From assembly GCF_037023755.1 (NCBI RefSeq), contig NZ_CP146100.1, forward strand, positions 2,668,501-2,732,500: a stretch of DNA of 64,000 bases, in the 5' to 3' direction. This document shows, in pieces, positions 1-64,000 of the stretch. The stretch comes from Saccharopolyspora sp. SCSIO 74807 (GTDB taxonomy: Bacteria > Actinomycetota > Actinomycetes > Mycobacteriales > Pseudonocardiaceae). A program made the translations under genes and the position numbers. Below the pieces are notes generated by a model. That model searched no databases, was not told where the DNA came from, and was given only the letters and a program-made list of their open reading frames with translations. Positions within the stretch are counted from its first letter, which is position 1. Every line of letters begins with the position of its first letter.

Positions 1-603
1 GCCGCGCTCGTGCTCGCGGTGGCGTTCGGCGTTGCCGGGCTGATCAGCTGGATCACCGGCACGCCCACCGGACCTGGCTTCCCCGGCTGGTGGGCCTACG
101 CGCGGGTGGCGATCCTGGCGCTGCTACTGGTCCCGTTCCAAAGCGCCGCCGAGGAGTTCGTCTTCCGCGGTTTCCTGCTGCAGACCTTCACCGCCTGGTT
201 CCGCACGCCGTGGCCGGCGATCGTGCTCACCTCCGTGCTGTTCCTCGGCGGGCACGGCTACACCGACCCGCTGGTGTGGTGCGAGTTGCTGGTGATGGCG
301 GGCGCGATGTGCTGGCTGACCGTGCGCACCGGCGGACTGGAGGCCGCGATCGGCCTGCACGTGGCGAACAACTCGCTGAGCCTGCTGGTCGGCGGCCTCT
401 CCGGGGTGCCCGGCATCGAGCAGGCGGGCGACTTCGCCGTCGGCGACGTGGTTCCGTTCATCCTCGCCGTGCTCGGCTACTCCTGGTGGACCGACCGGAA
501 GGCGGCCGGCCGCGCACTGCGCACGGTCACCGGCGGGCGCGCGCCGATCGCACCGTGGTCGTTGCGGGCACCACGCCCCGAGTCGATCTCCACCCCGGGG
601 TGA
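1..603 (+). CDS. CPBP-family intramembrane metalloprotease, 5' end missing
   Basis: The reading frame is open from base 1, so the N-terminus lies outside the window; about 200 codons are visible. The motif EEFVFRGF, encoded near bases 151-174, is the first conserved motif of the CPBP (Abi/Rce1-type) membrane peptidases, where the paired glutamates and the arginine are thought to be catalytic. A histidine follows in FLGGHGY and another in HVANNS, the remaining family positions. Several hydrophobic segments support a polytopic membrane protein. Family members process prenylated proteins in eukaryotes; bacterial roles are mostly unknown, some being bacteriocin immunity proteins. No substrate can be inferred from the neighbours. 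Confidence 0.85.
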   Translation, partial: AALVLAVAFGVAGLISWITGTPTGPGFPGWWAYARVAILALLLVPFQSAAEEFVFRGFLLQTFTAWFRTPWPAIVLTSVLFLGGHGYTDPLVWCELLVMAGAMCWLTVRTGGLEAAIGLHVANNSLSLLVGGLSGVPGIEQAGDFAVGDVVPFILAVLGYSWWTDRKAAGRALRTVTGGRAPIAPWSLRAPRPESISTPG

Positions 604-719
604 CCGGGTAGCCTGGGGTCAAGGGACAACGGGGCACGAAACGGTCGGTGGCAGAACCCCTGCGGACGACCGGCGTCTCCGCGTCCCGGCAGGTTGTGCG
701 CTCCACGGAGGTGTCAGCG

Positions 720-1244
720 GTGTCCTACCCGTTTTCCGGCCCGGCCCGGTCGGCGCCGGGTTCACCGAACATGCCGACCCCGCCCACGGGGTGGCCGATC
801 GGTTCCTACGGCACCTACGAAGAAGCGCAGCGCGCGGTCGACCACCTGGTGCAGAGCGATTTCCCGGTGCAGGACGTCACGATCGTCGGCGTGGACCTGA
901 TGCTGGTCGAACGGATCACCGGGCGGCTGAACTGGACGCGGGTGCTCAGCAGCGGCGCGGCCTCCGGCGCGTGGATCGGGTTGTTCTTCGGGCTGCTGGT
1001 GGCCTGGTCGGCCACCTCCGGCGGCAACCTGCTCGGCTCCGTGCTGGTGGGGCTGGGCGGCGGTGTGCTGGTGGGGCTGGTGTTCGCCGCCGCCGGTTAC
1101 GCCTCGATGCGCGGCCGCCGCGACTTCTCCTCCGCCAGCCAGCTCGTCGCGGGCCGCTACGACGTGCTCGCCCAACCCCGGCACGCCGAACAGGGCCGCA
1201 ACCTGCTGGCCCGGCTGGCGATGCGCCCGCAACCTTCGCAGTAG
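720..1244 (+). CDS. General stress protein 17M-like membrane protein
   Basis: The frame is open from a GTG at 648, but a GGAGG at 707-711 lies 8 bases before the GTG at 720, which gives a better start and a 174-aa protein. The N-terminal half carries the pattern IGSYGTYEEAQRAVDHL typical of the YflT/general stress protein 17M domain. A glycine-rich hydrophobic central region with two likely membrane helices follows, then a short soluble tail with an arginine-rich segment. Proteins of this architecture are common in actinobacteria and are presumed to sit in the membrane; no biochemical role is established. The next gene is convergent, ending 10 bases away. Confidence 0.7.
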   Translation: MSYPFSGPARSAPGSPNMPTPPTGWPIGSYGTYEEAQRAVDHLVQSDFPVQDVTIVGVDLMLVERITGRLNWTRVLSSGAASGAWIGLFFGLLVAWSATSGGNLLGSVLVGLGGGVLVGLVFAAAGYASMRGRRDFSSASQLVAGRYDVLAQPRHAEQGRNLLARLAMRPQPSQ

Positions 1245-1254
1245 CGCGGCGGGG

Positions 1255-1719
1255 TCAGGGGCCTGCGAACTGCTGGACCCAGTAGTGGCCGTAGCGGCTG
1301 TGCGGCGAGTAGCCGTGGCCGACGCCGATGCTGGTGTAGGCGCAGTCCTCGATGTTCGCGCGATGGCCGGGGCTGTTCATCCACTGCTGGAACGTGCCGT
1401 CCGCGGCCCCGCGGCCCGCGGCGATGTTCTCGCCGACCCGCCCGGCGCCGGGCAGCAGGTGCAGCAGCCGGCTCAACGGCCGGGAATGCGCGAAGTAGTC
1501 GTGCCCGGCCATGTCACCGGCGTGATCGCCTGCCGTGCCCATCAGCCGCGGATCGGGGACGAGCGGGCCGCAGCCCGCCGCCGCCCTGGCCTGGTTGGTG
1601 AGCTCGACGATCCGGGCATCCGCAGGAATCCGCGGGTGCGCCTGCGCGGGCACGGCCGTGCACAGGACGATCAGCACGGGCGCGAGCAGGGCGCCGCCGG
1701 GACGCTTGGGGACGAACAT
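1255..1719 (-). CDS. Secreted CAP-domain (SCP/PR-1) protein
   Basis: A signal peptide is evident: basic start, hydrophobic LLAPVLIVLCTAVP, and an AQA-like cleavage site near residue 25. The rest is a single CAP domain, with the conserved histidine region HDYFAHS, the GENIAAG motif, and the C-terminal HRANIEDC and YWVQQFAG motifs. At 154 aa it is a minimal, extracellular CAP protein. The upstream AAGGAG favours the ATG at 1719 (8-base spacing) over the GTGs at 1725 and 1728. CAP proteins bind lipids or act as proteases in some systems; for bacterial single-domain members the function is unknown. Confidence 0.85.
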   Translation of the reverse strand: MFVPKRPGGALLAPVLIVLCTAVPAQAHPRIPADARIVELTNQARAAAGCGPLVPDPRLMGTAGDHAGDMAGHDYFAHSRPLSRLLHLLPGAGRVGENIAAGRGAADGTFQQWMNSPGHRANIEDCAYTSIGVGHGYSPHSRYGHYWVQQFAGP

Positions 1720-1800
1720 CCGCACCACTCCTTGCGCAGCGAGTTTCGGTGCGGGGTTTCTAACCCGGAATCAGCGCGCCGACCGGCGGCGTCCGCGCAA

Positions 1801-1833
1801 CGGGTGAGCCGGGCAGGCGGGACGGCTCACCCG
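1801..1833 (-). terminator. Hairpin downstream of the 31-aa membrane protein gene
   Basis: Perfect 10-bp arms CGGGTGAGCC (1801-1810) and GGCTCACCCG (1824-1833) with a 13-base loop. It lies after the stop of the small gene at 1861-1956 and before the CAP gene on the same strand. There is no T-tract, so termination is inferred only from position. Confidence 0.45.
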
Positions 1834-1860
1834 GACGGACTCCGGCCGCGTCGTGGGCCC

Positions 1861-1956
1861 TCAGAGCTGCTGCGAGATGATCACGAACAGGGTAAAGATC
1901 CAGCCCATGATCAGCGCGAACAGCAGGGTCAGCTTGTTGGTGGCGAGACGAGTCAT
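1861..1956 (-). CDS. 31-aa single-helix membrane protein
   Basis: The frame is open further upstream, but the only start with a good ribosome site is the ATG at 1956, preceded by GGGAGGC. This gives 31 residues: a short basic N-terminus (TRLATNK) followed by about 20 hydrophobic residues ending in QQL. It would be a single-pass membrane peptide with its N-terminus inside. Its size, clean Shine-Dalgarno sequence and downstream hairpin argue that it is a real gene, although small ORFs of this kind are easily missed. No function is known to me; small membrane peptides often regulate transporters or kinases, and corA is the next gene upstream on the same strand, about 530 bases away. Confidence 0.55.
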   Translation of the reverse strand: MTRLATNKLTLLFALIMGWIFTLFVIISQQL

Positions 1957-2486
1957 GACGGTGCCTCCCGGCAGCGTGAGCGAGACGATCGAATCGAACT
2001 TGCGGCTCACGATGTGGGGCGCTGCCGCCGCGGGATCAGCGCGATCCCGGCGTGCGCGGCTCAGGCGCGCGCAGCTCGGGCGTGCGCGGCGAAAACGGGC
2101 GTCGCGTCCCACATCGCGCCGGGTTTTCGGACCCGGCGCGGCACGGGACTTCGACCGGGGCGCGCCTTGCCGGAGCCGCCCAGCGGCAGCCGGCGGCGGG
2201 CGAACGCACGCGATCCCATCGCGTCCCGGCGCGGCCCATTGACGCGCGAAGTGATCGACACGGCTACCTCCCAACGGCACGGCGGGGGAATCTCGGCAGG
2301 GCGCCCAGCGGCGGTTGATCGATGAAGATCGGGACCGTGCGCACCCGGGGACTGCGTCCGTCTCATGACCGGGTGCCCCTCATGGCGCACCCGACGGCTG
2401 TGCATTTCCGATGACCGTGCGCACCTGAGGTGGTGCGGCACCGTCCAGTACATCGCACGGACGGCTCAACACGTTACAACACACGG
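1957..2486. other. 530-bp intergenic region, no gene seen
   Basis: No frame shows convincing coding character or a recognisable product. The segment contains two copies of GACCGTGCGCACC near 2333 and 2420, and a G+C-rich stretch with repeated CGTGCGCGGC near 2050-2090. The promoter of the 31-aa gene should lie here on the minus strand. Confidence 0.5.
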
Positions 2487-3566
2487 TCACAACCACCTGT
2501 TCCTGCGGAAGATCTTGAACAGCACCACGCAGGCGATCATCATGACCAGCAGCGTCACCGGATAGCCGAAAGCCCACTGCAGCTCGGGCATGGTTTCGAA
2601 GTTCATCCCGTAGATCCCGGCGATCATCGTCGGCGTGGAGATGATCGCGACCCACGCGGAGATCTTGCGCATGTCGGTGTTCTGCTGCAGCGTGATCTTG
2701 GCCAGCGTGGCGTCGACCAGCGTGGTCAGCAGCTCGTCGAAGGACGCGACCCGCTCGGAGACCGTGGTCAGGTGGTCCTCGACGTTGCGGAAGTACGAGC
2801 GCACCTGCTCCGGCACCGCCGGGGTGTAGCCCTCGGCCAGCCGCTGCAGCGGTTTCGCCAGCGGCATCACCGCCCGCCGCAGCTCCATGACCTCGCGCTT
2901 CATCAGGTAGATCTGCTCGGCCTCGATCTTGGTGCGGGGCGCGAACACCGCGGCTTCCATCTCGTCGATGTCGTCCTGGATGGCCTCGGTGACCTCCAGG
3001 TAGCTGTCCACCACGTAGTCCGAGATGCCGTGCAGCACCGCTGCCGGACCCAGCGCGAGCTGCTCCGGATCGGCCTCCAGCTGCTTGCGGACGGCCGCGA
3101 GCCCGGCGTGCTTGCCGTGCCGCACGGTGATCACGAAGTCGCGGCCGACGAAGGCCATCAGCTCGCCGCTCTCGACGATCTCGCTGTTCGCGGTCAGCTT
3201 CTCGTTCGCGATGTAGCGGACGGTCTTGAGCACCATGAACAGCGTGCTGTCGTAGCGCTCCAGCTTCGGGCGCTGATGCGCGTGCACCGCGTCCTCGACC
3301 GCGAGCTCGTGCAGGCCGAAGGTCTCGGCGAGCACGCCCAGCTGGGTTTCGTCCGGTTCGTGCAGCCCGATCCAGACGAAACCGGAGTCGCGCCTGCGGA
3401 CTTCCTCGATCGCCGCGGCGTGCGTCCAGTTCCCGGGCAACCGGGCGCCGTCGACGTAGACGCCGCAGTCGACCATGTAGGCCGACTCGGCGACCGGAGC
3501 CGCAGGGTTGCGGCGGTGGTTGCGCGCACCGCGATTGCGCCGGACGAGCGAAGGCAGGCTGGGCAC
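2487..3566 (-). CDS. corA: CorA-type magnesium/divalent cation channel
   Basis: The C-terminus carries the CorA pore signature YGMNF at residues 319-323, flanked by two transmembrane helices and ending in a basic tail (FRRNRWL). The first 260 residues form the soluble cytoplasmic funnel, including the acidic coiled region DDIDEMEAAVF. The protein assembles as a pentamer in the membrane and moves Mg2+ (or Co2+/Ni2+) inward. The start was set at the GTG at 3566 because GGAGGT lies just upstream; it gives 359 aa, normal for the family. The gene stands alone between intergenic regions of about 500 and 390 bases. Confidence 0.93.
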   Translation of the reverse strand: MPSLPSLVRRNRGARNHRRNPAAPVAESAYMVDCGVYVDGARLPGNWTHAAAIEEVRRRDSGFVWIGLHEPDETQLGVLAETFGLHELAVEDAVHAHQRPKLERYDSTLFMVLKTVRYIANEKLTANSEIVESGELMAFVGRDFVITVRHGKHAGLAAVRKQLEADPEQLALGPAAVLHGISDYVVDSYLEVTEAIQDDIDEMEAAVFAPRTKIEAEQIYLMKREVMELRRAVMPLAKPLQRLAEGYTPAVPEQVRSYFRNVEDHLTTVSERVASFDELLTTLVDATLAKITLQQNTDMRKISAWVAIISTPTMIAGIYGMNFETMPELQWAFGYPVTLLVMMIACVVLFKIFRRNRWL

Positions 3567-3953
3567 GGCGGGACCTCCAACGGCGGGGGTTCGGGCCTGG
3601 GCGAGATCACATCCCGGATCGCGCATCCCCGCCGGCGCCTGCGACCCCTGGGTCCGGCGCCTGGAACCGGCCTAGTCTCGGATGGCCTCCCAGGCGGGGA
3701 TGCGGTTGGTACTACTCGGAAGCGCGCTATCGGCACTGCCGCTCACGATCCCTCACCTCCTCCTGGCCGTGGACTCCTGCCGGGGATCGGCCGGTCGCCG
3801 CTTGCTCGCACCGGCCAGCGACTCACCATACCCGGTGTCGATCGAGCGGTCGGGGGTGGTAAGCGGTGCGATACGACACGCCCCCGGCACGGCGAAACGG
3901 GTGAAAATCGCAGATCACGATCACGGTTCGACGAAATGCCGGAAATGCCGAGA
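3567..3953. other. 387-bp intergenic region, no gene seen
   Basis: It lies upstream of corA and downstream of the Nudix gene, both on the minus strand, so it should carry the corA promoter. I could not identify promoter boxes or an M-box-like magnesium riboswitch. A short direct repeat of AATGCCGGA occurs near 3940. Confidence 0.45.
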
Positions 3954-4451
3954 TCACTCGGGAGGGATCTCCCGCGGAAGGCTGCTCCAAGACCGCAACG
4001 CGTCCGCCAGACCTTCGGTCAGCAGCCCGTCGGCGCGCATTGTGGCGAACGTCGCACCATCCGCCCACATCGCGTCGGCAGCGTCGTCACCAGGGAAAAG
4101 AGCGGTCTCGCCGGTTCGGCAGGCGTAGTCGAAGATCTCGTAGCCGGCACCGCGGCCGGGCCGGACCACGCGCCCGAGCAGCGCACCGACGATCACGGAG
4201 AGTCCGGTTTCCTCGGCGACCTCGCGCCGTACCGCCGAATGATCGGTTTCTCCGCTCTCCACGCGCCCACCCGGCAGCGACCACTTCCCCCGCGCGGGCT
4301 CGTTCGCCCGCTGTACCAGCAACAATCGTCCGTCCGCGGCGTGCACCACGGCTCCCACGCAACGGATGTAGGGCTCTTTCGCTACGATCACCGACACGGA
4401 CGGTAGCTGATCCGCGCCGAGCGGTCTTCCGCTGCCCCAAGCGCGGTACAT
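3954..4451 (-). CDS. Nudix hydrolase
   Basis: Residues 61-83 form a complete Nudix box: GG at the start, glutamate in GRVESGE, and REVAEETG carrying the metal-binding glutamates. The enzyme should cleave a nucleoside diphosphate linked to another moiety; the sequence does not specify the substrate. The preceding GKWSLP is typical of MutT/ADP-ribose pyrophosphatase-like members, and the total length (165 aa) fits a single-domain enzyme. The ATG at 4451 has only a weak AGGGC upstream, so translation could begin at an internal GTG near residue 19. It is divergent from the small membrane protein gene at 4537. Confidence 0.85.
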   Translation of the reverse strand: MYRAWGSGRPLGADQLPSVSVIVAKEPYIRCVGAVVHAADGRLLLVQRANEPARGKWSLPGGRVESGETDHSAVRREVAEETGLSVIVGALLGRVVRPGRGAGYEIFDYACRTGETALFPGDDAADAMWADGATFATMRADGLLTEGLADALRSWSSLPREIPPE

Positions 4452-4536
4452 GGCTGCCCTAGCGGCGCCGAGTGCGGTACAACAGATCGGCAGGCGCCAC
4501 TTTGATCACAGGCAGTTTCGGACGGGGTGCATCGCA

Positions 4537-4698
4537 GTGAACGTCAAAAAGATCCTGACATGGGCCGGGGTCGCCTTCCTCCTCTATTTCCTGTTCGCCG
4601 CCCCAACGCAGGCCGGTGGCGTGGTGAAGGGGGTCGGCGGCAGCCTCCAGGGAGCCGCGGAGTCGGTCATCCTGTTCATGCAGAACGTCTTCGTGTAG
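4537..4698 (+). CDS. 53-aa single-pass membrane protein
   Basis: The frame is open from 4450, but the GTG at 4537 gives a compact protein starting MNVKKILTWAG, with one hydrophobic helix (about residues 6-20) followed by a glycine-rich amphipathic segment. The lysines before the helix suggest the N-terminus is cytoplasmic. A weak purine run precedes the start. It is followed after 18 bases by the PH-domain membrane protein, so the two may be co-transcribed. I do not recognise a named family; small proteins of this type with GGVVKGVGGSL occur next to PH-domain genes in actinobacteria, as I recall. Confidence 0.55.
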   Translation: MNVKKILTWAGVAFLLYFLFAAPTQAGGVVKGVGGSLQGAAESVILFMQNVFV

Positions 4699-4716
4699 CG
4701 CTGAGAGGCGGTTGAC

Positions 4717-5298
4717 GTGTTCGCGCCGAGAGATCCCGACGAGTACCTGCTCGAAACCGAGCGACGGGTCATCCGGCTCCGCAGGCACTGGGCCAGCTTG
4801 GTCTGGGAACTGTTCGAGGCGGTCGGGCTGCTCATCGGTCTGGTGCTGGTCTCCGGGCTGTTCCCGCAGGACGGCTCGCCGGAGATGCGCATCCCGATCA
4901 ACGTCCTCTGGTACCTGGGCCTGGTCGTGCTGCTGCGGTTCACCTACCAGGTCCTGGACTGGTACGTGGAGCGGATCGTCGTCACCGACAAGCGCTTCCT
5001 GATCGCCGAGGGGATCTTCACCACCAACGTGGCGATGATGCCGATCGGCAAGGTCACCGACCTGACGTTCCAGCGCTCGCTGGCCGGGCGCATGTTCGGC
5101 TACGGCACGCTGGTGGTCGAGTCGGCCGGTCAGATCCAGGCGCTCAACCGGATCAGCTACGTGCCGAACCCGGACGAGGTGGAGGACGCGATCTCCTACC
5201 TGGTGTTCGGGGAGAAGAAGGCGCAGCAGGAGCGGTTCTCGATGCTCAAAGCCCGCCGCGCCGCGGTCGGCAAGCGCAAGGCCAAACTCCCCAGCTGA
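4717..5298 (+). CDS. Membrane PH (bPH2/DUF304) domain protein
   Basis: Two hydrophobic helices (about residues 25-45 and 57-78) are followed by a soluble region with the bacterial PH-domain pattern RIVVTDKRFLI, then IGKVTDLTF and FGYGTLVVES. This is the YdbS/YdbT-like architecture: a membrane anchor plus a cytoplasmic PH fold. The start is the GTG at 4717, preceded by GAGAGG. At 193 aa it is normal for the family. The function is not established; related proteins affect envelope integrity. The very basic C-terminus may bind lipids or nucleic acid. A strong terminator follows. Confidence 0.8.
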   Translation: MFAPRDPDEYLLETERRVIRLRRHWASLVWELFEAVGLLIGLVLVSGLFPQDGSPEMRIPINVLWYLGLVVLLRFTYQVLDWYVERIVVTDKRFLIAEGIFTTNVAMMPIGKVTDLTFQRSLAGRMFGYGTLVVESAGQIQALNRISYVPNPDEVEDAISYLVFGEKKAQQERFSMLKARRAAVGKRKAKLPS

Positions 5299-5308
5299 GT
5301 CGTGCCCC

Positions 5309-5342
5309 ACCGGGGCCGCGGGTTTCCCGCGGCCCCGGTTTC
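5309..5342 (+). terminator. Strong Rho-independent-type hairpin
   Basis: Perfect 14-bp arms ACCGGGGCCGCGGG (5309-5322) and CCCGCGGCCCCGGT (5326-5339) with a TTT loop, followed by TTCG. It lies 11 bases after the stop of the PH-domain gene. Confidence 0.8.
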
Positions 5343-5461
5343 GCGTGCGCGGACCCCGAGGGCGAGGGCTGCGGCCCGGTGCGGTGGAGCCATCGGCGAG
5401 ACTGGGACGGGAAGTGTTCCCACGATTCCCGTAGCCGGGCTCCCGAGCGGAAAGGCCAAGC

Positions 5462-6331
5462 GTGCGCATCGACCTGCACACCCACTCCACCGAGTCCGAC
5501 GGCACCGACACGCCGGCGGAGCTGGTCGCGTGCGCGCTCGCCGCCGGACTGGACGTCATCGCGCTCACCGATCACGACACGACCGCCGGGTGGGACGAAG
5601 CGGCGGACGCGGTGGCGGGCACGCGGCTGCGGGTGGTGCCGGGTGCCGAGCTGTCCTGCACCTGCCCGGACGGCAACGGCCGGGCGGTGACGGTGCACCT
5701 GCTGGCCTACCTGTTCGACCCGGCCTCGCACGCGCTCGTCGTCGAACAGGCCCGGCTGCGCGCCCAGCGGCGCGACCGGCTGCGGCAGATGGCGGTGCGG
5801 ATGGCCGACGACGGCTTCCCGGTGGACCCCGACGAGCTGATGGCCGGGTTGCCGCCGGACTCCCCGGGCGGGCGGCCGCACCTGGCTCGGGCGCTGGTGC
5901 GCGCGGACATGGCGGGCAGCGTGGACGAGGCGTTCGCGCGGTACCTCGGCAGCGGCGGCCGGTACTACCTGCCGCGCACCGATACGCCGGTGCTGCGTGC
6001 GATCGAGATGATCCGCGAAGCGGGCGGAGCCACCGTGCTGGCGCACCCGTTCGCGCGGGCGCGCGGGCCGGTGATCAACGCCGAGATGGTCGGCGAGCTG
6101 GCCGCGCACGGGTTGACCGGCGTGGAAGTCGATCATCCGGATCAGGACGAGCCGACGCGGGCGCAGCTGCGCGGTCTCGCGGCGGAGCTGGACCTGGTGC
6201 CGACCGGGAGCAGCGACTACCACGGCACGAACAAGACGATCCGGATCGGGCAGGAGACGACCGCGCCGGAATCGCTGGAGCGCCTGGCCGCCAAGTGCAC
6301 CGGAAGCCGAATCTTCGGCCGCTCGTTCTGA
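5462..6331 (+). CDS. PHP-domain phosphoesterase
   Basis: The N-terminus reads MRIDLHTHSTESDG and residues 35-40 read LTDHDT, the first metal-binding motifs of the PHP superfamily. Further ligands are visible in GAELSC, in LAHPFA and near the C-terminus in SSDYHG. With 289 aa it matches the TrpH/YciV-type phosphoesterases, which remove phosphate from 3',5'-bisphosphonucleotides or trim short RNA. The start is the GTG at 5462 behind GGAAAGG. It stands alone, with a terminator upstream; about 200 bases separate it from the RecB-like nuclease. Confidence 0.9.
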   Translation: MRIDLHTHSTESDGTDTPAELVACALAAGLDVIALTDHDTTAGWDEAADAVAGTRLRVVPGAELSCTCPDGNGRAVTVHLLAYLFDPASHALVVEQARLRAQRRDRLRQMAVRMADDGFPVDPDELMAGLPPDSPGGRPHLARALVRADMAGSVDEAFARYLGSGGRYYLPRTDTPVLRAIEMIREAGGATVLAHPFARARGPVINAEMVGELAAHGLTGVEVDHPDQDEPTRAQLRGLAAELDLVPTGSSDYHGTNKTIRIGQETTAPESLERLAAKCTGSRIFGRSF

Positions 6332-6454
6332 GGGCTGGTCTCGGAGCTCGTTCCGCGCTCCGAGACGCTTGCCCCGGGTTTCGTCGGCTCCTGCAGAAAC
6401 GGTAGTCGGACGGTTGCGCCGAATGGCGCAGTGCGAACGGCGCCAGAAAGGCGT

Positions 6455-6480
6455 GTTCGGCCGTACCGGTACCGCCGAAC
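6455..6480. other. Imperfect palindrome upstream of the RecB-like gene
   Basis: Arms GTTCGGCCGTACC (6455-6467) and GGTACCGCCGAAC (6468-6480) pair with a single mismatch. It lies 56 bases before the start of the nuclease gene, so it may be an operator or the terminator of the PHP gene. There is no T-tract. Confidence 0.35.
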
Positions 6481-6535
6481 GGGCCGACCGAGTGAGTTTT
6501 TCGCGCGTCACGGGGGGAATCCCGGCATCGCGGCA

Positions 6536-7384
6536 ATGCTGCGTAATGTGGGGCACGTGCAGGACCAGCTCGGCCTCGAAGGCATTCCCAGCAAGCTAGT
6601 CCGGGTCACCCCGGCGAAGCTGGCGACCTGGGCGAGTTGCCCCCGCAAGTTCCGGATGGCTTATCTGGACCGGCCCGCGCCGCCACGCGCGGGTGCCAAG
6701 GCCGCCAGCACGCTCGGCGCTGCCGTGCACAACGCGTTGCGGATCTTCTTCGACCTGCCCGCGCAGCAGCGCAGCCCGGAACGGGCGGCTGCGCTGGTGC
6801 GCAAGTGCTGGAAGAACGACGGCTTCGCCGATGCCGCGCAGGCCGCCGACTACCGCGAGCGGGCGCAGCACTGGGTCTCCGGCTACGCCGAGCGAACCGA
6901 CGCCGCGCCGGTGGCGGTGGAGCGATGGGTCTCCGCCGCCACCGGCACGATCATCGCCGAGGGCCGGGTGGACCGGATCGACCGCAGGGACGGCGAGCTC
7001 GTCATCGTCGACTACAAGACCGGCCGCAGGCAGCTCACCGAGGCCGACGCGCGCGATTCGCCCGCGCTGGCCCTGTACGCGACCGCAGCGCGCAAGACGC
7101 TGCGCGCGCCCACCGGGCGAGTGGAGTTGCACCACCTGCCGACCGGGTCGGTGGCGGCTTGGCAGCACAGCGAGGAGTCTCTCGGGCGGCACGTGGAATG
7201 GGCTCAGCAGCGGGCCGGGGAACTCGACGCGGCCTCCGGCGCGTTCGAGGCCGGGCACCGCGGAGCGGACACCTTCCCGCCGAGACCCGGTAGGCAGTGC
7301 TCCTGGTGCGATTTCCGGGCGCACTGCCCGGAAGGGCAGCAGGCGGCATCCGCGGCGACACCGTGGGCCGGGTTGGCCGAGTGA
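6536..7384 (+). CDS. RecB-family PD-(D/E)XK exonuclease with an Fe-S cysteine set
   Basis: A single nuclease domain of the PDDEXK_1 type. GRVDRID and IVDYKTG supply the metal-binding aspartate and the D-x-K catalytic pair. A cysteine at residue 35 (SCPRKF) plus three near the C-terminus (CSWCDFRAHC, about 255-264) match the four cysteines that hold a [4Fe-4S] cluster in AddB/Cas4-type nucleases. It has no helicase domain, so it would act with a partner or alone on DNA ends. Two starts are plausible: the ATG at 6536 and the GTG at 6557; I use the first. Its stop overlaps the next start (GTGA). Confidence 0.88.
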   Translation: MLRNVGHVQDQLGLEGIPSKLVRVTPAKLATWASCPRKFRMAYLDRPAPPRAGAKAASTLGAAVHNALRIFFDLPAQQRSPERAAALVRKCWKNDGFADAAQAADYRERAQHWVSGYAERTDAAPVAVERWVSAATGTIIAEGRVDRIDRRDGELVIVDYKTGRRQLTEADARDSPALALYATAARKTLRAPTGRVELHHLPTGSVAAWQHSEESLGRHVEWAQQRAGELDAASGAFEAGHRGADTFPPRPGRQCSWCDFRAHCPEGQQAASAATPWAGLAE

Positions 7385-8007
7385 CGGACCAGGGGAACCA
7401 GATGGAACCGAGCGGACGGCCGGGGAACCCGGCGACCGGCGACTTCGGTGGTAAGCACCGCCGGGCGCCGCAGGCGCTGCACCAGGCCCGCCGGCCCGAG
7501 GGCGGCAAGGTGGGCACCTGGCCGGAACGCGCCGTGAGTCCGCGCCCCAGGCGCGTGGGACCCGCGTCGCAGCAGCCCGCTCAGCCATCCGCACCGGAAA
7601 CGCCGCCGGAACAGCCGCGGCTCGCGGCGACTCGCCGGGAAACCGCCCCCGCGGAGCCGCAGAGCCCGCCTCCGCCGCAACCGCCGGACGACGAGCCCAA
7701 GCACGCCCGCCGCGCTCCGGTCGCCCGGCCGACCCGGTTCGGGACGTTCCTGCGCGGCATCAGCGGATCGCTGGCCTACGGCTTCGTGGTGCTGGCGCTG
7801 AGCCTGATCGGAATGCAGATCTGGGCGGGTCAGCACGGCTGGACCGGCCCGGGCATCGGGACGATCAGCGGCCACGTGATCGGCGGCGTGGTCGCGGTGT
7901 TCTTGCAGGCCGTGGGTGACCACAGGCGCGATCGCACCGGTGCTGCGGCGATCTCCGGCGTGCTGGTTGTGGTGCTCGGGTCCCTGTGGTTCTGGTGGTG
8001 GCTGTAG
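7381..8007 (+). CDS. Proline-rich membrane protein, function unknown
   Basis: The GTG at 7381 overlaps the stop of the nuclease gene, so the two are translationally coupled; an alternative ATG is at 7402 behind AGGGGAA. The first 115 residues are disordered and rich in proline, arginine and glutamate. Three hydrophobic helices follow (around LAYGFVVLALSLIG, GHVIGGVVAVFLQ and GVLVVVLGSLWFWWW), with the protein ending in tryptophans. I do not recognise a characterised family. The layout (long cytoplasmic tail plus three helices) is common among actinobacterial membrane proteins. Confidence 0.7.
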   Translation: MTDQGNQMEPSGRPGNPATGDFGGKHRRAPQALHQARRPEGGKVGTWPERAVSPRPRRVGPASQQPAQPSAPETPPEQPRLAATRRETAPAEPQSPPPPQPPDDEPKHARRAPVARPTRFGTFLRGISGSLAYGFVVLALSLIGMQIWAGQHGWTGPGIGTISGHVIGGVVAVFLQAVGDHRRDRTGAAAISGVLVVVLGSLWFWWWL

Positions 8008-8015
8008 GGCTGCGT

Positions 8016-8127
8016 GCCGGGTGCCGCTCGGCCCGGATGCCGCTCAGCCCGGACGCTGCTCACCCCGGACGCTGCTCACCCCGGATGCCGCTCAGCCCGG
8101 GGACTGCTCGGCCCGCGGACTGCTCAG
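8016..8127. repeat. 16-bp tandem repeat, seven units
   Basis: Seven consecutive 16-base units, the clearest being CCCGGATGCCGCTCAG and CCCGGACGCTGCTCAC. They fill the space between two convergent genes; the last unit includes the stop codon of the minus-strand gene (8124-8126). Units 2 and 5, and units 3 and 4, are identical pairs, a sign of recent expansion. Confidence 0.9.
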
Positions 8128-9554
8128 CGCAGTGCGACGAGTGTGGGGCCCCGCTGTTCGAGCAGCGTTGAACCAACCGAGTCGACGCGCACCGGGCCTT
8201 GCCAGCCCTGCCGGTCGATCGGGATCGTCCGCTCGCGGGCCCCGGTGTTGCGATCCACCACGGCGAGCCCGTCGCGGACGGGCACGAGCAGCTTGCCGCC
8301 GAACAGCGCACCCGGCCCGAGCGTGTCCGGGACCGTCCACAGCGGTTCGAGCGTGGCCGAGTCTAACGCGACCGTGCCGGTCCCGGTGTGCCAGTACCGC
8401 ATCCCGCTGACCGAAGCCCCGCCGATGCCGCGCACCTTGTCCTCGACCTGCTCGTACTGCTCGTCGTTCAGCGTGCTCACCCGGTACGGCTGTTCCGGAG
8501 TGGCGGCGGCCAGCCCGGCGAGCACGGACTGCTCGGTGATCCGCGGGTCGAAGCGGCTCAACGCGGCCGCGAGCGCACGCGCGGTCCGCTCCCGCTGCGG
8601 CACGTCCGGGCGCACGGCGACCGTCCACACCTTGTCCGGCGACACCGGCTCCACCCCGTCCGCGGGGACGGGAGCGTCCGCAGGCATCGGGGACTGGGAC
8701 TGCACGCTGCCGGTGGCGTTGTTGTAGACCACGAGCTGCCCGGTGTCGCGCAGGAACACCGCGGTCCGGTTCCCGGTGACCGACACCGCCGTGGCCTCGG
8801 AGCCGCCGAGGACGGTGCTGAAGACCTCCTCCGGCTGCTCGTTGTCCTGCGGGTGCGCCTTGAGCACGGTCAGCCGCTTGTGCACGTCGGTCGGGCAGTC
8901 CTCGATCACCGCGATGCGGCCGTTGCCGACGGCGGTGGAGGGGTAGCTGCAGTCCGGGCGGCGGATGTTGTTGTTGGCGTTCTTCAGCGCGGGCATGATC
9001 CCGTACTGCTGAGTCCGCACCAGGTCGGAACGCCAGGTGCCCAGCACCCGCTGCCCGGTGGCGGTGACGTAGGTGCCGTCGCTGAGCAGCCGGGTGCCGA
9101 ACTCGGCATCGGAGTTGCGGGCGGGTCCGCGCACCCCGGTGCTGCCCTGCAACGTGCTGACCTCGCTGCAGTTGGCTTCCTTGCGGTACACCGCGATCGC
9201 CCGGTTCCACTCGGACCCGACCGTGCACAGCGGCAGGTCCCGCGCGTAGCGCCAGCGGACCGCACCGGTGGCGGGGTCGTGGCCGAGCACCTCGCCGCCT
9301 TCGGCGCTGACCGCTGCGGGACCGGCGACCACCGGTTGCGGGGTTGCCGGGCTCGGGGCGCGCCAGGCTTCGCGCAGCGCGGCGGGAACCTCCGCGGGCT
9401 CGGCGGCGCGCTGGATGGAGCGCTGGGCGGGTTCGGAGTCGGTGGCGCGGGCGTCGCTGCGCAGCCACACGACCAGGCCTGCGACGACCACCGCCACCAG
9501 GATCAGCGCCACCGCGACGAGGTCGGACCGCGTCCGCCGTTCCGGCCGTACCAC
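8124..9554 (-). CDS. Membrane-anchored PQQ-like beta-propeller protein (Rv3212-like)
   Basis: The frame is open to 9752, but the GTG at 9554, preceded by GGGAG, begins a typical membrane anchor: basic RPERRTRSD then a hydrophobic helix at about residues 11-30. The remaining 440 residues are extracytoplasmic, with repeated beta-strand blade patterns such as VRWRYARDLP, TAVFLRDTGQLVVY and GTVALDSATLEPLW, which suggest a PQQ-like/WD-type propeller. Its neighbour is the DEAD-box helicase, matching the order Rv3211-Rv3212 in M. tuberculosis as I recall it. Function is unknown; a role in envelope assembly is possible. Both ends abut tandem repeats. Confidence 0.75.
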   Translation of the reverse strand: MVRPERRTRSDLVAVALILVAVVVAGLVVWLRSDARATDSEPAQRSIQRAAEPAEVPAALREAWRAPSPATPQPVVAGPAAVSAEGGEVLGHDPATGAVRWRYARDLPLCTVGSEWNRAIAVYRKEANCSEVSTLQGSTGVRGPARNSDAEFGTRLLSDGTYVTATGQRVLGTWRSDLVRTQQYGIMPALKNANNNIRRPDCSYPSTAVGNGRIAVIEDCPTDVHKRLTVLKAHPQDNEQPEEVFSTVLGGSEATAVSVTGNRTAVFLRDTGQLVVYNNATGSVQSQSPMPADAPVPADGVEPVSPDKVWTVAVRPDVPQRERTARALAAALSRFDPRITEQSVLAGLAAATPEQPYRVSTLNDEQYEQVEDKVRGIGGASVSGMRYWHTGTGTVALDSATLEPLWTVPDTLGPGALFGGKLLVPVRDGLAVVDRNTGARERTIPIDRQGWQGPVRVDSVGSTLLEQRGPTLVALR

Positions 9555-9563
9555 TGCACTCCC

Positions 9564-9660
9564 TGTAGTTCCGGTGACTGGGCTGTAGTCCGGTGACTGG
9601 GCCGCATCCCGGTGACCGGGCCGCATTCCGGCGATCGGGCCCGCATCTCGGTGCTCGCCC
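9564..9660. repeat. About 20-bp tandem repeat, four to five units
   Basis: Units beginning at about 9564, 9584, 9604, 9623 and 9643 share the core CCGGTGACTGGGC, drifting to CCGGTGACCGGGC and CGATCGGGCCC. The array starts 10 bases upstream of the GTG of the minus-strand PQQ-like gene, so it occupies that gene's leader and promoter region. Confidence 0.8.
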
Positions 9661-9822
9661 GCCGAGCCTAGCCACCCGGTCGGTCCGCTCGGCCAAGCGC
9701 CCGCCGCAGGATCGGCCGTTCGCGGCCGGCCGGGATGGGCGGGCGATGACACCTCGCGGCGCCGTGTCGTCAGCGCCTACCGGCGGACCGGTCTCAGCGA
9801 GACGACGCGGCGCACCGTCGGG

Positions 9823-11481
9823 TCATTCCGCGGCGGAGTCGGTGTTGCCCGCCGAACCGCCGCCACCGCCGCGGCGCCTGCGCCGCCGCTTGCGCGGGCC
9901 AGCGGTCTTCTCGGCGTCACCGCCGGATTCGGCGGGCTGGCTGCCGGTTTCGACGCTCACGCCGCCGCGGGTGCGCCTGCGCTGCCTGCTGCGGCCCGCG
10001 GGGCGGTTCTCCGAGCCGGACTCGCCCTGCTCACCGCCGGAGCCGCCGCGGGTGCGCCTGCGCGGTTTGCGCTTGCGCTTGGCGTCCTCGTCCGGCTCGG
10101 CCGCCAGGCCGTCGCGGGTGCGCTTGGACAGCGGCAGCCGCCCGCTCGCGTCCGTGGGGATGCCCAGGTCGGCGTAGAGGTGCGCCGAGGTCGAGTAGGT
10201 CTCCACCGGCTCCGGCTTGTCCAGGCCGAGCGTGTCGCTGATCAGCTTCCAGCGGGATTCCTCGTCCCAGTCGACCAGCGTGATCGCCACGCCCTCGCGC
10301 CCGGCGCGGCCGGTGCGGCCGATGCGGTGCACGTAGGTCTTCTCGTCGTCCGGGCACTGCAGGTTGACCACGTGCGTCACCGCGGCCACGTCGATGCCGC
10401 GGGCGGCGACGTCGGTGGCGACCAGCGTGTCGACCTTGCCGGAGCGGAACGCCCGCAGCGCCTGCTCGCGGGCGCCCTGCCCGAGGTCGCCGTGCACCGA
10501 CGCGGCCGCGAACCCGCGCTCGACCAGCTCGTCGGAGAGCTTCTGCGCGGTCCGCTTGGTCCGCGTGAAGATCATCGTGAGCCCGCGGTCCTCGGCTTGC
10601 AGCGCCCGGGCGAGCAGCTCGGTCTTGTCCATCGCGTGCGCGCGGTAGACGAACTGCTTGGTGCGCTCGTGGATGGCGCCCGCGTCGGCCTGCTCGGCGC
10701 GGATGTGCGTCGGCTTGTTCAGGAACGTGCGAGCGAGCGTGAGGATCGGGCCCGGCATGGTCGCCGAGAACAGCATCGTCTGGCGCTGCTCCGGCACCAT
10801 GTGCAGGATCCGCTCGATGTCCGGCAGGAAGCCGAGGTCGAGCATCTCGTCGGCCTCGTCCAGCACCAGCCCGTTGACCTTGCCCAGCACCAGCTGCTGC
10901 TGCTCGGCGAGGTCCAGCAACCGGCCGGGAGTGCCGATGACCAGGTCGACGCCCGCCTTGAGGCCCTCGATCTGCTGCTCGTACGGCCGCCCGCCGTAGA
11001 CCGCCAGGGTGCGGATGCCCAGGTGCTTGCCCGCGTCGGTGAGGTCCCGCGCCACCTGCACGCACAGCTCGCGCGTCGGCACCACGACCAGCGCCTGCGG
11101 AGTCCCGTCGCCGGGCACCTGCAGCCGCTGCAGCAGCGGGACGCCGAAGCCGAGCGTCTTGCCGGTGCCGGTGCGGGCCTGCCCGATCAGGTCTTCGCCG
11201 CGCAGTGCCAGCGGCAGCGTCAGTTCCTGGATCGCGAAGGTGTGCTCGATGTTCGCCTCGCTCAGCGCGCGCACGATCTCCGGGTGCACGTCCAGCTCGG
11301 CGAAGGTCGGGGTGTCGGGGGCGCTGCTCTCCGCGTGCAGCGGCGCGGCCTCCTCGTCGGGGGCGCCGGTCTCGCTGTGCTCGAAAGCGTGCGCGTCCTC
11401 GGTGCCGTGCTGGGTCGACGGTTCGTCGGTGGCCTGTTCGGCCAGTTCGTTGTTGAGGGTCAGAGTGATCGCCTCTCTCAA
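9823..11481 (-). CDS. DEAD-box RNA helicase (RhlE/DeaD type)
   Basis: All helicase motifs are present: Q motif (FAIQELTLP), Walker A (ARTGTGKT, about residues 102-109), PTRELCVQ, TPGRLLDL, the DEAD box (VLDEADEM), SAT, and HRIGRTGR. The protein unwinds or remodels RNA using ATP, in ribosome assembly or mRNA turnover. A 50-residue acidic N-terminal extension and an arginine/glycine-rich tail (KRKRKPRRRTRGG, later RKRRRRRRGGGGG) are typical of actinobacterial members. Initiation is unclear: the frame opens with TTG at 11481 with no ribosome site, while GAGAGG lies 8 bases before a CTG at 11463. No ATG or GTG lies near either site. Confidence 0.95.
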   Translation of the reverse strand: MREAITLTLNNELAEQATDEPSTQHGTEDAHAFEHSETGAPDEEAAPLHAESSAPDTPTFAELDVHPEIVRALSEANIEHTFAIQELTLPLALRGEDLIGQARTGTGKTLGFGVPLLQRLQVPGDGTPQALVVVPTRELCVQVARDLTDAGKHLGIRTLAVYGGRPYEQQIEGLKAGVDLVIGTPGRLLDLAEQQQLVLGKVNGLVLDEADEMLDLGFLPDIERILHMVPEQRQTMLFSATMPGPILTLARTFLNKPTHIRAEQADAGAIHERTKQFVYRAHAMDKTELLARALQAEDRGLTMIFTRTKRTAQKLSDELVERGFAAASVHGDLGQGAREQALRAFRSGKVDTLVATDVAARGIDVAAVTHVVNLQCPDDEKTYVHRIGRTGRAGREGVAITLVDWDEESRWKLISDTLGLDKPEPVETYSTSAHLYADLGIPTDASGRLPLSKRTRDGLAAEPDEDAKRKRKPRRRTRGGSGGEQGESGSENRPAGRSRQRRRTRGGVSVETGSQPAESGGDAEKTAGPRKRRRRRRGGGGGSAGNTDSAAE

Positions 11482-12009
11482 ATACCGGCGCGCTCTCGCC
11501 CGGCCGGTTCGGCCGGCATGGCGGCGACGCCCTCCGGCACGGTGGCCGCGTCCACTGCGCGGCCGGTCGCGACTATCGCGTTCCTCGTGCTCGTGGTCAC
11601 CGATGTGATGGTGCGCGCCCCTGTTCGATCAGCGGTGGTCCCGCTGCTGGTTTCGGTCGGCATCACGGCGCGGAACTCGCTCCGCGCCCCCTGCCGCCGG
11701 TCTATCCGGCACAGGTAACGCCCGGGGACTCCCGCACTTGTCCGTCTCCGGGCGACCGGCCGCTGCACGGGGTGGGACCGTGGCCCGCTTGGCGAAAGCC
11801 TGCGACTCCGTGCGAGGAGAGGGGTCCGCTGCCGGTTGCCTGATGCCTATTGGCTTCTGCGACCGCCAGGATACCTGGTACCACCGCGTTCCCGGTTGGC
11901 AACGTGCCGGTGGCCACCACGTCCGGCGGGCCGACGCGCGCGGTCGGGCCCGCTCGGCGCCGCGCCACCGATCCACATCCGGTGGCGACGAGCGCTTAGG
12001 CTTCGGGGT
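11482..12009. other. 528-bp region between divergent genes
   Basis: It separates the helicase gene (minus) from the MiaE-like gene (plus). An open frame on the minus strand (11478-11768) overlaps the helicase start, but it lacks a ribosome site and any known domain, so I treat it as leader sequence. A CCAGG-ATA-CCTGG palindrome lies near 11867. DEAD-box helicase mRNAs often have long regulatory leaders. Confidence 0.45.
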
Positions 12010-12765
12010 ATGACTGATCCCCGCTCGGCCGACGCCTCCACCGCGAATGCGGCCGACGTGTCCGCCGCGGACGCGGCCGACGCCTCCGCCGCGGAGACCG
12101 ATTCCGACGCCGACCCGGCCGAACCCAAGTACTCCGAGGGGGTCGTCGACCTGCTGGCCGCCCTCGCCTACGGCGAGCTGTCCGCGTTCGACCGGCTGGC
12201 CGAAGACGCCCGCACGGCGCCCACGCTGTCCGGGCGGGCGGCGCTGGCCAGCATGGCCGCGGCCGAGATCGGGCACTACCGGATGCTGGACGAGACGCTG
12301 GCGCGCCGCGGTGTGGTGACCGCCGAGGTGATGCGCCCGTTCGTCGAACCGTTCGACGAGTTCAACGCCTCCACCGCTCCGCACTCCTGGCTGGAGTCGC
12401 TGGTCAAGGCGTACGTCGGCGACGGGCTCGCTGCGGACTTCTACCGCGAGGTCGCGGAGTGGCTGGACCCGTCCACCCGCGAGCTGGTGCTGACCGTGCT
12501 CGCCGACACCGGGCATTCCGCGTTCGCCGAGCGGGAGGTGCTGGCCGCCTGCGAGCACGACCGCTCGCTGCGGGACAAGCTGACCTTGTGGGGCAGGAGG
12601 CTGCTGGGCGAGGCGGTCACGCAGGCGCAGCGGGTGGTCGCCGAGCGGGACGCGCTGGCCGAGTTGATCATCACCGGCTCCGGCGACCTCACCGGTATCG
12701 CCACGCTGTTCCGCCGGTTGCAGAACAACCACACCAAACGAATGTCCCGCCTCGGCCTGGGCTGA
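12010..12765 (+). CDS. MiaE-like ferritin-fold protein (Rv3210c-like)
   Basis: After a 40-residue low-complexity N-terminus rich in Ala, Asp and Ser, the remainder is an all-helical ferritin-like domain. Candidate metal ligands occur in [31 protein letters not shown] and DTGHSAFAE, a spacing compatible with a di-iron four-helix bundle as in tRNA hydroxylase MiaE. Actinobacterial members of this MiaE_2-type family are not shown to modify tRNA. The ATG at 12010 has GGGG just upstream. The N-terminus contains a 24-bp tandem duplication (GCGGCCGACGTGTCC and its near copy). Confidence 0.75.
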
Positions 12766-12922
12766 AGTGCCTGTCTTCGAGCTGGTTCTGCCGTACGCGG
12801 TCGGTGTAGAGCGCTCGCTCGCCGGGCGTAACGCCTGTTCGCCCCGGGTGCAGGCCCGGTCGGGCGGGCCTGGGATAGCCTTTCGTGGCGTAACCATCAG
12901 CAGCGAGCTACGGAGGTCAAGC

Positions 12923-13150
12923 GTGGAGGTCAAGATCGGCGTCGTGGACAGCCCGCGCGAGCTCACCGTCGCCAGCGGTCAGTCCCAGGCCGAGGTCGAG
13001 TCGCTGGTCGCCGACGCGCTGAAGACGTCCGACGGGGTGCTGGCGCTGGCCGATCAGAAGGGGCGCCGCTACCTGGTGCCGTCGGCCAAGCTGGCCTACG
13101 TCGAGATCGGTCCCGCCGAGTCGCAGCGGGTCGGTTTCGGCGTCCAGTGA
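12923..13150 (+). CDS. DUF3107 family protein (TB9.4-like)
   Basis: A 75-residue protein beginning MEVKIGVVDSPRELTV, with the family's conserved C-terminal KLAYVEIG. The GTG at 12923 follows CGGAGG with 6-base spacing. DUF3107 proteins are small, acidic and widely conserved in actinobacteria; M. tuberculosis Rv3208A (TB9.4) lies next to a TetR gene in the same order. The alternating strands and one helix predict a small ubiquitin-like or ACT-like fold, but no activity is established. A perfect terminator follows 6 bases after the stop. Confidence 0.9.
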   Translation: MEVKIGVVDSPRELTVASGQSQAEVESLVADALKTSDGVLALADQKGRRYLVPSAKLAYVEIGPAESQRVGFGVQ

Positions 13151-13155
13151 GCAAG

Positions 13156-13194
13156 ACCGTGCCCCCACTCGCGAGTGGGGGCACGGTGCTTTTC
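13156..13194 (+). terminator. Perfect Rho-independent terminator
   Basis: Arms ACCGTGCCCCCACTCG (13156-13171) and CGAGTGGGGGCACGGT (13172-13187) form an uninterrupted 16-bp inverted repeat, followed by GCTTTTC. It ends DUF3107 transcription. The structure is symmetric, so it could also stop the convergent DUF4873 transcript. Confidence 0.92.
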
Positions 13195-13216
13195 GGGCTC
13201 GTTGCGCCCAGGCGGT

Positions 13217-13567
13217 TCAGTCCGCCGAATCCGGGATCTCGAACGGGGGCTTGCCGAGCCCCGAGATCCGGAACCGGTTCCACGGGTCCGGGTCGGACAG
13301 CGTGCCCACCGCCTGGCCTTGCCTGGTCCGCAGCACCACGTCCGTCTTGCGCCCGCCCGCGAGCTCGGTGACGCCCTCGTCCGCGGACAGTCGGCCGTAC
13401 CAGTGGAAGCGGCCGTCGATGGGCTGGAAGTGCCCGCGCAGCACCACTTCCACCGCCACCTCGCGCTCCGCGGTGAAGATCACCGCAGCGCCCCGGTAGT
13501 CCTCGTCGTCGTGGTCGGCCTGCTGCTGGTCGGTTCGCTGCTGGGCGGGCTCGGTAAGCTCGGTCAC
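13217..13567 (-). CDS. DUF4873 family protein
   Basis: The GTG at 13567 lies 6 bases after AGGAG and gives 116 residues; the longer open frame upstream is not supported. The conserved core contains YRGAAVIF, a predicted beta-rich segment EVAVEVVLRGHFQPIDG, and the motif RFHWYGRL. DUF4873 domains are found alone or fused to flavin-dependent monooxygenases in actinobacteria; their function is unknown. The gene is 14 bases downstream of a TetR gene on the same strand and is probably co-transcribed with it, opposite an AurF-type oxygenase, which suggests a small-molecule oxidation context. Confidence 0.85.
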   Translation of the reverse strand: MTELTEPAQQRTDQQQADHDDEDYRGAAVIFTAEREVAVEVVLRGHFQPIDGRFHWYGRLSADEGVTELAGGRKTDVVLRTRQGQAVGTLSDPDPWNRFRISGLGKPPFEIPDSAD

Positions 13568-13581
13568 GGCTGCTCCTGATC

Positions 13582-14343
13582 TCAACTTCCGGTGTTGCGG
13601 TCGTCGTCCTCGTCCTCGACCAGGTGCAGCTGGGTGTCCAGCTCCACCAGCTCCAGCGGCTCGTCCGGGTCGATCACGATCCCGCCGGAGCGCAGCACGC
13701 CGTCGATGGCGTGCCAGATGATCCGCGACAGGTAGCCGGTGAGGTCCTCCCGGCTCATCGACTGCCGTTCGAGCCACCAGTCACCGCTGGCCTGCACCAT
13801 GCCGACCAGCCCGTGGCTCCACGCCTCCACGCCGCCGGAGTCCAGCCCGAGCGCGCGCATGTACTGCCCGAGCAGCCGCGAGAGCGAATTGGCGATCTCG
13901 GTCTTCTCCGCGAGGACCGGGTCGTCGCGCACCGGCTTGTCGGCGAAGGTGCGCCGCACGACGAACCGGTACAGGTCCGGGTACTGCTCGATCACGCCGA
14001 GGTAGGTGCTGATCAGCCGCCGGATCCGCTGGTTCGGGCTGCCGTCCCTGGCGAGTTCGGGCGTGAGGCGGCGCATCAGCAGCTCGGTGCCCCACTGCCC
14101 GACGGCCAGGTACAGGTCGCTCTTGTCGTGGAAGTGCCGGTACAGCACGGGTTTGCTGACCCCGGCCGTGGCGGCGATGTCGTCCATGCCGACTTCGGCG
14201 CCGTGCTCGGCGATGGCGCGGACGGTGGCCTCGACGAACTCGGCGCGCCGGGCCTGGCGGTGTTCGCGCCAGCGCTCGCGGCGGGCGTCGCCGCGGTCGG
14301 GCTCTTCGGAGGCGGCCTTGACAGGCCGGGTGCGTTGGCTCAC
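13582..14343 (-). CDS. TetR-family regulator
   Basis: An N-terminal helix-turn-helix reads MDDIAATAGVSKPVLYRHF, followed by DKSDLY, the TetR signature. The C-terminal ligand/dimerisation domain has ELLMRRLTPEL and later YLSRIIWHAIDG, as in many actinobacterial TetR proteins of unknown ligand. I choose the GTG at 14343 (253 aa); the open frame runs 11 codons further through the candidate operator. A basic linker of 30 residues precedes the HTH. It is divergent from the oxygenase gene, and a 17-bp palindrome lies between them, so autoregulation and control of the oxygenase operon are likely. Confidence 0.93.
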   Translation of the reverse strand: MSQRTRPVKAASEEPDRGDARRERWREHRQARRAEFVEATVRAIAEHGAEVGMDDIAATAGVSKPVLYRHFHDKSDLYLAVGQWGTELLMRRLTPELARDGSPNQRIRRLISTYLGVIEQYPDLYRFVVRRTFADKPVRDDPVLAEKTEIANSLSRLLGQYMRALGLDSGGVEAWSHGLVGMVQASGDWWLERQSMSREDLTGYLSRIIWHAIDGVLRSGGIVIDPDEPLELVELDTQLHLVEDEDDDRNTGS

Positions 14344-14358
14344 GCTACCCAAGTTAGC

Positions 14359-14375
14359 TGTTACTCGAAGTAACA
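14359..14375. promoter_or_regulatory. Candidate TetR operator
   Basis: TGTTACTCGAAGTAACA is a perfect palindrome with 7-base arms around a CGA centre. It sits between the divergent tetR gene (start 14343) and the oxygenase gene (start 14442). Palindromes of 15-20 bp at this position are standard TetR-family sites. Confidence 0.75.
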
Positions 14376-14441
14376 TGCAACGCCGCGGGGCGGCGACCGA
14401 CCGCGACCGGCAGACCCCGCGACCGGAACAGGAGCACTTCC

Positions 14442-15341
14442 ATGACCAGGACCTTGCAGGTCAACGACCGGGAGAAGACCGCTGCCCGGCTGCTGAAGTC
14501 GTCGGCGAAGAACAGCTACGACCCCGACGTGGACATCGACTGGGACGCGCCCCTGGCCGAGGACGCGCCGTACATCCCGTTCAAGCGCTGCAGCCTCTAC
14601 GGCACGCACCTGTGGGATCGGCTCGACGAGCAGCAGCGCGTCGAACTGACCAAGCACGAGTTCGCCAGCATCGCCTCGAACGGCCTCTGGTTCGAGGTGC
14701 TGCTGATGCAGATGCTGCTCAAGGAGTTCTACAACTCCGATCCGCGCACCAGCCACGCCCAGTACGCGCTGACCGAAGTCGCCGACGAGTGCAGGCACTC
14801 CACGATGTTCGCCAAGGCGGTGGACCGCATCGGCGCGCCCGCCTACGGGCCGGTGCCGCTGCTGCGCCAGGGCGGCCGCATCCTGCCCGCCCTGCTGAAG
14901 GGGCCGTCCGCGTTCGCTTCGATCCTGGTCGCCGAGGAGGTCCTGGACCGCTTCCAGCGCGACCAGATGTACGACGAGCAGGTGCAACCGCTGGTGCGCA
15001 TGGTCAACCGGATCCACGTGCTGGAGGAGGCCCGGCACGTCACCTTCGCCCGCGAAGAGGTCACCAGGCGGATGGCCGAGTGCAACGCCGCCGAGCGGGC
15101 CTACCACCAGTACATGACGGCGTTCGTCTCCTACGCGGTCTGCTTCAGCCTGATCAACCCGCGGGTCTACAAGTCCGTCGGGATCCGCCCGCGCGACGGG
15201 CACGCCGCCGCGTGGGCGAACCCGCACTTCCAGGAGACGCTGCACTGGGGCGGGGAGAAGATCATGAGCTTCCTGGGCGAGGCCGGGCTGGTCGGAAAGC
15301 CCGGAATGAGCTGGTGGAAGCGGGCGCACCTGATCCGCTGA
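14442..15341 (+). CDS. AurF-type di-iron oxygenase
   Basis: Family PF11583 is indicated by the metal-binding helices: ASNGLWFEVLLMQ, ALTEVADECRHSTMF, LVAEEVLDRF and HVLEEARHVTFAREE. Together they supply the glutamates and histidines of a di-iron site (compare ECRHS and EEARH with AurF). AurF oxidises an aromatic amine to a nitro group; related actinobacterial enzymes act on other amines or fatty-acyl substrates. The length (299 aa) is normal. ATG at 14442 behind AGGAG. A co-directional alpha/beta hydrolase follows after 104 bases, and the divergent TetR probably controls both. Confidence 0.88.
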   Translation: MTRTLQVNDREKTAARLLKSSAKNSYDPDVDIDWDAPLAEDAPYIPFKRCSLYGTHLWDRLDEQQRVELTKHEFASIASNGLWFEVLLMQMLLKEFYNSDPRTSHAQYALTEVADECRHSTMFAKAVDRIGAPAYGPVPLLRQGGRILPALLKGPSAFASILVAEEVLDRFQRDQMYDEQVQPLVRMVNRIHVLEEARHVTFAREEVTRRMAECNAAERAYHQYMTAFVSYAVCFSLINPRVYKSVGIRPRDGHAAAWANPHFQETLHWGGEKIMSFLGEAGLVGKPGMSWWKRAHLIR

Positions 15342-15445
15342 TCCCGTCCCGGCGGCCGCGCCATCGACCCGCGGCCGTGCAGCCCCGATCCGGCCGCCGC
15401 CGCGCCCGGCGGCGGCCGGAACCGCCCTAGCCGAACAGGAACGCG

Positions 15446-16354
15446 ATGACCACCACCATCGGCCCCGCCGTCGAGAAGTACTTCACCGCGGGTGACGGGA
15501 CGAAGCTGCGCCTGCGGGAAGAAGGCGCGCCCGACGCCCCGATCACCCTCGTGCTGGTGCACGGCTGGACGCTCAGCTCGGAGATCTGGGACCGGGTCGT
15601 GCCCGCGGTCACCACGGCCTCGGAAGTCCGCGTGCTGCGGTACGACCTGCGCGGGCACGGCGACTCCGACGCGGCGCCCGCCGGGGCGGCCTCCGTCGCG
15701 CGGTGCGCCGACGACCTCGCAGAACTCATCGCCGAGCGGGTGCCGACCGGCCCGGTCGTGCTGGCCGGGCACTCCATGGGCGGCATGACGATCATGGCGC
15801 TGGCCGAGCGCCACCCCGAGCTGTTCGCCGAGCGGGTGGCCGCGGCGGCGTTGGTCGCCACCTCCAGCGGCGACCTGGTCGCGCCGCCGCTCGGGCTGCC
15901 CCGCCCGGTGGCCCGGACCGTGCACCGCGGCGAGCTGCTGGTGCGGGCGCAATTGGCCGAAGCGCGCGGAAAGCGGGTGAGCAAGTACCCGGCGCCGCTG
16001 CGGCCGGGGATGCGGTGGCTGCTGTTCGGCTCGCGGCCGCAGCGGCGCGACATCGCCGCCACCGCACGCTGGGTGGCCGACTGCAATCCCGCGAACATGG
16101 CCGCGTTCCGCGCCTCGCTCGCCGAGCACGAGCGCACGCACGCGCTCGCGGCGCTGCGCAACATCCCAGTGGTAGTGCTGGCGGGCCTGGCCGACCGGCT
16201 CTGCCCGCTGCCGCACGCCCGGCGGATCGCCGACGCGTTGCCGGACGCGGAGCTGCTGCTCTACGCCGGTGCGGGCCACATGCTGCCGCTGGAGCGCACC
16301 GACGAGGTCGCCGACCGGATCACCGAGCTCCTCGACACCGCCACCCGCTCCTGA
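15446..16354 (+). CDS. Alpha/beta hydrolase
   Basis: The fold is clear: oxyanion motif LVHGWTLSSEIWD, nucleophile elbow GHSMGG with the catalytic serine, a later acidic residue in LAGLADRLCPLPHA, and the catalytic histidine in GAGHMLPLE. At 302 aa it lacks a large lid or signal peptide, so it is a cytoplasmic esterase or related enzyme. ATG at 15446 follows CAGGAA. Its position behind the AurF-type oxygenase suggests it hydrolyses a precursor or product of that oxidation, but the substrate cannot be named. Confidence 0.9.
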   Translation: MTTTIGPAVEKYFTAGDGTKLRLREEGAPDAPITLVLVHGWTLSSEIWDRVVPAVTTASEVRVLRYDLRGHGDSDAAPAGAASVARCADDLAELIAERVPTGPVVLAGHSMGGMTIMALAERHPELFAERVAAAALVATSSGDLVAPPLGLPRPVARTVHRGELLVRAQLAEARGKRVSKYPAPLRPGMRWLLFGSRPQRRDIAATARWVADCNPANMAAFRASLAEHERTHALAALRNIPVVVLAGLADRLCPLPHARRIADALPDAELLLYAGAGHMLPLERTDEVADRITELLDTATRS

Positions 16355-16433
16355 GCAGAGGACGCACCGCCAAGACGTGATCGAACCGTCAGCCCGTCGC
16401 ACCGCCCCAGCGGTCCGTTCGCCGCCGCAGTTT

Positions 16434-16488
16434 CCGAGTGAACGGACTCTCGGCCCAATCCATTGGGACCGGCGGTCCGTTCACTCGG
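16434..16488. repeat. Palindromic repeat, copy A
   Basis: Perfect 14-bp arms CCGAGTGAACGGAC (16434-16447) and GTCCGTTCACTCGG (16475-16488) around an inner palindrome CCCAAT-CC-ATTGGG. It ends 80-135 bases after the hydrolase stop and is followed by GCTTTTCG. It belongs to a family with copies at 55530, 58273 and 58401. Confidence 0.9.
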
Positions 16489-16623
16489 AGCTTTTCGTGC
16501 GCACGACGCACCTGAGAGAGTTGCTGCTCTGTTCGGCGTAGTGCCGCAGGGCTGAACGGCGGCTCGCGCCGGTGCTGCCGTCGCAACAAGAATCCCCGCA
16601 CCACCGTCGGCAGGGGAGCGGAT

Positions 16624-18033
16624 TTGAGCAGCAACGAGGACCAGTCGTTCACCCGCGTGCTGGGAAGGGCCGACGTGCTCGCCGTCGCGTTCGGCGCCAT
16701 GATCGGCTTCGGGTGGGTCGTCAAAACCGGGGATTTCGTCGCCACCGCCGGGCCGCTCGGCGCCGCGGTGGCGTTCCTCGCCGGCGGCGCGGTGATCGGG
16801 CTGGTCGGCCTCACCTACGCCGAACTGGTCTCCGCCATGCCTGCCGCCGGCGGTGCGCACAACTACGTGCTGCGCGGGCTCGGCGGCCGCGCCGGGTTCG
16901 TGACGTCGTGGACCTTGGTGCTCGGTTACGTCTCGGTCGTCGCCTTCGAGGCCGTGGCGTTGCCGCAGAGCGTGCAGTACATCTTCCCCGGCGTGCTGAC
17001 CGGGAAGCTGTGGTCGGTGGCCGGGGACGACGTGTTCGCCGTCTGGGTCGCCGTCGGCATCGGCGGTGCGGTGATCATGACGTTGCTCAACTACGTCGGG
17101 GTGCGGCCCGCGGCGGTGTTCCAGAGCATCACCGTGCTGTTCCTGCTCGCGGTCGGGGCGACGCTGCTGCTCGGCGCGGCCGTCGGCGGGGAGACCGGGA
17201 ACCTGCGGCCGCTGGTCTCGGGAGGGCTCGGCGGGGTCTTCAGCGTGCTGGTGGCGGTGCCGTTCCTGATGGTCGGGTTCGACGTCATCCCGCAGTCCGC
17301 CGCGGAGATCAAGCTGCCGGTGCAGCAGATCGGCAAGCTGCTGGTGATCTCGGTCGGACTGGCGACCGCCTGGTACGTGCTGGTCGTGCTCACCGCGGGT
17401 ACCGCGCTGCCCGCTTCCGCGCTGGGGAACTCCGAACTGGCCGTGGGCGACGCGATGACGCAGTTGTGGCACAGCCGCACGATGGGCAACGTCCTGGTGC
17501 TCGGCGGCATCGCGGGAATCCTCAGCAGCTGGAACGGTTTCCTGATCGGAGCGAGCAGGCTGCTCTACGCGATGGCGAACTCCGGGATGCTGCCGCAGTG
17601 GTTCGGCAGGCTGCACCCCCGGTTCCGCACCCCGGGCAACGCCGTGCTGTTCATCGGCGCCCTGTCGCTGTTCGCGCCGCTGTTCGGGGAGCAGGCGCTG
17701 ACCTGGCTGCTGAACTCGGGCAGCTTCGCGATCATCCTCGCCTACCTGGCCGTCGCGGCCGGTTTCCTGGCGCTGCGCCACCGGGAACCGGACATGCCGC
17801 GGCCGTTCCGGGTGCGCGGCGGGCGGACCGTCGGCGGGCTGGCCGCCGCGCTCAGCTTCGGGCTGGCCGTGCTGTTCCTGCCGGGGATGCCCAGCGGGCT
17901 GGTGTGGCCCTACGAATGGATCGTCCTGGTTTTCTGGGCGCTGCTCGGACTCGTGTTCTTCGTGCGGATGCCGCGGATCGCCGCGGGGCCGGAAGCGGAG
18001 CACCAGCTGCGCGCCGCCACCGGCCGCACCTGA
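16624..18033 (+). CDS. APC-family amino acid permease
   Basis: A 469-residue membrane protein with about twelve hydrophobic helices. The first helix contains GAMIGFGWVVKTGDFV, the substrate-binding glycine-rich break of the APC superfamily. The start is a TTG at 16624, supported by AGGGGAG 5 bases upstream. It should import an amino acid or amine by proton symport; the substrate is not evident. It is a single gene between repeat copy A and the convergent TetR gene, whose end abuts its stop (18033/18034). Confidence 0.9.
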   Translation: MSSNEDQSFTRVLGRADVLAVAFGAMIGFGWVVKTGDFVATAGPLGAAVAFLAGGAVIGLVGLTYAELVSAMPAAGGAHNYVLRGLGGRAGFVTSWTLVLGYVSVVAFEAVALPQSVQYIFPGVLTGKLWSVAGDDVFAVWVAVGIGGAVIMTLLNYVGVRPAAVFQSITVLFLLAVGATLLLGAAVGGETGNLRPLVSGGLGGVFSVLVAVPFLMVGFDVIPQSAAEIKLPVQQIGKLLVISVGLATAWYVLVVLTAGTALPASALGNSELAVGDAMTQLWHSRTMGNVLVLGGIAGILSSWNGFLIGASRLLYAMANSGMLPQWFGRLHPRFRTPGNAVLFIGALSLFAPLFGEQALTWLLNSGSFAIILAYLAVAAGFLALRHREPDMPRPFRVRGGRTVGGLAAALSFGLAVLFLPGMPSGLVWPYEWIVLVFWALLGLVFFVRMPRIAAGPEAEHQLRAATGRT

Positions 18034-18654
18034 TCAGGGGTTCTGCAGCGGGAAGCCCGCCAGGCCCTTCCACGCCAGCGTGGAGATCAGCCCGATCGCC
18101 TCGTCGCGCTGCACCGAGCTCGTCTCGTCCAGCCAGTAGCGGGCCGTGACCTGGCTGAGCCCCACCAGGCCGAACGCCAGCAGCCGCGCCCGTTCCGGTT
18201 CCAGCCCCGCGTCCGCGGTGACGGCCTCGGCCACCGCGTCCACGCATGCCGAAAGCGCGCCGTCCACGGCGCGGTCAACCGCCGGTTCGCCGCGCAGGTC
18301 GGACTCGAAGACCAGCCGGAACGCCTGCCCCTCGGCGTCGACGAACTCGAACAGCGCGCCAACCGCGGCCCGCACCCGGTGCTTGTTGTCCGGATTGGAC
18401 TCGATCGATTCCCGCACCCGGCGCACCAGTTCGCCGCCGTGCGTTTCGACCAGCGCCAGGTACAGCTCCAGCTTGCCGGGGAAGTGCTGGTAGAGGACCG
18501 GCTTGCTGACACCCGCGTGCTCGGCGATGTCGTCCATCGCCGCCGCGTGATAGCCGTTGGTGACGAACACGTGCTGAGCAGCCGTGAGCAGTTGCGCCCG
18601 GCGTGCGTCCCGGGGCAGCCGGACTCCTCGACTCGGCTGCGCGGTCTCCGTCAT
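18034..18654 (-). CDS. TetR-family regulator (Rv3208-like)
   Basis: HTH motif MDDIAEHAGVSKPVLYQHF at about residues 39-57, followed by a typical TetR_C-type domain ending GLVGLSQVTARYWLDE. The ATG at 18654 is preceded by GGAGG with 6-base spacing; 206 aa. The same position in M. tuberculosis is occupied by Rv3208 as I recall. It is divergent from an alpha/beta hydrolase gene, with a palindromic candidate operator between them. The sequence of its HTH is close to that of the other TetR at 13582, suggesting related operators. Confidence 0.93.
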   Translation of the reverse strand: MTETAQPSRGVRLPRDARRAQLLTAAQHVFVTNGYHAAAMDDIAEHAGVSKPVLYQHFPGKLELYLALVETHGGELVRRVRESIESNPDNKHRVRAAVGALFEFVDAEGQAFRLVFESDLRGEPAVDRAVDGALSACVDAVAEAVTADAGLEPERARLLAFGLVGLSQVTARYWLDETSSVQRDEAIGLISTLAWKGLAGFPLQNP

Positions 18655-18709
18655 GCCTGCCTCCACCCCTTCTGCGGCCTGATCGGGGTCTCCGATTCGC
18701 GAAGCACAA

Positions 18710-18727
18710 CTTTACTCGCCGGTAAAG
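18710..18727. promoter_or_regulatory. Candidate TetR operator
   Basis: Arms CTTTAC (18710-18715) and GTAAAG (18722-18727) with a 6-base TCGCCG spacer. It lies between the divergent TetR (start 18654) and hydrolase (start 18782) genes and shares the TTACTCG core with the operator at 14359. Confidence 0.6.
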
Positions 18728-18781
18728 GATGCCTTCGACCTCATCCGGCGGCCAATCCCCGCACGGGGCCATGCTGGGTTC

Positions 18782-19792
18782 ATGCGTGCCGGAACACAGC
18801 GCGATCGGGCGGCGACCCCGCGACCGGAGCTGACCAGGGTGCCGATGCGGCCCGGGACGGACGGCGAGCTGTCCGGAGCGCTCGCACCCGGCCGCCGGGT
18901 GCGACTGTCCACCCGGCACGGACCGGTCACGGTTCATCTGCGCGAAACCGCCGGGTCGCCTTCCCGCGCCGAGACCGCGGTGTACCTGCACGGGCTGGCC
19001 GGGTCGGCGACGAACTGGACGGACCTGGCCGAGCTGCTGTCGGTGCGGTTGCGCGGCATCGCGGTCGACCTGCCCGGCTTCGGCCGCTCCGAACCGCCCG
19101 GCTGGTTCGACTACACCGGTGAGCAGCACGCGCACGTCGTGATCCGGCTGCTGGAAGAGCTCGGCGCCGGTGCGGTGCACCTGCTGGGCAACTCCTTCGG
19201 CGGTGCGGTCGCGGTGCTGGTCGCGGTCCGCAGGCCGGACCTGGTCGCGTCGCTGACCTTGGTGTCCCCGGCCGTGCCGGACCTGCGGCCGGACCCGCGG
19301 CGGATGTCCGACCCGCGGCTGCCGCTGACCCGGTTGCCGCTGCTCGGCCCGGTGGTGCGCCGCAAGCTGGCCGCCATGCCCGCGCACGAGCGGACGCGGC
19401 AGTTGCTGCGGCTGTGCTTCGCCGAGCCGGAGGCCGTGCCGCCGAGCCACATCGAGGTCGCGGTCGAGGAGTTCCGGGAGCGCGCCGGACTCGCGTGGGC
19501 GGAGGTCGCGCTCGGGCGCACCACGACCGAGCTGATGCGCACCTGGCTGCTGCCGCCGTGGCGTTCCCCGTGGCTGCTGCTGCCGCAGGTTTCGGCGCCG
19601 AGCCTGGTGGTGTGGGGCCGCGAGGACCGGGTGCTCGGCATCCGCAAGGCGCCGCGGACCGCGCGGGACCTGCCGCGCGGGCGGCTGCTGGTGCTGCCGC
19701 GAACCGGCCATGTGGCGCAGATGGAGCGTCCGCGGGTGCTCGCCAAGGCGGTGCTCGGGATGCTCGACGAGATCGATGCGCACCGTTGGTGA
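18782..19792 (+). CDS. Alpha/beta hydrolase
   Basis: Signature elements: YLHGLAGSATNW (oxyanion region), DLPGFGRSEPP, nucleophile elbow GNSFGG with the serine in a GxSxG context, an acidic residue in VVWGREDRVLG, and the histidine in PRTGHVAQMERP. The family match is to soluble hydrolases with a small helical lid. The first 30 residues are basic and probably disordered; a second start at 18845 would remove most of them. It is divergent from the TetR gene and likely its target. The predicted role is hydrolysis of an ester or related bond; no substrate is evident. Confidence 0.88.
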   Translation: MRAGTQRDRAATPRPELTRVPMRPGTDGELSGALAPGRRVRLSTRHGPVTVHLRETAGSPSRAETAVYLHGLAGSATNWTDLAELLSVRLRGIAVDLPGFGRSEPPGWFDYTGEQHAHVVIRLLEELGAGAVHLLGNSFGGAVAVLVAVRRPDLVASLTLVSPAVPDLRPDPRRMSDPRLPLTRLPLLGPVVRRKLAAMPAHERTRQLLRLCFAEPEAVPPSHIEVAVEEFRERAGLAWAEVALGRTTTELMRTWLLPPWRSPWLLLPQVSAPSLVVWGREDRVLGIRKAPRTARDLPRGRLLVLPRTGHVAQMERPRVLAKAVLGMLDEIDAHRW

Positions 19793-19887
19793 CCGCCGAT
19801 CCCGAATCGGGTGATCTTTGCGGGCGTACCGGACACCGCAGGCCATGGTCTCGATCGGGGATCGCGTCCTTGTGGGACGCTGGAGCC

Positions 19888-20973
19888 GTGCCGCGCCCGA
19901 GACGACCACGAAACAGTGCCGCAGGACGCTCGGGAGCGTCGCGGGACGCCGAGAGTCCGCAGCGCGCACCGGGAACGGACGCGCCCGGAAGAGACGAGCC
20001 GCTCGCCGCGTCGTGGCGGCCGTTGCCGGAATCCGACGACTTCGACGGCCTCGAGGACGAAGCCGACGACGCGCCCGCGCGCCGCACGCGGAACCGGCGG
20101 TGGTCGTTCCAGGGCTGGCGCATTTACGCGGTACCGCTGCTGATCGTGATCACCGCCCTCGCGGTGTTCCAGGTCGCCGACCCGGGCGCCGGGCCCGCCG
20201 ACGGCTCCCGAGCGCAGGCGCCGAACGTTGCGGAGGCGCCGGTGGTCACCGAAGCGCCGCCCGGGCAGACCTACGACCCGAACATGTTCTCCGCGGAGCT
20301 GCCGCCCGGTGCGCCGGTACCGGAGATCGGCGGCCGCACCTACGAGGTGCTGCCCGGAACCGCGCCGCGCGTCGGCTCCGGCGAGCTCTACCGCTACACC
20401 GTCGAAGCGGAGGTCGGCGTCCGGCTGGCCGAGGGCAACGACACCTTCGCCCAGCTCACCCAGCAGACCTTGGCCGACCCGCGGAGCTGGACCCACCCGG
20501 AGGCCGGGAGCTCGGAAAGCGGCGGACAGAACGGGGGAGTCGCGCTGGAGCGGGTGGACGGCGCGAGCTCGCCGGACTTCCGGGTCACGCTGGTGAGCCA
20601 GAACACCGCGCGGGAGATCTGCGGCTACGGCAACGGCCTGCCGTTCGACACTTCCTGCCGCATCGGCGACCGCGTCTACATCAACGCCGCGCGGTGGGTC
20701 CGGGGCGCGGTGGCGTTCGAGGGCGACATCGGCACGTACCGCCGCTATGCGATCAACCACGAGGTCGGCCACGTCTTCGGCAACGGGCACGTGCCGTGCG
20801 GGCAGCAGGGCGGGCTGGCGCCGGTGATGATGCAGCAGACCTTCAGCACCTCGAACAACGAGCTGCGCGAGCTGAACAAAGCGGTGCCGCAGGGCACCGA
20901 GATCCCCGCGAACGGCTTCGTCTGCAAGCCCAACGCCTGGCCGTTCCCGGTGGGCGGGCCGCCCGGACCGTGA
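19888..20973 (+). CDS. DUF3152 membrane-anchored metalloprotease-like protein (Rv3207c-like)
   Basis: The start is uncertain; GTG at 19888 gives 361 aa. A disordered, charged N-terminus of about 70 residues precedes one transmembrane helix (YAVPLLIVITALAVFQVA). The extracytoplasmic domain is DUF3152. At residues 291-301 it carries HEVGHVFGNGH, which is the extended zinc-binding pattern HExxHxxGxxH, with methionines at about 314-315 (PVMMQQT) that could form a Met-turn. Three cysteines lie before and three after the motif. These features point to an active zinc protease outside the membrane. In M. tuberculosis the homologue lies beside moeZ, as here. Confidence 0.82.
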   Translation: MPRPRRPRNSAAGRSGASRDAESPQRAPGTDAPGRDEPLAASWRPLPESDDFDGLEDEADDAPARRTRNRRWSFQGWRIYAVPLLIVITALAVFQVADPGAGPADGSRAQAPNVAEAPVVTEAPPGQTYDPNMFSAELPPGAPVPEIGGRTYEVLPGTAPRVGSGELYRYTVEAEVGVRLAEGNDTFAQLTQQTLADPRSWTHPEAGSSESGGQNGGVALERVDGASSPDFRVTLVSQNTAREICGYGNGLPFDTSCRIGDRVYINAARWVRGAVAFEGDIGTYRRYAINHEVGHVFGNGHVPCGQQGGLAPVMMQQTFSTSNNELRELNKAVPQGTEIPANGFVCKPNAWPFPVGGPPGP

Positions 20974-21232
20974 TTTCGGCCGCTCCGGCGGTCTGCGCCC
21001 TCTCGGATTCTGGGAGTGTTCCGGGAGCCGGGAAGAGCACCGGCCGGACTCGCGTTGCACCTTTCGCGACGGATCGGCCCGGCCCGCTCGACGACCTGGC
21101 CGAGCAATGAACTCGCCGACCGAAAACGAGCCGGCCGAGCGGGTCGGCGTGCCCGACCGCGGCGCGAACGCTCGCCCGGCGCGCGCGAAAGCGGCGCCGC
21201 GGCGAGGTGAGAACACTGAGGAGGAGCTGGGA

Positions 21233-22414
21233 ATGTCCGGCGATGCAGCCCAGGCAACGCTACCGCCGCTGGTGGAACCGGCCGCGGAGCTGACCAAGGA
21301 AGAGGTCGCCCGCTACAGCCGCCACCTGATCATCCCGGACGTCGGGATGGCCGGGCAGAAGCGGCTGAAGAACGCGCGGGTCCTGATCATCGGAGCAGGC
21401 GGGCTCGGCAGCCCGGCGATGCTGTACCTGGCCGCGGCCGGGGTCGGCACCATCGGCATCGTGGAGTTCGACCACGTCGACGAGTCGAACCTGCACCGCC
21501 AGGTGATCCACGGCCAGTCCGACCTGGGGCGGCCGAAGGCGGAGTCGGCGCGCGACTCGATCGCCGAGATCAACCCGTTCGTCCAGGTGAACCTGCACCA
21601 GGTGCACCTGTCCTCGGACAACGCGCTGGACATCTTCGCCGACTACGACCTGATCCTGGACGGCACCGACAACTTCGCCACCCGGTACCTGGTCAACGAC
21701 GCGGCGGTGCTGTCCGGCAAGCCCTACGTGTGGGGTTCGATCTTCCGGTTCGAGGGCCAGGTCAGCGTGTTCTGGGACAAGTACGGCCCGAACTACCGCG
21801 ACCTGTACCCGGAGCCGCCGCCGCCCGGGATGGTGCCGTCCTGCGCCGAAGGCGGCGTGCTCGGCGTGCTGTGCGCGTCCATCGGCTCGGTCATGAGCAC
21901 CGAGGCGATCAAGCTCATCACCGGCATCGGCGAGAGCCTGCTGGGCCGCCTGATGATCTACGACGGGCTGGAGATGAGCTACCGCACCGTCAAGATCCGC
22001 AAGGACCCGAACGCGGAGCCGATCAACGAGCTGATCGACTACGAGGCGTTCTGCGGCGTGGTCTCGGACGACGCGCAGCAGGCGGCGGTGAACAGCACGA
22101 TCACCCCGCGCGAGCTCAAGGACAAGTTCGACCGCGGTGACGAGTTCCAGTTGGTCGACGTCCGGGAGCCGCACGAGTACGAGATCGTCAAGATCGACGG
22201 CTCGACGCTGATCCCGAAGGACCGCATCCTCTCCGGCGAGGCGCTGTCCGAACTGCCGCAGGACAAGCAGATCGTGTTGCACTGCAAGTCCGGCGGGCGT
22301 TCCGCGGAGGCGCTCTCGGCGCTGCACAAGGCAGGTTTCTCGGACGCGGTGCACGTCGGCGGCGGCGTGCTCGGCTGGGCCAACGAGGTGGACCAGAGCC
22401 TGCCGACCTACTGA
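21233..22414 (+). CDS. moeZ: Adenylyltransferase/sulfurtransferase MoeZ
   Basis: The N-terminal domain is a MoeB/ThiF-type E1-like enzyme: nucleotide site IIGAGGLGSPAM, then the adenylation residues DGTDNFATRY and the conserved cysteine in VPSCAEGG. The C-terminal domain is a rhodanese with the catalytic cysteine in LHCKSGGRS. The enzyme activates ubiquitin-like sulfur carriers (such as CysO and MoaD) by adenylation and then thiocarboxylates them, feeding cysteine and molybdopterin synthesis. ATG at 21233 behind GAGGAG, 393 aa, normal length. The preceding DUF3152 and following TIGR02569 genes match the mycobacterial order. Confidence 0.95.
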   Translation: MSGDAAQATLPPLVEPAAELTKEEVARYSRHLIIPDVGMAGQKRLKNARVLIIGAGGLGSPAMLYLAAAGVGTIGIVEFDHVDESNLHRQVIHGQSDLGRPKAESARDSIAEINPFVQVNLHQVHLSSDNALDIFADYDLILDGTDNFATRYLVNDAAVLSGKPYVWGSIFRFEGQVSVFWDKYGPNYRDLYPEPPPPGMVPSCAEGGVLGVLCASIGSVMSTEAIKLITGIGESLLGRLMIYDGLEMSYRTVKIRKDPNAEPINELIDYEAFCGVVSDDAQQAAVNSTITPRELKDKFDRGDEFQLVDVREPHEYEIVKIDGSTLIPKDRILSGEALSELPQDKQIVLHCKSGGRSAEALSALHKAGFSDAVHVGGGVLGWANEVDQSLPTY

Positions 22415-22511
22415 TCGAGGGTTTTCGGAAGCGGTGCCGGTTGCCCGGTGCCGCCGAAGGGTCGGAGCGAGCAGCGGTGCTGCCGCTCGGCCGAACGGAA
22501 TCCCGTCCGCG

Positions 22512-22543
22512 ACGGCCCGGCGCCCAACGTGGTGCCGGGCCGT
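22512..22543 (+). terminator. Hairpin after moeZ
   Basis: Arms ACGGCCCGGC (22512-22521) and GCCGGGCCGT (22534-22543), 12-base loop, followed by TCGCG. It lies about 100 bases after moeZ and before the TIGR02569 start. Confidence 0.55.
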
Positions 22544-22631
22544 TCGCGTGCCGGGCCGTTGGTCATCGACCTGATCACGCTCCCGGAGCGTCGCCCGCCG
22601 ATCGGGGGACGCGGGAGGTAGCGTCTGCGCC

Positions 22632-23429
22632 GTGACTGCAACACCGGAGCCGCCCCCGACGCACGTGCGCGCGGCGTTCGGTGCCCGCGGCGAGGACGCC
22701 GAACTCGTCGACGGCGCCGTCGCCTGGCGTTGCGGCGAGGTCGTGCTCAAACCCGCGGCGAACACCGCCGAGGCGGCGTGGACGGCGCAGACCCTGGACC
22801 TGCTGGAACCGGAAGAGGTGCGGGTCGGTCGCCCGGTGCGATCCACCGACGGCCGCTGGGTGGTGTCCGGCTGGTCGGCCAGCCGGGACATCGCCGGGCG
22901 CCCGGAGCCGCGGCACGACGAGGTCGTGGCCGCGTCGCTGCGGCTGCACACCGCCAGCAACGTGCTGACCCGGCCGAGGTTCCTGGACGCGCGGCAGGAC
23001 ATCTACTCGCTGGCGGACCGGATGTCGTGGGGCGAGGAGGACTACCCGCTGCCGCTGGACAAGGGCGGCCGGCTCTACGACGTGCTTGCGGCGTCGAGGC
23101 GGAAGACGCAGCTGCGACCGCAGGTGGTGCACGGCGACCTGTTCGGCAACGTGCTGTTCGCGGGCAACGCTCCGCCCGGCGTCATCGACTTCACGCCGTT
23201 CTGGCGACCCGCCGAGTGGGCCGCCGCGGTCGCGGTGATCGATGCGTTGTCCTGGGGCGGATCGGATGCGGCGATCGTGGAGCGCTGGTCGCACCTGACG
23301 GATTGGCCGCAGGCGCTGCTGCGCGCGCTGCTGTTCCGGCTCGCGGTGCACGCGCTGCACCCGCGTTCCACGACGCAGTCGCTGGCGGGGCTGGAACACG
23401 CGTCCCAGATGGTCCTCGAAGTCCTCTGA
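22632..23429 (+). CDS. TIGR02569 family protein (Rv3205c-like)
   Basis: A 265-residue protein with the pattern of the actinobacterial TIGR02569 family, which resembles aminoglycoside phosphotransferases. Diagnostic stretches are VVHGDLFGNVLF, containing the HGD and N of the kinase catalytic loop, and GVIDFTPFWRP with the metal-binding aspartate. The N-terminal lobe has EVVLKPAANTAE, where the lysine would bind ATP. It may thus be a small-molecule kinase, but no substrate is known. The GTG at 22632 follows a GGGAGG at some distance. Downstream is the HemD-like gene. Confidence 0.82.
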   Translation: MTATPEPPPTHVRAAFGARGEDAELVDGAVAWRCGEVVLKPAANTAEAAWTAQTLDLLEPEEVRVGRPVRSTDGRWVVSGWSASRDIAGRPEPRHDEVVAASLRLHTASNVLTRPRFLDARQDIYSLADRMSWGEEDYPLPLDKGGRLYDVLAASRRKTQLRPQVVHGDLFGNVLFAGNAPPGVIDFTPFWRPAEWAAAVAVIDALSWGGSDAAIVERWSHLTDWPQALLRALLFRLAVHALHPRSTTQSLAGLEHASQMVLEVL

Positions 23430-23491
23430 CACCCGGATTCCCGGTAGGTGCGGGTGGGCTGATCGGTCCAGCGGGGTGTGAGGATGGGGCG

Positions 23492-24325
23492 ATGGAAGCG
23501 AGCTCCGAGGAACGTCCGCTGCACGGGTTCACCGTGGGGATCACCGCCGAGCGCAAGGCCGCCGAACTGGGTTCGTTGCTGCAGCGGCGCGGCGCGGCGG
23601 TGCGCTACGGGGCCGCGATGCACACGGTTCCCGCACCGGACGACGGCGAGCTGATCGCGGCCACCGATGCCGTGCTGGCCGAGCCCGTGCACTACGTGGT
23701 CGCGGTGACCGGCTCGGGATTCCGCGGCTGGCTGGAGGCCGCCGAGCGGCGCGGTATGGGCGAACGTCTCAAGCAGCACTTGGGCGAGGCGGAACTGCTC
23801 GCCCGCGGTGCCAAGGCCAGCGGCGCGATCCGCGGTGCCGGGCTGCGGGAATCGTGGACCGCGCCGTCCGAGGAGATGCCGGAGACGCTGGAGCACCTGC
23901 TGCTCCGCGGTGTCGAGGGCAAGCGCGTGGTCGTGCAGCTGCACGGCGATCCGATGAGCGAATTCCGGGAGAAGCTGCGCGCTGCGGGCGCCGAAGTGCT
24001 GCCGATCGTGGTGTACCGCTGGGAGGACCCGGCCGACCTGCCCGCGCTGGACGCGCTGATCGACGCGGTGATCGCCGGAGAGATCGACGCGCTGCCGTTC
24101 ACCAGCGCGCCCGCAGCGACGAACTTCCTGATGCGGGCGGAGCGGACCGGACGCGGTGAACGGTTGTTGACCGCCTTGCGGGAGAAGGTGTTCATCGCCT
24201 GCGTGGGGCAGGTGACCGCGGCACCGATCACCCGCGCCGGACTGCCCTGCTCGACGCCGGAGCGGGCGCGCACGGCCGCGCTGGTGCGGCTGATCGCCGA
24301 CGAACTTCCGGATCGCCGCCGCTGA
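23492..24325 (+). CDS. Uroporphyrinogen-III synthase-like protein
   Basis: The sequence has the HemD fold: GFTVGITAERKAAELGSLL at the N-terminus, a second Rossmann-like half with VLPIVVYRWEDP, and the loop ALPFTSAPAATNFL. Free-standing HemD cyclises and rearranges hydroxymethylbilane to uroporphyrinogen III in heme and cobalamin synthesis. Here there is no other tetrapyrrole gene nearby. The ATG at 23492 follows GAGG, and the length of 277 aa is normal. In actinobacteria such HemD-like proteins are often paralogues with an additional DNA-binding domain, which is not present here. Confidence 0.78.
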   Translation: MEASSEERPLHGFTVGITAERKAAELGSLLQRRGAAVRYGAAMHTVPAPDDGELIAATDAVLAEPVHYVVAVTGSGFRGWLEAAERRGMGERLKQHLGEAELLARGAKASGAIRGAGLRESWTAPSEEMPETLEHLLLRGVEGKRVVVQLHGDPMSEFREKLRAAGAEVLPIVVYRWEDPADLPALDALIDAVIAGEIDALPFTSAPAATNFLMRAERTGRGERLLTALREKVFIACVGQVTAAPITRAGLPCSTPERARTAALVRLIADELPDRRR

Positions 24326-24397
24326 GCGATCCGGCCGGGCAGGCGGACCGGACCAGGCGGAGTCGCAACCTGCGCGAGCCGGCTCCAGCCGGGCAGG

Positions 24398-24688
24398 TCA
24401 GTCGGCTCCCCAGCGGTACCGGCGCATGTCGATCCGCGCTCCGTCGGCCAGCACGCCCTCGGCCCGCAGCCGGGTCAGCTGCTCCTGACGCAGGTGATCG
24501 GCCGGGGTTCCGTTCGAGCGCAGCACCCGGTGCCATGGCAGGTCGGCGCCGTCCTCGGCGAGGATCCGGCCCACCAGGCGGGCCGAGCGCAGCCCGGCGA
24601 GCTCGGCGACGTCGCCGTAGGCCAGCACCGAGCCGGGCGGGATCGAAGCGACCACGGCGCGCACCGTTTCGAGCGTTTCCTCGTTCAC
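24398..24688 (-). CDS. Alkyltransferase-like (ATL) DNA-binding protein
   Basis: A 96-residue MGMT-type DNA-binding domain. The active-site motif PCHR of O6-alkylguanine transferases is replaced by PWHR (LPWHRVLRSNG), the defining feature of ATL proteins. ATLs flip and bind alkylated guanine and hand the lesion to nucleotide excision repair. The helix-turn-helix YGDVAELAGLRSARLVGRIL is intact. The GTG at 24688 starts it. M. tuberculosis Rv3204 has the same location as I recall. The gene is downstream of the cvn-like operon on the same strand, 123 bases away, but is probably a separate unit. Confidence 0.9.
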   Translation of the reverse strand: MNEETLETVRAVVASIPPGSVLAYGDVAELAGLRSARLVGRILAEDGADLPWHRVLRSNGTPADHLRQEQLTRLRAEGVLADGARIDMRRYRWGAD

Positions 24689-24810
24689 GCGGGCAGTTTC
24701 CCAGCCCGCGGACCGGCCGTGTCGTGGAACCCGCGGTTGCCGAGGCGGTGGTTCTCCGACGCCAGCAGGCCGCTTCGCGCGGCTGCCCGCGGAGCACCGT
24801 GATCAACCGT

Positions 24811-25287
24811 TCAAAGCCGCCGGATGCCGTCCAGGACGGCTTGCAGCAGCGCCTGGTCCGGCTCGCGCGTCGGCGCGAGCGGAACCGCGAGTTCGCCGCT
24901 GTGCAGCAGATCCGCCACCAGCACCGTCGCGACCATCACCGGCACCTCCAGCGCGGCCGCGAGATCGCCGATCGAAGCTGGCTTGCGGCACAGCCGCAGG
25001 ATCCGCTCGTGATCCGCGCTCCACTCTGCCGAATCGGCCGCGTGCGGTGGGGCCGAATCCGCCGCGTCCGGGGTGGGATCGGCCGCGTCCGACGGGACCG
25101 GCTCAGCCGCGTGCCGCGGCGTCGGACCGGCCGTGCGCGGCGGGTCGCCGGTCGCCACGACCAGCGTCGTCCGGTGCAGCTCGATCTCGTCCGCACGAGT
25201 GCGGCCCCGCGTCATCGCGTACGGCCGCACCAGCGGTCCGGCGGCGCTGTCCCGCCAGCCGCCCGTCGTGCACTGCCGCGTGATCAT
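24811..25287 (-). CDS. DUF742 protein (CvnC-like)
   Basis: The C-terminal half carries the DUF742 winged-helix pattern: HERILRLCRKPASIGDLAAALEVP, then VATVLVADLLHSG. In conservons the DUF742 protein sits between the roadblock protein and the GTPase and relays the kinase signal. Here the middle of the protein is an Ala/Asp/Pro-rich linker with repeated AADP-like units. The ATG at 25287 overlaps the stop of the roadblock gene (ATGA), giving tight translational coupling. The start of the protein (GGWRDSAAGPLVRPYAM) matches the family's conserved N-terminus. Confidence 0.88.
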   Translation of the reverse strand: MITRQCTTGGWRDSAAGPLVRPYAMTRGRTRADEIELHRTTLVVATGDPPRTAGPTPRHAAEPVPSDAADPTPDAADSAPPHAADSAEWSADHERILRLCRKPASIGDLAAALEVPVMVATVLVADLLHSGELAVPLAPTREPDQALLQAVLDGIRRL

Positions 25288-25703
25288 GACGCCGCCGCCG
25301 GGTCGAGGCGGGAGCGGGGCGCGGACGCGATGGCCGCGCCCGCCCGCTGCACGAACAGGTTGATCTCGTAGGCGATCCGCCCGACGTCGGCGTGCTCGTC
25401 GCCGAGCACCGCCACGCAGGTACCGGCGTTCGCGGCGGTGACGAACAGGAAGGCGTGGTCCATCTCGACCACGGTCTGCCGGATCGAGCCGCCGCTGAAC
25501 CGAGTGCCGGTACCGCGGGCCAGGCCGTGCAGCGCGGAAGCCGTCGCGGACAGCGCTTCGGCGTCCACATCGGATAGTTCCGGGGAGGCTTCCACGACCA
25601 GGCCGTCCGTGGACAGCACGACCGCGTGCCGCGTGCCCGCGACACTTCCGACGAGGTCGTCGAGCAGCCGGCCCAGCTCGGTCGGCGCGCTCGTGTTCTG
25701 CAC
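25284..25703 (-). CDS. Roadblock/LC7 protein (CvnB-like)
   Basis: A 139-residue roadblock/LC7 domain: the N-terminal helix LGRLLDDLVGSVAGTRHAVVLSTDGLVV and the later FLFVTAANAGTCVAVLGDEH are typical. In Streptomyces, CvnB binds the GTPase CvnD and the kinase CvnA at the membrane. GTG start at 25703 with GGGAG 5 bases upstream. It lies 10 bases after the kinase gene and overlaps the next gene by 4 bases, so the three genes form an operon. Confidence 0.92.
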   Translation of the reverse strand: MQNTSAPTELGRLLDDLVGSVAGTRHAVVLSTDGLVVEASPELSDVDAEALSATASALHGLARGTGTRFSGGSIRQTVVEMDHAFLFVTAANAGTCVAVLGDEHADVGRIAYEINLFVQRAGAAIASAPRSRLDPAAAS

Positions 25704-25713
25704 AGGCTCTCCC

Positions 25714-28674
25714 TCAATCGTCGTTGCTGCCGGGGTCGTTGCTACCCGGATCGTTGCTGCCGGGATCGTTGCGGTGGCTCTCGGCGTCGGCGTCCGGACC
25801 GCGCGGATCGGCTCGGCGGCCGCGGTCGGTGCCGCGCTGGATGGCCGACATCAACGTCCACACCTCCTCCGCGGAACGGTCCGGGGCGTCGCTGCGTTCC
25901 CGGTCGTCCTCGGTGGGATGGTCGCGGACCAGTTCGGGGGCGATGTTGGCCTGCTTGCGGCGTCGGGGCAGGGGGACCGGCCGGTCCTGCTCCTCGGGCC
26001 GCGCGGTGTCGTCGGTTCGGTCGGTGCTGCTCGGCTCGTCCCGGCCGACCGGGGCGTGGCCGGTCGGGTCGGTGATCGCCTCGCCGGTGCCGCTCGCGTC
26101 CTCCTCCAGCGGCCAGGCGAACGATTCGTCGGTGGTCTCCTCCGGGGACTCCGGCGGAACGCGCGGCGCATCATCCGCGGCGGCGTCCCCGGTGGCGGTG
26201 CCTTCGGTGGGGTCCTCGGTCGGCCATGCCGCTTCGAGCCCGGTGTCCTCGGTGATCCCGGGATCCTCGTTGATCCCGGCGTCCTTGTTGATCCCGGAGT
26301 CCTCGTCGCCGCCGGAAGCCGGTTCCGCGTGCCCCGGCGCTCCGGAACCGCTCGGTTCCTCACCGTCCGCACGGTAGCTCTGCGTTGCCGGGTAGTCGTC
26401 CTCCGAAGGCGTGACGTCGGATGAACTGCTGATGTCCGAGCCCGTGCGGAACCGGTTTTCGACACTGTCGGTGGCTGGTGAAAAAGGTTGTGCTTCTTCG
26501 ACCGGTTTTTCCGGCGCTTCGGCCGGAGTCTCGGCGGCCTGGAGCTGCGTCGAACCCGGTTCGGCGGGCCAGGCGAATTCGTCGCCGGAAGCGGTGCCGT
26601 CGTCGGCGGCAGGGTCGCCGGGCGCGACCGGACCCTCCGGTGGCTCCAGCGCGGCAGGACCGGCCTCGACGGGTTCCAGCGGCGCGTTCTCCGCGCGCAC
26701 CCGCGGAAGCTGCGCCGTGCGCACCTCGCCGGGTTCCTGCTCCACCGGCTCCACGATCAGCTTCGACGGCAGCAGCACGACCGCTCGCACACCGCCGTAC
26801 GCGGAAGTCCGCAGCTCCACCGCGATGCCGTGCCGGGCGGCGAGCCGAGCGACGACGAACAGCCCGAGCCTGCTGTCCGAGCGCAGCGCCATCGCGTCGA
26901 ACTCCGGCGGGTCGGCGAGCATCGCGTTCGCCGCGTCCCGGTCCTCGTCGGACATGCCGAGCCCGCGGTCCTCGACCTCGGCGACCACACCGTGCGCCGA
27001 GGTGTGCGTGCGCACGCCGACCCGCGAATCCGGCGGGGAGAACGCGGTCGCGTTGTCCAGCAGCTCGGCCAGCAGGTGCACGGTGTCGGCGACCGAATCG
27101 CCGTGCAGCGCCAGCTCCGGCGGTTTCTGCACGTGCACCCGCGCGTAGTGCTTGGTCTCGGCGACCGCGCTGCGCAGCACGTCGGCCAGCTCGATCGGCC
27201 GGGACCAGCGGCGGCCGGGCTGCCCGCCGCCGAGGATGATCAGGTTCTCCGCGTTGCGCCGGGCGCGGGTGGCCAGGTGGTCCAGGCCGAACAGCAGCGT
27301 CATCCGGTCCGGATCGGTCTCCTCCCGCTCCAGCCGGTCGATCATGGTCAGCATCCGGTGCACGAGCGCTTGGCTGCGCCCGGCGATGCCGAGGAACACG
27401 GTGTGCACGCCTTCGCGCGCCTGCGATTCCCGCACCGCCGCGCCGACCGCGGTGCGCTGAGCGGTGTTGAACGCCTCGGCGACCTGCCCGATCTCGTCGC
27501 GGCCGTAATCCAGCCGCGCGACCTCGTGGGCGATGTCCACCCGCTCGCCGCGGCGCAGCCGGGCCACGATCTCCGGCAGCTGCCCGTCGGCGAGCACCAG
27601 CGCGTCGTCCCGCAGGCCGTTCAACCGCCGGGAAAGGCTGCGCGAGACCCGCAGCGCCACCAAGGTCGCCAGCAGCATGACGACCAGCGCGGCGACGCTG
27701 CCCACCGCCACCTGGCCGAGCCTGCGGTCGCCCGCGGCCAACCCGTCCGCGGCGGTGCGCTGGGCCTGCGCGGAAGCCAGCGAGCTGAGGTCGTCGGCGA
27801 CCAGATCGCTGGTGGTCAGCCAGTCCGCCACGTCGATCTCGGGCGGGGTGGCGTCCTCGCCGCTGCCCGCGGGCGTCCACGCGCCGCGCGCGACGATCCG
27901 GTTCTCCAGATCCACCAGGTGCCGGAAGTGCGGCGTCGCGAGGATGTCGGCGTAGTGGCCGGCCTGCGCCGGTGCCAAGTTCCGGGCCGCGCTCTCCAAC
28001 TCCAGGTGGTAGGACCCGGTGAACTGCGCGAACGCCAGGTGGTCGGGCTCGGTGAACAGGTCCGCGCGGAGACCGTCGGAGGCCAGCGACGCAGCTCGCG
28101 CCATCCGGTCCGCGGCGGTGAACAGCTCGCTGGCCCGCATTCCGCTGCGGGAGACCGCCGCGTCCGGGAACAACCGCGCCTGCGCTTCGAACAGGGCGGA
28201 GCCGGTGTCGAGGAACCCGTCGTAGTAGGCGTGGACCCGTGCCCGGTCGGTCTGCCCGCCGTCGACCTGCGCGCGCACCGCGGGCAGCTCGCGGATCACG
28301 CCGTCGAGCGCGCGCATCCGCTCGCGCACGCCCGCGGGGGCCGCCGCCGGATCCGCGGTGGCCCGCATCTTCGCCAGCGCGCGATCGGTCGTTTCCCGTT
28401 GCCGCGCAAGGCGTTCACCGGTGGAGCCGCGGGCGGTGAGCTCCAGCGAGCTGAGGGTGCGTTCCTTCTGCGCGGAAGCCAGCACCCGCATCGCGGGCAG
28501 CGACACGTCCCGCACACCGGAGGCGATGCCGCGCAGGTGGAAACCGTCGTAGAGGGTCAGGCCGCTGACGATCGACCACAGCACCAGCAGCGCGATGCCG
28601 GGGATCAGCACCACGCCGTAGAGCCGGTCGCGGAGGCTGCGGCGGCCTTTGCGCCAGTCGTCCAACTTCTGCAC
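25714..28674 (-). CDS. Sensor histidine kinase (CvnA-like) with a long repetitive tail
   Basis: One transmembrane helix near the N-terminus (LYGVVLIPGIALLVLWSIV), an extracellular sensor segment of about 250 residues, a second helix (VAVGSVAALVVMLLATLVAL), HAMP-like region, then a catalytic domain with N box (ELLDNATAFSPPDS), and G boxes (DRGLGMSDED, SRLGLFVVARLAARHGI). This is the nitrate/sulfonate-type CvnA kinase. The C-terminal 300 residues are acidic and low-complexity. The open frame reaches 28854, but the GTG at 28674, behind GGGTGGGAC, fits best (986 aa). No response regulator is present nearby; the downstream partners are CvnB- and CvnC-like. Confidence 0.92.
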   Translation of the reverse strand: MQKLDDWRKGRRSLRDRLYGVVLIPGIALLVLWSIVSGLTLYDGFHLRGIASGVRDVSLPAMRVLASAQKERTLSSLELTARGSTGERLARQRETTDRALAKMRATADPAAAPAGVRERMRALDGVIRELPAVRAQVDGGQTDRARVHAYYDGFLDTGSALFEAQARLFPDAAVSRSGMRASELFTAADRMARAASLASDGLRADLFTEPDHLAFAQFTGSYHLELESAARNLAPAQAGHYADILATPHFRHLVDLENRIVARGAWTPAGSGEDATPPEIDVADWLTTSDLVADDLSSLASAQAQRTAADGLAAGDRRLGQVAVGSVAALVVMLLATLVALRVSRSLSRRLNGLRDDALVLADGQLPEIVARLRRGERVDIAHEVARLDYGRDEIGQVAEAFNTAQRTAVGAAVRESQAREGVHTVFLGIAGRSQALVHRMLTMIDRLEREETDPDRMTLLFGLDHLATRARRNAENLIILGGGQPGRRWSRPIELADVLRSAVAETKHYARVHVQKPPELALHGDSVADTVHLLAELLDNATAFSPPDSRVGVRTHTSAHGVVAEVEDRGLGMSDEDRDAANAMLADPPEFDAMALRSDSRLGLFVVARLAARHGIAVELRTSAYGGVRAVVLLPSKLIVEPVEQEPGEVRTAQLPRVRAENAPLEPVEAGPAALEPPEGPVAPGDPAADDGTASGDEFAWPAEPGSTQLQAAETPAEAPEKPVEEAQPFSPATDSVENRFRTGSDISSSSDVTPSEDDYPATQSYRADGEEPSGSGAPGHAEPASGGDEDSGINKDAGINEDPGITEDTGLEAAWPTEDPTEGTATGDAAADDAPRVPPESPEETTDESFAWPLEEDASGTGEAITDPTGHAPVGRDEPSSTDRTDDTARPEEQDRPVPLPRRRKQANIAPELVRDHPTEDDRERSDAPDRSAEEVWTLMSAIQRGTDRGRRADPRGPDADAESHRNDPGSNDPGSNDPGSNDD
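25721..25774. repeat. 15-bp in-frame tandem repeat at the 3' end of the kinase gene
   Basis: Units TCGTTGCTGCCGGGG (25721), TCGTTGCTACCCGGA (25736) and TCGTTGCTGCCGGGA (25751), then a partial unit. On the coding strand this encodes (NDPGS)n directly before the stop. Confidence 0.92.
26246..26299. repeat. 18-bp in-frame tandem repeat in the kinase tail
   Basis: Three units starting at 26246, 26264 and 26282 with the core TTGATCCCGG, encoding repeats such as GINKDA, GINEDP and GITEDT in the acidic tail. Confidence 0.88.
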
Positions 28675-29127
28675 TACGTCCCACCCGTGTTCGCGGTGCC
28701 GGTGCCCGCGGCGACGTGCGACGCGGGGTCTCGGCGGCGCGGAACGCGGGCGCGGGCCGCGACACGGGTTCGCGGGGTGCGGCGAACGGAACTGGTGCTG
28801 CCGGGTGATCGAACGCCGGTTGCTCGAACGCCGGGTTTTCCGCCATGCCCCCATCCGCCGTTGTCCGCACGAAACCTTCGCGAGGTTAGCACACGAAGAT
28901 CAACTGCTTGTCCGCGGGAACGCGTGCTGCTCCGGTCGGCGCAACGGCTCCGGGATCGCGCTGTCGTCGACCGGTGATCGGCACGTGGAATCGACGAATG
29001 CGGGGCCCGGACCTGGAAATACCGCTGGAAGTTCGGGGATGCGCCGGGGGGCTTCGTGCTGAGCGCGGGAACGGCAGTGGGTTCCGGACGGACCGCGGCG
29101 CGCGGCTCGCGGTCCGTCCGGCGTCGT
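28675..29127. other. 453-bp intergenic region upstream of the kinase operon
   Basis: No gene seen. It should hold the promoter of the cvn-like operon (minus strand). It also follows the GH18 gene, which ends at 29128 on the same strand. Confidence 0.45.
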
Positions 29128-30123
29128 TCAGCCGGCGAAACCGGCCACGATTCCGGAGAACTCCCACGGCTGCTGCTCGGCGCCGCCGCAGCTGTCGGCT
29201 CCGCCGCCGGTGCACGGCCGGTCCCGGTTGACCGACCAGAAGGTGAACCGGCCGAGCCCGTTCTGCTTGGCGTAGTCGGCCATCTTCTGGAACGCCGCCA
29301 CGTCCACGTGCTCGCCCTGCTGGTCGGTGTTGCCGTTCATCGACGAGATGCCCGCGTGCGCGTAGGCGGCGGCGTCGTCGTAGCCGAACGACTGCTTGAG
29401 CAGGTCCTTGAGCGCGTCGGTGGTGGTGATCGTGTCCTGGGCCATGTCGCTGCCGTTGAAGTCGAACGGCATCTGCGTCCACACGTCGATCTCCGCGCCG
29501 ATCTCCGCGGCCTTGGCGATCATCGCCTTGCCGTTCTCGTTCGGGCCGGTCGTGGTGGTGCCGAAGGTGACGACGGTCTTGAGCCCGGGGTTGGCCTCCT
29601 TGGTGATCTTCAGCGCCTCGATCACGCGGTTTCGCGACTCGGGGTTTTCCACCTCGGTGGATTCGATGTCGATGTCGATGGCCTTGAGGCCGTAGGCGTC
29701 GATCACCTTCTGGTAGGCCCCGGCCAGCGACTGCGCGTCGGTGCACGCCTCGCCGAGCTTGTTGCCGCTCCAGCCGCCGATCGACGGGATGACGTCACCG
29801 CCGCCCGCGCGGATCTCCTCGACGGTGGCCTTGTCCTGGCCGTCCAGCGGCCTGGTGCCGTCCCATGCCGGGTTGCAGCCGCCGTCGGAAAGGATGAACC
29901 CGAGCGTGAAGTCCTTGATGCCGCTGGCCTTTTGCACCTCGGACGGTGACGGCGGGGAGCCCCAGCCGTTGTAGAGGTACGGCGAGGCGGCGACCGGGCT
30001 TTCCGCCGCCGGTGCCGGGGCCTGCTGCGCGCTCAGCGCGGGGCCCGCGCTCAGCGCCGCGGCGCAGGTGACGGCGACACCGGTGCCTGCCAGGGTGAGC
30101 AGGTGCTTGCCGAGCTTGCCCAC
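29128..30123 (-). CDS. Secreted GH18 (chitinase-like) protein
   Basis: The GTG at 30123 is preceded by AAGGAGG. A signal peptide (hydrophobic residues 8-32, then AQQAP) directs secretion. The catalytic motif of glycoside hydrolase family 18 is present as AIDIDIES at residues 149-156, with Asp150, Asp152 and the acid/base Glu154; the motif starts with A rather than the usual D. SIGGWSG (about 114-120) matches the conserved SxGG. The 331-aa length fits a single catalytic domain with no binding module. It could hydrolyse chitin, or beta-1,4-linked GlcNAc polymers in the wall. A candidate DasR-like site lies upstream. Confidence 0.85.
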
Positions 30124-30197
30124 TGGTCCTCCTTCGGGGAGAGATCGTCGGCCACGGCGGGGTCCGTGGCACCGCGCACCTTCGCAGAATCCGAAAT

Positions 30198-30209
30198 TGG
30201 TTCGTACCA
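30198..30209. promoter_or_regulatory. Candidate DasR-like element
   Basis: TGGTTCGTACCA has the TGGT-N4-ACCA form of DasR-responsive elements. It lies 75 bases upstream of the GH18 start, in the expected promoter region. Confidence 0.4.
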
Positions 30210-30411
30210 CCAAAAGTAAGAGGGATCTGCTCCCATCGGCCGGTCGATGCGCCACCTCTTTCCCGGCCTGTATCGGACCTGGCCAGCGAATTGTTCGGTC
30301 CACATCGGAAAACGCGGAAGTGATCCGCGGCACAATGGGAAATTGCCCTTTTTCCCGGGCGGCGCCGCGGGTCGGGTGATCGGTGTCGGTGGCTCGTGGT
30401 TCCATCGGGCC

Positions 30412-33400
30412 GTGACCGCCCCGAAATCGTCTCCTGCGAAGCCCCCGGATAGCGCCCCGATGCTGGTCCGGCGCTCCGGTGGTGCTCGCGCGCCGCAGTG
30501 GGACGAGCCCGCGCGCCGGGTGCTGGACAACGACGGCGGATTCCTGCGCGTTCTCGGCGGACCGGGGACCGGGAAGAGCACGTTGCTGGCCGAGGCCGCG
30601 GCCGAGCGGATCCGGAACCGCGCGGTGCCGCCGGAGAACGTGCTGGTGCTGACCTCGGGCCGGGCGGCGGCTTCGCGGATGCGCGCGGCGATCACCGAAC
30701 GGCTCACCGATGGCGCCGGGCTGCGCACCGCGCAGGAACCGCTGGTGCGCACGGTGCACTCCTACGCCTACGCGGTGCTGCGGGCGCAAGCGCTGCGGGC
30801 GGAGGAGCCGCCGCCGCGGATGCTCAGCGGCCCGCAGTACGACGCCTGGGTGCGCGACCTGCTGGACGGCGACATCGAGGACGGCGCCGGGAACTGGCCG
30901 GAGCCGTTGCACGGCGCGCTGCCGCTGGAGGGCTTCGCCGGGGAACTGCGCGACCTGCTCACCCGCGCTTCCGAACGCGACATCCCTCCGGAGCGCCTGA
31001 TCGCGCTCGGCTCGCAGCACGACCGCCCTGAGTGGGTCGCCGCCGGACGCTTCGGCGTGCAGTACGAGCGGACGGTGTCCCTCGGCGATGGCGCGCTGGA
31101 GGCCGCGGCGCTGGTCAACAGCGCGCTCGGCGCGTTCGGCGGGGATTCCGGCCTGCTCGCCGATGAGCAGTCCCGGGTGCGCCACCTGCTGGTGGACGAC
31201 GGGCAGCACCTCGACCCGCAGCAGTACCGGCTGATCAGCAGGCTCGCCGGGGGTGCGCGGGAGTTCGTGCTCGCGGGCGATCCCGATCAGGCCATCTTCT
31301 CCTTCCGCGGCGCGGATTCCCGCTGCCTGACCGAGTCCGAGCCGGACCGCACCGAAGTGCTCACCGCGGGCAGGCGGATGTCCGCGGCCGTGCACACCGC
31401 GGTCGGCAGGCTGGCCGCGGGGCTGCCCGGCGCGGGTCCGCAGCGCGAGCTGAACCCCGCGGGTTCGAGCGGTTCGGTGCAGGTGCGGCTGCTGGGCTCG
31501 CAGGCGCAGGAAGCTGCGTGGGTGGCCGACCAGTTGCGCCGGGCGCACCTGCTGGACGGGGTGCCGTGGTCGGACATGGCGGTGATCGTGCGCTCCACCG
31601 GGCAGTCGCTGCCGGTGCTGCGGCGGGCGCTGCTGGCGGCCGGGGTTCCGCTGGTGCTGCCGGTGGACGACGTGCCGCTCGGCCAGCGCACCGCCGTCCG
31701 TCCACTGTTGACACTGCTGCGGTGCGCGGCGCGGCCGGAGTCGCTGGATCCGGACACCGCGGAGGCGCTGCTGTCGTCCTCGCTCGGCGGGGTGGACCCG
31801 TTGGCGCTGCGGAAGTTGCGGCGCGGGCTGCGCAGGCTGGAGACCGCGGCGAGCGGCCAGCGCTCCAGCGGTGAGCTGCTGGTGGAGGTGCTGCACGACG
31901 GCGACCGCCTCGCCGGGCTGGAAGAGGAGGCCGCGCGCCCGGCCCGGCGGCTGGCCGCGCTGCTCGCGACCGCGCGCGAGGTGGCCCACCAAGGCGTCGA
32001 AGAGGCGCTGTGGCGCGTATGGAAGGCCAGCGGCCTGGAGCAGCGCTGGCTGACGCTGTCCGAGCGCGGCGGTATCGCGGGCGCGCAGGCGGATCGGGAC
32101 CTGGACGCGGTGGTGGCGCTGTTCGAGGCGGCCGCGGAGTACGCGGACCGGCTGCCCGGCTCGGACATCACCGGCTTCGTGGACGAGTTGCGGCGGCAGC
32201 AGATCGCGGGCAGCTCGCTGGCGCCCTCCGCCCCGGCCGGGGACGCGGTCGCGGTGCTGACCGCGCACGCCTCCGGCGGGCGCGAGTGGGAAGTCGTGGC
32301 GATTCCCGGGGTGCAGGAAGGGGTTTGGCCGGACCTGCGGCTGCGCGGTTCACTGCTGGGCACCGAGCGGCTGGTGGACGTTGCCTCCGGGGTGGACGGC
32401 GGGGTGTCGGCGACCGCGCCGCTGCTGGCCGAGGAGCGCCGCCTGCTGCTGGTGGCCGCAGGCCGCGCGCGGAGTTCGCTGCTGGTCAGCGCGGTGCGCG
32501 GGGAGGACGAGCAGCCCTCCCGCTTCCTCGACGAGCTCGAGGGCGTCGCGACCGGGGAACAGGAGCAGCGTCCGATGCTGCGCCCGCAGCGGGGATTGGT
32601 GCTGGCCGAACTCGTCGCGGAGCTGCGCCGCGTGGTCTGCGACGGCGAGGCCAAGCCCGGCCGCCGGGAGCGGGCCGCCGCGCAGCTGGCCCGGCTGGCC
32701 GCGGCGGGCGTGCCCGGCGCGCACCCGGACGCCTGGTACGGCCTGCCGGAGACGTCCACGGCCGAGCCGCTGATCACCGAGGACGAAGCCGTCCGCGTCT
32801 CACCATCCACAGTGGACGTGCTGGCGAAGTGTCCGCTGCGCTGGATGGTGCAGCGCCACGGCGGTGAGGACGCCGCCGAACTCGCCTCGATCACCGGCTC
32901 GCTGGTGCACGCCCTGGTGCAGACCGCCGCCGAAGGCGCCGATCGCGAGCAGCTGCGCCGCGCGCTGGACGAGGCGTGGAAGCACGTGGACGCCGGTGCG
33001 CCGTGGTTCTCCCGGCACGAACGCCGGCGGGTGGAAGGCATGGTCGAAGCGTTCCTGGGCTGGCTGGCGACCTCCCGGGACGAGCTGACCCAGGTGGGCG
33101 TGGAACGCGACCTGGACCTGACCGTCCCCGGGCGGGAAGGCGGCCCGAAGCTGCGGCTGCGCGGCCGCGTCGACCGGCTGGAGGCGGACCCGGGCGGGCG
33201 GCCCGTCGTGGTGGACATCAAGACGAGCAAGTCGCCGGTCAGCGGCAACGAGGCGCAGGAGCACCCGCAGCTGGCGGTCTACCAGCTCGCGGCGGCGCTG
33301 GGGGCGTTCTCGGACGCTGGCGCGTTCACGGACGACGGTGACCGGCCCGATGCCGGTGGCGGGCCGCAGCCGGGCGGTGCCCGCCTGCTCTACGTCGCCA

Positions 33401-33606
33401 AGTCCTCCCGGGACGGGCAATGGACCGAACGAGAGCAGCCGGGCCTGGACGAGGACCGCTTGCGCGTGTGGCTGGACGTGGTGCACGACGCCGCGGCCTC
33501 CAGCGTCGGCCCTGCGTTCCTCGCCACCGAGAACTCCGACTGCCCACGCTGCCCGGCCCGGCCGAGCTGCCCGGTACATCCCGAGGGGCGCCAGGTCGGG
33601 CAGTGA
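30412..33606 (+). CDS. adnA: AdnA-like helicase-nuclease subunit (UvrD-like and RecB-like)
   Basis: Residues 49-57 form Walker A (GGPGTGKST). Motif II is [10 protein letters not shown], with DDxQ as in AdnA rather than the usual DExQ. Later motifs include [15 protein letters not shown] and [13 protein letters not shown]. The C-terminal nuclease domain has GRVDRLEAD and [10 protein letters not shown]; cysteines in LAKCPLRW and in the terminal [10 protein letters not shown] match the Fe-S nuclease pattern. AdnA and AdnB form the mycobacterial double-strand-break end-resection machine. The start at GTG 30412 (1064 aa) is probable; the frame opens earlier. Unusually, its partner is not adjacent but starts 2.7 kb downstream. 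Confidence 0.9.
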
Positions 33607-33662
33607 GCTCCGGGCCGCGCGATCGCGCGTTCCTTTCCGCGGGTGAGCCCTGCGTGTAAGTT

Positions 33663-33686
33663 TACTTACTGAGTTTTCAGTAAGTA
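33663..33686. promoter_or_regulatory. Candidate operator of the agmatine deiminase-TetR operon
   Basis: Perfect 10-base arms TACTTACTGA (33663-33672) and TCAGTAAGTA (33677-33686) with GTTT between. It ends where the AGGGAG ribosome site begins, 13 bases before the ATG. The nearest TetR gene is the second gene of the same operon. Confidence 0.8.
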
Positions 33687-33699
33687 GGGAGTGCTGATC

Positions 33700-34824
33700 A
33701 TGCTGAGCCGTCGCTGCGCACTGGGCTGGCTTGGGGCCGCCTGCGCTTCGTTCGCAGGTCCCGGAACCGGTGCTGCGAGCACCGGAACGTCCGCGACCAC
33801 CCGGGTGCCTGCCGAAGAAAGCCGGGTGCCTGCCGGGGAAACCCGGATGCCTGCCGAGGAAACGCCGCACGAGCGGACCTTCATGGGCTGGCCGTCGCGG
33901 TACGCGCCGTGGGGACGTGACCTGCCGAGCGTGCGCGGCGACATCGCCGGATTGGCACGCGCCATCGCCCGCTTCGAGCCCGTCGTGCTGCTCGCGCGTC
34001 CGGACGAAGCCGACGACGCGCGTCGTGCCTGCGGCGGCGCCGTCGAAGTGCTGCCCGTTCCGGTCGACGACCTGTGGCTGCGCGACACCGGTCCGACGTT
34101 CGTGCGCACCGAGTCGGGATTGGCCGGTGTGGACACGCGCTTCAACGGCTGGGGCGGCAAGCAGCGCCACCCCGCGGACGGGAAGGTGGCGCGGCGGCTG
34201 CTCGAGCACTACGGAATCCCGCGCATCCCGGCTCCGCTGGTCACCGAGGGCGGCGCACTGGAAGTCGACGGCGATGCCACGTTACTGGCGACCGAGAGCT
34301 CCATCGTCAACGACAACCGGAATCCGGGGCGGTCCCGCGCAGAACTGGAATCCGGCCTCAAGGCCGCGTTCGGCGCGCGGAAGGTCATCTGGTTCCCCGG
34401 CGTGCGCGGCGCGGACATCACCGATTCCCATGTGGACGGTCTGGTTCGCTGCACCTCGCCGGGAACGATGCTGCTCGACCGGCCCGGGCCAGCGGACTCG
34501 GAGCAGTACCACCAGGCTCGCGCCGTGCTGACGAGCACCACGGACGCGGCGGGCCGGGAACCGGAGATCGTCGACCTGCCGCGGCCCGATCCGGGCGCGA
34601 TCGGCAGGCACGGCGAGGACTTCTTCGGCTCCTACATCAACTACTACGTGGCCGGCGGCGCCGTGATCGCGCCGGCCTTCGGCGACCGGGCCGCGGACGA
34701 CCGGGCCGCCGGTATCCTCCGGGAGCTGTACCCGGGACGCGAGGTCGTAGGAGTCCGCATCGATCACATCGCCGAAGGTGGCGGCGGTATCCACTGCGCC
34801 ACCCAGCAGCAGCCACGGCGATGA
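33700..34824 (+). CDS. Agmatine deiminase family protein, probably exported
   Basis: The catalytic residues are recognisable: WLRDTGPTF, the NGWGGK motif, EGGALEVDGD, DSHVDGL, and the nucleophilic cysteine at residue 366 in GGGGIHCATQQ. Agmatine deiminases make N-carbamoylputrescine from agmatine. The N-terminus (MLSRRCALGWLGAACASF) looks like a signal peptide with paired arginines, possibly Tat-dependent, which is unusual for this usually cytoplasmic family. Residues 35-55 are a three-fold 7-residue repeat (RVPAEES type). The ATG at 33700 follows AGGGAG. It overlaps the TetR gene by 4 bases. Confidence 0.88.
   Translation: MLSRRCALGWLGAACASFAGPGTGAASTGTSATTRVPAEESRVPAGETRMPAEETPHERTFMGWPSRYAPWGRDLPSVRGDIAGLARAIARFEPVVLLARPDEADDARRACGGAVEVLPVPVDDLWLRDTGPTFVRTESGLAGVDTRFNGWGGKQRHPADGKVARRLLEHYGIPRIPAPLVTEGGALEVDGDATLLATESSIVNDNRNPGRSRAELESGLKAAFGARKVIWFPGVRGADITDSHVDGLVRCTSPGTMLLDRPGPADSEQYHQARAVLTSTTDAAGREPEIVDLPRPDPGAIGRHGEDFFGSYINYYVAGGAVIAPAFGDRAADDRAAGILRELYPGREVVGVRIDHIAEGGGGIHCATQQQPRR
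33801..33863. repeat. 21-bp tandem repeat, three units, in frame
   Basis: Units begin at 33801, 33822 and 33843, each with the core TGCCTGCCGGGGAA or a close variant. They encode RVPAEES, RVPAGET and RMPAEET between the signal-like segment and the catalytic domain. The core recurs in the minisatellite at 36072-36256. Confidence 0.9.
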
Positions 34825-35414
34825 GCCGCAGAACCAGGCTCAGCACCGCCGATCGGCAGGCACTGCTGCTCGAAGCCACCTGCCGGGTGATCGCGAGCAG
34901 CGGCATCCGCGGGCTGCGCGTCGACGCCGTCGCGGCCGAAGCGGAAGTGTCGACGACGCTGCTGTACTACCACTTCACCAGCCGGGCGGGCCTGCTCGCC
35001 GCGACCATGGAGTTCGTCGACGAGCGCGCGGGCGGCTACACCCGGGCACCGGACGGCCTGCCCGGCCGCGCCCGGCTCGAGCACCAGCTCACCAGCGAGT
35101 TCCAGGACACCGCCCAGGTGCGGACGAACTCGGCGGTGTGGAACGAATTCCGCGCCGCCGCCGTGTTCGACCCGAGCCTGCGCGCGGCCGTCGACGCGGC
35201 GAGCCGGACGTGGCGGAGCACGGTCGTTAGCCTCGTCGCGGAAGGTCAGCAGGACGGCAGCGTCGATCCCGGAGTGGACCCGGAGCCCGCGGCCGAGCGG
35301 CTGACGGTTCTGGTCGAAGGGCTCTCCAGCCGCTGGCTCGCCGAGCTGCTCACCACCGCCCGGGCGCACCAGCACATCAGCGCCGCGCTCGAACTGGAAT
35401 GCCCCGGTCCGTAG
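34821..35414 (+). CDS. TetR-family regulator of the agmatine deiminase operon
   Basis: N-terminal HTH (VDAVAAEAEVSTTLLYYHF, followed by TSRAGLL) and a C-terminal domain with VLVEGLSSRWLAELL, like BetI-type TetR members. The ATG at 34821 overlaps the stop of the deiminase (ATGA), so it is translated from the same mRNA; 197 aa. The perfect 24-base palindrome upstream of the deiminase is its probable binding site, giving a self-regulated two-gene unit. The likely ligand is agmatine or a related amine, but this is inference. Confidence 0.93.
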   Translation: MSRRTRLSTADRQALLLEATCRVIASSGIRGLRVDAVAAEAEVSTTLLYYHFTSRAGLLAATMEFVDERAGGYTRAPDGLPGRARLEHQLTSEFQDTAQVRTNSAVWNEFRAAAVFDPSLRAAVDAASRTWRSTVVSLVAEGQQDGSVDPGVDPEPAAERLTVLVEGLSSRWLAELLTTARAHQHISAALELECPGP

Positions 35415-35491
35415 CCGGGATGGCCCGGGTGCTCGATCGCGGGCGCGGCGTGCGGCTACGTTGGGGAGGGTTCGGCCAAGAAAGGGGAGAC

Positions 35492-35842
35492 ATGCCGCAG
35501 CACGCGAACGGCCTGCACCACCACGGATACGTGGAGCGATCCACGCTCTCGAACGCGCTGACCGCGCCGGAGCGGCGGATGCTCGATCCGGACGAGGTGA
35601 TGCACTCCCCCGAAGAAGTCGCCGCGTGGCTGGCGGGCACGCTGCGCGCGGCCATGGGGCTCACCGAGGACGAGGTCGCGTTCACCGACGAGAACCAGAT
35701 CTGGCTCACCGAGTCGCGCCGCGGCGAGACCATCGTGACCGGGCTCAACGACGGCCCGACGATCACCGCGGAAGCGATCTACGACAGCAATTGCGAGTGC
35801 GAGCGGCAACTGAAGCCAGTCCCCGCCAAGAAGCGCCGTTGA
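35492..35842 (+). CDS. Hypothetical protein, 116 aa
   Basis: ATG at 35492 with AGGGGAG upstream. The protein begins with histidine-rich HANGLHHHGYVERS, continues through a helical region (SPEEVAAWLAGTLRAAMG), and ends basic (KPVPAKKRR). Two cysteines sit near the C-terminus in NCECERQ. I do not recognise a family. It could be part of the insertion between adnA and adnB, but codon usage looks like that of its neighbours. A short GAGATC-TTC-GATCTC hairpin overlaps its stop. Confidence 0.6.
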   Translation: MPQHANGLHHHGYVERSTLSNALTAPERRMLDPDEVMHSPEEVAAWLAGTLRAAMGLTEDEVAFTDENQIWLTESRRGETIVTGLNDGPTITAEAIYDSNCECERQLKPVPAKKRR

Positions 35843-35884
35843 GATCTTCGATCTCGGTCTGCATAGGTGGTCGGGTAGCGGAAC

Positions 35885-35969
35885 CTCAGCGGCTTCCTCG
35901 CTGCGGGATCGATTTCTGACGTATGCCCATACGCGGCGAAATCGCTGTCCTCGCGAGGAAGCCGCTGAG
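35885..35969. repeat. 85-bp nested palindrome
   Basis: Outer arms CTCAGCGGCTTCCTCGC (35885-35901) and GCGAGGAAGCCGCTGAG (35953-35969) are perfect over 17 bp. Inside are CGATTTC/GAAATCG (35910-35916, 35938-35944) and GTATG-CC-CATAC (35921-35932). A related hairpin, TCAGCGGC-TTC-GCCGCTGA, follows at 36007-36025. Confidence 0.88.
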
Positions 35970-36071
35970 AACCCGCCGGTGGTTCGGTTGCTTGCATGGT
36001 CGCCCGTCAGCGGCTTCGCCGCTGAGAAGATGAAGATCGAAGGATGTCGTGCTGGTCGACGGGTGAGCGTT

Positions 36072-36256
36072 GTTGGTCGGCCGGAGAGCGGCGTTGGTCG
36101 ACCGGTTAACGGTGTTGGCTGGCCGGGGAACGGCGTGGGCGGCTAAGGAACCGCGTTGGCTGGCCGGAGAAACGCGTTGCACCGCGTTGCCTGCCGGGGA
36201 ACCGCGTCGGCCGGGGAACCGCGCTGCTCGGTCGGGGAGTGGTGCTGACCGGTGAA
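36072..36256. repeat. Degenerate 21-bp minisatellite upstream of adnB
   Basis: The first three units are exactly 21 bases (start 36072, 36093, 36114), based on GTTGGTCGGCCGGAGAGCGG and variants. Later units shorten to 17-20 bases, such as GTTGCCTGCCGGGGAACCGC. The array ends about 35 bases before the adnB ATG. No coding function; the adnB promoter must lie within or upstream of it. Confidence 0.88.
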
Positions 36257-36291
36257 TCGGTGCCGTCGGAGCGGCGTGCTACACACGGCGC

Positions 36292-39200
36292 ATGCACGGT
36301 GAACAGCTCAGCCCGCAGCGCATCGCCCAGGGGCTCGGGCTGCACCCGCCGACTCCGGAGCAGGCCGCGGTGATCGCCGCGCCCGCCGAACCCGCGCTGG
36401 TCGTCGCGGGCGCGGGCGCGGGCAAGACCGAGACGATGGCCGCCCGGGTGGTTTGGCTGGTGGCGAACCGGATCGTCACGCCGGAGCACGTGCTCGGCCT
36501 CACCTTCACCCGCAAGGCCGCCAGGCAGCTCGCCGACCGGGTGCGGGCGAGGCTGCGGCGGCTGGCCGGCTCCGGGCTGCTCGACGAGGTCGACCCGAGC
36601 GGGCAGCTGCGCACCGCGGTGCTCGCCGAGGAACCGACCGTGCTGACCTACCACGCCTACGCGGGCCGGTTGGTCGGCGAGCACGGGCTGCGGGTGCCGG
36701 TGGAACCCGGTGCCCGGCTGCTCACCGGAACCGCGTCGTGGCAGCTCGCGCACCGGGTGGTGGCGACGTGGACCGAGGACCTGGACACCGAGAAGGTGCC
36801 CTCCACGGTCACCGGCCATGTGCTGGCGCTGGCCGGTGAGCTGGCCGAGCACCTGGTCCGCCCCGATGCGCTGCGCGAGCACGCCGAGAAGCTGTGCGCG
36901 CTGATCGAGAACGCCCCGCGGGCGAAGCGGCAGAAGGCCGAGCTGCCGCAGGACCTCACCAAGATCGTCGCCGCGCAGCGGTTGCGGGCCGCGCTGCTGC
37001 CGCTGCTGGATTCCTACGCGCAGCACAAGAGGCGCGAGGCGGCGATGGACTTCGCCGACCAGATGTCCCTGGCCGCGCGGCTGGCCGCCGAGCACCCCGA
37101 GGTCGCCGCGGGCGAGCGCGCCCGGTTCGGCGCGGTCCTGCTGGACGAGTACCAGGACACCGGGCACGCGCAGCGGGTTCTGCTGCGGGCGCTGTTCGGG
37201 CAGGTCGGCGATCCGCTGCCGGTGACCGCGGTCGGCGACCCGGCGCAGGCGATCTACGGCTGGCGCGGTGCCAGCGCGGCCAACCTGCCCCGGTTCAGCA
37301 CGGATTTCCCGCGCGGCGATGGCGCGCCCGCGCACCGCTACGGCCTGCTGACCAGCTTCCGCAACCCGCCGGAGGTGCTGAGCCTGGCCAACGCGGCCGC
37401 CGAACCGCTGCGCAAGGCCGGGCTGGAAGTCGACGAGCTGCGCGCCCGCGACGGCGCCGACCCCGGCGACATCCGCGCCGCCCTGGTGCAGGACGTGCGG
37501 GCCGAGCGCGAGTGGGTGGCCGACCGGATCGCCGAGCAGTGGCACGCGGCGCTGGACGCAAGCGGCGAGCCGCCGACCGCGGCGGTGCTGGTGCGCCGCC
37601 GTTCGGACATGGCAGGGCTCGCCACCGCGTTGCGCGAGCGCGGACTGCCCGTCGAGGTCGTCGGTCTCGGCGGGCTGCTGGACGAGCCCGAGGTCCGGGA
37701 TCTGACGAGCGCGCTGCGGATGCTTGTGGACCCGTTGGCGGGCACCGCGGCGATGCGGCTGCTGACCGGCTCGCGCTGGCGGCTCGGCGCGGCGGACATC
37801 GCCGCGCTGTGGGACCGGGCGCGCAGCCTCGGACCGGGCGCGCAGGCGGCCGAAGGTGACGACCCGTCCGAGGTCGTCAGCGGCGCGCTGCCCGGCGAGC
37901 AGTCCGAGCAGGCGGGCCTGGTGGACGCGCTGGACGATCCCGGCGGCCCGGAGAACTACTCCGCGGCCGGCTACGAGCGGATCCGCCGGCTGGGCAAGGA
38001 ACTCGTGGCGCTGCGCCGCCGCCTCGAACAGCCGCTGCCGGAGCTGGTCGCCGATGTGGAGCGCACCCTGCTGCTGGACATCGAGGCGCTGGCCCGCCCG
38101 GACGGTTCCGGGCGCATCCACCTGGACGCGTTCGCCGACGTGGTCACCGAATTCGCCACCGCCAGTCCTTCCGCGACGCTGCCCGCGCTGCTGGACTACC
38201 TCGCCGCCGCCGAACGCGCCGAGGACGGGCTCGAACCGGGCGAGGTCGAGGTGGCCGAGGACCGCGTGCAGGTGTTGACCACGCACGCCGCGAAGGGCCT
38301 GGAGTGGGAGATCGTCGCGGTGCCGCACCTGGTGCACCAGGTCTTCCCGGGGCGCAGGCATTCGGCGTCGTGGCTGACGTCGGTGACCGAGCTGCCGTCG
38401 CAGTTGCGCGGTGACGCGCAGGATCTGCCCGCGCTGAACCTGGATCGTCTGTCCGGAATGGACCGCAAGGAGATCCTCGACGAGCTCAAGCGGCACGACG
38501 GCGAGTTCGAGGACCGCCGCCTCACCGAGGAGCGGCGGCTGTTCTACGTGGCGTTGACCCGCTCGGAGCGGGTGCTGCTGCTTTCCGCGCACTGGTGGGC
38601 CGAAGGCGCGAAGAAGCCGAAGGGACCGTCGGACTTCTTCACCGAACTCGCGCACGTGTTGCGCGGGTCCGACGTCGGCGAACTCGCGCAATGGGCCGAC
38701 GAACCGCCGGAGGACGCGGAGAATCCGCTGGCCGAGACGGTGCGTTCGGTCGAATGGCCCGCGGATCCGCTGGGTGCTCGGCGAAGTGCCGTGTCCGCGG
38801 GTGCCGACATGGTCCGCGCTGCGATGGCCGCCGCGGCTTCGGAGTCCACTGTGGATGAAAGCGTGCCTGCCGCGGAACCCGGGGCCGCGGAAGAAGTGCC
38901 GCGCGAAGAGGACCTGCCCGAAGCATCGGGCATCCCGGACGGACAAGCCTCCGACGGACACAGCCCGGACGAACAGGGCCCGGACGGACAGGGCCTGGAC
39001 GGGCAAGCCCTGGACGGGCAAGCCCCGGACGGGCAAGCCCTGGACGAACACAGTCCGGGCGAAGACATCCCGGGCGAAGAGATCCCGGAAGACGAGCTCA
39101 ACTGGGCGCGCGACGTCGACGTCCTGCTGGCCGAACGCGAAGCCGCCGCGCGGCGCCGCGACCAGGTGGCGCTACCCGGCAACCTGTCGGTGAGCCGCCT

Positions 39201-39780
39201 AGTCGAACTCGCCGACGACCCGGAAACCCTCGCCCGCAAGCTGCGCCGCCCGCTGCCGCTGCCGCCGAACCCGATGGCGCGGCGCGGCACCGCGTTCCAC
39301 GAGTGGCTGGAGCACCGGTTCGGCAGCAGCGCGCTGATCGACGTGGACGAACTTCCCGGCGCGGGCGACGAAACGGCCTCTCCGCAGGACGACCTCGAAC
39401 AGCTCAAGGCCGCGTTCCGCAGCGGATCGTGGGCCGGACGCACCCCGCACAAGGTGGAGGTGCCGTTCGAGACCCAGGTGGAAGGCGTCGTCGTGCGCGG
39501 GCGGATGGACGCCGTGTTCGCCGACCCGGACGGCGGCTGGACCGTGCTGGACTGGAAGACCGGCGGCGTGCCGGACGACGACCGGCTGCCCGCGCTGGCC
39601 GTGCAGCTCGCCGCGTACCGGCTCGCCTGGTCGTCGCTTTCCGGCGCACCGCTGGAAGAAGTCCGCGCCGCGTTCCACTACGTGCGGCACGACCGGACGC
39701 TGCGGCCCGCCGACCTGCTGGATGCCGACGGCCTCCGCGAGCTGATCACGTCCGTCCCGCGAGCATCCACCGACGCCTGA
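36292..39780 (+). CDS. adnB: AdnB-like helicase-nuclease subunit
   Basis: Walker A is at residues 40-47 (GAGAGKTE), motif II is LLDEYQDTGHA, and later motifs [15 protein letters not shown] and RRLFYVALTRSERV are intact, so this is the active motor. The C-terminal nuclease domain has GRMDAVFAD and TVLDWKTGG. No terminal cysteine cluster is visible. Between helicase and nuclease lies a long acidic linker with 5-residue repeats (DGQAL type) encoded at 38937-39056. With AdnA it would resect DNA ends in recombinational repair. 1162 aa, normal. The ATG at 36292 lacks an obvious ribosome site. Confidence 0.93.
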   Translation: MHGEQLSPQRIAQGLGLHPPTPEQAAVIAAPAEPALVVAGAGAGKTETMAARVVWLVANRIVTPEHVLGLTFTRKAARQLADRVRARLRRLAGSGLLDEVDPSGQLRTAVLAEEPTVLTYHAYAGRLVGEHGLRVPVEPGARLLTGTASWQLAHRVVATWTEDLDTEKVPSTVTGHVLALAGELAEHLVRPDALREHAEKLCALIENAPRAKRQKAELPQDLTKIVAAQRLRAALLPLLDSYAQHKRREAAMDFADQMSLAARLAAEHPEVAAGERARFGAVLLDEYQDTGHAQRVLLRALFGQVGDPLPVTAVGDPAQAIYGWRGASAANLPRFSTDFPRGDGAPAHRYGLLTSFRNPPEVLSLANAAAEPLRKAGLEVDELRARDGADPGDIRAALVQDVRAEREWVADRIAEQWHAALDASGEPPTAAVLVRRRSDMAGLATALRERGLPVEVVGLGGLLDEPEVRDLTSALRMLVDPLAGTAAMRLLTGSRWRLGAADIAALWDRARSLGPGAQAAEGDDPSEVVSGALPGEQSEQAGLVDALDDPGGPENYSAAGYERIRRLGKELVALRRRLEQPLPELVADVERTLLLDIEALARPDGSGRIHLDAFADVVTEFATASPSATLPALLDYLAAAERAEDGLEPGEVEVAEDRVQVLTTHAAKGLEWEIVAVPHLVHQVFPGRRHSASWLTSVTELPSQLRGDAQDLPALNLDRLSGMDRKEILDELKRHDGEFEDRRLTEERRLFYVALTRSERVLLLSAHWWAEGAKKPKGPSDFFTELAHVLRGSDVGELAQWADEPPEDAENPLAETVRSVEWPADPLGARRSAVSAGADMVRAAMAAAASESTVDESVPAAEPGAAEEVPREEDLPEASGIPDGQASDGHSPDEQGPDGQGLDGQALDGQAPDGQALDEHSPGEDIPGEEIPEDELNWARDVDVLLAEREAAARRRDQVALPGNLSVSRLVELADDPETLARKLRRPLPLPPNPMARRGTAFHEWLEHRFGSSALIDVDELPGAGDETASPQDDLEQLKAAFRSGSWAGRTPHKVEVPFETQVEGVVVRGRMDAVFADPDGGWTVLDWKTGGVPDDDRLPALAVQLAAYRLAWSSLSGAPLEEVRAAFHYVRHDRTLRPADLLDADGLRELITSVPRASTDA
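38937..39056. repeat. 15-bp in-frame tandem repeat in adnB, eight units
   Basis: Eight contiguous 15-base units from 38937; units 5 to 7 (GGACGGGCAAGCCCT or CCC-ending) are nearly identical. They encode pentapeptides such as DGQAL, DGQAP and DEHSP in the interdomain linker. Frame is preserved whatever the copy number. Confidence 0.9.
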
Positions 39781-39955
39781 GACCCCGCGGTGTCGGCTGC
39801 TCGGGCTGGAAAGCGGCTGCACCGCTTGAAAAAGCGAACCCCGGGTTCCAAGACGGGCAGTGGCACGCCGAAGTCGTTGCGATCTTTTCCCATGTCCACA
39901 CCTTCGAGTGGTGGATCTTGTCTAGGGCCATTCGGGCGGATCAACATGCTTCCTG

Positions 39956-40564
39956 ATGGAGCAGAACCAGTGGAAGCTCAATACGCCGCCGGAAGCGGAA
40001 GTCCTCGTGGACACCGATGTGCTGTCGCTGCGCGCGCCCCTGGTGCGGGTGGCCCGGGACGCCGAGGGCACCTGGTCGTTCACCGGCCCCGGCGCCGATC
40101 CGCCGACCCAGCGGACCGTGCTCGGCGCCGTCGTCGCCGCGTGGCCGCACGTCTCGGCGCTGACCGACCTGGACCGCGGCGGCGCGGTCGTGTGGTCCTG
40201 GACCAGGCACGGCTGGGCGGGTGAGTTCGAGTGCCGCTGCGGCAACTGCGAAACGCCCGTCGCCGCCGACCTGGACCGCCGCAGCTGGCCGTCGGACGTG
40301 CAGCCGGACTCCCTGATCAGCGTGGAGAAGTCAGCGCTGTCCGGGCAGGTCACGCTCACCGACATCCTGTCCACGCCGGATGGCGTCGCCTTCCTCGGCC
40401 CCGGCAGGCACCAGCGCACCAGCGACCTGATGACGCCGGTGGCCGCGGCGAACGTGGCCCGGCGCTGGCCGCACACCGTGCAGGCGTTGCGCTCGATCAA
40501 GAACGGCCGCGGGCTGAGCTGGAACCCCGAAGGGCTCAACTGGCGCGAGTACGTCCTCGCCTGA
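39956..40564 (+). CDS. Hypothetical protein with a CxCxxC motif
   Basis: A 202-aa protein starting at the ATG 39956. The middle contains GEFECRCGNCET, which could bind a metal with CxCxxC spacing. The C-terminus is rich in tryptophan and arginine (NVARRWPHTVQALRS, LNWREYV). The pattern resembles small actinobacterial proteins of unknown function with no assigned domain. It is convergent with the next gene, 18 bases away. I cannot assign a role; the product is likely cytoplasmic since no signal peptide is seen. Confidence 0.6.
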   Translation: MEQNQWKLNTPPEAEVLVDTDVLSLRAPLVRVARDAEGTWSFTGPGADPPTQRTVLGAVVAAWPHVSALTDLDRGGAVVWSWTRHGWAGEFECRCGNCETPVAADLDRRSWPSDVQPDSLISVEKSALSGQVTLTDILSTPDGVAFLGPGRHQRTSDLMTPVAAANVARRWPHTVQALRSIKNGRGLSWNPEGLNWREYVLA

Positions 40565-40581
40565 GCCGTCCGCGAATCGGG

Positions 40582-41109
40582 TCAGGACGCCGGGCTCTGC
40601 TGGCCGCGCTGCAACATCAGCGAATACAGGACTTCCTGCAACCAGCGGCCGAACAACGGGGCGCCGAACTCGGCGGAGCGGTCCTCCGGCTGCAGCAGCA
40701 CCTCGGACGGTTCCGGGCCGTTGTCCTGCACGACTCCGACGCCGTAGTAGTCCATTTCGGTCATCGGCCACGGGCGGTACGGGTGCCGGGGCGGCAGCAC
40801 CACGCTGCACGGCGCCAGCGTCATCAGCGTTCCGCAGGCCCGCATCCCGTGCTTGGCCTTGCGCACCGGAACGAGGATTCCGACGATGTCGATCGCGGCG
40901 ACCGGCAGGTGATCGTGCATGTTGGGCTGCGACCAGGAGCGGAACCAGGCCGGATCGTTCTCCGGGGTCCAGCCGTGCGCACACCGCCACCGGTGCACGT
41001 CCGGCCGGACGCGGGTCACGGCGGCGAATCTGGACCCGAGCGCTGCCACGTCGGAAACGACCTGCCCGTGCCAGCCGAGTGCTGCTGCGGCGTGCTCAAG
41101 TTCCTGCAC
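40582..41109 (-). CDS. Hypothetical protein, 175 aa
   Basis: The frame is open to 41697, but the upstream part is the DoxX-like gene's territory in another frame. The GTG at 41109 is the best in-frame candidate; it has no convincing ribosome site. Conserved-looking stretches are RWRCAHGWTPENDPAWFRSWSQ and VVLPPRHPYRPWPMTEMDYYG, rich in aromatics. There is no signal peptide or membrane helix. I recognise no family. It follows the DoxX-like gene on the same strand with 32 bases between. Confidence 0.55.
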   Translation of the reverse strand: MQELEHAAAALGWHGQVVSDVAALGSRFAAVTRVRPDVHRWRCAHGWTPENDPAWFRSWSQPNMHDHLPVAAIDIVGILVPVRKAKHGMRACGTLMTLAPCSVVLPPRHPYRPWPMTEMDYYGVGVVQDNGPEPSEVLLQPEDRSAEFGAPLFGRWLQEVLYSLMLQRGQQSPAS

Positions 41110-41141
41110 TCGAAGATCGTAAACCTCGCGGGTGACCGTGC

Positions 41142-41513
41142 TTACTCGCCCGCCTCGCGGCGGACCCGCAGCGCCCAGGCCACGAGCGGGATCTGCAGCG
41201 GCAGCCTGCCGTAGGCGATCAGCCGCAGTGGCAACGGTTTCCGGCGGAAGTCGGCGGCCATCCGCAGGTTGGCCGGGAACACGCCGACGAACAACCCGGC
41301 GGTCACCAGCGCCCCGGCCCGCCGAGTGCGCGGGTGCGCCACGGCGGCCGCGCAGCCCAGCTCGGCCGCCCCGGACACGTAGGTCCAGGTGCGGGCGGAA
41401 CCCGGCAGCGATCGCGGGACGATCCCGTCGAACGGCTTCGGGCGCAGGAAGTGCAGCGCGCCCATCGTGGCGAGGGCTCCGGAGAGCACGCGGACCGAAC
41501 GTTTCGCGGACAT
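41142..41513 (-). CDS. DoxX-like membrane protein
   Basis: A 123-residue protein with four hydrophobic segments (RVLSGALATMGALHF, WTYVSGAAELGCAAAV, GALVTAGLFVGVFPANL and PLQIPLVAWAL), the topology of DoxX/SURF4-type proteins. The motifs RPKPFDGIVP and PANLRMA match those of this group. The ATG at 41513 is chosen over an earlier GTG-rich extension. Members are often induced by redox stress and contact thiosulfate or quinone metabolism, but the function of this subgroup is not known. Confidence 0.75.
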   Translation of the reverse strand: MSAKRSVRVLSGALATMGALHFLRPKPFDGIVPRSLPGSARTWTYVSGAAELGCAAAVAHPRTRRAGALVTAGLFVGVFPANLRMAADFRRKPLPLRLIAYGRLPLQIPLVAWALRVRREAGE

Positions 41514-41786
41514 GCCCGGCAGCCTCGCACGGGCGGCCGCGGCGGACAATGCCCCGCAGCTTTCCGGGATCCGGCTCCCGTTCGCCCGGTCCGTCCGGGT
41601 TGTCGCGGGCGCCGCAACGGTCTCCGGCGCGGTTGCCGACCGGCGTTGGTTCGGCCGGGTGCGCCCGGGTTATGTTCTGCGGGTCCGACGCGACCACGGC
41701 GAACGAGCCGGAATCGGGGGAGTGGTGAGCGAACGCGCGACGGCCGCAGGCGGACCTGCGACGGCCGCAGGCCGGGTGGGCGCGTG

Positions 41787-42893
41787 GTGAGCGGGCGCGG
41801 CCGCATCTCGCCCGCCTCGCTGATCAACGCGCGGGCGCGCGAGGAGACCGGCGACCGGCTCACCGACCGCCCGGACCACACCCTCGTCGGCGTGATCCGG
41901 ATGCCGGAAGCGCGGGTCAGCCCCGGGCGTTCCATCGTGCGCCGGATCATCGGCGCGATCCTGGCGCTGGCGGCCACCGTGCTGATCGTCTACTTGGGAC
42001 GCGACGGGTACCGGGACTCCGCGGGCGGCGAGCTGAGCCTGCTCGACGTCGTCTACTACGCCACGGTTTCGCTGTCCACGACCGGCTACGGGGACATCAC
42101 CCCGATCAGCCCGCTGGCGCGGCTGGTGAACGTGCTGGTCATCACGCCGCTGCGGGTGCTGTTCCTGATCGTGCTGGTCGGCACCACCCTCGAAGTGCTC
42201 ACCGAACGCTCCCGGCAGGCGCTGAAGATCCAACGTTGGAGGTCCAAGGTGCGCGACCACGTGGTCGTCATCGGCTACGGGACGAAGGGCCGCTCCGCGG
42301 TCACGGCGCTGCTCGGCGACGGGGCCGACCCGGGGCGGATCGTGGTCGTGGACACCGACCACGCCGCGCTGGAGACGGCGTCCTCGCTGGGCCTGGTGAC
42401 GGTGAACGGTTCGGGAACCCGCTCGGACGTGTTGCGCGTGGCGGGCTTGCCGCGGGCGCGCGCGGTCGTGATCGCGCCCGCGCGCGACGACACCGCGGTG
42501 CTGGTGACGCTCACCGCCCGCGAACTGGCGCCGAAGGCGCAGATCGTGGCCGCCGTGCGGGAAGCCGAGAACGTGCACCTGCTGCGGCAGTCCGGTGCGG
42601 ACTCGGTGGTGGTCTCCAGCGAGACCGCGGGCAGGCTGCTGGGCATGGCGACCACCACGCCGTCGGTGGTGGAGATGTTCGAGGACCTGCTCACCCCGGA
42701 CGTGGGGCTGGCGATCGCCGAACGCGAGGTGGAGCCGTCGGAGGTCGGCGGTTCGCCGCGGCACCTGTCGGACATCGTGCTCGGCGTTGTCCGCGGCGAC
42801 GAGCTGTACCGGGTGGACGCTCCGGAAGCCGATGCGATCGAGGACGGCGACCGGTTGCTCTACGTCAAGAAGGTCACCCCGGCCGAACCGTGA
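41787..42893 (+). CDS. Potassium channel with RCK/TrkA-N domain (Rv3200c-like)
   Basis: Residues 48-72 form the first helix, then the pore helix and selectivity filter TTGYGD at residues 98-103, then a second helix. The soluble C-terminus is a Rossmann-type RCK domain starting HVVVIGYGTKGRSAV with a GxGxxG-like nucleotide motif, followed by VVDTDH. This two-helix/RCK plan is that of MthK-type K+ channels gated by ligand or ions. The start is probably one of two adjacent GTGs, 41784 or 41787. The gene lies upstream of a small membrane protein and is divergent from the DoxX-like gene. Confidence 0.93.
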   Translation: MSGRGRISPASLINARAREETGDRLTDRPDHTLVGVIRMPEARVSPGRSIVRRIIGAILALAATVLIVYLGRDGYRDSAGGELSLLDVVYYATVSLSTTGYGDITPISPLARLVNVLVITPLRVLFLIVLVGTTLEVLTERSRQALKIQRWRSKVRDHVVVIGYGTKGRSAVTALLGDGADPGRIVVVDTDHAALETASSLGLVTVNGSGTRSDVLRVAGLPRARAVVIAPARDDTAVLVTLTARELAPKAQIVAAVREAENVHLLRQSGADSVVVSSETAGRLLGMATTTPSVVEMFEDLLTPDVGLAIAEREVEPSEVGGSPRHLSDIVLGVVRGDELYRVDAPEADAIEDGDRLLYVKKVTPAEP

Positions 42894-42960
42894 ACCCCGG
42901 CCGGACCGTGAGCGGGCCGGTGCGCGAACACGCCACCCGGCGTTCTGGGACGATCACACC

Positions 42961-43377
42961 GTGGGGCGACGAGGTGGTTCGGCATCGGTGGGGCTGATCC
43001 TGGTTGTGCTGGGACTGCTCGGCCTCGGCGTGGTGGCTTTCTCCTGGTGGCGGCTGTCGGAAAGCGGCCTGCCCGGCGGGCGCACCGCGCAGGCCAAGGT
43101 CGTCGAGTCGGTGCCGTGCGGCAGGGCCACGCAGGGCGATCTCGTCGAGGTCCGCGTGGACGGGGAAGTGCGGCGGCTGCGGCTGGACGGTTGCGGGCAC
43201 AACCGCGGGCAGGAATTCCAGGTGCAGGTCCCGAAGCGCGGCGATCGCGCGTTCCGCGCGGGCGACGCGACGGGTGACGGCGGGCCGAGCACCCGGATCA
43301 GCTGGGTGCTGGGCACGCTGGCCGCGGTGGCGGGCGGCGGTTACGCGTTGCTGCTGCGCCGCCCGGAACCCGCCTGA
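42961..43377 (+). CDS. Small membrane protein, 138 aa
   Basis: GTG at 42961, 67 bases after the channel gene. Two hydrophobic helices flank a soluble domain: the first is VGLILVVLGLLGLGVVAFSW, the second LGTLAAVAGGGYALLL. The domain between is short, basic and contains two cysteines (VPCGRAT and LDGCGHN) that could form a disulfide outside the membrane. I recognise no family. It may accompany the channel. Confidence 0.6.
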   Translation: MGRRGGSASVGLILVVLGLLGLGVVAFSWWRLSESGLPGGRTAQAKVVESVPCGRATQGDLVEVRVDGEVRRLRLDGCGHNRGQEFQVQVPKRGDRAFRAGDATGDGGPSTRISWVLGTLAAVAGGGYALLLRRPEPA

Positions 43378-44415
43378 TCAGTCCACATCGGATGGTGCGG
43401 CGGCCCAGGTGTTGCACGCGGTCACCTCGTTGCCGCTGAATCCCCGGTCGATCCACCTGGTGTTCGTGGCGATGCGGCCGTGGTCGGGCTGCTCGTTGTA
43501 CTCGTCGCCGCGCGCCCGGGAATCGGCCAGCGCGGGTAGCACGAGGTCGTTGCGCACGCCGCCGTTCTGCAGCGCGGCCAGCGCCATTCCCTCGAAGCAG
43601 GTCGCTTGCAGCTCGGAGCGCCGGGTCAGCTCGAGCCCGGCGGGACTGCTGCCGCCTGCGGCCTTGGAGGCGTCGAGGTAGGCCGGGTTGATCCCGCTCA
43701 TCGCCTGGATCGCGTGCCCGAATTCGTGCGCGAACTGCCCGAGGTAGGCGCCGCCTTCGACGCGGTTCTCCTTCTCCGCGTAGTAGCGCGAAGTCATGTA
43801 GATGGTGTTGTCGCTGGGGCAGTACATCGCCGTCTGGTCCCAGGTGCGGTGGCCGCACGGGGTGTTCAGGTCGGTTGCGGTGGTCACCACCGAAGGCGTT
43901 CGCGCGGGCAGGTTCGCCGCGCGCAGCGCGGGCGCCCACGCCTGCATCAGGCAGGGCGCCGCGGCTTGGTAGAACGCGTCCTGCGCTGCGGTGTCGGTGG
44001 CGAACGGCGGCAACGGGCAAGGCGCGTCGACGGCGCCGTTGCCCGCTATGTTGATCGGGTTCTCGGCCAGTGCGGAAACCGGGCGCGGAGCGCTCGCGTA
44101 CGCGTGATCGGGTTGGCGCGGGCGAACGGGCCGCCTGGAGGTCGTTTCCTCGTCGGAAGGTTCGGTGCTGGAGGCCGGGGCGGGTAGATCGCTCGGCTCG
44201 TGCGTGACCGGCCGGTCGCCGCCGGTGGTGCCGGTGTTGAGGGCGATGGCGCCCACGCCGACCGTGCCGAAGCCGAGCAGGAAGATCCCCACGATGACCA
44301 GCCCGACGATCAGCCCCGTGTTGCCGGACCGCCGCTTACCGCCTGCCGAGCGCGGGTCCGGCTGTTGCCTGCGGCCGGATGGCGCACCGGGTCGTTGCGG
44401 CGGTGGCTGCGTCAT
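43378..44415 (-). CDS. Neutral zinc metallopeptidase (YpfJ-like)
   Basis: The ATG at 44415 begins a disordered Pro/Arg-rich N-terminus followed by a transmembrane helix (GLIVGLVIVGIFLLGF). The extracytoplasmic peptidase domain contains HEFGH in QFAHEFGHAIQAMSG, the zinc site of PF04228. Other conserved positions are YCPSDNTIYM, with paired cysteines (TPCGHRTWDQTAMYC), and RRSELQATCF, whose glutamate is a probable third ligand. 345 aa is typical. The upstream 500 bases hold no gene, and the M16 operon is divergent. Confidence 0.88.
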   Translation of the reverse strand: MTQPPPQRPGAPSGRRQQPDPRSAGGKRRSGNTGLIVGLVIVGIFLLGFGTVGVGAIALNTGTTGGDRPVTHEPSDLPAPASSTEPSDEETTSRRPVRPRQPDHAYASAPRPVSALAENPINIAGNGAVDAPCPLPPFATDTAAQDAFYQAAAPCLMQAWAPALRAANLPARTPSVVTTATDLNTPCGHRTWDQTAMYCPSDNTIYMTSRYYAEKENRVEGGAYLGQFAHEFGHAIQAMSGINPAYLDASKAAGGSSPAGLELTRRSELQATCFEGMALAALQNGGVRNDLVLPALADSRARGDEYNEQPDHGRIATNTRWIDRGFSGNEVTACNTWAAAPSDVD

Positions 44416-44911
44416 GGCTGGACTCCAAACGACTGGCCGCGCGGCGCGATCGCACCTCGTTGATCGCGGGTGGGAGCTTAGCGTCCATCCGATCGGGGAT
44501 CGCACGAACTCGATCGATGCGAGACCGTCGGCCGGGCGGGATCGGGCGTTGGGTCCCGTTCTGTCCGTTGTGAGCCGGCGGGATTGCGAGGGGTCGGCCG
44601 ACGACTCGTCCCGCGGGCCCGGGCGGCTGGGCGATGTGACCGCCCGTTCCGGGGCCGGGCGGGCCGACACGCACCCGCGCCACTCGATCAGGGTTTGATC
44701 AGGCGGTGCGAGCGGATGCCGCCCAAGGGCGCGGCGGCCTATCGGCCTTGAACCGCCCGCGACTCGCTGACCAGCCGTTCCGTTGAACTTCCGGGGCACG
44801 GGCGGCAGCGGCCGGAGCGCACCGCGCGCAACGCCGCGGCCGGCCGAAGCACGAGCGGAGAGGCAACGGGGGCGTGACGCGCCGTGACCGCGCGGACGTA
44901 AGCTGCGGGAC
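44416..44911. other. 496-bp divergent intergenic region
   Basis: No coding frame is convincing. It separates the zinc peptidase (minus) from the M16 operon (plus) and must contain both promoters. The direct repeat GATCAGG-GTTT-GATCAGG occurs near 44686-44703. Confidence 0.45.
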
Positions 44912-46234
44912 ATGGTCGAACCCCAACTGCAGCGCCTCACCCTGCCCAACGGGCTGCGCGTGGTGCTCGCGCCGGACTCGGCGCAGGGCGCTTCCGGGCA
45001 GGCCCCCGTGGTCGGCGTCAGCGTGCACTACGACGTGGGCTTCCGCTCCGAACCGGAGGGCCGCACCGGCTTCGCGCACCTGTTCGAGCACCTGATGTTC
45101 CAGGGCAGCGAGAGCCTGGAGAAGCTCGCGCACTTCCGGCACGTGCAGGGCTCCGGCGGTGTGTTCAACGGTTCGACGCATCAGGACTACACCGACTACT
45201 TCCAGGTGCTGCCCGCGGCGGCGCTGGAGCGGGCGCTGTTCTTGGAAGCCGACCGGATGCGCGCGCCGAAGCTCACCGAGGAGAACCTGCGCAACCAGGT
45301 GGACGTGGTCAAGGAGGAGATCCGGCTCAACGTCCTCAACCGGCCCTACGGCGGCTTCCCGTGGATCCTGCTGCCGCCGGTGCTGTACTCCACGTTCGCC
45401 AACGCGCACAACGGTTACGGGGACTTCACCGACCTGGAGAAGGCCACCGTCGACGACTGCGCGGCGTTCTTCGACACCTTCTACGCGCCCGGCAACGCCG
45501 TGCTGACCATCTCGGGGGACTTCGACGCCGAGCACGCGATCGAGCTGGTGCACCGCCACTTCGGCGACGTCCCGGCCCGCGAGGTGCGCCCGCGCCCGTC
45601 GTTCGCCGAGCCGTTCCCCACCGAGGAGCTCGTCGGCGAACACGTCGACCCGCACGCGCCGCTGCCCGCGATCGCGTTCGGCCACCGGCTGCCGGACCCG
45701 GTCGGCGAGCTCGACCAGTACCTGGCCAACATCGTGCTCTCCGCGGTGCTCACCGACGGCGACGCCGCCCGGCTGCAGCAGCGCATGGTCTACCAGGAGC
45801 CGCTGGTGGTGGACGTGCACGCGGGCTGCGGGCTGATGGGCGCGCCGCTGGACGCCCGGGATCCGGACACCTTCACGCTCACCGCCATCCACACCCCGGA
45901 TGTCGAGGAGGAGCGCGTGGTGGACGCCGTGGACCGCGAACTGGAGAACCTGGCCGAGCACGGTCCGACCGAGGACGAGCTCGCCCGGGTGACCGCCCGC
46001 TGGGCCGCCTCGCTGCACCGCGAGAACGACCGCGTCGTGTCGCGCACGCTCGACCTGGGCAGCGCCGAGCTGGTGCACGGCCGCGCCGAACTGGTCGCCG
46101 AGCTGCCGCGGCGCATCGCCGAGGTCCGCGCCGACCAGGTCGCCGCCGCCGCGAAGGCGCTGCGCCCGGACACCCGCGCGCTGCTGCGGGTGCGGCCCGC
46201 CAACGACTCGAACTCCGCCGGAGGTGCGGCATGA
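44912..46234 (+). CDS. M16-family zinc peptidase, catalytic subunit
   Basis: The inverted zinc motif HLFEH at residues 56-60 (GFAHLFEHLMFQGS) is complete, with the distal glutamate supplied by VVKEEIRLN about 75 residues later. The 440-residue length and the C-terminal LVHRHFGDVPA match the two-domain M16 fold. There is no signal peptide, so it acts in the cytoplasm unless exported otherwise. It overlaps the next gene by 4 bases (ATGA). Together they resemble the alpha/beta pair of mitochondrial processing peptidase, with this one providing catalysis. Confidence 0.92.
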   Translation: MVEPQLQRLTLPNGLRVVLAPDSAQGASGQAPVVGVSVHYDVGFRSEPEGRTGFAHLFEHLMFQGSESLEKLAHFRHVQGSGGVFNGSTHQDYTDYFQVLPAAALERALFLEADRMRAPKLTEENLRNQVDVVKEEIRLNVLNRPYGGFPWILLPPVLYSTFANAHNGYGDFTDLEKATVDDCAAFFDTFYAPGNAVLTISGDFDAEHAIELVHRHFGDVPAREVRPRPSFAEPFPTEELVGEHVDPHAPLPAIAFGHRLPDPVGELDQYLANIVLSAVLTDGDAARLQQRMVYQEPLVVDVHAGCGLMGAPLDARDPDTFTLTAIHTPDVEEERVVDAVDRELENLAEHGPTEDELARVTARWAASLHRENDRVVSRTLDLGSAELVHGRAELVAELPRRIAEVRADQVAAAAKALRPDTRALLRVRPANDSNSAGGAA

Positions 46235-47598
46235 CGCAGGCAACCCACCGCAGCGCCGAAGAGATCGGCCGCACCGAGGCGGGGCCGCGCCCGCTGCCGC
46301 CGCTGGCCGAGCCGCGCCCGCTGCGTTCGCCGGAGGTCGTCGACACCGAGCTGGCGAACGGGCTGCGCGTGATCGCCGTCCGGCACGGTGCGGTGCCGCT
46401 GGTCGAAGCCAGGCTCCGCATCCCCTTCGCCGGGGACGACGCGATGCACCCGGCCCGCGCGGAAGTGCTGGCCGAGACGCTGCTGACCGGCACGGCCACC
46501 CGCGACCGGGTCAAGGTCGACACCGACCTGGCCCGGGTGGGCGGTGAGCTGCACGCGGTGGTCGACCCGGAGCGGCTGAGCCTCGCGGGCAGCGCCCTGT
46601 CCAGCGGGCTGGACACGCTGCTGGACGTGCTCGCCGACGCCCTGACCGGCGCGGCCTACACCGAGCAGGAGGTCGCCGGTGAACGCGACCGCCTGGTCGA
46701 GCGGATCGCCGTGGCCCGCTCGCAACCGCGCGTGATCGCGCGCGAGGAGCTGCAGCGGGTCCGCTACGGCGATCACCCGTTCGTCCGCGAAGTTCCGGAG
46801 GCCGAGGACGTCGCCCAGGTCACCGCGGAGGACGTGCGCGCGCTGCACGCCCAGGCCGTGCTGCCGCGCGGGTCGGTGCTGGTGCTGGCGGGCGACATCG
46901 ACCCGGATTCGGTGATCGGTGAGGTCGCGCGGATCCTCGGCGGCTGGGATTCCGATGCGCGGGCCCGCGAGCTGCCGGACCTGCCCGAGCTGCGCGGCGG
47001 CGACGTGCGGCTGGTGCACCGCGAAGGCGCGGTGCAGTCGCAGCTGCGGCTGTCCGCGCAGGGCCTGCACCGGACCGACGAGCGCTACCCGGCGTTGCAG
47101 ATCGCGAACCTGTGCTTCGGCGGCTACTTCTCGTCCCGGCTGGTGGAGAACATCCGGGAGGACAAGGGCTACACCTACGGCGCGCACTCCTCCTTCGAGT
47201 TCACCCGCGGTGCGGGCACGATCCTGGTCGACGCGGACACCGCCAGCGAGGTCACCGCGGCCGCGCTGCTGGAGACCCGCTACGAGCTGGGCAGGCTCGC
47301 GCTGGTCCCGCCGAGCACCTCGGAGGTCGAATCGGCCAGGCAGTACGCCATCGGCGGGCTGCTGACCTCCACCTCCTCGCAGTCCGGGATGGCATCGATG
47401 TTGTCCACGCTGGCCGCTTCCGGGCTGGACCACCGCTGGCTCACCGCGCATCCGGACCGGTTGCGCGCGGTCACCGCCGAACAGGTCGCCGAGGCGGCGC
47501 TGCACTACGCGCCGACCGCGTTCACCGGCGTGATCGTCGGCGACGCGAACAAGATCGGCGACCAGTTGCGCGCACTGGGCGGGGTGGTGCTGCCGTGA
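46231..47598 (+). CDS. M16-family partner subunit lacking the zinc motif
   Basis: The fold is M16 (ELANGLRVIAVRHG; the glycine-rich loop FGGYFSSRLVENIREDKGYTYG), but where the catalytic subunit has HxxEH this one has ARAEVLAETLLTG, with no histidine pair. It is therefore likely non-catalytic, as in paired bacterial peptidases such as YmxG/YfhM-type relatives. ATG at 46231 overlaps the upstream stop; its own stop overlaps nudC. Its role is probably substrate binding and stabilisation of a heterodimer. Confidence 0.88.
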   Translation: MTQATHRSAEEIGRTEAGPRPLPPLAEPRPLRSPEVVDTELANGLRVIAVRHGAVPLVEARLRIPFAGDDAMHPARAEVLAETLLTGTATRDRVKVDTDLARVGGELHAVVDPERLSLAGSALSSGLDTLLDVLADALTGAAYTEQEVAGERDRLVERIAVARSQPRVIAREELQRVRYGDHPFVREVPEAEDVAQVTAEDVRALHAQAVLPRGSVLVLAGDIDPDSVIGEVARILGGWDSDARARELPDLPELRGGDVRLVHREGAVQSQLRLSAQGLHRTDERYPALQIANLCFGGYFSSRLVENIREDKGYTYGAHSSFEFTRGAGTILVDADTASEVTAAALLETRYELGRLALVPPSTSEVESARQYAIGGLLTSTSSQSGMASMLSTLAASGLDHRWLTAHPDRLRAVTAEQVAEAALHYAPTAFTGVIVGDANKIGDQLRALGGVVLP

Positions 47599-48536
47599 CC
47601 GGCGCATGCGCGCAATCCCCCGCGCAGCACCACGATGGGGGCGGTTTCCAGCTGGACGCCGCGCCGCTGCTGTCCCGTTCCACTGTGGACCGCACCGAGC
47701 TGCTGCGGGAGGTCCCGCCCGCCGAGCTGTGGGCCTCCGGCAAGGTGCTGCTCGTCGACGGCAAGGGCCGCACCCAGGTCACGCCGGACGGCGGGCTGGT
47801 CTTCGAGGAGGCGGCCGCCTTCGGCGAGCAGCCGATCCCGCACGCGGTGCTGCTCGGCAGCCAGCAAGGCACCACCTACTGGGCGCTGCGCACCGAACGC
47901 GACGGAGCGCAGGAAGGCTGGAAGGACCTGCGGGTCGCGGGCGCGCTGCTCGACGACACCGATGCGGGCCTGCTCACCACCGCCGTCGGCCTGCTGAACT
48001 GGCACGACCACTCCCGCTACTGCGCGGTGTGCGGCGCGGCGACGAACCGGGTCAAGGCCGGCTGGGCGCGGCGCTGCTCCGGCTGCGACCGGGAGGAGTA
48101 CCCGCGCACCGACCCGGCGGTGATCTGCCTGGTGCACGACGGCGCCGACCAGGTGCTGCTGGCGCGCCAGCCGAGCTGGCCGCCGCAGCGGTTCTCGGTG
48201 ATCGCCGGGTTCGTCGAGGTCGGCGAGTCGCTGGAAGCCTGCGTGCAGCGCGAAGTGGCCGAGGAGGTCGGGGTGCACGCCGACCGGGTGCGCTACCTGG
48301 CCAGCCAGCCGTGGCCGTTCCCGCGCTCGCTGATGCTCGGGTTCTCCGCCGTGGCCGACCCGGCGCAGCCGTTACGGCCCGCGGACGGCGAGATCGAGGA
48401 GGCCCGCTGGGTGTCCCGCTCGGACGTGCAGGCCGCCATGAACACCGAGGACGGCATCATCCCGGGCCTGCGGCTGCCGCCCAGCGTCTCCATCGCGCAT
48501 CGGATGCTGCGCGGCTGGGCCTTCTGGACGGACTGA
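47595..48536 (+). CDS. nudC: NADH pyrophosphatase NudC
   Basis: A zinc ribbon (RYCAVCGAAT with the later RRCSGCDREE) precedes a Nudix box (GFVEVGESLEACVQREVAEEVG). The motif SQPWPFPRS is the NudC signature. The enzyme hydrolyses NAD(H) and can remove NAD caps from RNA. GTG at 47595 overlaps the stop of the M16 partner (GTGA), so it is translated from the same operon. 313 aa is normal. In M. tuberculosis nudC lies next to uvrD2, as here. Confidence 0.94.
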   Translation: MTGACAQSPAQHHDGGGFQLDAAPLLSRSTVDRTELLREVPPAELWASGKVLLVDGKGRTQVTPDGGLVFEEAAAFGEQPIPHAVLLGSQQGTTYWALRTERDGAQEGWKDLRVAGALLDDTDAGLLTTAVGLLNWHDHSRYCAVCGAATNRVKAGWARRCSGCDREEYPRTDPAVICLVHDGADQVLLARQPSWPPQRFSVIAGFVEVGESLEACVQREVAEEVGVHADRVRYLASQPWPFPRSLMLGFSAVADPAQPLRPADGEIEEARWVSRSDVQAAMNTEDGIIPGLRLPPSVSIAHRMLRGWAFWTD

Positions 48537-48665
48537 TCGGGCGCAGTCGTCCCGGAGCGGCCGCAGCACGGAGAAGGCGGCGAACTCCCAGCTCAGCAAC
48601 GGTGCGCGAAACGCGCCGCGAGGGTTGCCGCCGGTCGGTCGCGCGGTTCTGCGAGGATGCCCGGC

Positions 48666-50750
48666 ATGGCCGATCAACCGCGACTCCTGGAAGGTCTGGA
48701 TCCGGAGCAGCGGGCAGCGGTCACCGCACCACGCGGCCCGGTCTGCGTGCTGGCGGGCGCGGGCACCGGCAAGACCCGCACGATCACGCACCGCATCGCG
48801 TACCTGGTGCAGCGCGGCCTGGTCGTGCCGCAGCAGGTGCTCGCCGTGACGTTCACCGCCCGCGCCGCAGGTGAGATGCGCACCCGGTTGCGCGGGCTCG
48901 GCGCCGCAGGAGTGCAGGCGCAGACGTTCCACGCGGCCGCGTTCCGGCAGTTGCGCTACTTCTGGCCGCGGGTGCACGACACCCAGGTTTGGCCGCTGGT
49001 GGACAACAAGTTCCGCCTGGTCGTGCAGGCCGCGAACCGGGTCGGCCTGTCCACCGAGAAGGAGTCGGTGCGCGACCTGGCAAGTGAGATCGAATGGTCC
49101 AAGGCGGGCCTGGTCGGACCGGACGGCTACGCCACCGCGGCCGCGCGGGCCGGGCGGGACGTGCCGGTCGCGCCGCACCAGCTGGCCAAGGTCTTCGCGG
49201 CCTACGAGCAGCTCAAGAACGAAGCCCGGATGCTGGACTTCGACGACCTGCTGCTGCACACCGCGGCGATCCTGGAGGAGCACCCGGACGTCGCCGAGGA
49301 GTTCCGCTCCCGGTACCGCTCGTTCGTCGTGGACGAGTACCAGGACGTGAACCCGTTGCAGCAGCGCGTGCTGGACGGGTGGCTGGGTCCGCGCGACGAC
49401 CTGACCGTGGTCGGTGACGCGAACCAGACGATCTACTCCTTCGCCGGAGCGTCCCCGAAGTGGCTGGTGGGCTTCCCGAAGCGGTTCCCGGAAGCGACCG
49501 TGGTCCGCCTGGAACGCGACTACCGCTCCACTCCGCAGGTGGTCTCGCTGGCGAACAGCGTGATCGGCGCGGCCCGCGAACGCCCCGCCGGAACGCGGCT
49601 CAGGCTCGTCGGCCAGCGCGCGGACGGCCCGGAACCGGAGTTCGCCGAGTACGACCACGAGCCCGCGGAAGCCGAAGCGCTCGCCCGCAGGATCGCCGAG
49701 CTGGCGGGCCGCGGCGTGGCGCTGTCCGAGATCGCCATCCTGTTCCGCGTCAACGCGCAGTCCGAGGTCTACGAGAAGGCGCTGTCCGACGCCGAGATCC
49801 CGTACCAGGTCCGCGGCGGTGAGCGGTTCTTCGCCCGCAACGAGGTGCGCCAGGCGATGGTCGCGCTGCGCACCGCCGAGAACCGGTCCGACGCTGGTGC
49901 GGACCTGCCCGCCGCGGTGCGCTCGGTGCTCGGCGAGGTCGGGTTGACCGAGGAGCCCCCGCCGGGCGGTTCGGCCCGCGAGCGCTGGGAATCGTTGATC
50001 TCGCTGGTCGAATTGGCCGAGGAGCTGGCTTCGTCGGTTCCCGATGCGGGCCTGCCGCGCTACGTCGCCGAGCTGGAGGCCCGCGCGGAGTCGCAGCACC
50101 CGCCGACCGTCGAAGGCGTCACGCTCGCCTCGCTGCACGCAGCGAAGGGCTTGGAGTGGGATGCGGTGTTCCTGGCCGGGCTGGTCGAGGGCACGCTGCC
50201 GATCCAGCACGCCGAGGACGACTCCGCGATCGAGGAGGAGCGGCGGCTGTTCTACGTCGGCGTCACCCGCGCCCGCGAGCACCTGCACCTGTCCTGGGCG
50301 CTGGCCCGCGCCGCGGACGGCCGCCGCTACCGGCGCCGGAGCCGGTTCCTGTACGGCCAGGTCCCGGACGGGCATCCGGCGGCGCTGCCCGCGAAGACCC
50401 GTTCGGCGGCGGCCGCCGCGCCGCGCAACCGGTCCCAGCCGCGCTGCCGCAGCTGCACGGCGGTGCTGGTGAGCACGATGGACATCAAGCTCGGCCGCTG
50501 CGCGGACTGCCCGTCCGATGTGGACGAGACCTTGCTGGAGCGGCTGCGCGCCTGGCGCGGCGAACGCGCCCGGCAGCTGAGCGTGCCCGCCTACGTCGTG
50601 TTCACCGACGCGACGCTGACCGCGATCGCCGAGCAGCGCCCGCCGGACGAGGCCGCGCTGGTGGCGATCTCCGGCATCGGAGCGACCAAGGTCCGCAAGT
50701 TCGGCGCCGACGTGCTCGCCCTGGTGCAGGGCGAGCACACCCGAAGCTGA
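48666..50750 (+). CDS. uvrD2: UvrD2-type helicase
   Basis: Walker A is AGAGTGKT at about residues 30-37 and motif II is [11 protein letters not shown]. Motif V/VI elements [18 protein letters not shown] and [15 protein letters not shown] are intact. After the motor come a tetracysteine zinc module (CRSCTAV with [10 protein letters not shown]) and an HRDC domain ([19 protein letters not shown]-like region), the layout of mycobacterial UvrD2. It is a 3'-5' superfamily 1 helicase in repair and is essential in M. tuberculosis. I use ATG 48666; the frame begins at ATG 48657, too near the GAGG site. Confidence 0.94.
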
Positions 50751-50811
50751 TCCGCCCGAGCGCGCTCCGGTTGCGCTGAACAGCATTTTTTCCGCGATCG
50801 GCGGAACTTCG

Positions 50812-50850
50812 AAAAATCGGTTGCGGGCCGCTTCGCGGGCCCCATACTCT
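50812..50850 (+). promoter_or_regulatory. Candidate whiB7 promoter with AT-rich WhiB7 site
   Basis: AAAAAT (50812-50817) lies 3 bases before TTGCGG (-35, 50821-50826) and 18 bases separate this from TACTCT (-10, 50845-50850). WhiB7 activates its own promoter and others through an AT-rich sequence immediately upstream of -35. Confidence 0.7.
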
Positions 50851-50909
50851 GCATATCGCGCAGCCGAGGTGTCCGGAACCCGGCGTCGACCCGGAAGGAG
50901 GTGGCAGTG

Positions 50910-51101
50910 ATGAAGAGCTTGCAGACGCTCGGTACCCCTGGCCACCCCATGTCCGGGGGTACCGCGCTGTTCCAGGAATTTCCGGCCTGGCTCGGCTATG
51001 ACCGCGTTCGCACCCTGCCGCGTCTGATCGACGTGGCACTGCCGGTTGCCGACCGTTCCGTGCCGGTTCGCATGGAGTCGTTCCTCGATCCACTGATCTA
51101 G
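50910..51101 (+). CDS. 63-aa leader ORF upstream of whiB7
   Basis: ATG at 50910 has a full Shine-Dalgarno AAGGAGG (50895-50901) at 8-base spacing, one of the strongest in the window. The 63-residue peptide begins MKSLQTLGTPGHPMSGG and ends FLDPLI, with a TAG stop only 4 bases before a small hairpin with T5 and 25 bases before a strong terminator. Position, strength and the terminator arrangement indicate a translated attenuator leader. In mycobacteria a short uORF plus terminator controls whiB7 read-through when ribosomes stall on antibiotics. The peptide may also be a small protein in its own right. Confidence 0.75.
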   Translation: MKSLQTLGTPGHPMSGGTALFQEFPAWLGYDRVRTLPRLIDVALPVADRSVPVRMESFLDPLI

Positions 51102-51105
51102 GACC

Positions 51106-51122
51106 GCCCTCCAGGGCTTTTT
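51106..51122 (+). terminator. Small hairpin with T5 after the leader ORF
   Basis: GCCCT (51106-51110) and AGGGC (51113-51117) pair with a 2-base loop, followed by TTTTT (51118-51122). The stem is short; it may pause RNA polymerase just past the leader stop. Confidence 0.5.
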
Positions 51123-51126
51123 CGAA

Positions 51127-51164
51127 GGCCGCGGACCCGCACCAGCCGGGTCCGCGGCCTTTTT
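51127..51164 (+). terminator. Strong terminator in the whiB7 leader
   Basis: Arms GGCCGCGGACCCG (51127-51139) and CGGGTCCGCGGCC (51147-51159) with a 7-base loop, then T5 (51160-51164). It lies 94 bases before the whiB7 ATG and should stop most transcription unless antiterminated. Confidence 0.92.
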
Positions 51165-51257
51165 GTGCGCACCCACCTCGAAGCAAATGCCGATGTTCTG
51201 GGGAATTCCCCACCGTCCGCGCGGGCAGCCGCACTGCCCGGGCAGGTAGGAGGAAAG

Positions 51258-51692
51258 ATGTTCAGCACGAGCGTCCCGATATGCAGCGGGACGGACGGCG
51301 AAGGCGGTGGCGCCATCGGCGCGCTGCTCGACGCCAGCGGGCAGGCCGAGCAGGTGCCCTGCCGTCGCGACCCCGACCTGTGGTTCGCCGAGGCCCCCGC
51401 GGAGCTGGAGCGGGCCAAGGCGCTGTGCGCGGACTGCCCGATCAAGCAGCCCTGCTTGGAGGGCGCGTTGTCCCGGGGCGAGCCCTGGGGCGTGTGGGGC
51501 GGGGAGATCTTCGAGCGCGGCGCGGTCGTCGCGCGCAAGCGACCCCGCGGCCGCCCCCGCAAGAACGCCGCCGAGCCGGCGCGGCGATCGGTTTCCGCGC
51601 AGCAATCCTCCGGGAACCGGACCGCAGATCAGCAGCAGGCCGCACCGGAGACTTCCGGCGCGCAGCGGGACGAACAGGAGCAGGCGGCATGA
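51258..51692 (+). CDS. whiB7: WhiB7 transcriptional activator
   Basis: The iron-sulfur ligands are Cys35, 57, 60 and 66 (VPCRRD and CADCPIKQPC). GVWGG at residues 78-82 is the conserved turn that contacts SigA. The C-terminal AT-hook RGRPRK at 97-102 identifies it as WhiB7 rather than another WhiB. The protein induces intrinsic antibiotic-resistance genes in actinobacteria. ATG at 51258 is preceded by AGGAGGAAA. A leader with a 63-aa ORF and terminators lies upstream, and the downstream gene starts at the overlapping ATGA. The Gln/Ser-rich tail beyond residue 105 is longer than in mycobacteria. Confidence 0.97.
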   Translation: MFSTSVPICSGTDGEGGGAIGALLDASGQAEQVPCRRDPDLWFAEAPAELERAKALCADCPIKQPCLEGALSRGEPWGVWGGEIFERGAVVARKRPRGRPRKNAAEPARRSVSAQQSSGNRTADQQQAAPETSGAQRDEQEQAA

Positions 51693-51922
51693 ACCCCCAC
51701 GACGCACTCACCGGATCCCACCGAGCCATCACCCACTCGAAAGAAGCGATCACGATGCTCATTCCAGAAGAACTGGCGAGATCCCGAAAACACGACCTCC
51801 TGCGGGAAGCGCGGCAGGCCCGGATGATCCGCGCGTGCACCGCGGGGCGCTGGTGGCGCAAGTTGGCGCGGTTCGCGCAGAAACGCGCGGACCGCGCACG
51901 ACAACGCGCGGCTTGGCCGTAA
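51689..51922 (+). CDS. Small basic protein coupled to whiB7
   Basis: ATG at 51689 overlaps the whiB7 stop (ATGA), giving a 77-aa protein; an alternative ATG at 51755 would give 55 aa. The C-terminal half is highly basic and helical (ARSRKHDLLREARQARMIR, RKLARFAQKRADRARQ). I recognise no family. The 4-base overlap suggests it is translated with whiB7 whenever the attenuator is open. It could bind nucleic acid, but this is not shown. Codon usage is like the neighbours. Confidence 0.6.
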   Translation: MNPHDALTGSHRAITHSKEAITMLIPEELARSRKHDLLREARQARMIRACTAGRWWRKLARFAQKRADRARQRAAWP

Positions 51923-51933
51923 AGTGCGCGATC

Positions 51934-52803
51934 ATGGGTCATTCGCATTCGCACGACGGAATCGACTGGAACGACAAGATCGCGTCGCTGCGGGAACGGG
52001 ACGAACTGCTCGCACCGGAATCCGCGGAGCTGGCGCGGGCGCTGTTGCGCAAGCAGGACCGTTCGGTGATCGACGTGGGTTCCGGGGCGGGCGGCATGTC
52101 GGCGGCGTTCGCGGATGCGCTGTGGGACACCGGCGGCACGGTCGTGCTGGTCGATTCGGCGCCGGAGCTGCTGGCGGAGGGCGAACGCAACGCGGCCGCC
52201 GCGGCGGGCTCCGGCGTCGCGGTGCGCTCGGTCGCCGTCGATGTAGCTGCGGGTGACCTGTCCCAGGTCGGTGTGGCCGACCTGGTGTTCGCCTCCCGCG
52301 CGGTGCACCACCTGCCGGACCAGGTCGCCGGTCTGCGGCGGCTGGCGAGTCTGGTGCGGCCGGGCGGCCAGCTGGCGATCGTGGAGTCCGGGCTCGAACC
52401 GCGGGCGTTGCCGTGGGACGTGGGGCTGGCCGAACCGGGCCTGGAGCTGCGGCTGGCCGCGGCCCGGGCCGAGTGGTTCCGCGAGATGCGGGCGGACATG
52501 GGCGGCTCGGTGCGGATGCCGTTCGGCTGGTCCCGCGCGCTGGCCGAGGCCGGTCTCGAGCGGGTGCGTTCCTGGACGCAGCTGGTGGACCGGCCCGCGC
52601 CGGTGTCCGGTCCGGCGTTCACGGCCGTCCTGGAACGCCTGGAGTGGTTGCGCCGCGGCGCGGAGGGCCGGGTCGCGCAGCAAGATCTCGACGCGGTCGA
52701 CGCGCTGCTCGACCCGGACGGCCCGCACTACGTGGGCGGTCGCGACGACGTGTACTACCTGGTCGCCGACACGGTCCACGTGGGCGGCAAACCCGCCGGT
52801 TGA
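51934..52803 (+). CDS. Class I SAM-dependent methyltransferase
   Basis: Motif I reads VIDVGSGAGGMSAAF, motif II is VVLVDSAPELLAEG, and the later LVRPGGQLAIVESG matches motif post-III, so the fold is a Rossmann-like class I methyltransferase. The N-terminus is histidine-rich (GHSHSHDGIDWN). Substrate is unknown; the acidic C-terminal DDVYYLVADTVHVGG is family-specific. ATG at 51934, 289 aa. It follows the small basic ORF after 11 bases and is likely part of the whiB7 operon, which fits rRNA or drug methylation, but that is only a possibility. Confidence 0.85.
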   Translation: MGHSHSHDGIDWNDKIASLRERDELLAPESAELARALLRKQDRSVIDVGSGAGGMSAAFADALWDTGGTVVLVDSAPELLAEGERNAAAAAGSGVAVRSVAVDVAAGDLSQVGVADLVFASRAVHHLPDQVAGLRRLASLVRPGGQLAIVESGLEPRALPWDVGLAEPGLELRLAAARAEWFREMRADMGGSVRMPFGWSRALAEAGLERVRSWTQLVDRPAPVSGPAFTAVLERLEWLRRGAEGRVAQQDLDAVDALLDPDGPHYVGGRDDVYYLVADTVHVGGKPAG

Positions 52804-52872
52804 GGTCCGGCGCGGCCGTCCGTCGCCGGTAGCCGCACCGGCCGGCGCCGCAGGCAGGCGGTTGCGGTCGGC

Positions 52873-54198
52873 TCAGTCCTGCGCGGGCTCGGCCGCGAAA
52901 CCGGGCTGCCAGCGCGTGATGATCTCGCGCGCGGCGAACTCCGAGTCGAGCTGGCACAGGATGCCCGTCGCCCCGAGCGTGACCCGGTGGATCAGCAAGT
53001 AGTCCGGGGGCAGGTTCAACGACCGGCCGGTGCGGAAGTCCGGGCTGCGCAGATCACCGACCCGCTCGGCCTGCCGCTGCATCCACTCGCGGCTGAAGTG
53101 GAACCGCTCGGTGCGCACCGGGTCCACGAACGGGCCCAGGTAGGCGATCACGTCTTCGGCGCGCAGCGCGCTGTCGGTCTGCACGAACCGGTCCTCGCGC
53201 AGCAGCCTCAGCAGGTCGTCCGCCCGATCCTCCAGTGCCAGCCGCATCATCCGCCCCAGCACCGGCGGCAGGCCGTCGGCCAGCCGGGCGACCGCGCCGA
53301 AGTCGATCACGATTAACCGGCCGTCCTCGCCCAGCAGGAAATTGCCGGGATGCGGATCGGCGTGCAGCAGCCCGGAACGCTGCGGCGAGGAGAAGTGGAA
53401 CTCGGCCAGCAGCCGTCCCGCCTCGTTGCGCTCCTGCTGCGTACCGTCGGCGATGATCTCGGCGAACGGCTTCCCGGTGACCCACTCGGTGATCAGCACC
53501 TGCGGGGCGCTGGCCAGCACCTTCGGCACCCGGACCAGGTCGTCGCCGGCGAACGCGGTGGCGAACGCGCGCTGGTTGGCGGCCTCGGTGCGGTAGTCCA
53601 GCTCTTCGACCATCCGGTCTTGCAGCTCCGCCAGCAGCGGCTTGATCTCCGCGCCCGGCGCCAGCGACTGGAACAACCGGGAGAACCTGCTCAACTGGCG
53701 CAGGTCCGAACGCAGTGCCTCCGCCGCTCCGGGATACTGCACCTTCACCGCCACGTCCCGGCCGTCGTGCCAGACGGCGCGGTGCACCTGGCCGATGCTG
53801 GCAGCGGCGGCGGGCTCGTCGTCGAACTCGGCGAACCGGTCCCGCCAGGCACGCCCGAGCTGGGTGTCGAGCACGCGCCGCACGCTGTCCCCGGACATCG
53901 GGGGAGCGGCGGACTGCAGCTTGGTCAGCGCCTCCCGGTACGGCTCGGCCATCTCGTCCGGCACGGCGGCCTCGAACACGCTCAACGCCTGGCCGAACTT
54001 CATCGCACCGCCCTTGAGCTGGCCGAGCACGGCGAACAGCTGCTCGGCGGTGCGCGCGGAGAGTTCCGCGTTGATCTCTTCCGAGGTGTGCCCGGTGAGC
54101 CGCTTGCCCCAGCCGGCGGCCACCCGCCCGGCCACGCCAAGCGGGAGGCTCGCGAGTTTGGCGGTGCGTTGCGCCGCCCGGCGGGGGATGTCGGTCAC
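52873..54198 (-). CDS. ABC1/UbiB-family atypical kinase (Rv3197-like)
   Basis: The KGG motif of the family is LKGGAMKFGQ at residues 61-70, and the Ala-rich nucleotide loop is AAASIGQVHRAVW. The catalytic loop LLHADPHPGNF and metal-binding IDFGAVARL follow. GTG at 54198 has GGAG with 6-base spacing. The 441 residues match the bacterial family, which carries out ATP-dependent steps in isoprenoid lipid or quinone handling. In mycobacteria the homologue next to whiB7 has been linked to macrolide resistance. It is convergent with the methyltransferase gene. Confidence 0.93.
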   Translation of the reverse strand: MTDIPRRAAQRTAKLASLPLGVAGRVAAGWGKRLTGHTSEEINAELSARTAEQLFAVLGQLKGGAMKFGQALSVFEAAVPDEMAEPYREALTKLQSAAPPMSGDSVRRVLDTQLGRAWRDRFAEFDDEPAAAASIGQVHRAVWHDGRDVAVKVQYPGAAEALRSDLRQLSRFSRLFQSLAPGAEIKPLLAELQDRMVEELDYRTEAANQRAFATAFAGDDLVRVPKVLASAPQVLITEWVTGKPFAEIIADGTQQERNEAGRLLAEFHFSSPQRSGLLHADPHPGNFLLGEDGRLIVIDFGAVARLADGLPPVLGRMMRLALEDRADDLLRLLREDRFVQTDSALRAEDVIAYLGPFVDPVRTERFHFSREWMQRQAERVGDLRSPDFRTGRSLNLPPDYLLIHRVTLGATGILCQLDSEFAAREIITRWQPGFAAEPAQD

Positions 54199-54569
54199 GA
54201 AGGCTCCTTTGCGCAGCGCAGCAGAACCGTCCCGAGGAACGAAAAGTTGTCGAGTGTCGGGGGGCCGGAGCACATCGTAGTGGTTCACCGAGGGCTTGTG
54301 GGGATCTCGATCGCGCCGGAACCGCCCGCCGGCCCGGCTGTCGATCTTGCCGCCGCCCGTTGCGGCCGCGGCGGCAAGATCGACGGCCTGCCGTGGGTGA
54401 CGATTCGTGCCTCGGGAACCACGCTTGCTGCGGTGGTGCTCGTGCCGGTCGCTCCCACCAGGTGCGCGACCGGCGCCGCCGCGGGCTCTGCGCCGTCGTC
54501 TCGCGATGCCGGCGCCGACGCCCTACGCGAGCCGACCGACCAGCTGCGCCGAGCTCGGGCGGCAGGCGC
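54199..54569. other. 371-bp intergenic region with a large hairpin
   Basis: No gene is evident. At 54340-54384 two perfect 17-base arms (GTCGATCTTGCCGCCGC and GCGGCGGCAAGATCGAC) flank an 11-base loop. It lies between two minus-strand genes, downstream of the zinc ribbon gene (54570) and upstream of the ABC1 kinase. Confidence 0.8.
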
Positions 54570-54722
54570 TCAGGACGACTTGCCCAAGATGCGGGTCATG
54601 CGGGTGCCGCACACCGGGCAGGTGCCCTTGGCCATCCGGCGGCCGTTGGTCTCCGTGATCTCGCCGGAGAAGTCCCGCTTCTCCCGGCACTTCACGCAGT
54701 AACCGTTGTAGGTCTCGGCCAC
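54570..54722 (-). CDS. DUF5679-type zinc ribbon protein, 50 aa
   Basis: GTG at 54722, with AAGGAG and 6-base spacing. The protein begins MAETYNGYCVKC, continues CREKRDFSGEI, and ends with GTCPVCGTRM and a basic tail KSS. The two CxxC pairs form a four-cysteine zinc ribbon. Proteins of this size are widespread in actinobacteria and other bacteria as DUF5679; no function is known, although ribosome or nucleic-acid binding is plausible. It is too short for a standard ORF cut-off. It is divergent from the YgjP-like gene. Confidence 0.88.
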   Translation of the reverse strand: MAETYNGYCVKCREKRDFSGEITETNGRRMAKGTCPVCGTRMTRILGKSS

Positions 54723-54948
54723 GGCGCTCTCCTTCGTGTCGTGCTGGCAGCGGCGCCTCGCGCCGCCGGTCCGCCCGGTCCGGGCCGCGCAGGGAACCGT
54801 ACCGGCGATCGAATCGCTAGCACTGCATTACGGTGATCGCATGTTCGGGCGAATGGAGTAACGCTTTAGGGGATCACGCCGAGTAGGCGCTGCGGAAATG
54901 CTCACAGCCGTGTCCCGCTGTCGGTGTCGGTCGCTAGGGTCGGATCTC

Positions 54949-55491
54949 GTGGCAGAACCGCAGGTCGAGGTGCGCCGCAGCAAACGCCGCCGCCAGACCG
55001 TCAGCGCGTATCGGGATGGCGACAAGGTCGTGGTGCTGCTCCCGGCACGGATGAGCCGGGCAGAAGAGAAGAAATGGGTGGCCGAGATGCTCAGCCGCCT
55101 GCAACGCAGCGAAACCCGCCGCCGGTCACCGGCGCGGGAGTCGGACGAGGCGCTGGTGCAGCGCTGCCGCGAACTCTCCGAGCAGTACTTGGACGATCGC
55201 GCCGAGCCGCGCTCGATCCGCTGGGTGCCGCCGATGCGCACCCGCTGGGCCTCGTGCACGCCGAGTTCCAAGACCATCCGGATCAGCAACCGGCTGCGCG
55301 ACGTGCCGAGCTGGGTGCTGGACTACGTGCTGGTGCACGAACTCACGCACCTGCTGGTTCCCGGGCACGGCGCGGACTTCTGGAAGTGGGTCAACCGCTA
55401 CCCGAAGACCGAGCGCGCCGTGGGCTACCTGGAAGGGCTCTCCGCCGCGGCGAACCTGGACCTGACCTTGGACGGCGATCCGGTGGACTGA
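54949..55491 (+). CDS. YgjP/SprT-like metallopeptidase
   Basis: The zinc motif HELTH lies in DYVLVHELTHLLVPGHGADFW, and the third histidine follows in GHG. The N-terminal half is basic with RRSKRRRQTV, and RWASCTPSSKTIRISNRL contains the conserved RWASC. This is the YgjP/M48-like metal-dependent hydrolase family, cytoplasmic and of unknown substrate. GTG at 54949 is favoured over the longer open frame (180 aa). It is convergent with the DUF2342 gene, separated by palindromic repeat copy D. Confidence 0.88.
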   Translation: MAEPQVEVRRSKRRRQTVSAYRDGDKVVVLLPARMSRAEEKKWVAEMLSRLQRSETRRRSPARESDEALVQRCRELSEQYLDDRAEPRSIRWVPPMRTRWASCTPSSKTIRISNRLRDVPSWVLDYVLVHELTHLLVPGHGADFWKWVNRYPKTERAVGYLEGLSAAANLDLTLDGDPVD

Positions 55492-55529
55492 TGCCGGCGC
55501 CGCAGCCACAACGGCGCCCCGCGCTTTCC

Positions 55530-55580
55530 GAGCGAACGGACCGTTCGACCAAGCTAGTGGGACGAACAGGCCGTTCACTC
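55530..55580. repeat. Palindromic repeat, copy D
   Basis: Arms GAGCGAACGG (55530-55539) and CCGTTCACTC (55571-55580), with an inner pair GTTCG/CGAAC and a centre CCAAGCTAGTGG. It occupies the junction between two convergent genes. Confidence 0.85.
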
Positions 55581-55614
55581 CGCGGCGCCGGTTTGTGTGC
55601 GGGCGACGCGGCCG

Positions 55615-57090
55615 TCACTTGTCCTGCTGGTCGTCCCGGCCCTGCTGGTCGTTCTCGCCCTGCTCGCCGCCGTCCTGGCCCGCTTCGTCCTGCTTCGCCT
55701 CGTCCTGTTCGGCCGCCTCGGCGCGCTTGATCGCGGCGATCGGGTCGTCCAGGTCGGAACTCGCGCCCCAGCGATCGGCGAAGTCCAACGGCTCGTCCAG
55801 GTCGGCCGCGCTCGGCAGCAGGTCGGGGTGGTCCCAAACCCGGTCCCGGCTGTCCACGCCGTGCCGCTCGGTCATCAGCCGCCACAGGTTCGCCGCGTCC
55901 CGCAGCCGCCGCGGCCGCAGCTCCAGGCCGATCAGCGTGGCGAAGGTCTGCTCGGCGGGCCCGCCGCTGGCGCGCCTGCGGCGGATCGTCTCGCGCAACG
56001 CGTCCGCTCCCGGCAGCCGGTCGCTGACCGCGTCCGAGACGACCACGTCCACCCAGCCCTCGACCAGCGCGAGCAGCGTCTCCAGCCGGGTCAGCGCGGC
56101 CTGCTGCTCCGGGGTGTTCTTCGGCTCGAGCATCCCGGACCCCATCAGCTCCTGCATCGAGCTGGGATCCGTCGGGTCGATCTTGCTGGCCATGTCCTCC
56201 AGCGAGGAGGTGTCGACCTGGATGCCGCGCGCGTACTCCTCGACGGTGGCCAGCAGCCGCTGCCGCAGCCACGGCACGTGGCTGAACAGCCGGTGGTGCG
56301 CGGCCTCCCGCGCGGCCAGGAACAAGGTGACCTCTTCGAGCGGGCGGTCCAGCCCCTCGACGAAGCGCTGCACGTTCGCGGGCAGCAGCGCGGCGGTGCC
56401 CTCCGGCGCCAGCGGCAGGCCGACGTCGGTGGAGGTGAGCACCTCGGCGCCGAGCTCGGCGAGGCTGTTGCCCAGCTGCGAACCGAACCCGAGTCCGCCC
56501 ATCTGCCCGAGCATGGACAGCAGCGGCCCCGCCGCCTGCTTGGCCTCCTCCGGCAACGCCTCCAGCCAGGCGCTCGACACCCGCTGGGCCACCGGGTCGC
56601 ACAGCCGCTGCCAGGTCGGCAGCGTCTGCTCCACCCAGTCCACCGACGACCAGGACTTGACCGAGCGCACTCCGGCGGGCAGCGCCGTCATCGGATCCGT
56701 CCACAGCTCGGCCAGGTGCATCGCGTCCTCGATGCCCTTCACCTGCTGCTGGCTGGGCCGCTCGGTGCGCTGGTTGTTGTGCAACTGCTGCACCGCGAGC
56801 TGCTTGGCCAGGTCGTAGTTGACCGGCCCGGAACCGGAACCACCTGGCTGCCCGGAGTGGCTCAGCGCCTGGCCGAGCTGGGTGAGCATCTGCCCGAGCT
56901 GGCCCATGTCGAAGTTCGGCATCCCGCCCGGTCCGCCCGAACCGCCGGGCAGCGAGCCGAAGCCGAACCCGAAGCCGGACTGCTGCCCGGAATCGCCGGC
57001 GCCACCCTCGGAGCGCCCTTCCGACGAGTCGCGCTTGTCGCGGTCGTCGTCGGGATCCTGCGGGCTGAACCCGAACGGCGTGTCACTCAT
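55615..57090 (-). CDS. DUF2342/TIGR03624 zinc-dependent metalloprotease-like protein (Rv3195-like)
   Basis: ATG at 57090 gives 491 aa. The first 90 residues are disordered, glycine/aspartate-rich with a phenylalanine-glycine cluster. The conserved core contains AAREAAHHRLFSHVPWLR, the family's probable metal-binding helix, followed by VEGWVDVVVSDAV. The tail is an acidic Asp/Gln/Glu-rich repeat. The family was annotated as F420-biosynthesis-associated and later as zinc protease-like; activity is not proved. The order with Rv3194c and Rv3193c homologues is conserved. Confidence 0.85.
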   Translation of the reverse strand: MSDTPFGFSPQDPDDDRDKRDSSEGRSEGGAGDSGQQSGFGFGFGSLPGGSGGPGGMPNFDMGQLGQMLTQLGQALSHSGQPGGSGSGPVNYDLAKQLAVQQLHNNQRTERPSQQQVKGIEDAMHLAELWTDPMTALPAGVRSVKSWSSVDWVEQTLPTWQRLCDPVAQRVSSAWLEALPEEAKQAAGPLLSMLGQMGGLGFGSQLGNSLAELGAEVLTSTDVGLPLAPEGTAALLPANVQRFVEGLDRPLEEVTLFLAAREAAHHRLFSHVPWLRQRLLATVEEYARGIQVDTSSLEDMASKIDPTDPSSMQELMGSGMLEPKNTPEQQAALTRLETLLALVEGWVDVVVSDAVSDRLPGADALRETIRRRRASGGPAEQTFATLIGLELRPRRLRDAANLWRLMTERHGVDSRDRVWDHPDLLPSAADLDEPLDFADRWGASSDLDDPIAAIKRAEAAEQDEAKQDEAGQDGGEQGENDQQGRDDQQDK

Positions 57091-57232
57091 GCTTCCACCG
57101 TACGCGGGCGGGGCGTGCGCGGATAAGGCGCTCACCTGCCCGGTTCGGCGGATGTTCGCAGCTCGTGGCTTGATCGGCGGCGCACCCGGCGGCGGGAATC
57201 TCGCGCACGGCGAACACGTACGCTGTCGGCTC

Positions 57233-58258
57233 GTGACCCGTCGTACCTGGACCTTATTGATCAGCGTCGTCCTCGTCGTCGCATTCGGGCTGCTCGGCGG
57301 CTTCGTCCGGGTGCCCTACGTGGCGCTCGGACCGGGGCCGACGTACAACACGCTCGGCGAGGACGGCGGCACGCCCGTGATCAACATCGACGGGCAGCGC
57401 ACCTACCCGACGGCCGGGAACCTGAACATGACCACGGTGTCGGTCGCCGATCACCTCTCGCTGCTCGGCGCGCTGGGGATGTGGGTCAGCGGCCGTTACG
57501 CGCTGGCGCCGCGGGAGGTCTACTACCCGCCGACCAAGACCGAGCAGCAGATCGAGCAGGAGAACACCGAGGCGTTCAACGACTCGCAGACCTCCGCGGA
57601 GACCGCGGCGCTGCGCCACCTCGGCTATCCGACGAAGGTCGTCGCCGGCCAGGTCGTCAAGGGCAGCCCCGCGGACGCGGTGCTCGACGCCGGGGACCAG
57701 ATCCTGTCGGTCAACGGGCGGCCGATCACCGACGCGGCCGCGCTGCAGGCGGCGGTGGGTGGCAGCCCGCCGGGCCAGGCGGTGCAGCTGACGTTCCGGC
57801 ACGGCGACGAAGCGCCGCGCACCGTGCCGGTGCCGCTCGCCCCGGCGCCGGACGGGCGGCCGAACGGGTTCCTCGGGGTCGCGGCCAGCGGGCAGCCGGA
57901 CGTGCCGTTCCGCATCGACATCAGCCTCGCCGACGTCGGCGGGCCCTCGGCCGGACTGATGTTCTCGCTGGCCATCGTGGACAAGCTGACGCCGGGCGAG
58001 CTAAACGGCGGGAAGTTCGTGGCGGGCACCGGCGAGATCACCGACACCGGCCAGGTCGGACCGATCGGCGGCATCCCGTTCAAGATGACGATGGCCCGGG
58101 AAGCCGGCGCGACGATCTTCATGGTGCCCGCGGGCAACTGCGCGGAGGCGAAGTCGCAGGCTCCGGACGGACTGCAGCTGGTTCGGGCGGGCACTCTCGA
58201 CGAGGCCACCAAGGCACTCGACACCATCCGCGCAGGCGGCGTACCCCCGAGCTGCTGA
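57233..58258 (+). CDS. Membrane-anchored PDZ/Lon-type protease (Rv3194c-like, YlbL family)
   Basis: One N-terminal helix (LISVVLVVAFGLLGGFV) anchors the protein. A PDZ domain follows (about residues 120-205; VVKGSPADAVLDAGD and ILSVNGRPITD). The C-terminal S16 domain holds the Ser-Lys dyad: serine in VGGPSAGLMF and lysine in GGIPFKMTMAREAG. The GTG at 57233 starts 341 residues. Such Lon-like proteases act on the outside of the membrane. The divergent DUF2342 gene shares the promoter region, as in mycobacteria. Confidence 0.92.
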   Translation: MTRRTWTLLISVVLVVAFGLLGGFVRVPYVALGPGPTYNTLGEDGGTPVINIDGQRTYPTAGNLNMTTVSVADHLSLLGALGMWVSGRYALAPREVYYPPTKTEQQIEQENTEAFNDSQTSAETAALRHLGYPTKVVAGQVVKGSPADAVLDAGDQILSVNGRPITDAAALQAAVGGSPPGQAVQLTFRHGDEAPRTVPVPLAPAPDGRPNGFLGVAASGQPDVPFRIDISLADVGGPSAGLMFSLAIVDKLTPGELNGGKFVAGTGEITDTGQVGPIGGIPFKMTMAREAGATIFMVPAGNCAEAKSQAPDGLQLVRAGTLDEATKALDTIRAGGVPPSC

Positions 58259-58272
58259 CCACCGTTCACCAG

Positions 58273-58323
58273 GAGTGAACGGACCGCTCGCCCAATCTAT
58301 TAGGACCAGCGGTCCGCTCACTC
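58273..58323. repeat. Palindromic repeat, copy B
   Basis: Arms GAGTGAACGGACCGCT (58273-58288) and AGCGGTCCGCTCACTC (58308-58323) differ at one pair. The centre is CCCAATCTATTAGG. It lies 15 bases after the PDZ protease stop. Confidence 0.9.
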
Positions 58324-58400
58324 GGCACGTCGATGCGCTGATCAAGTGAGCCGCGGGCGTGTCGGCTCGATCCCGAGCCGCGGGGACAAGCCTGATCGTT

Positions 58401-58455
58401 CGGAGTGAACGGAACTTTCGCCGAATCTACTCGGACGAACGGTCCGCTCACTCCG
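58401..58455. repeat. Palindromic repeat, copy C
   Basis: Arms CGGAGTGAACGGA (58401-58413) and TCCGCTCACTCCG (58443-58455), inner pair TTTCG/CGAA and centre CCGAATCTACTCGG. It lies 48 bases before the end of the convergent PPA1309-type gene. Confidence 0.9.
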
Positions 58456-58502
58456 CATGCGTTCGCGGTGATCGGGCGAAGCACTGGCGCGTCGGCGGAA
58501 GG

Positions 58503-59024
58503 TCAGGCGGCGAAGGTTTCATGCAGCGCCCGGAGGAGGTTCGGGGCCAGCGACGGATCCTGGATCAGCTCGCCCTCCTCGGCCACGCGCAGCCGCAGCA
58601 CGCAGGTCTCACCGCCGTCCCGCAGCACCGCCGCGACCAGCCGCGCCTCCTGCCGGTCCGGATGTTCGGCCGCCGTCTCGCGCGCCTGCTCGTCGTCGGA
58701 GGGCAGTTCCGCCTCGGCCTCCGGCGGCAGCACCACGATCTCCTGCACCAGCGCGCACCCGGCGACCTGCTCGGGCCAGGCGACCCGGGACAGCGCGTCG
58801 CCGAGGTCCTCGGCGGGCAGCGAGTCCTGCGCGATCGGCGTCAGCGGGGCTTCCGGATCCAGTTCCTCGGCCAGGTTCGGCTCGTTGGCCAGCAGCTGGG
58901 CGGTCGGCACCAGCGCGAAGATCTGCGCGGGCTGATCCCAGCCCGCGGCGGCCACGAACTCCTCGATCTCGCGGGCGGAACCGGGCAGGGCGGCGGCGAG
59001 CTCCTCGCCGGAAGCGGCTGACAT
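58503..59024 (-). CDS. PPA1309 family protein
   Basis: The core pattern (AAGWDQPAQIFALVPTAQLL, then LSRVAWPEQVAGCALVQEIVVLPP, and the C-terminal DPSLAPNLLRALHETF) matches the actinobacterial PPA1309 family, whose function is unknown. ATG at 59024 gives 173 aa; an ATG at 59033 adds three residues; neither has a good ribosome site. It is divergent from UPF0182 and convergent with the PDZ protease gene, the same order as in other actinobacteria. Confidence 0.85.
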   Translation of the reverse strand: MSAASGEELAAALPGSAREIEEFVAAAGWDQPAQIFALVPTAQLLANEPNLAEELDPEAPLTPIAQDSLPAEDLGDALSRVAWPEQVAGCALVQEIVVLPPEAEAELPSDDEQARETAAEHPDRQEARLVAAVLRDGGETCVLRLRVAEEGELIQDPSLAPNLLRALHETFAA

Positions 59025-59205
59025 GCCGGTCATCGTCGCAGCCGGACCGCAGGCGCGGCGCAGCCGCCGTGACCTGCGGGCGAGATGCCGGATTCGCCGG
59101 AATCCGAGTGCGCTCCGGGAAACCCCCGGCGACGTCGTAGAGTTGAACATCATGCGGGGTCCGTGCACCCCGCCGGCCCGTCGATCGTCGCCTGGAGTGT
59201 GCGCT

Positions 59206-62106
59206 GTGGCCATGCGGCCCCCGGTTGGAATGCCGAAACTGTCCCGGCGCAGCCGGATCCTGCTGATCATCGGCGGGATCGTGCTGGTGGCGCTGCTGAT
59301 CTGGTCCAGCCTGGTCGGTGCCTACGTCGACTGGCTCTGGTTCAGCGAAGTCGGCTACCGCGGCGTGTTCACCACCCAGGTGCTCACCCGCGTCGCGCTC
59401 GGCGCGGCCGCCGCGGTCTTCCTCGGTGCGGTGCTGCTGCTGAACCTCTGGATCGCCTACCGCACCCGCCCGGTGTTCGTCCCGGTCAGCGGCCCGGAAG
59501 ATCCGCTCGCCCGGTACCGCACGGTGATCAGCGCGCGGCCGAAGCTGTTCGCCATCGGCATCCCGGTCGCGGTGGCCGTGCTCGGCGGGCTCGCGGCGCA
59601 GGCCGACTGGCAGACCGTGCAGCTGTTCCTGCACAGCGTCCCGTTCGGCAAGACCGACCCGCAGTTCGGCCACGACATCAGCTTCTACACCTTCGAGCTG
59701 CCGTTCTACCGGTGGCTGCTGTCGTGGAGCTTCGTCGCCGTCACCGTCGCGTTCCTCGGCGCGCTGGTCACGCACTACATCTTCGGCGGCGTCCGGCTGG
59801 CGGGACGTGCCGGGCAGCTCGCCGCGCCCACCCGCGTGCAGCTGGCCGTGCTCGCCGGGATCTTCGTGCTGCTCAAGGCCGTCGACTACTTCTTCGACCG
59901 CTACGACCTGCTGCTGTCCCAGCGCAACTCGCTGTTCACCGGTGCCACCTACACCGACCTGAACGCGCTGATGCCCGCCAAGCTGATCCTGCTGTGCATC
60001 GCGGTGTTCTGCGCCTGCGCCTTCTTCGCCGCGGTGTTCCTGCGCGACCTGCGGATCCCGGCGCTGGCCACGGTGCTGCTGGTGCTCTCCAGCGTGCTGG
60101 TCGGCGCGGTCGGGCCCGCGCTGCTCGAGCAGTTCTCCGTGAAACCGAACGCCAACCAGCGCGAAGCCGAGTCGATCAAGCGCAACATCGACGCCACCCG
60201 CAACGCCTTCAAGATCGGCCCGGAAAACGTCGACGTCAAGGACTACCCGGGGGTGACGAACCTGCAGCCGCAGCAGGTCGCCGACGACCCCGGCACCATC
60301 CCGAACATCCGGCTGCTGGACCCGAGCGTGCTGTCCGACACGTTCACCCAGCTCACCCAGCAGTACAACTTCTACGGATTCCCGGACAAGCTGGACGTGG
60401 ACCGCTACCGCGGCCCGGACGGGCAGCTGCAGGACTACCTGGTCGCGCTGCGTGAGATCAACACCAACGGGCTGGCCGCCAACCAGCAGTCCTGGATCAA
60501 CCAGCACATGGTCTACACGCACGGCAACGGGTTCGTCAGCGCGCCGGCCGACCGTGTCGACTCGACCTACCAGGAAGGCCGCACCCAGGGCGGCTACCCG
60601 GTGTTCTCGGTCAGCGACGTGGCCAACGGCGGCCGCGGCGAGATCCCCGTGGACCAGCCGCGCAGCTACTTCGGCGAACTCGCGTCGACCTACGCCATCG
60701 TCGGCGGCGACCCGGGCGACGCGCCGCGGGAGTACGACACCGACCGCAGCGCCTACACCTACCAGGGCAAGGGCGGCGTGCCGCTGGGGAACTGGTTCAA
60801 CCGGCTGATCTTCGCCGCGCACTACACCGAGCGGAACATCCTGTTCAACCAGGCCATCGGAGACAACTCGAAGATCATCTACGAGCGGAACCCGCGCGAC
60901 CGGGTGCAGAAGGCCGCGCCCTGGCTGAAGGTCGACGGCGACCCTTACCCGGCAGTGGTCAACGGCCGGATCAAGTGGATCGTCGACGGCTACACCACGC
61001 TGAACAACTACCCGTACTCCGAACTCACCGAACTCGGCGAAGCCACCAACGACACGCTGCCCGGGGTGCAGCGCCAGCCGAACCAGCAGATCAACTACAT
61101 CCGCAACTCGGTGAAGGCGACCGTCGACGCCTACGACGGCAGCGTCGACCTGTACTCCGTCGACGACCAGGACCCGGTGCTCAAGGCCTGGCAAGGCGTG
61201 TTCCCCGGAACCGTCAAACCCTCCAGCGAGATCAGCCCCGAACTGCGCAGGCACTTCCGCTACCCCGAAGACCTGTTCAAGGTCCAGCGCAGCCTGCTGA
61301 CCGAATACCACGTGGACAACCCGGCGGACTTCTACTCCACCCAGACCTTCTGGGAAGTCCCGCCGGACCCCACCAGCAACGGGCAAGGCGGCTCCGCCGC
61401 GCAAGGCAACCAGCAGCCGCCGTACTACGTCGTCGCCCAAGTCCCCGGCCAAGACCGGCCGAAGTTCCAGCTCACCAGCGCGCTCACCGCGCTGCGCAGG
61501 CAGAACATGGCCGCCTGGGTCTCGGCCTCCTCCGACCCGCGCGACTACGGCAAGCTCACCGTGCTGCGACTGCCCACCAACACCCAGACCGCCGGGCCGA
61601 ACCAGGTCCAGAACCAGATGGAATCCACCCCGGAGGTCACCGAGAACCGCACCCTGTTCAACAACCCCAACGTCCGCCCCATCTTCGGGAACCTGCTCAC
61701 GCTGCCCGTCGCCGGTGGGCTGCTCTACGTCGAACCGATCTACATCCAGCGCAACGAGCAGGACTCCTACCCGCAGCTCGCGCGGGTGCTCGTCTCGTTC
61801 GGCGGCGACGTCGGCTTCGCCGAAACCCTGCCGAAGGCACTGGAACAGATCTTCGGCGCAGGCGCGGGCGACGCCACCGGCCCCGGACAGGAGCAGCAAC
61901 GACCGCCCGAGCAGCAGCAACCGCCCGGGCAGCCCGGGCAGCAAGCAACACCCGAGCTGCAGCAGGCCGTCTCGGACATCCGCGGCGCGCTCGAACAGGT
62001 CCGCTCCGCGCAGCAGTCCGGCAACCTCGGCGACCTCGGCACCTCGTTCCAGCAGCTCAACCAAGCCATCGCCCGGTTCGAGCAACTCCAGGGCAACGGC
62101 GGCTGA
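59206..62106 (+). CDS. UPF0182 family membrane protein (Rv3193c-like)
   Basis: GTG at 59206 is preceded by TGGAG with 8-base spacing; 966 aa. The N-terminal 300 residues hold about seven transmembrane helices (including ILLIIGGIVLVALLIWSS and ATVLLVLSSVLVGAVG). The rest is a large extracytoplasmic domain with conserved DVDRYRGPDGQLQDY, QQYNFYGFPD and FGGDVGFAETLP. A Gln/Pro-rich tail with short repeats (QEQQRPPEQQQPP) precedes a final coiled coil. The family is widespread in actinobacteria and of unknown function. A strong terminator follows immediately. Confidence 0.95.
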   Translation: MAMRPPVGMPKLSRRSRILLIIGGIVLVALLIWSSLVGAYVDWLWFSEVGYRGVFTTQVLTRVALGAAAAVFLGAVLLLNLWIAYRTRPVFVPVSGPEDPLARYRTVISARPKLFAIGIPVAVAVLGGLAAQADWQTVQLFLHSVPFGKTDPQFGHDISFYTFELPFYRWLLSWSFVAVTVAFLGALVTHYIFGGVRLAGRAGQLAAPTRVQLAVLAGIFVLLKAVDYFFDRYDLLLSQRNSLFTGATYTDLNALMPAKLILLCIAVFCACAFFAAVFLRDLRIPALATVLLVLSSVLVGAVGPALLEQFSVKPNANQREAESIKRNIDATRNAFKIGPENVDVKDYPGVTNLQPQQVADDPGTIPNIRLLDPSVLSDTFTQLTQQYNFYGFPDKLDVDRYRGPDGQLQDYLVALREINTNGLAANQQSWINQHMVYTHGNGFVSAPADRVDSTYQEGRTQGGYPVFSVSDVANGGRGEIPVDQPRSYFGELASTYAIVGGDPGDAPREYDTDRSAYTYQGKGGVPLGNWFNRLIFAAHYTERNILFNQAIGDNSKIIYERNPRDRVQKAAPWLKVDGDPYPAVVNGRIKWIVDGYTTLNNYPYSELTELGEATNDTLPGVQRQPNQQINYIRNSVKATVDAYDGSVDLYSVDDQDPVLKAWQGVFPGTVKPSSEISPELRRHFRYPEDLFKVQRSLLTEYHVDNPADFYSTQTFWEVPPDPTSNGQGGSAAQGNQQPPYYVVAQVPGQDRPKFQLTSALTALRRQNMAAWVSASSDPRDYGKLTVLRLPTNTQTAGPNQVQNQMESTPEVTENRTLFNNPNVRPIFGNLLTLPVAGGLLYVEPIYIQRNEQDSYPQLARVLVSFGGDVGFAETLPKALEQIFGAGAGDATGPGQEQQRPPEQQQPPGQPGQQATPELQQAVSDIRGALEQVRSAQQSGNLGDLGTSFQQLNQAIARFEQLQGNGG

Positions 62107-62107
62107 G

Positions 62108-62154
62108 ACCGGGGGGTGGGTCGCCGCGCGACGCGACCCACCCCCCGGTTCTTC
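62108..62154 (+). terminator. Strong terminator after UPF0182 gene
   Basis: Perfect 17-base arms ACCGGGGGGTGGGTCGC (62108-62124) and GCGACCCACCCCCCGGT (62133-62149) with an 8-base loop, followed by TCTTC. It begins one base after the stop codon. Confidence 0.92.
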
Positions 62155-62198
62155 ACCCGACGAGCCGTCGCGTAAGCTGATGGCACAACGAAAGACGG

Positions 62199-62272
62199 CG
62201 CGGGGTGGAGCAGTTCGGTAGCTCGCTGGGCTCATAACCCAGAGGTCGCAGGTTCGAATCCTGTCCCCGCTA
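62199..62272 (+). tRNA. Initiator tRNA-fMet (CAT), copy 1
   Basis: 74 bases without CCA. Anticodon CAT in the loop CTCATAA, flanked by GGG and CCC of the anticodon stem, the three G-C pairs that mark initiator tRNAs. C1 and U72 are mismatched, also an initiator feature. The T-arm has GGTTCGAATCC. Followed by ...TACGAGG, so CCA is not encoded. Confidence 0.97.
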
Positions 62273-62286
62273 CGAGGAGTGTGTTT

Positions 62287-62316
62287 GAGGCCCCCGCCAA
62301 CTGGCGGGGGCCTCTT
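62287..62316 (+). terminator. Terminator after tRNA copy 1
   Basis: Perfect 12-base arms GAGGCCCCCGCC (62287-62298) and GGCGGGGGCCTC (62303-62314), loop AACT, then TT. Confidence 0.85.
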
Positions 62317-62336
62317 CCCGTTTGGGGCGTTGTTTG

Positions 62337-62357
62337 TACGGGGGCCGAGCCCCCGTA
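62337..62357 (+). other. Second hairpin in the tRNA repeat
   Basis: TACGGGGGC (62337-62345) and GCCCCCGTA (62349-62357) pair perfectly with a CGA loop. It is repeated at 62805-62825 in copy 2. Confidence 0.8.
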
Positions 62358-62453
62358 GGCCCCCACGGTGCGGTGGTTGCGGGGCGTTGGCTCCTTGCGT
62401 TTCGAGTACGGGGCCTGGGGAGCGACCAGCAATGTGCGGGGCGGTCGAGTCGT

Positions 62454-62649
62454 CTTCGTTTTCCTCTGCGGTGTGTTGTGTGTGGGGCTGTGGGGCTCGC
62501 TTTCGCAGCGTGGTTTGGTGCCGCGGGTTTTGGTGTGGGAGGGGTGTGAGCTGCGGTGGAGATGCGAGTGGTGTGGGTGTCCAGAGGGCAGGGACTGGTT
62601 TGGAGGGGGTGGGCGTTGGGGGAGTTCGCCGGGGTGTAGAGTTAGCGGC
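62454..62649. other. Spacer between the tRNA copies, no gene seen
   Basis: GT-rich sequence, low in purines, with weak similarity to the stretch after copy 2. It carries no coding signal; open frames on the minus strand through the tRNAs are artefacts. Confidence 0.5.
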
Positions 62650-62666
62650 ACAACAACGAAAGACGG

Positions 62667-62740
62667 CGCGGGGTGGAGCAGTTCGGTAGCTCGCTGGGCT
62701 CATAACCCAGAGGTCGCAGGTTCGAATCCTGTCCCCGCTA
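62667..62740 (+). tRNA. Initiator tRNA-fMet (CAT), copy 2
   Basis: Identical over all 74 bases to the tRNA at 62199, including C1-U72 and the GGG/CCC anticodon stem. Two initiator tRNA copies in tandem raise initiator dosage. Confidence 0.97.
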
Positions 62741-62754
62741 CGAGTAGTGTGTTT

Positions 62755-62784
62755 GAGGCCCTCGCCTGTTGGCGGGGGCCTCTT
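62755..62784 (+). terminator. Terminator after tRNA copy 2
   Basis: Arms GAGGCCCTCGCC (62755-62766) and GGCGGGGGCCTC (62771-62782), loop TGTT, one wobble pair. Confidence 0.82.
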
Positions 62785-62920
62785 CCCGTTTGGGGCGGTG
62801 TTTGTACGGGGGCCGAGCCCCCGTAGGCCCCCACGGTGCGGTGGTTGCGGCGCGTTGGCTCCTTGCGTTTCGAGTACGGGGCCTGGGGAGCGACCAGCAA
62901 TGTGCGGGGCGGTCGAGTCG

Positions 62921-63631
62921 CAGTCGTGGTCGCTTCGACTTGGCGTGTCTTGTGTGGGCCTGCGGGGCTCGCTTCGCATCGCGGTGTGAGGTGGGTTGCT
63001 GCGGGCTCATCGGTAAGTCGATGGGTCTCGCGTGGGGCGCGGGTTGTGGATTCGGGCATGTGGGGGTGTGTTCTGGGGTATGGGGGTTGGAAGGGAGCGG
63101 TGCTTGTGGCGTAAGAGGACGGTGCGAGTGCGAGGAAAGTGTTGGGAGTCAAGGAGATCGGGTGGAGCGCGCCCAGATCTTGGCGCACGCGGGGGAACAC
63201 AGGCGATCCGCAGGCGCCACACCCGGCAGCGGGCGCATCGGGCGGGTGCACACCGCGCACACGTGACGCCTGGAGCGAAATTTTTTGCGCACACAACTGA
63301 AAAATCCGAGCAGTCCGCCGCCGCGCCACATCCTCGACCTCCGTCCGAACACGACCGCCGGAACGACGATCAGTCGGCACAGCATGTCGAGTAACGCGCA
63401 GTGACCGTCCTATTTGGCGCTCAACCGCACCGTTTCGTGCAGGTAGACCGCACGATCAGGTAGCGACGGAGGCCGCTGCGGACTCTTCGCACAGGCTCCG
63501 GAACGAGCAGGCGGGCGCCCCGTTCGCCTTTCTGGCAGAGCGATGTGCCCTGGAGCACGCCAGGACGGAGGCATCCGCTCACGCACCGCAGACGGCCGCT
63601 GGTCCACCCGGAGCAGTCCGCTGCAACCACA
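62921..63631. other. 711-bp region without a gene
   Basis: No coding frame or known RNA is evident. The stretch near 63271-63308 (GCGAAATTTTTTGCGC and TGAAAAATCC) is unusually AT-rich for this genome. The upstream part repeats tRNA-flanking sequence weakly; the downstream part should include the PadR promoter. Confidence 0.5.
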
Positions 63632-63661
63632 GTGGACAGAACGGCCGACCATTGTGGACAG
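63632..63661 (+). promoter_or_regulatory. Paired GTGGACAG sites upstream of padR-like gene
   Basis: GTGGACAG occurs at 63632-63639 and 63654-63661, 22 bases apart (about two helical turns), and an inverted GTCCAC lies at 63602-63607. They precede the AGGAGG ribosome site of the next gene. Confidence 0.4.
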
Positions 63662-63681
63662 CCTAGGAGGGCCGTGGCACC

Positions 63682-64000
63682 GTGGGACTCGTGACTGAGC
63701 TGAACGCGACATCCGCCGCCCTGCTGGGGCTGCTGCACGACGGCCCGAAGACCGGGGGGCAGCTCGTCGCTGCCGCCACCGAACGCTTCGGTGGTTTCTT
63801 CAGCGTGACCCGCAGCCAGGTGTACCGGGAACTGCCCGCGCTAACCGAGTCCGGACTGCTGCGGCTCGGCAAGCAAGGCCCCCGCTCCAGCCAGCAGTAC
63901 GCGATCACCGCCGCGGGCAAGCGCGCCTTCAAATCCTGGCTGAACACCGAACCCGGGCCGGACAACGTCCGCAGCCCGCTCATCCTGCGCCTGGTGCACG
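63682..64000 (+). CDS. PadR-family regulator, 3' end outside the window
   Basis: The start GTG at 63682 follows AGGAGG (11-base spacing); an internal GTG at 63691 is possible. The visible 106 residues are a winged HTH of the PadR type: LLGLLHDGPKTGGQLVAAA, the recognition helix SVTRSQVYRELPALTESGLL, and the wing GPRSSQQYAITAAGKRAF. PadR proteins repress genes for stress or detoxification and usually bind a palindromic site upstream of their own gene. The reading frame remains open at base 64000. Confidence 0.93.
   Translation, partial: MGLVTELNATSAALLGLLHDGPKTGGQLVAAATERFGGFFSVTRSQVYRELPALTESGLLRLGKQGPRSSQQYAITAAGKRAFKSWLNTEPGPDNVRSPLILRLVH

Follow-up and report, generated by a model that had tools for sequence, protein, structure and literature searches.

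The whiB7 locus and its leader frame

The window, i.e. the whole stretch of 64,000 nucleotides that was analysed, originates from the 6.69 Mb genome of a Saccharopolyspora strain of the Pseudonocardiaceae. On its forward strand it carries, in this order, a uvrD2-like gene, a WhiB7-type promoter, a leader with an upstream open reading frame (uORF), a strong terminator and whiB7. Among the named BLAST loci the nearest are two from Saccharopolyspora, with 81-83% over about 1 kb within the uvrD2 end, and a uvrD2-like end lies upstream in 179 of 196 loci of a first pass. The features are as follows, with the basis of each in brackets:

48657..50750, + strand: uvrD2-like helicase gene, upstream neighbour (open reading frame; Pfam UvrD-helicase 5e-57, HRDC 2.2e-21)
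50812..50848, + strand: promoter, with WhiB7/WblC box AAAAAT (50812-50817), -35-like TTGCGG (50821-50826) and -10-like CATACT (50843-50848)
50890..50957, + strand: hairpin at the ribosome binding site (RBS) of the uORF, CCCGG 50890-50894 with CCGGG 50953-50957 and GGTGGC 50900-50905 with GCCACC 50941-50946 (fold, covariation)
50895..50901, + strand: Shine-Dalgarno sequence (SD) of the uORF, AAGGAGG (sequence)
50910..51101, + strand: leader uORF of 63 codons, from ATG 50910 to TAG 51099-51101 (sequence; frame kept in relatives)
50931..50963, + strand: hairpin GGTACCCCTGG/CCGGGGGTACC enclosing the anti-SD (fold; seen in some near relatives)
51003..51011, + strand: codons 32-34, R32-V33-R34, an arrest-type motif R/K-X-R/K (sequence; enrichment in relatives)
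51060..51077, + strand: 5' strands of the antiterminator, GTGC 51060-51063, GGTTCGC 51065-51071 and TGGAG 51073-51077 (fold, covariation)
51082..51103, + strand: stop-codon hairpin nested in the antiterminator (top covarying window pair)
51105..51124, + strand: CTCCA 51109-51113, the inner 3' strand of the antiterminator, and GGCTTT 51115-51120, which pairs with AAGGCC; together the region first noted as a "T5 hairpin" (MFE)
51125..51164, + strand: Rho-independent terminator and T run, with a 5' arm (51125-51137) common to the antiterminator (fold)
51258..51692, + strand: whiB7, 144 amino acids, ATG 51258 (EPWGVWGG turn, RGRP AT-hook, Pfam, PDB match)

The assignment of the downstream gene as whiB7, made initially from the letters of the window, is borne out by the EPWGVWGG and RGRP motifs, by a Pfam WhiB match of 53.5 bits (cut-off 23.6) and by the best solved-structure match, 7kif (E 1.6e-30), a WhiB7 that we take to be the M. 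tuberculosis protein; other WhiB proteins matched at 1e-7 or weaker. The AT_hook score of 17.0 bits is slightly below the cut-off of 17.4. No Rfam family reached its gathering score within 50500-51700, the best being BcKCsr2 with 23.8 bits against 40. Between the terminator and the SD of whiB7, at 51200-51211, the window contains a palindrome, GGGGAATTCCCC, which is partly kept in the loci L011 and L013. In L014, from the same genus (genome G003), the whiB7 frame is apparently broken, with leader, uORF and terminator present, which is either an error or a real loss.

For the comparison with relatives, whiB7 was searched at E 1e-25, with matches in 198 of the 200 genomes searched from the family and 169 of the 197 from the class. 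A total of 259 loci was fetched (L009-L267, some genomes twice before dereplication), of which eight had no WhiB7 motif. The layout of uORF, terminator and whiB7 was present as a complete leader in 234 of the remaining 251, while 17 failed the fixed leader thresholds, and dereplication at 75% leader identity removed 75 of the 234, which left 159 loci. The family loci referred to below are the 57 dereplicated loci of the family search; the other 102 still include some named Pseudonocardiaceae. Two hold-outs were also used. The first comprised 60 loci, two of them without the WhiB7 motif and 26 of the other 58 too similar, which gave 32 independent loci. The second was decided on after the result of the first, with 20 of its 32 places hand-picked for genus spread; one locus failed and similarity excluded 21 of the other 31, which left ten independent Pseudonocardiaceae and 42 independent loci in the pooled hold-outs. 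Covariation was assessed with an alignment-free permutation test, which compares the best helix per locus formed with its own partner and with the partners of other loci, a control that leaves some shared ancestry in the z values.

In the promoter, AAAAAT is separated by the three bases CGG from TTGCGG, which is followed by a spacer of 16 bases to CATACT. The WblC box is given in extracts of the literature as GAAAWY, 3 nt upstream of the -35 element (PMC7157823), and the AAAAAT of the window agrees with it by eye at five of six positions. An A/T run with TTG[CAG] precedes the uORF in 118 of the 159 loci as opposed to 9.1 in shuffled upstream sequences, and in 53 of the 57 family-search loci, so that the AT-rich box seen initially three bases before TTGCGG belongs to a conserved signature.

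The 63-codon frame with its full AAGGAGG was likewise confirmed, and in-frame GTG codons at 50901 and 50907 are possible alternative starts. The initial annotation regarded this uORF as much longer than typical, which holds in relation to erm and trp leaders, but not among whiB7 leaders: the uORF has 37-181 codons in the 159 loci and 55-112 in the family loci, with a median of 78 in both, and a length of 63 codons is therefore ordinary. Its stop codon is found 8-34 nt (median 23) before the terminator in the 159 loci, where the thresholds allowed -5 to 60.

Conservation of the leader frame among close relatives had been named beforehand as decisive for the attenuator reading, and the frame is kept: the indels between 47 close pairs have a length divisible by three in 55 of 90 cases within the uORF versus 24 of 161 in the flanks. 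The peptide, which had been suggested to be a stable product, appears weakly constrained, with a pN/pS of 0.72 over 21 independent close pairs as opposed to 0.14 for the uvrD2 end. A stable, functional peptide would be in keeping with the long frame, the good SD and the frame-preserving indels; this pN/pS, the wide range of lengths and the lack of any Pfam or NCBIfam family matching the peptide speak against it, and given the weak constraint we consider such a product very improbable. Changes of both kinds, synonymous and nonsynonymous, are fewest in the last 18 codons (pS 0.067 versus 0.135 in the middle of the uORF), which fits the expectation for a constraint on the RNA.

Terminator, antiterminator and stop-codon hairpin

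The strong terminator described initially between uORF and whiB7 is reproduced by folding: for 51125-51161, followed by the T run, a dG of -33.1 is predicted (z -6.3, reached by 0 of 200 shuffles), and of the 196 first-pass loci, 184 contain its core GGCC[GA]CGG[AG]. The smaller hairpin reported four bases after the stop codon, GCCC-TCCA-GGGC followed by T5, is present as well (dG -6.8, z -2.5, 7 of 200 shuffles), but it is better read as part of the antiterminator, whose strands CTCCA and GGCTTT it contains in the MFE fold. As a second terminator it was rejected, since its strands are used by the antiterminator and since by eye it is kept in L010 of the same species and not in L011-L014 of the same genus.

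In the fold of 51060-51146 (dG -40.3, z -3.75, 0 of 200 shuffles as low), GTGC, GGTTCGC and TGGAG pair with the 5' part of the terminator and with CTCCA, and the stop-codon hairpin is nested inside. GGCTTT pairs with AAGGCC in the same fold, so that the 5' arm of the terminator is taken up. The window pairs GGTTCGC with GCGGACC, including one U-G pair, and its outer helix taken alone is no better than shuffles (426 of 2000).

The covariation of the antiterminator has a z of 8.3 in the 159 loci and 5.3 in the family loci, with sham windows 60 and 90 nt upstream at -0.6 to 1.6 (-0.6 and 0.0 in the 159 loci), and in the pooled hold-outs the z is 4.0 (0 of 5000 permutations; sham 1.8). An unbiased scan of 327 window pairs placed the stop-codon hairpin first (z 12.8), followed by the inner antiterminator (9.3), the RBS hairpin (6.8), the outer antiterminator (6.5), the RBS hairpin again (4.8) and the terminator (4.3 and 4.2). 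The matching of the strands can be followed at single positions: in the family loci, GTCCG stands at the uORF end of 29 of the 36 loci whose terminator reads CGGAC and of 1 of the 18 whose terminator reads CGGAA, 17 of these 18 having TTCCG (Fisher 1e-7). The split weakens when all loci are taken (38 of 52 versus 14 of 63). Exchange of a strand with that of the nearest relative had no significant effect on the antiterminator (p 0.14), probably because near relatives share both strands.

Alignment-based methods gave a mixed picture. With RNAalifold, neither family alignment yielded a predicted pair, for which reason the pairs of named structures were counted on MAFFT alignments and the alignment-free permutation was used instead. 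The percentage paired and the covariation score of both named structures were above all 500 shuffles and all slid versions, the latter an advantage that a structure derived from a single row tends to have in any case. Two of the five measures per alignment, double-change pairs (54 and 58 of 500) and pair types (29 and 139 of 500), were little or not beyond shuffles. The stop-codon hairpin (helix 4) is paired in 77.1% of the cells of the family alignment and the inner antiterminator, in the geometry of the window, in 40.6%.

The dependence on the ribosome was modelled with a ribosome edge 16 nt ahead of the first base of the P-site codon and an assumed start site at 50855. With the 3' end of the transcript at 51146, the outer and inner antiterminator helices have predicted probabilities of 1.00 and 0.95 for a P site at codons 1, 20, 30, 40, 44 and 46, falling to 0.33 and 0.61 at codon 10; the outer helix is no longer whole at codon 48 and the inner one at codon 52. 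Once the whole terminator is present, it wins at equilibrium (1.00) at all 15 ribosome positions modelled, so antitermination would have to be kinetic.

Considering the computed parts, their conservation, the reading frame and the covarying structures, the locus is very probably a whiB7/wblC transcription attenuator controlled by the position of the ribosome. From these we infer the start site, ribosome positions, kinetics and drug response in the following sequence of events. RNA polymerase would start at the WhiB7-boosted promoter, and a prompt pioneer ribosome would run through the uORF to its stop codon, where it would cover the stop-codon hairpin and the CTCCA strand, break the antiterminator and allow the terminator to form, leaving whiB7 off. 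If the ribosome stalls before about codon 46, or does not initiate, GGTTCGC and TGGAG could pair with the nascent 5' arm of the terminator, and read-through into whiB7 would let WhiB7 boost its own promoter. The initial suggestion that ribosome stalling prevents the terminator is thereby supported by computation, as the covarying antiterminator joins the 3' end of the uORF to the terminator 5' arm.

A strong terminator between uvrD2 and whiB7 might also simply end the uvrD2 transcript, with whiB7 being read from a promoter downstream of it. A generic sigma-70 scan of 50400-51800, which needs 9 of 12 matches, flagged no promoter; this is weak evidence against a downstream promoter, as the scan missed the upstream one too. 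The WhiB7 box, the conserved uORF and the covarying antiterminator all lie upstream of the terminator, however, and make a plain uvrD2 terminator extremely improbable.

Two observations concern the antiterminator strands in other taxa. The uORFs of many loci outside the family search (e.g. L198, L226, L227, L235, L237, L242 and L247) end in (A)WSPPV or similar, codons that seem to form the inner antiterminator strand, so that the peptide motif probably reflects an RNA constraint. In the Micromonosporaceae-type loci L142, L146, L157, L177, L181 and L182, the antiterminator is apparently extended by CCTCGAGG at the uORF end and just 5' of the terminator; the uORFs of L177, L181 and L182 end in PRGRPV.

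The hairpin at the ribosome binding site of the uORF

The region around the SD of the uORF pairs with codons ~7-22 of the same uORF. In the window, the start codon lies in the loop of the hairpin, whose 5' arm covers the spacer and the 3' part of the SD. The fold of 50888-50959 has a dG of -32.9 (z -2.49), a value reached by 2 of 200 shuffles; for the inner helix by itself, 430 of 2000 shuffles do as well. The covariation of this helix amounts to z 13.3 in the 159 loci, 7.3 in the family loci and 10.3 in the other 102, with sham windows at 0.8 and 1.1 downstream and -3.6 upstream, and was found again in the pooled hold-outs (z 7.0, 0 of 5000; shams -0.0 and 2.5). Swapping with the nearest relative lowers the pairing score (p 3e-4). 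The hairpin is thus well supported as a structure. The number of helices that span the SD core (51 of 137) was obtained with an unsuitable criterion and is disregarded here. Shuffling of synonymous codons gave a weak signal for an N-terminal hairpin, with a mean z of -0.20 for codons 3-24 and -0.35 for codons 0-30. Outside the RBS hairpin, a further pair of leader windows, -52..-36 and +80..+96 from the uORF start, covaries with z 4.1.

At the start of whiB7 itself, the same test gave z -3.2 in the 137 of 159 loci with a usable start, which is avoidance. Masking by early codons of the ermC type was therefore not found at the SD of whiB7; the masked RBS is that of the uORF. Among 86 helices of 7 bp or more, the anti-SD occurs in all three frames (31, 30 and 25), which indicates that the RNA and not the peptide is conserved.

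As to its role, the RBS hairpin would most likely act as a time gate, in which the site is closed unless a ribosome binds before codons 11-13 are transcribed, so that slow initiation would also be counted as stress. The modelled pairing of the SD increases from 0.47 to 0.78 when the anti-SD leaves the polymerase, drops to 0.53-0.59 with a further hairpin and is 0.70 at the longest transcript. This further hairpin, GGTACCCCTGG/CCGGGGGTACC, may reopen the uORF RBS according to the model; its covariation is weak, with z 2.4 for the family loci and -1.9 for the remaining 102.

Hairpin 1:2 of the trp leaders is a pause hairpin for RNA polymerase, and the 5' hairpin could in the same way let the ribosome catch up instead of gating initiation. 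It would form once the polymerase has moved some 30-60 nt beyond the start codon, where synchronisation makes sense, and the three frames of the anti-SD, which point to a structure being kept rather than a peptide, suit a pause hairpin too. A hairpin that served for pausing alone would not, however, need to include the spacer and part of the SD in its 5' arm, as this one does, and whiB7's own start, the other start tested, shows avoidance. We regard a pausing role as a possibility to be taken seriously, short of a probable one.

The R/K-X-R/K motif and comparison with known attenuators

For the uORF as a sensor of drugs, six patterns were tried: R/K-X-R/K, A/S/T content, PP, PP/PG, two adjacent basic residues and D/E-P. 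R/K-X-R/K is of interest since ketolides predominantly stall at this motif, macrolides having a broader specificity, according to extracts of PMC8298421. Before the last 16 codons, it occurs in 117 of the 159 uORFs with 64.8 expected from shuffles within each peptide (z 9.0), and in 42 of the 57 family loci with 27.6 expected. Other spacings gave z -2.3 to 1.6 and other reading frames 0.9, shuffling within blocks of 20 residues only left z 8.2, and with one locus per GTDB family the motif was present in 20 of 29 as opposed to 8.4 expected (0 of 2000). Exactly one copy is found in 101 uORFs with 47.5 expected. This presence count (at least one motif per uORF) was chosen after the plain count had been seen, which was 136 with 86.3 expected, and for which the two other frames gave z 2.4 and 1.6. 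The motif is also enriched in the last eight codons (54 versus 24.7), an excess that probably stems from RNA pairing and was excluded when presence was counted. Proline pairs are rare, with 10 against 40.5 expected.

As the motif had been picked after looking at the data, the hold-outs were run. The first, planned beforehand, contained it in 16 of 32 uORFs with 12.3 expected (93 of 1000, p 0.09), the second in 10 of 10 with 5.5 expected (2 of 1000), and both together in 26 of 42 with 17.6 expected (0 of 1000); proline pairs numbered 1 versus 7.7 in the hold-outs (2 of 1000). The initial suggestion that the leader might encode specificity for certain drugs is partially supported by this excess. 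On the basis of the sequences, R-V-R at codons 32-34 is a candidate stalling site for ketolides and macrolides, and a drug-arrest motif seems likely in Pseudonocardiaceae and tentative elsewhere.

Taken together with the RBS hairpin, this leads to a tentative proposal, which we put forward as possible rather than probable: the whiB7 leaders of the class may be sensors with two gates, an initiation gate at the RBS in series with an elongation gate formed by the stop-codon hairpin and the antiterminator, with the uORF tuned as a detector by usually one R/K-X-R/K and few proline pairs, which would stall the ribosome without drug. If true, this would explain how one leader responds to initiation inhibitors, elongation inhibitors and starvation.

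The simpler alternative is that only the known minimal attenuator operates and that the RBS hairpin and the motif arise incidentally from shared ancestry and G+C-rich sequence. The published model, as far as extracts of PMC10727445 and PMC11550727 show it, needs nothing further, and the basic residues of the motif are not conserved beyond the level of other basic residues (0.81 versus 0.78, p 0.51), with 48 motifs kept and 22 lost across 50 pairs. The first hold-out, at 93 of 1000, also leaves room for this explanation. Even the uvrD2 ends, copies of one unrelated protein, exceed shuffles at the spacing of the motif (285 versus 222.0, z 5.3), but they peak at the next spacing (z 23.1), whereas the motif of the uORFs is specific to spacing and frame and persists with one locus per family and in the pooled hold-outs. 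The z values of the RBS helix, 13.3 and, in the pooled hold-outs, 7.0 with most shams near zero, likewise speak against such an incidental origin, and we judge the minimal explanation somewhat unlikely.

In trp and his leaders, the position of the ribosome selects between two RNA folds, and erm leaders encode drug-dependent arrest peptides. The leader described here resembles them in that the ribosome position would select the fold, and differs in its long uORF and in stall codons that are only candidates. For whiB7/wblC, the experimental source on uORF attenuation in Streptomyces and Mycobacterium is reportedly the 2022 study by Lee, Lee and Roe. Extracts of later papers describe whiB7 genes as typically preceded by long leaders with a uORF and a terminator, both overlapped by an anti-terminator (PMC10727445), an account shared by PMC11550727, PMC9618640 and PMC13393426, and report uORF, terminator and attenuation of whiB7 in two mycobacteria (PMC4128351). 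The locus is an ordinary member of these attenuators, with uORF, Rho-independent terminator, overlapping anti-terminator, autoregulated promoter and whiB7 downstream, in another genus, one of the Pseudonocardiaceae, unlike those of Streptomyces and Mycobacterium. Beyond the descriptions in these extracts, the comparison identifies the antiterminator strands, which covary, and adds two features with different degrees of support, an RBS hairpin and an arrest-type motif. Neither an RBS hairpin nor an arrest motif is mentioned in the extracts of the whiB7/wblC leader and uORF literature, which is no proof of absence, as these extracts do not cover the primary study by Lee et al.

Two other systems share elements with the leader, as far as extracts of the respective papers describe them. 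In toiL-topAI of E. coli, one uORF answers several classes of ribosome drugs through stalls at different codons; toiL unmasks a downstream RBS and Rho-dependent termination follows repression, whereas here the terminator is intrinsic and the RBS masked is that of the uORF itself (PMC12121999). The are5sc/tiaA leaders of S. coelicolor switch, as here, between terminator and anti-terminator by stalling on a uORF, and the anti-terminator hairpins there overlap with the ribosome binding sites of the uORFs, which sets a precedent for structure at a uORF RBS; unlike here, these uORFs have 3-9 codons, stall at the start codon and have no long coding sensor (PMC12421871). Whether antibiotics stall ribosomes within the whiB7 uORF had not been tested according to an extract of a 2025 paper (PMC12121999). 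With the pairing strands identified, together with candidate codons for stalling and a second conserved structure at the start of the uORF, this question can be put to toeprint and termination assays. Its importance comes from the role of whiB7, which governs the intrinsic resistance of actinobacteria to many ribosome drugs.

Some uORFs differ in composition. Those of L106 (Mycobacterium palustre), seen whole, and of L180, L183, L185 and L187 from the same order, seen by their ends, are apparently alanine-rich, and in L106 and L180 R/K-X-R/K is absent before the last 16 codons. Alanine-rich uORFs would fit the response of mycobacterial whiB7 to alanine starvation that Poulton et al. are said to have described in 2024.
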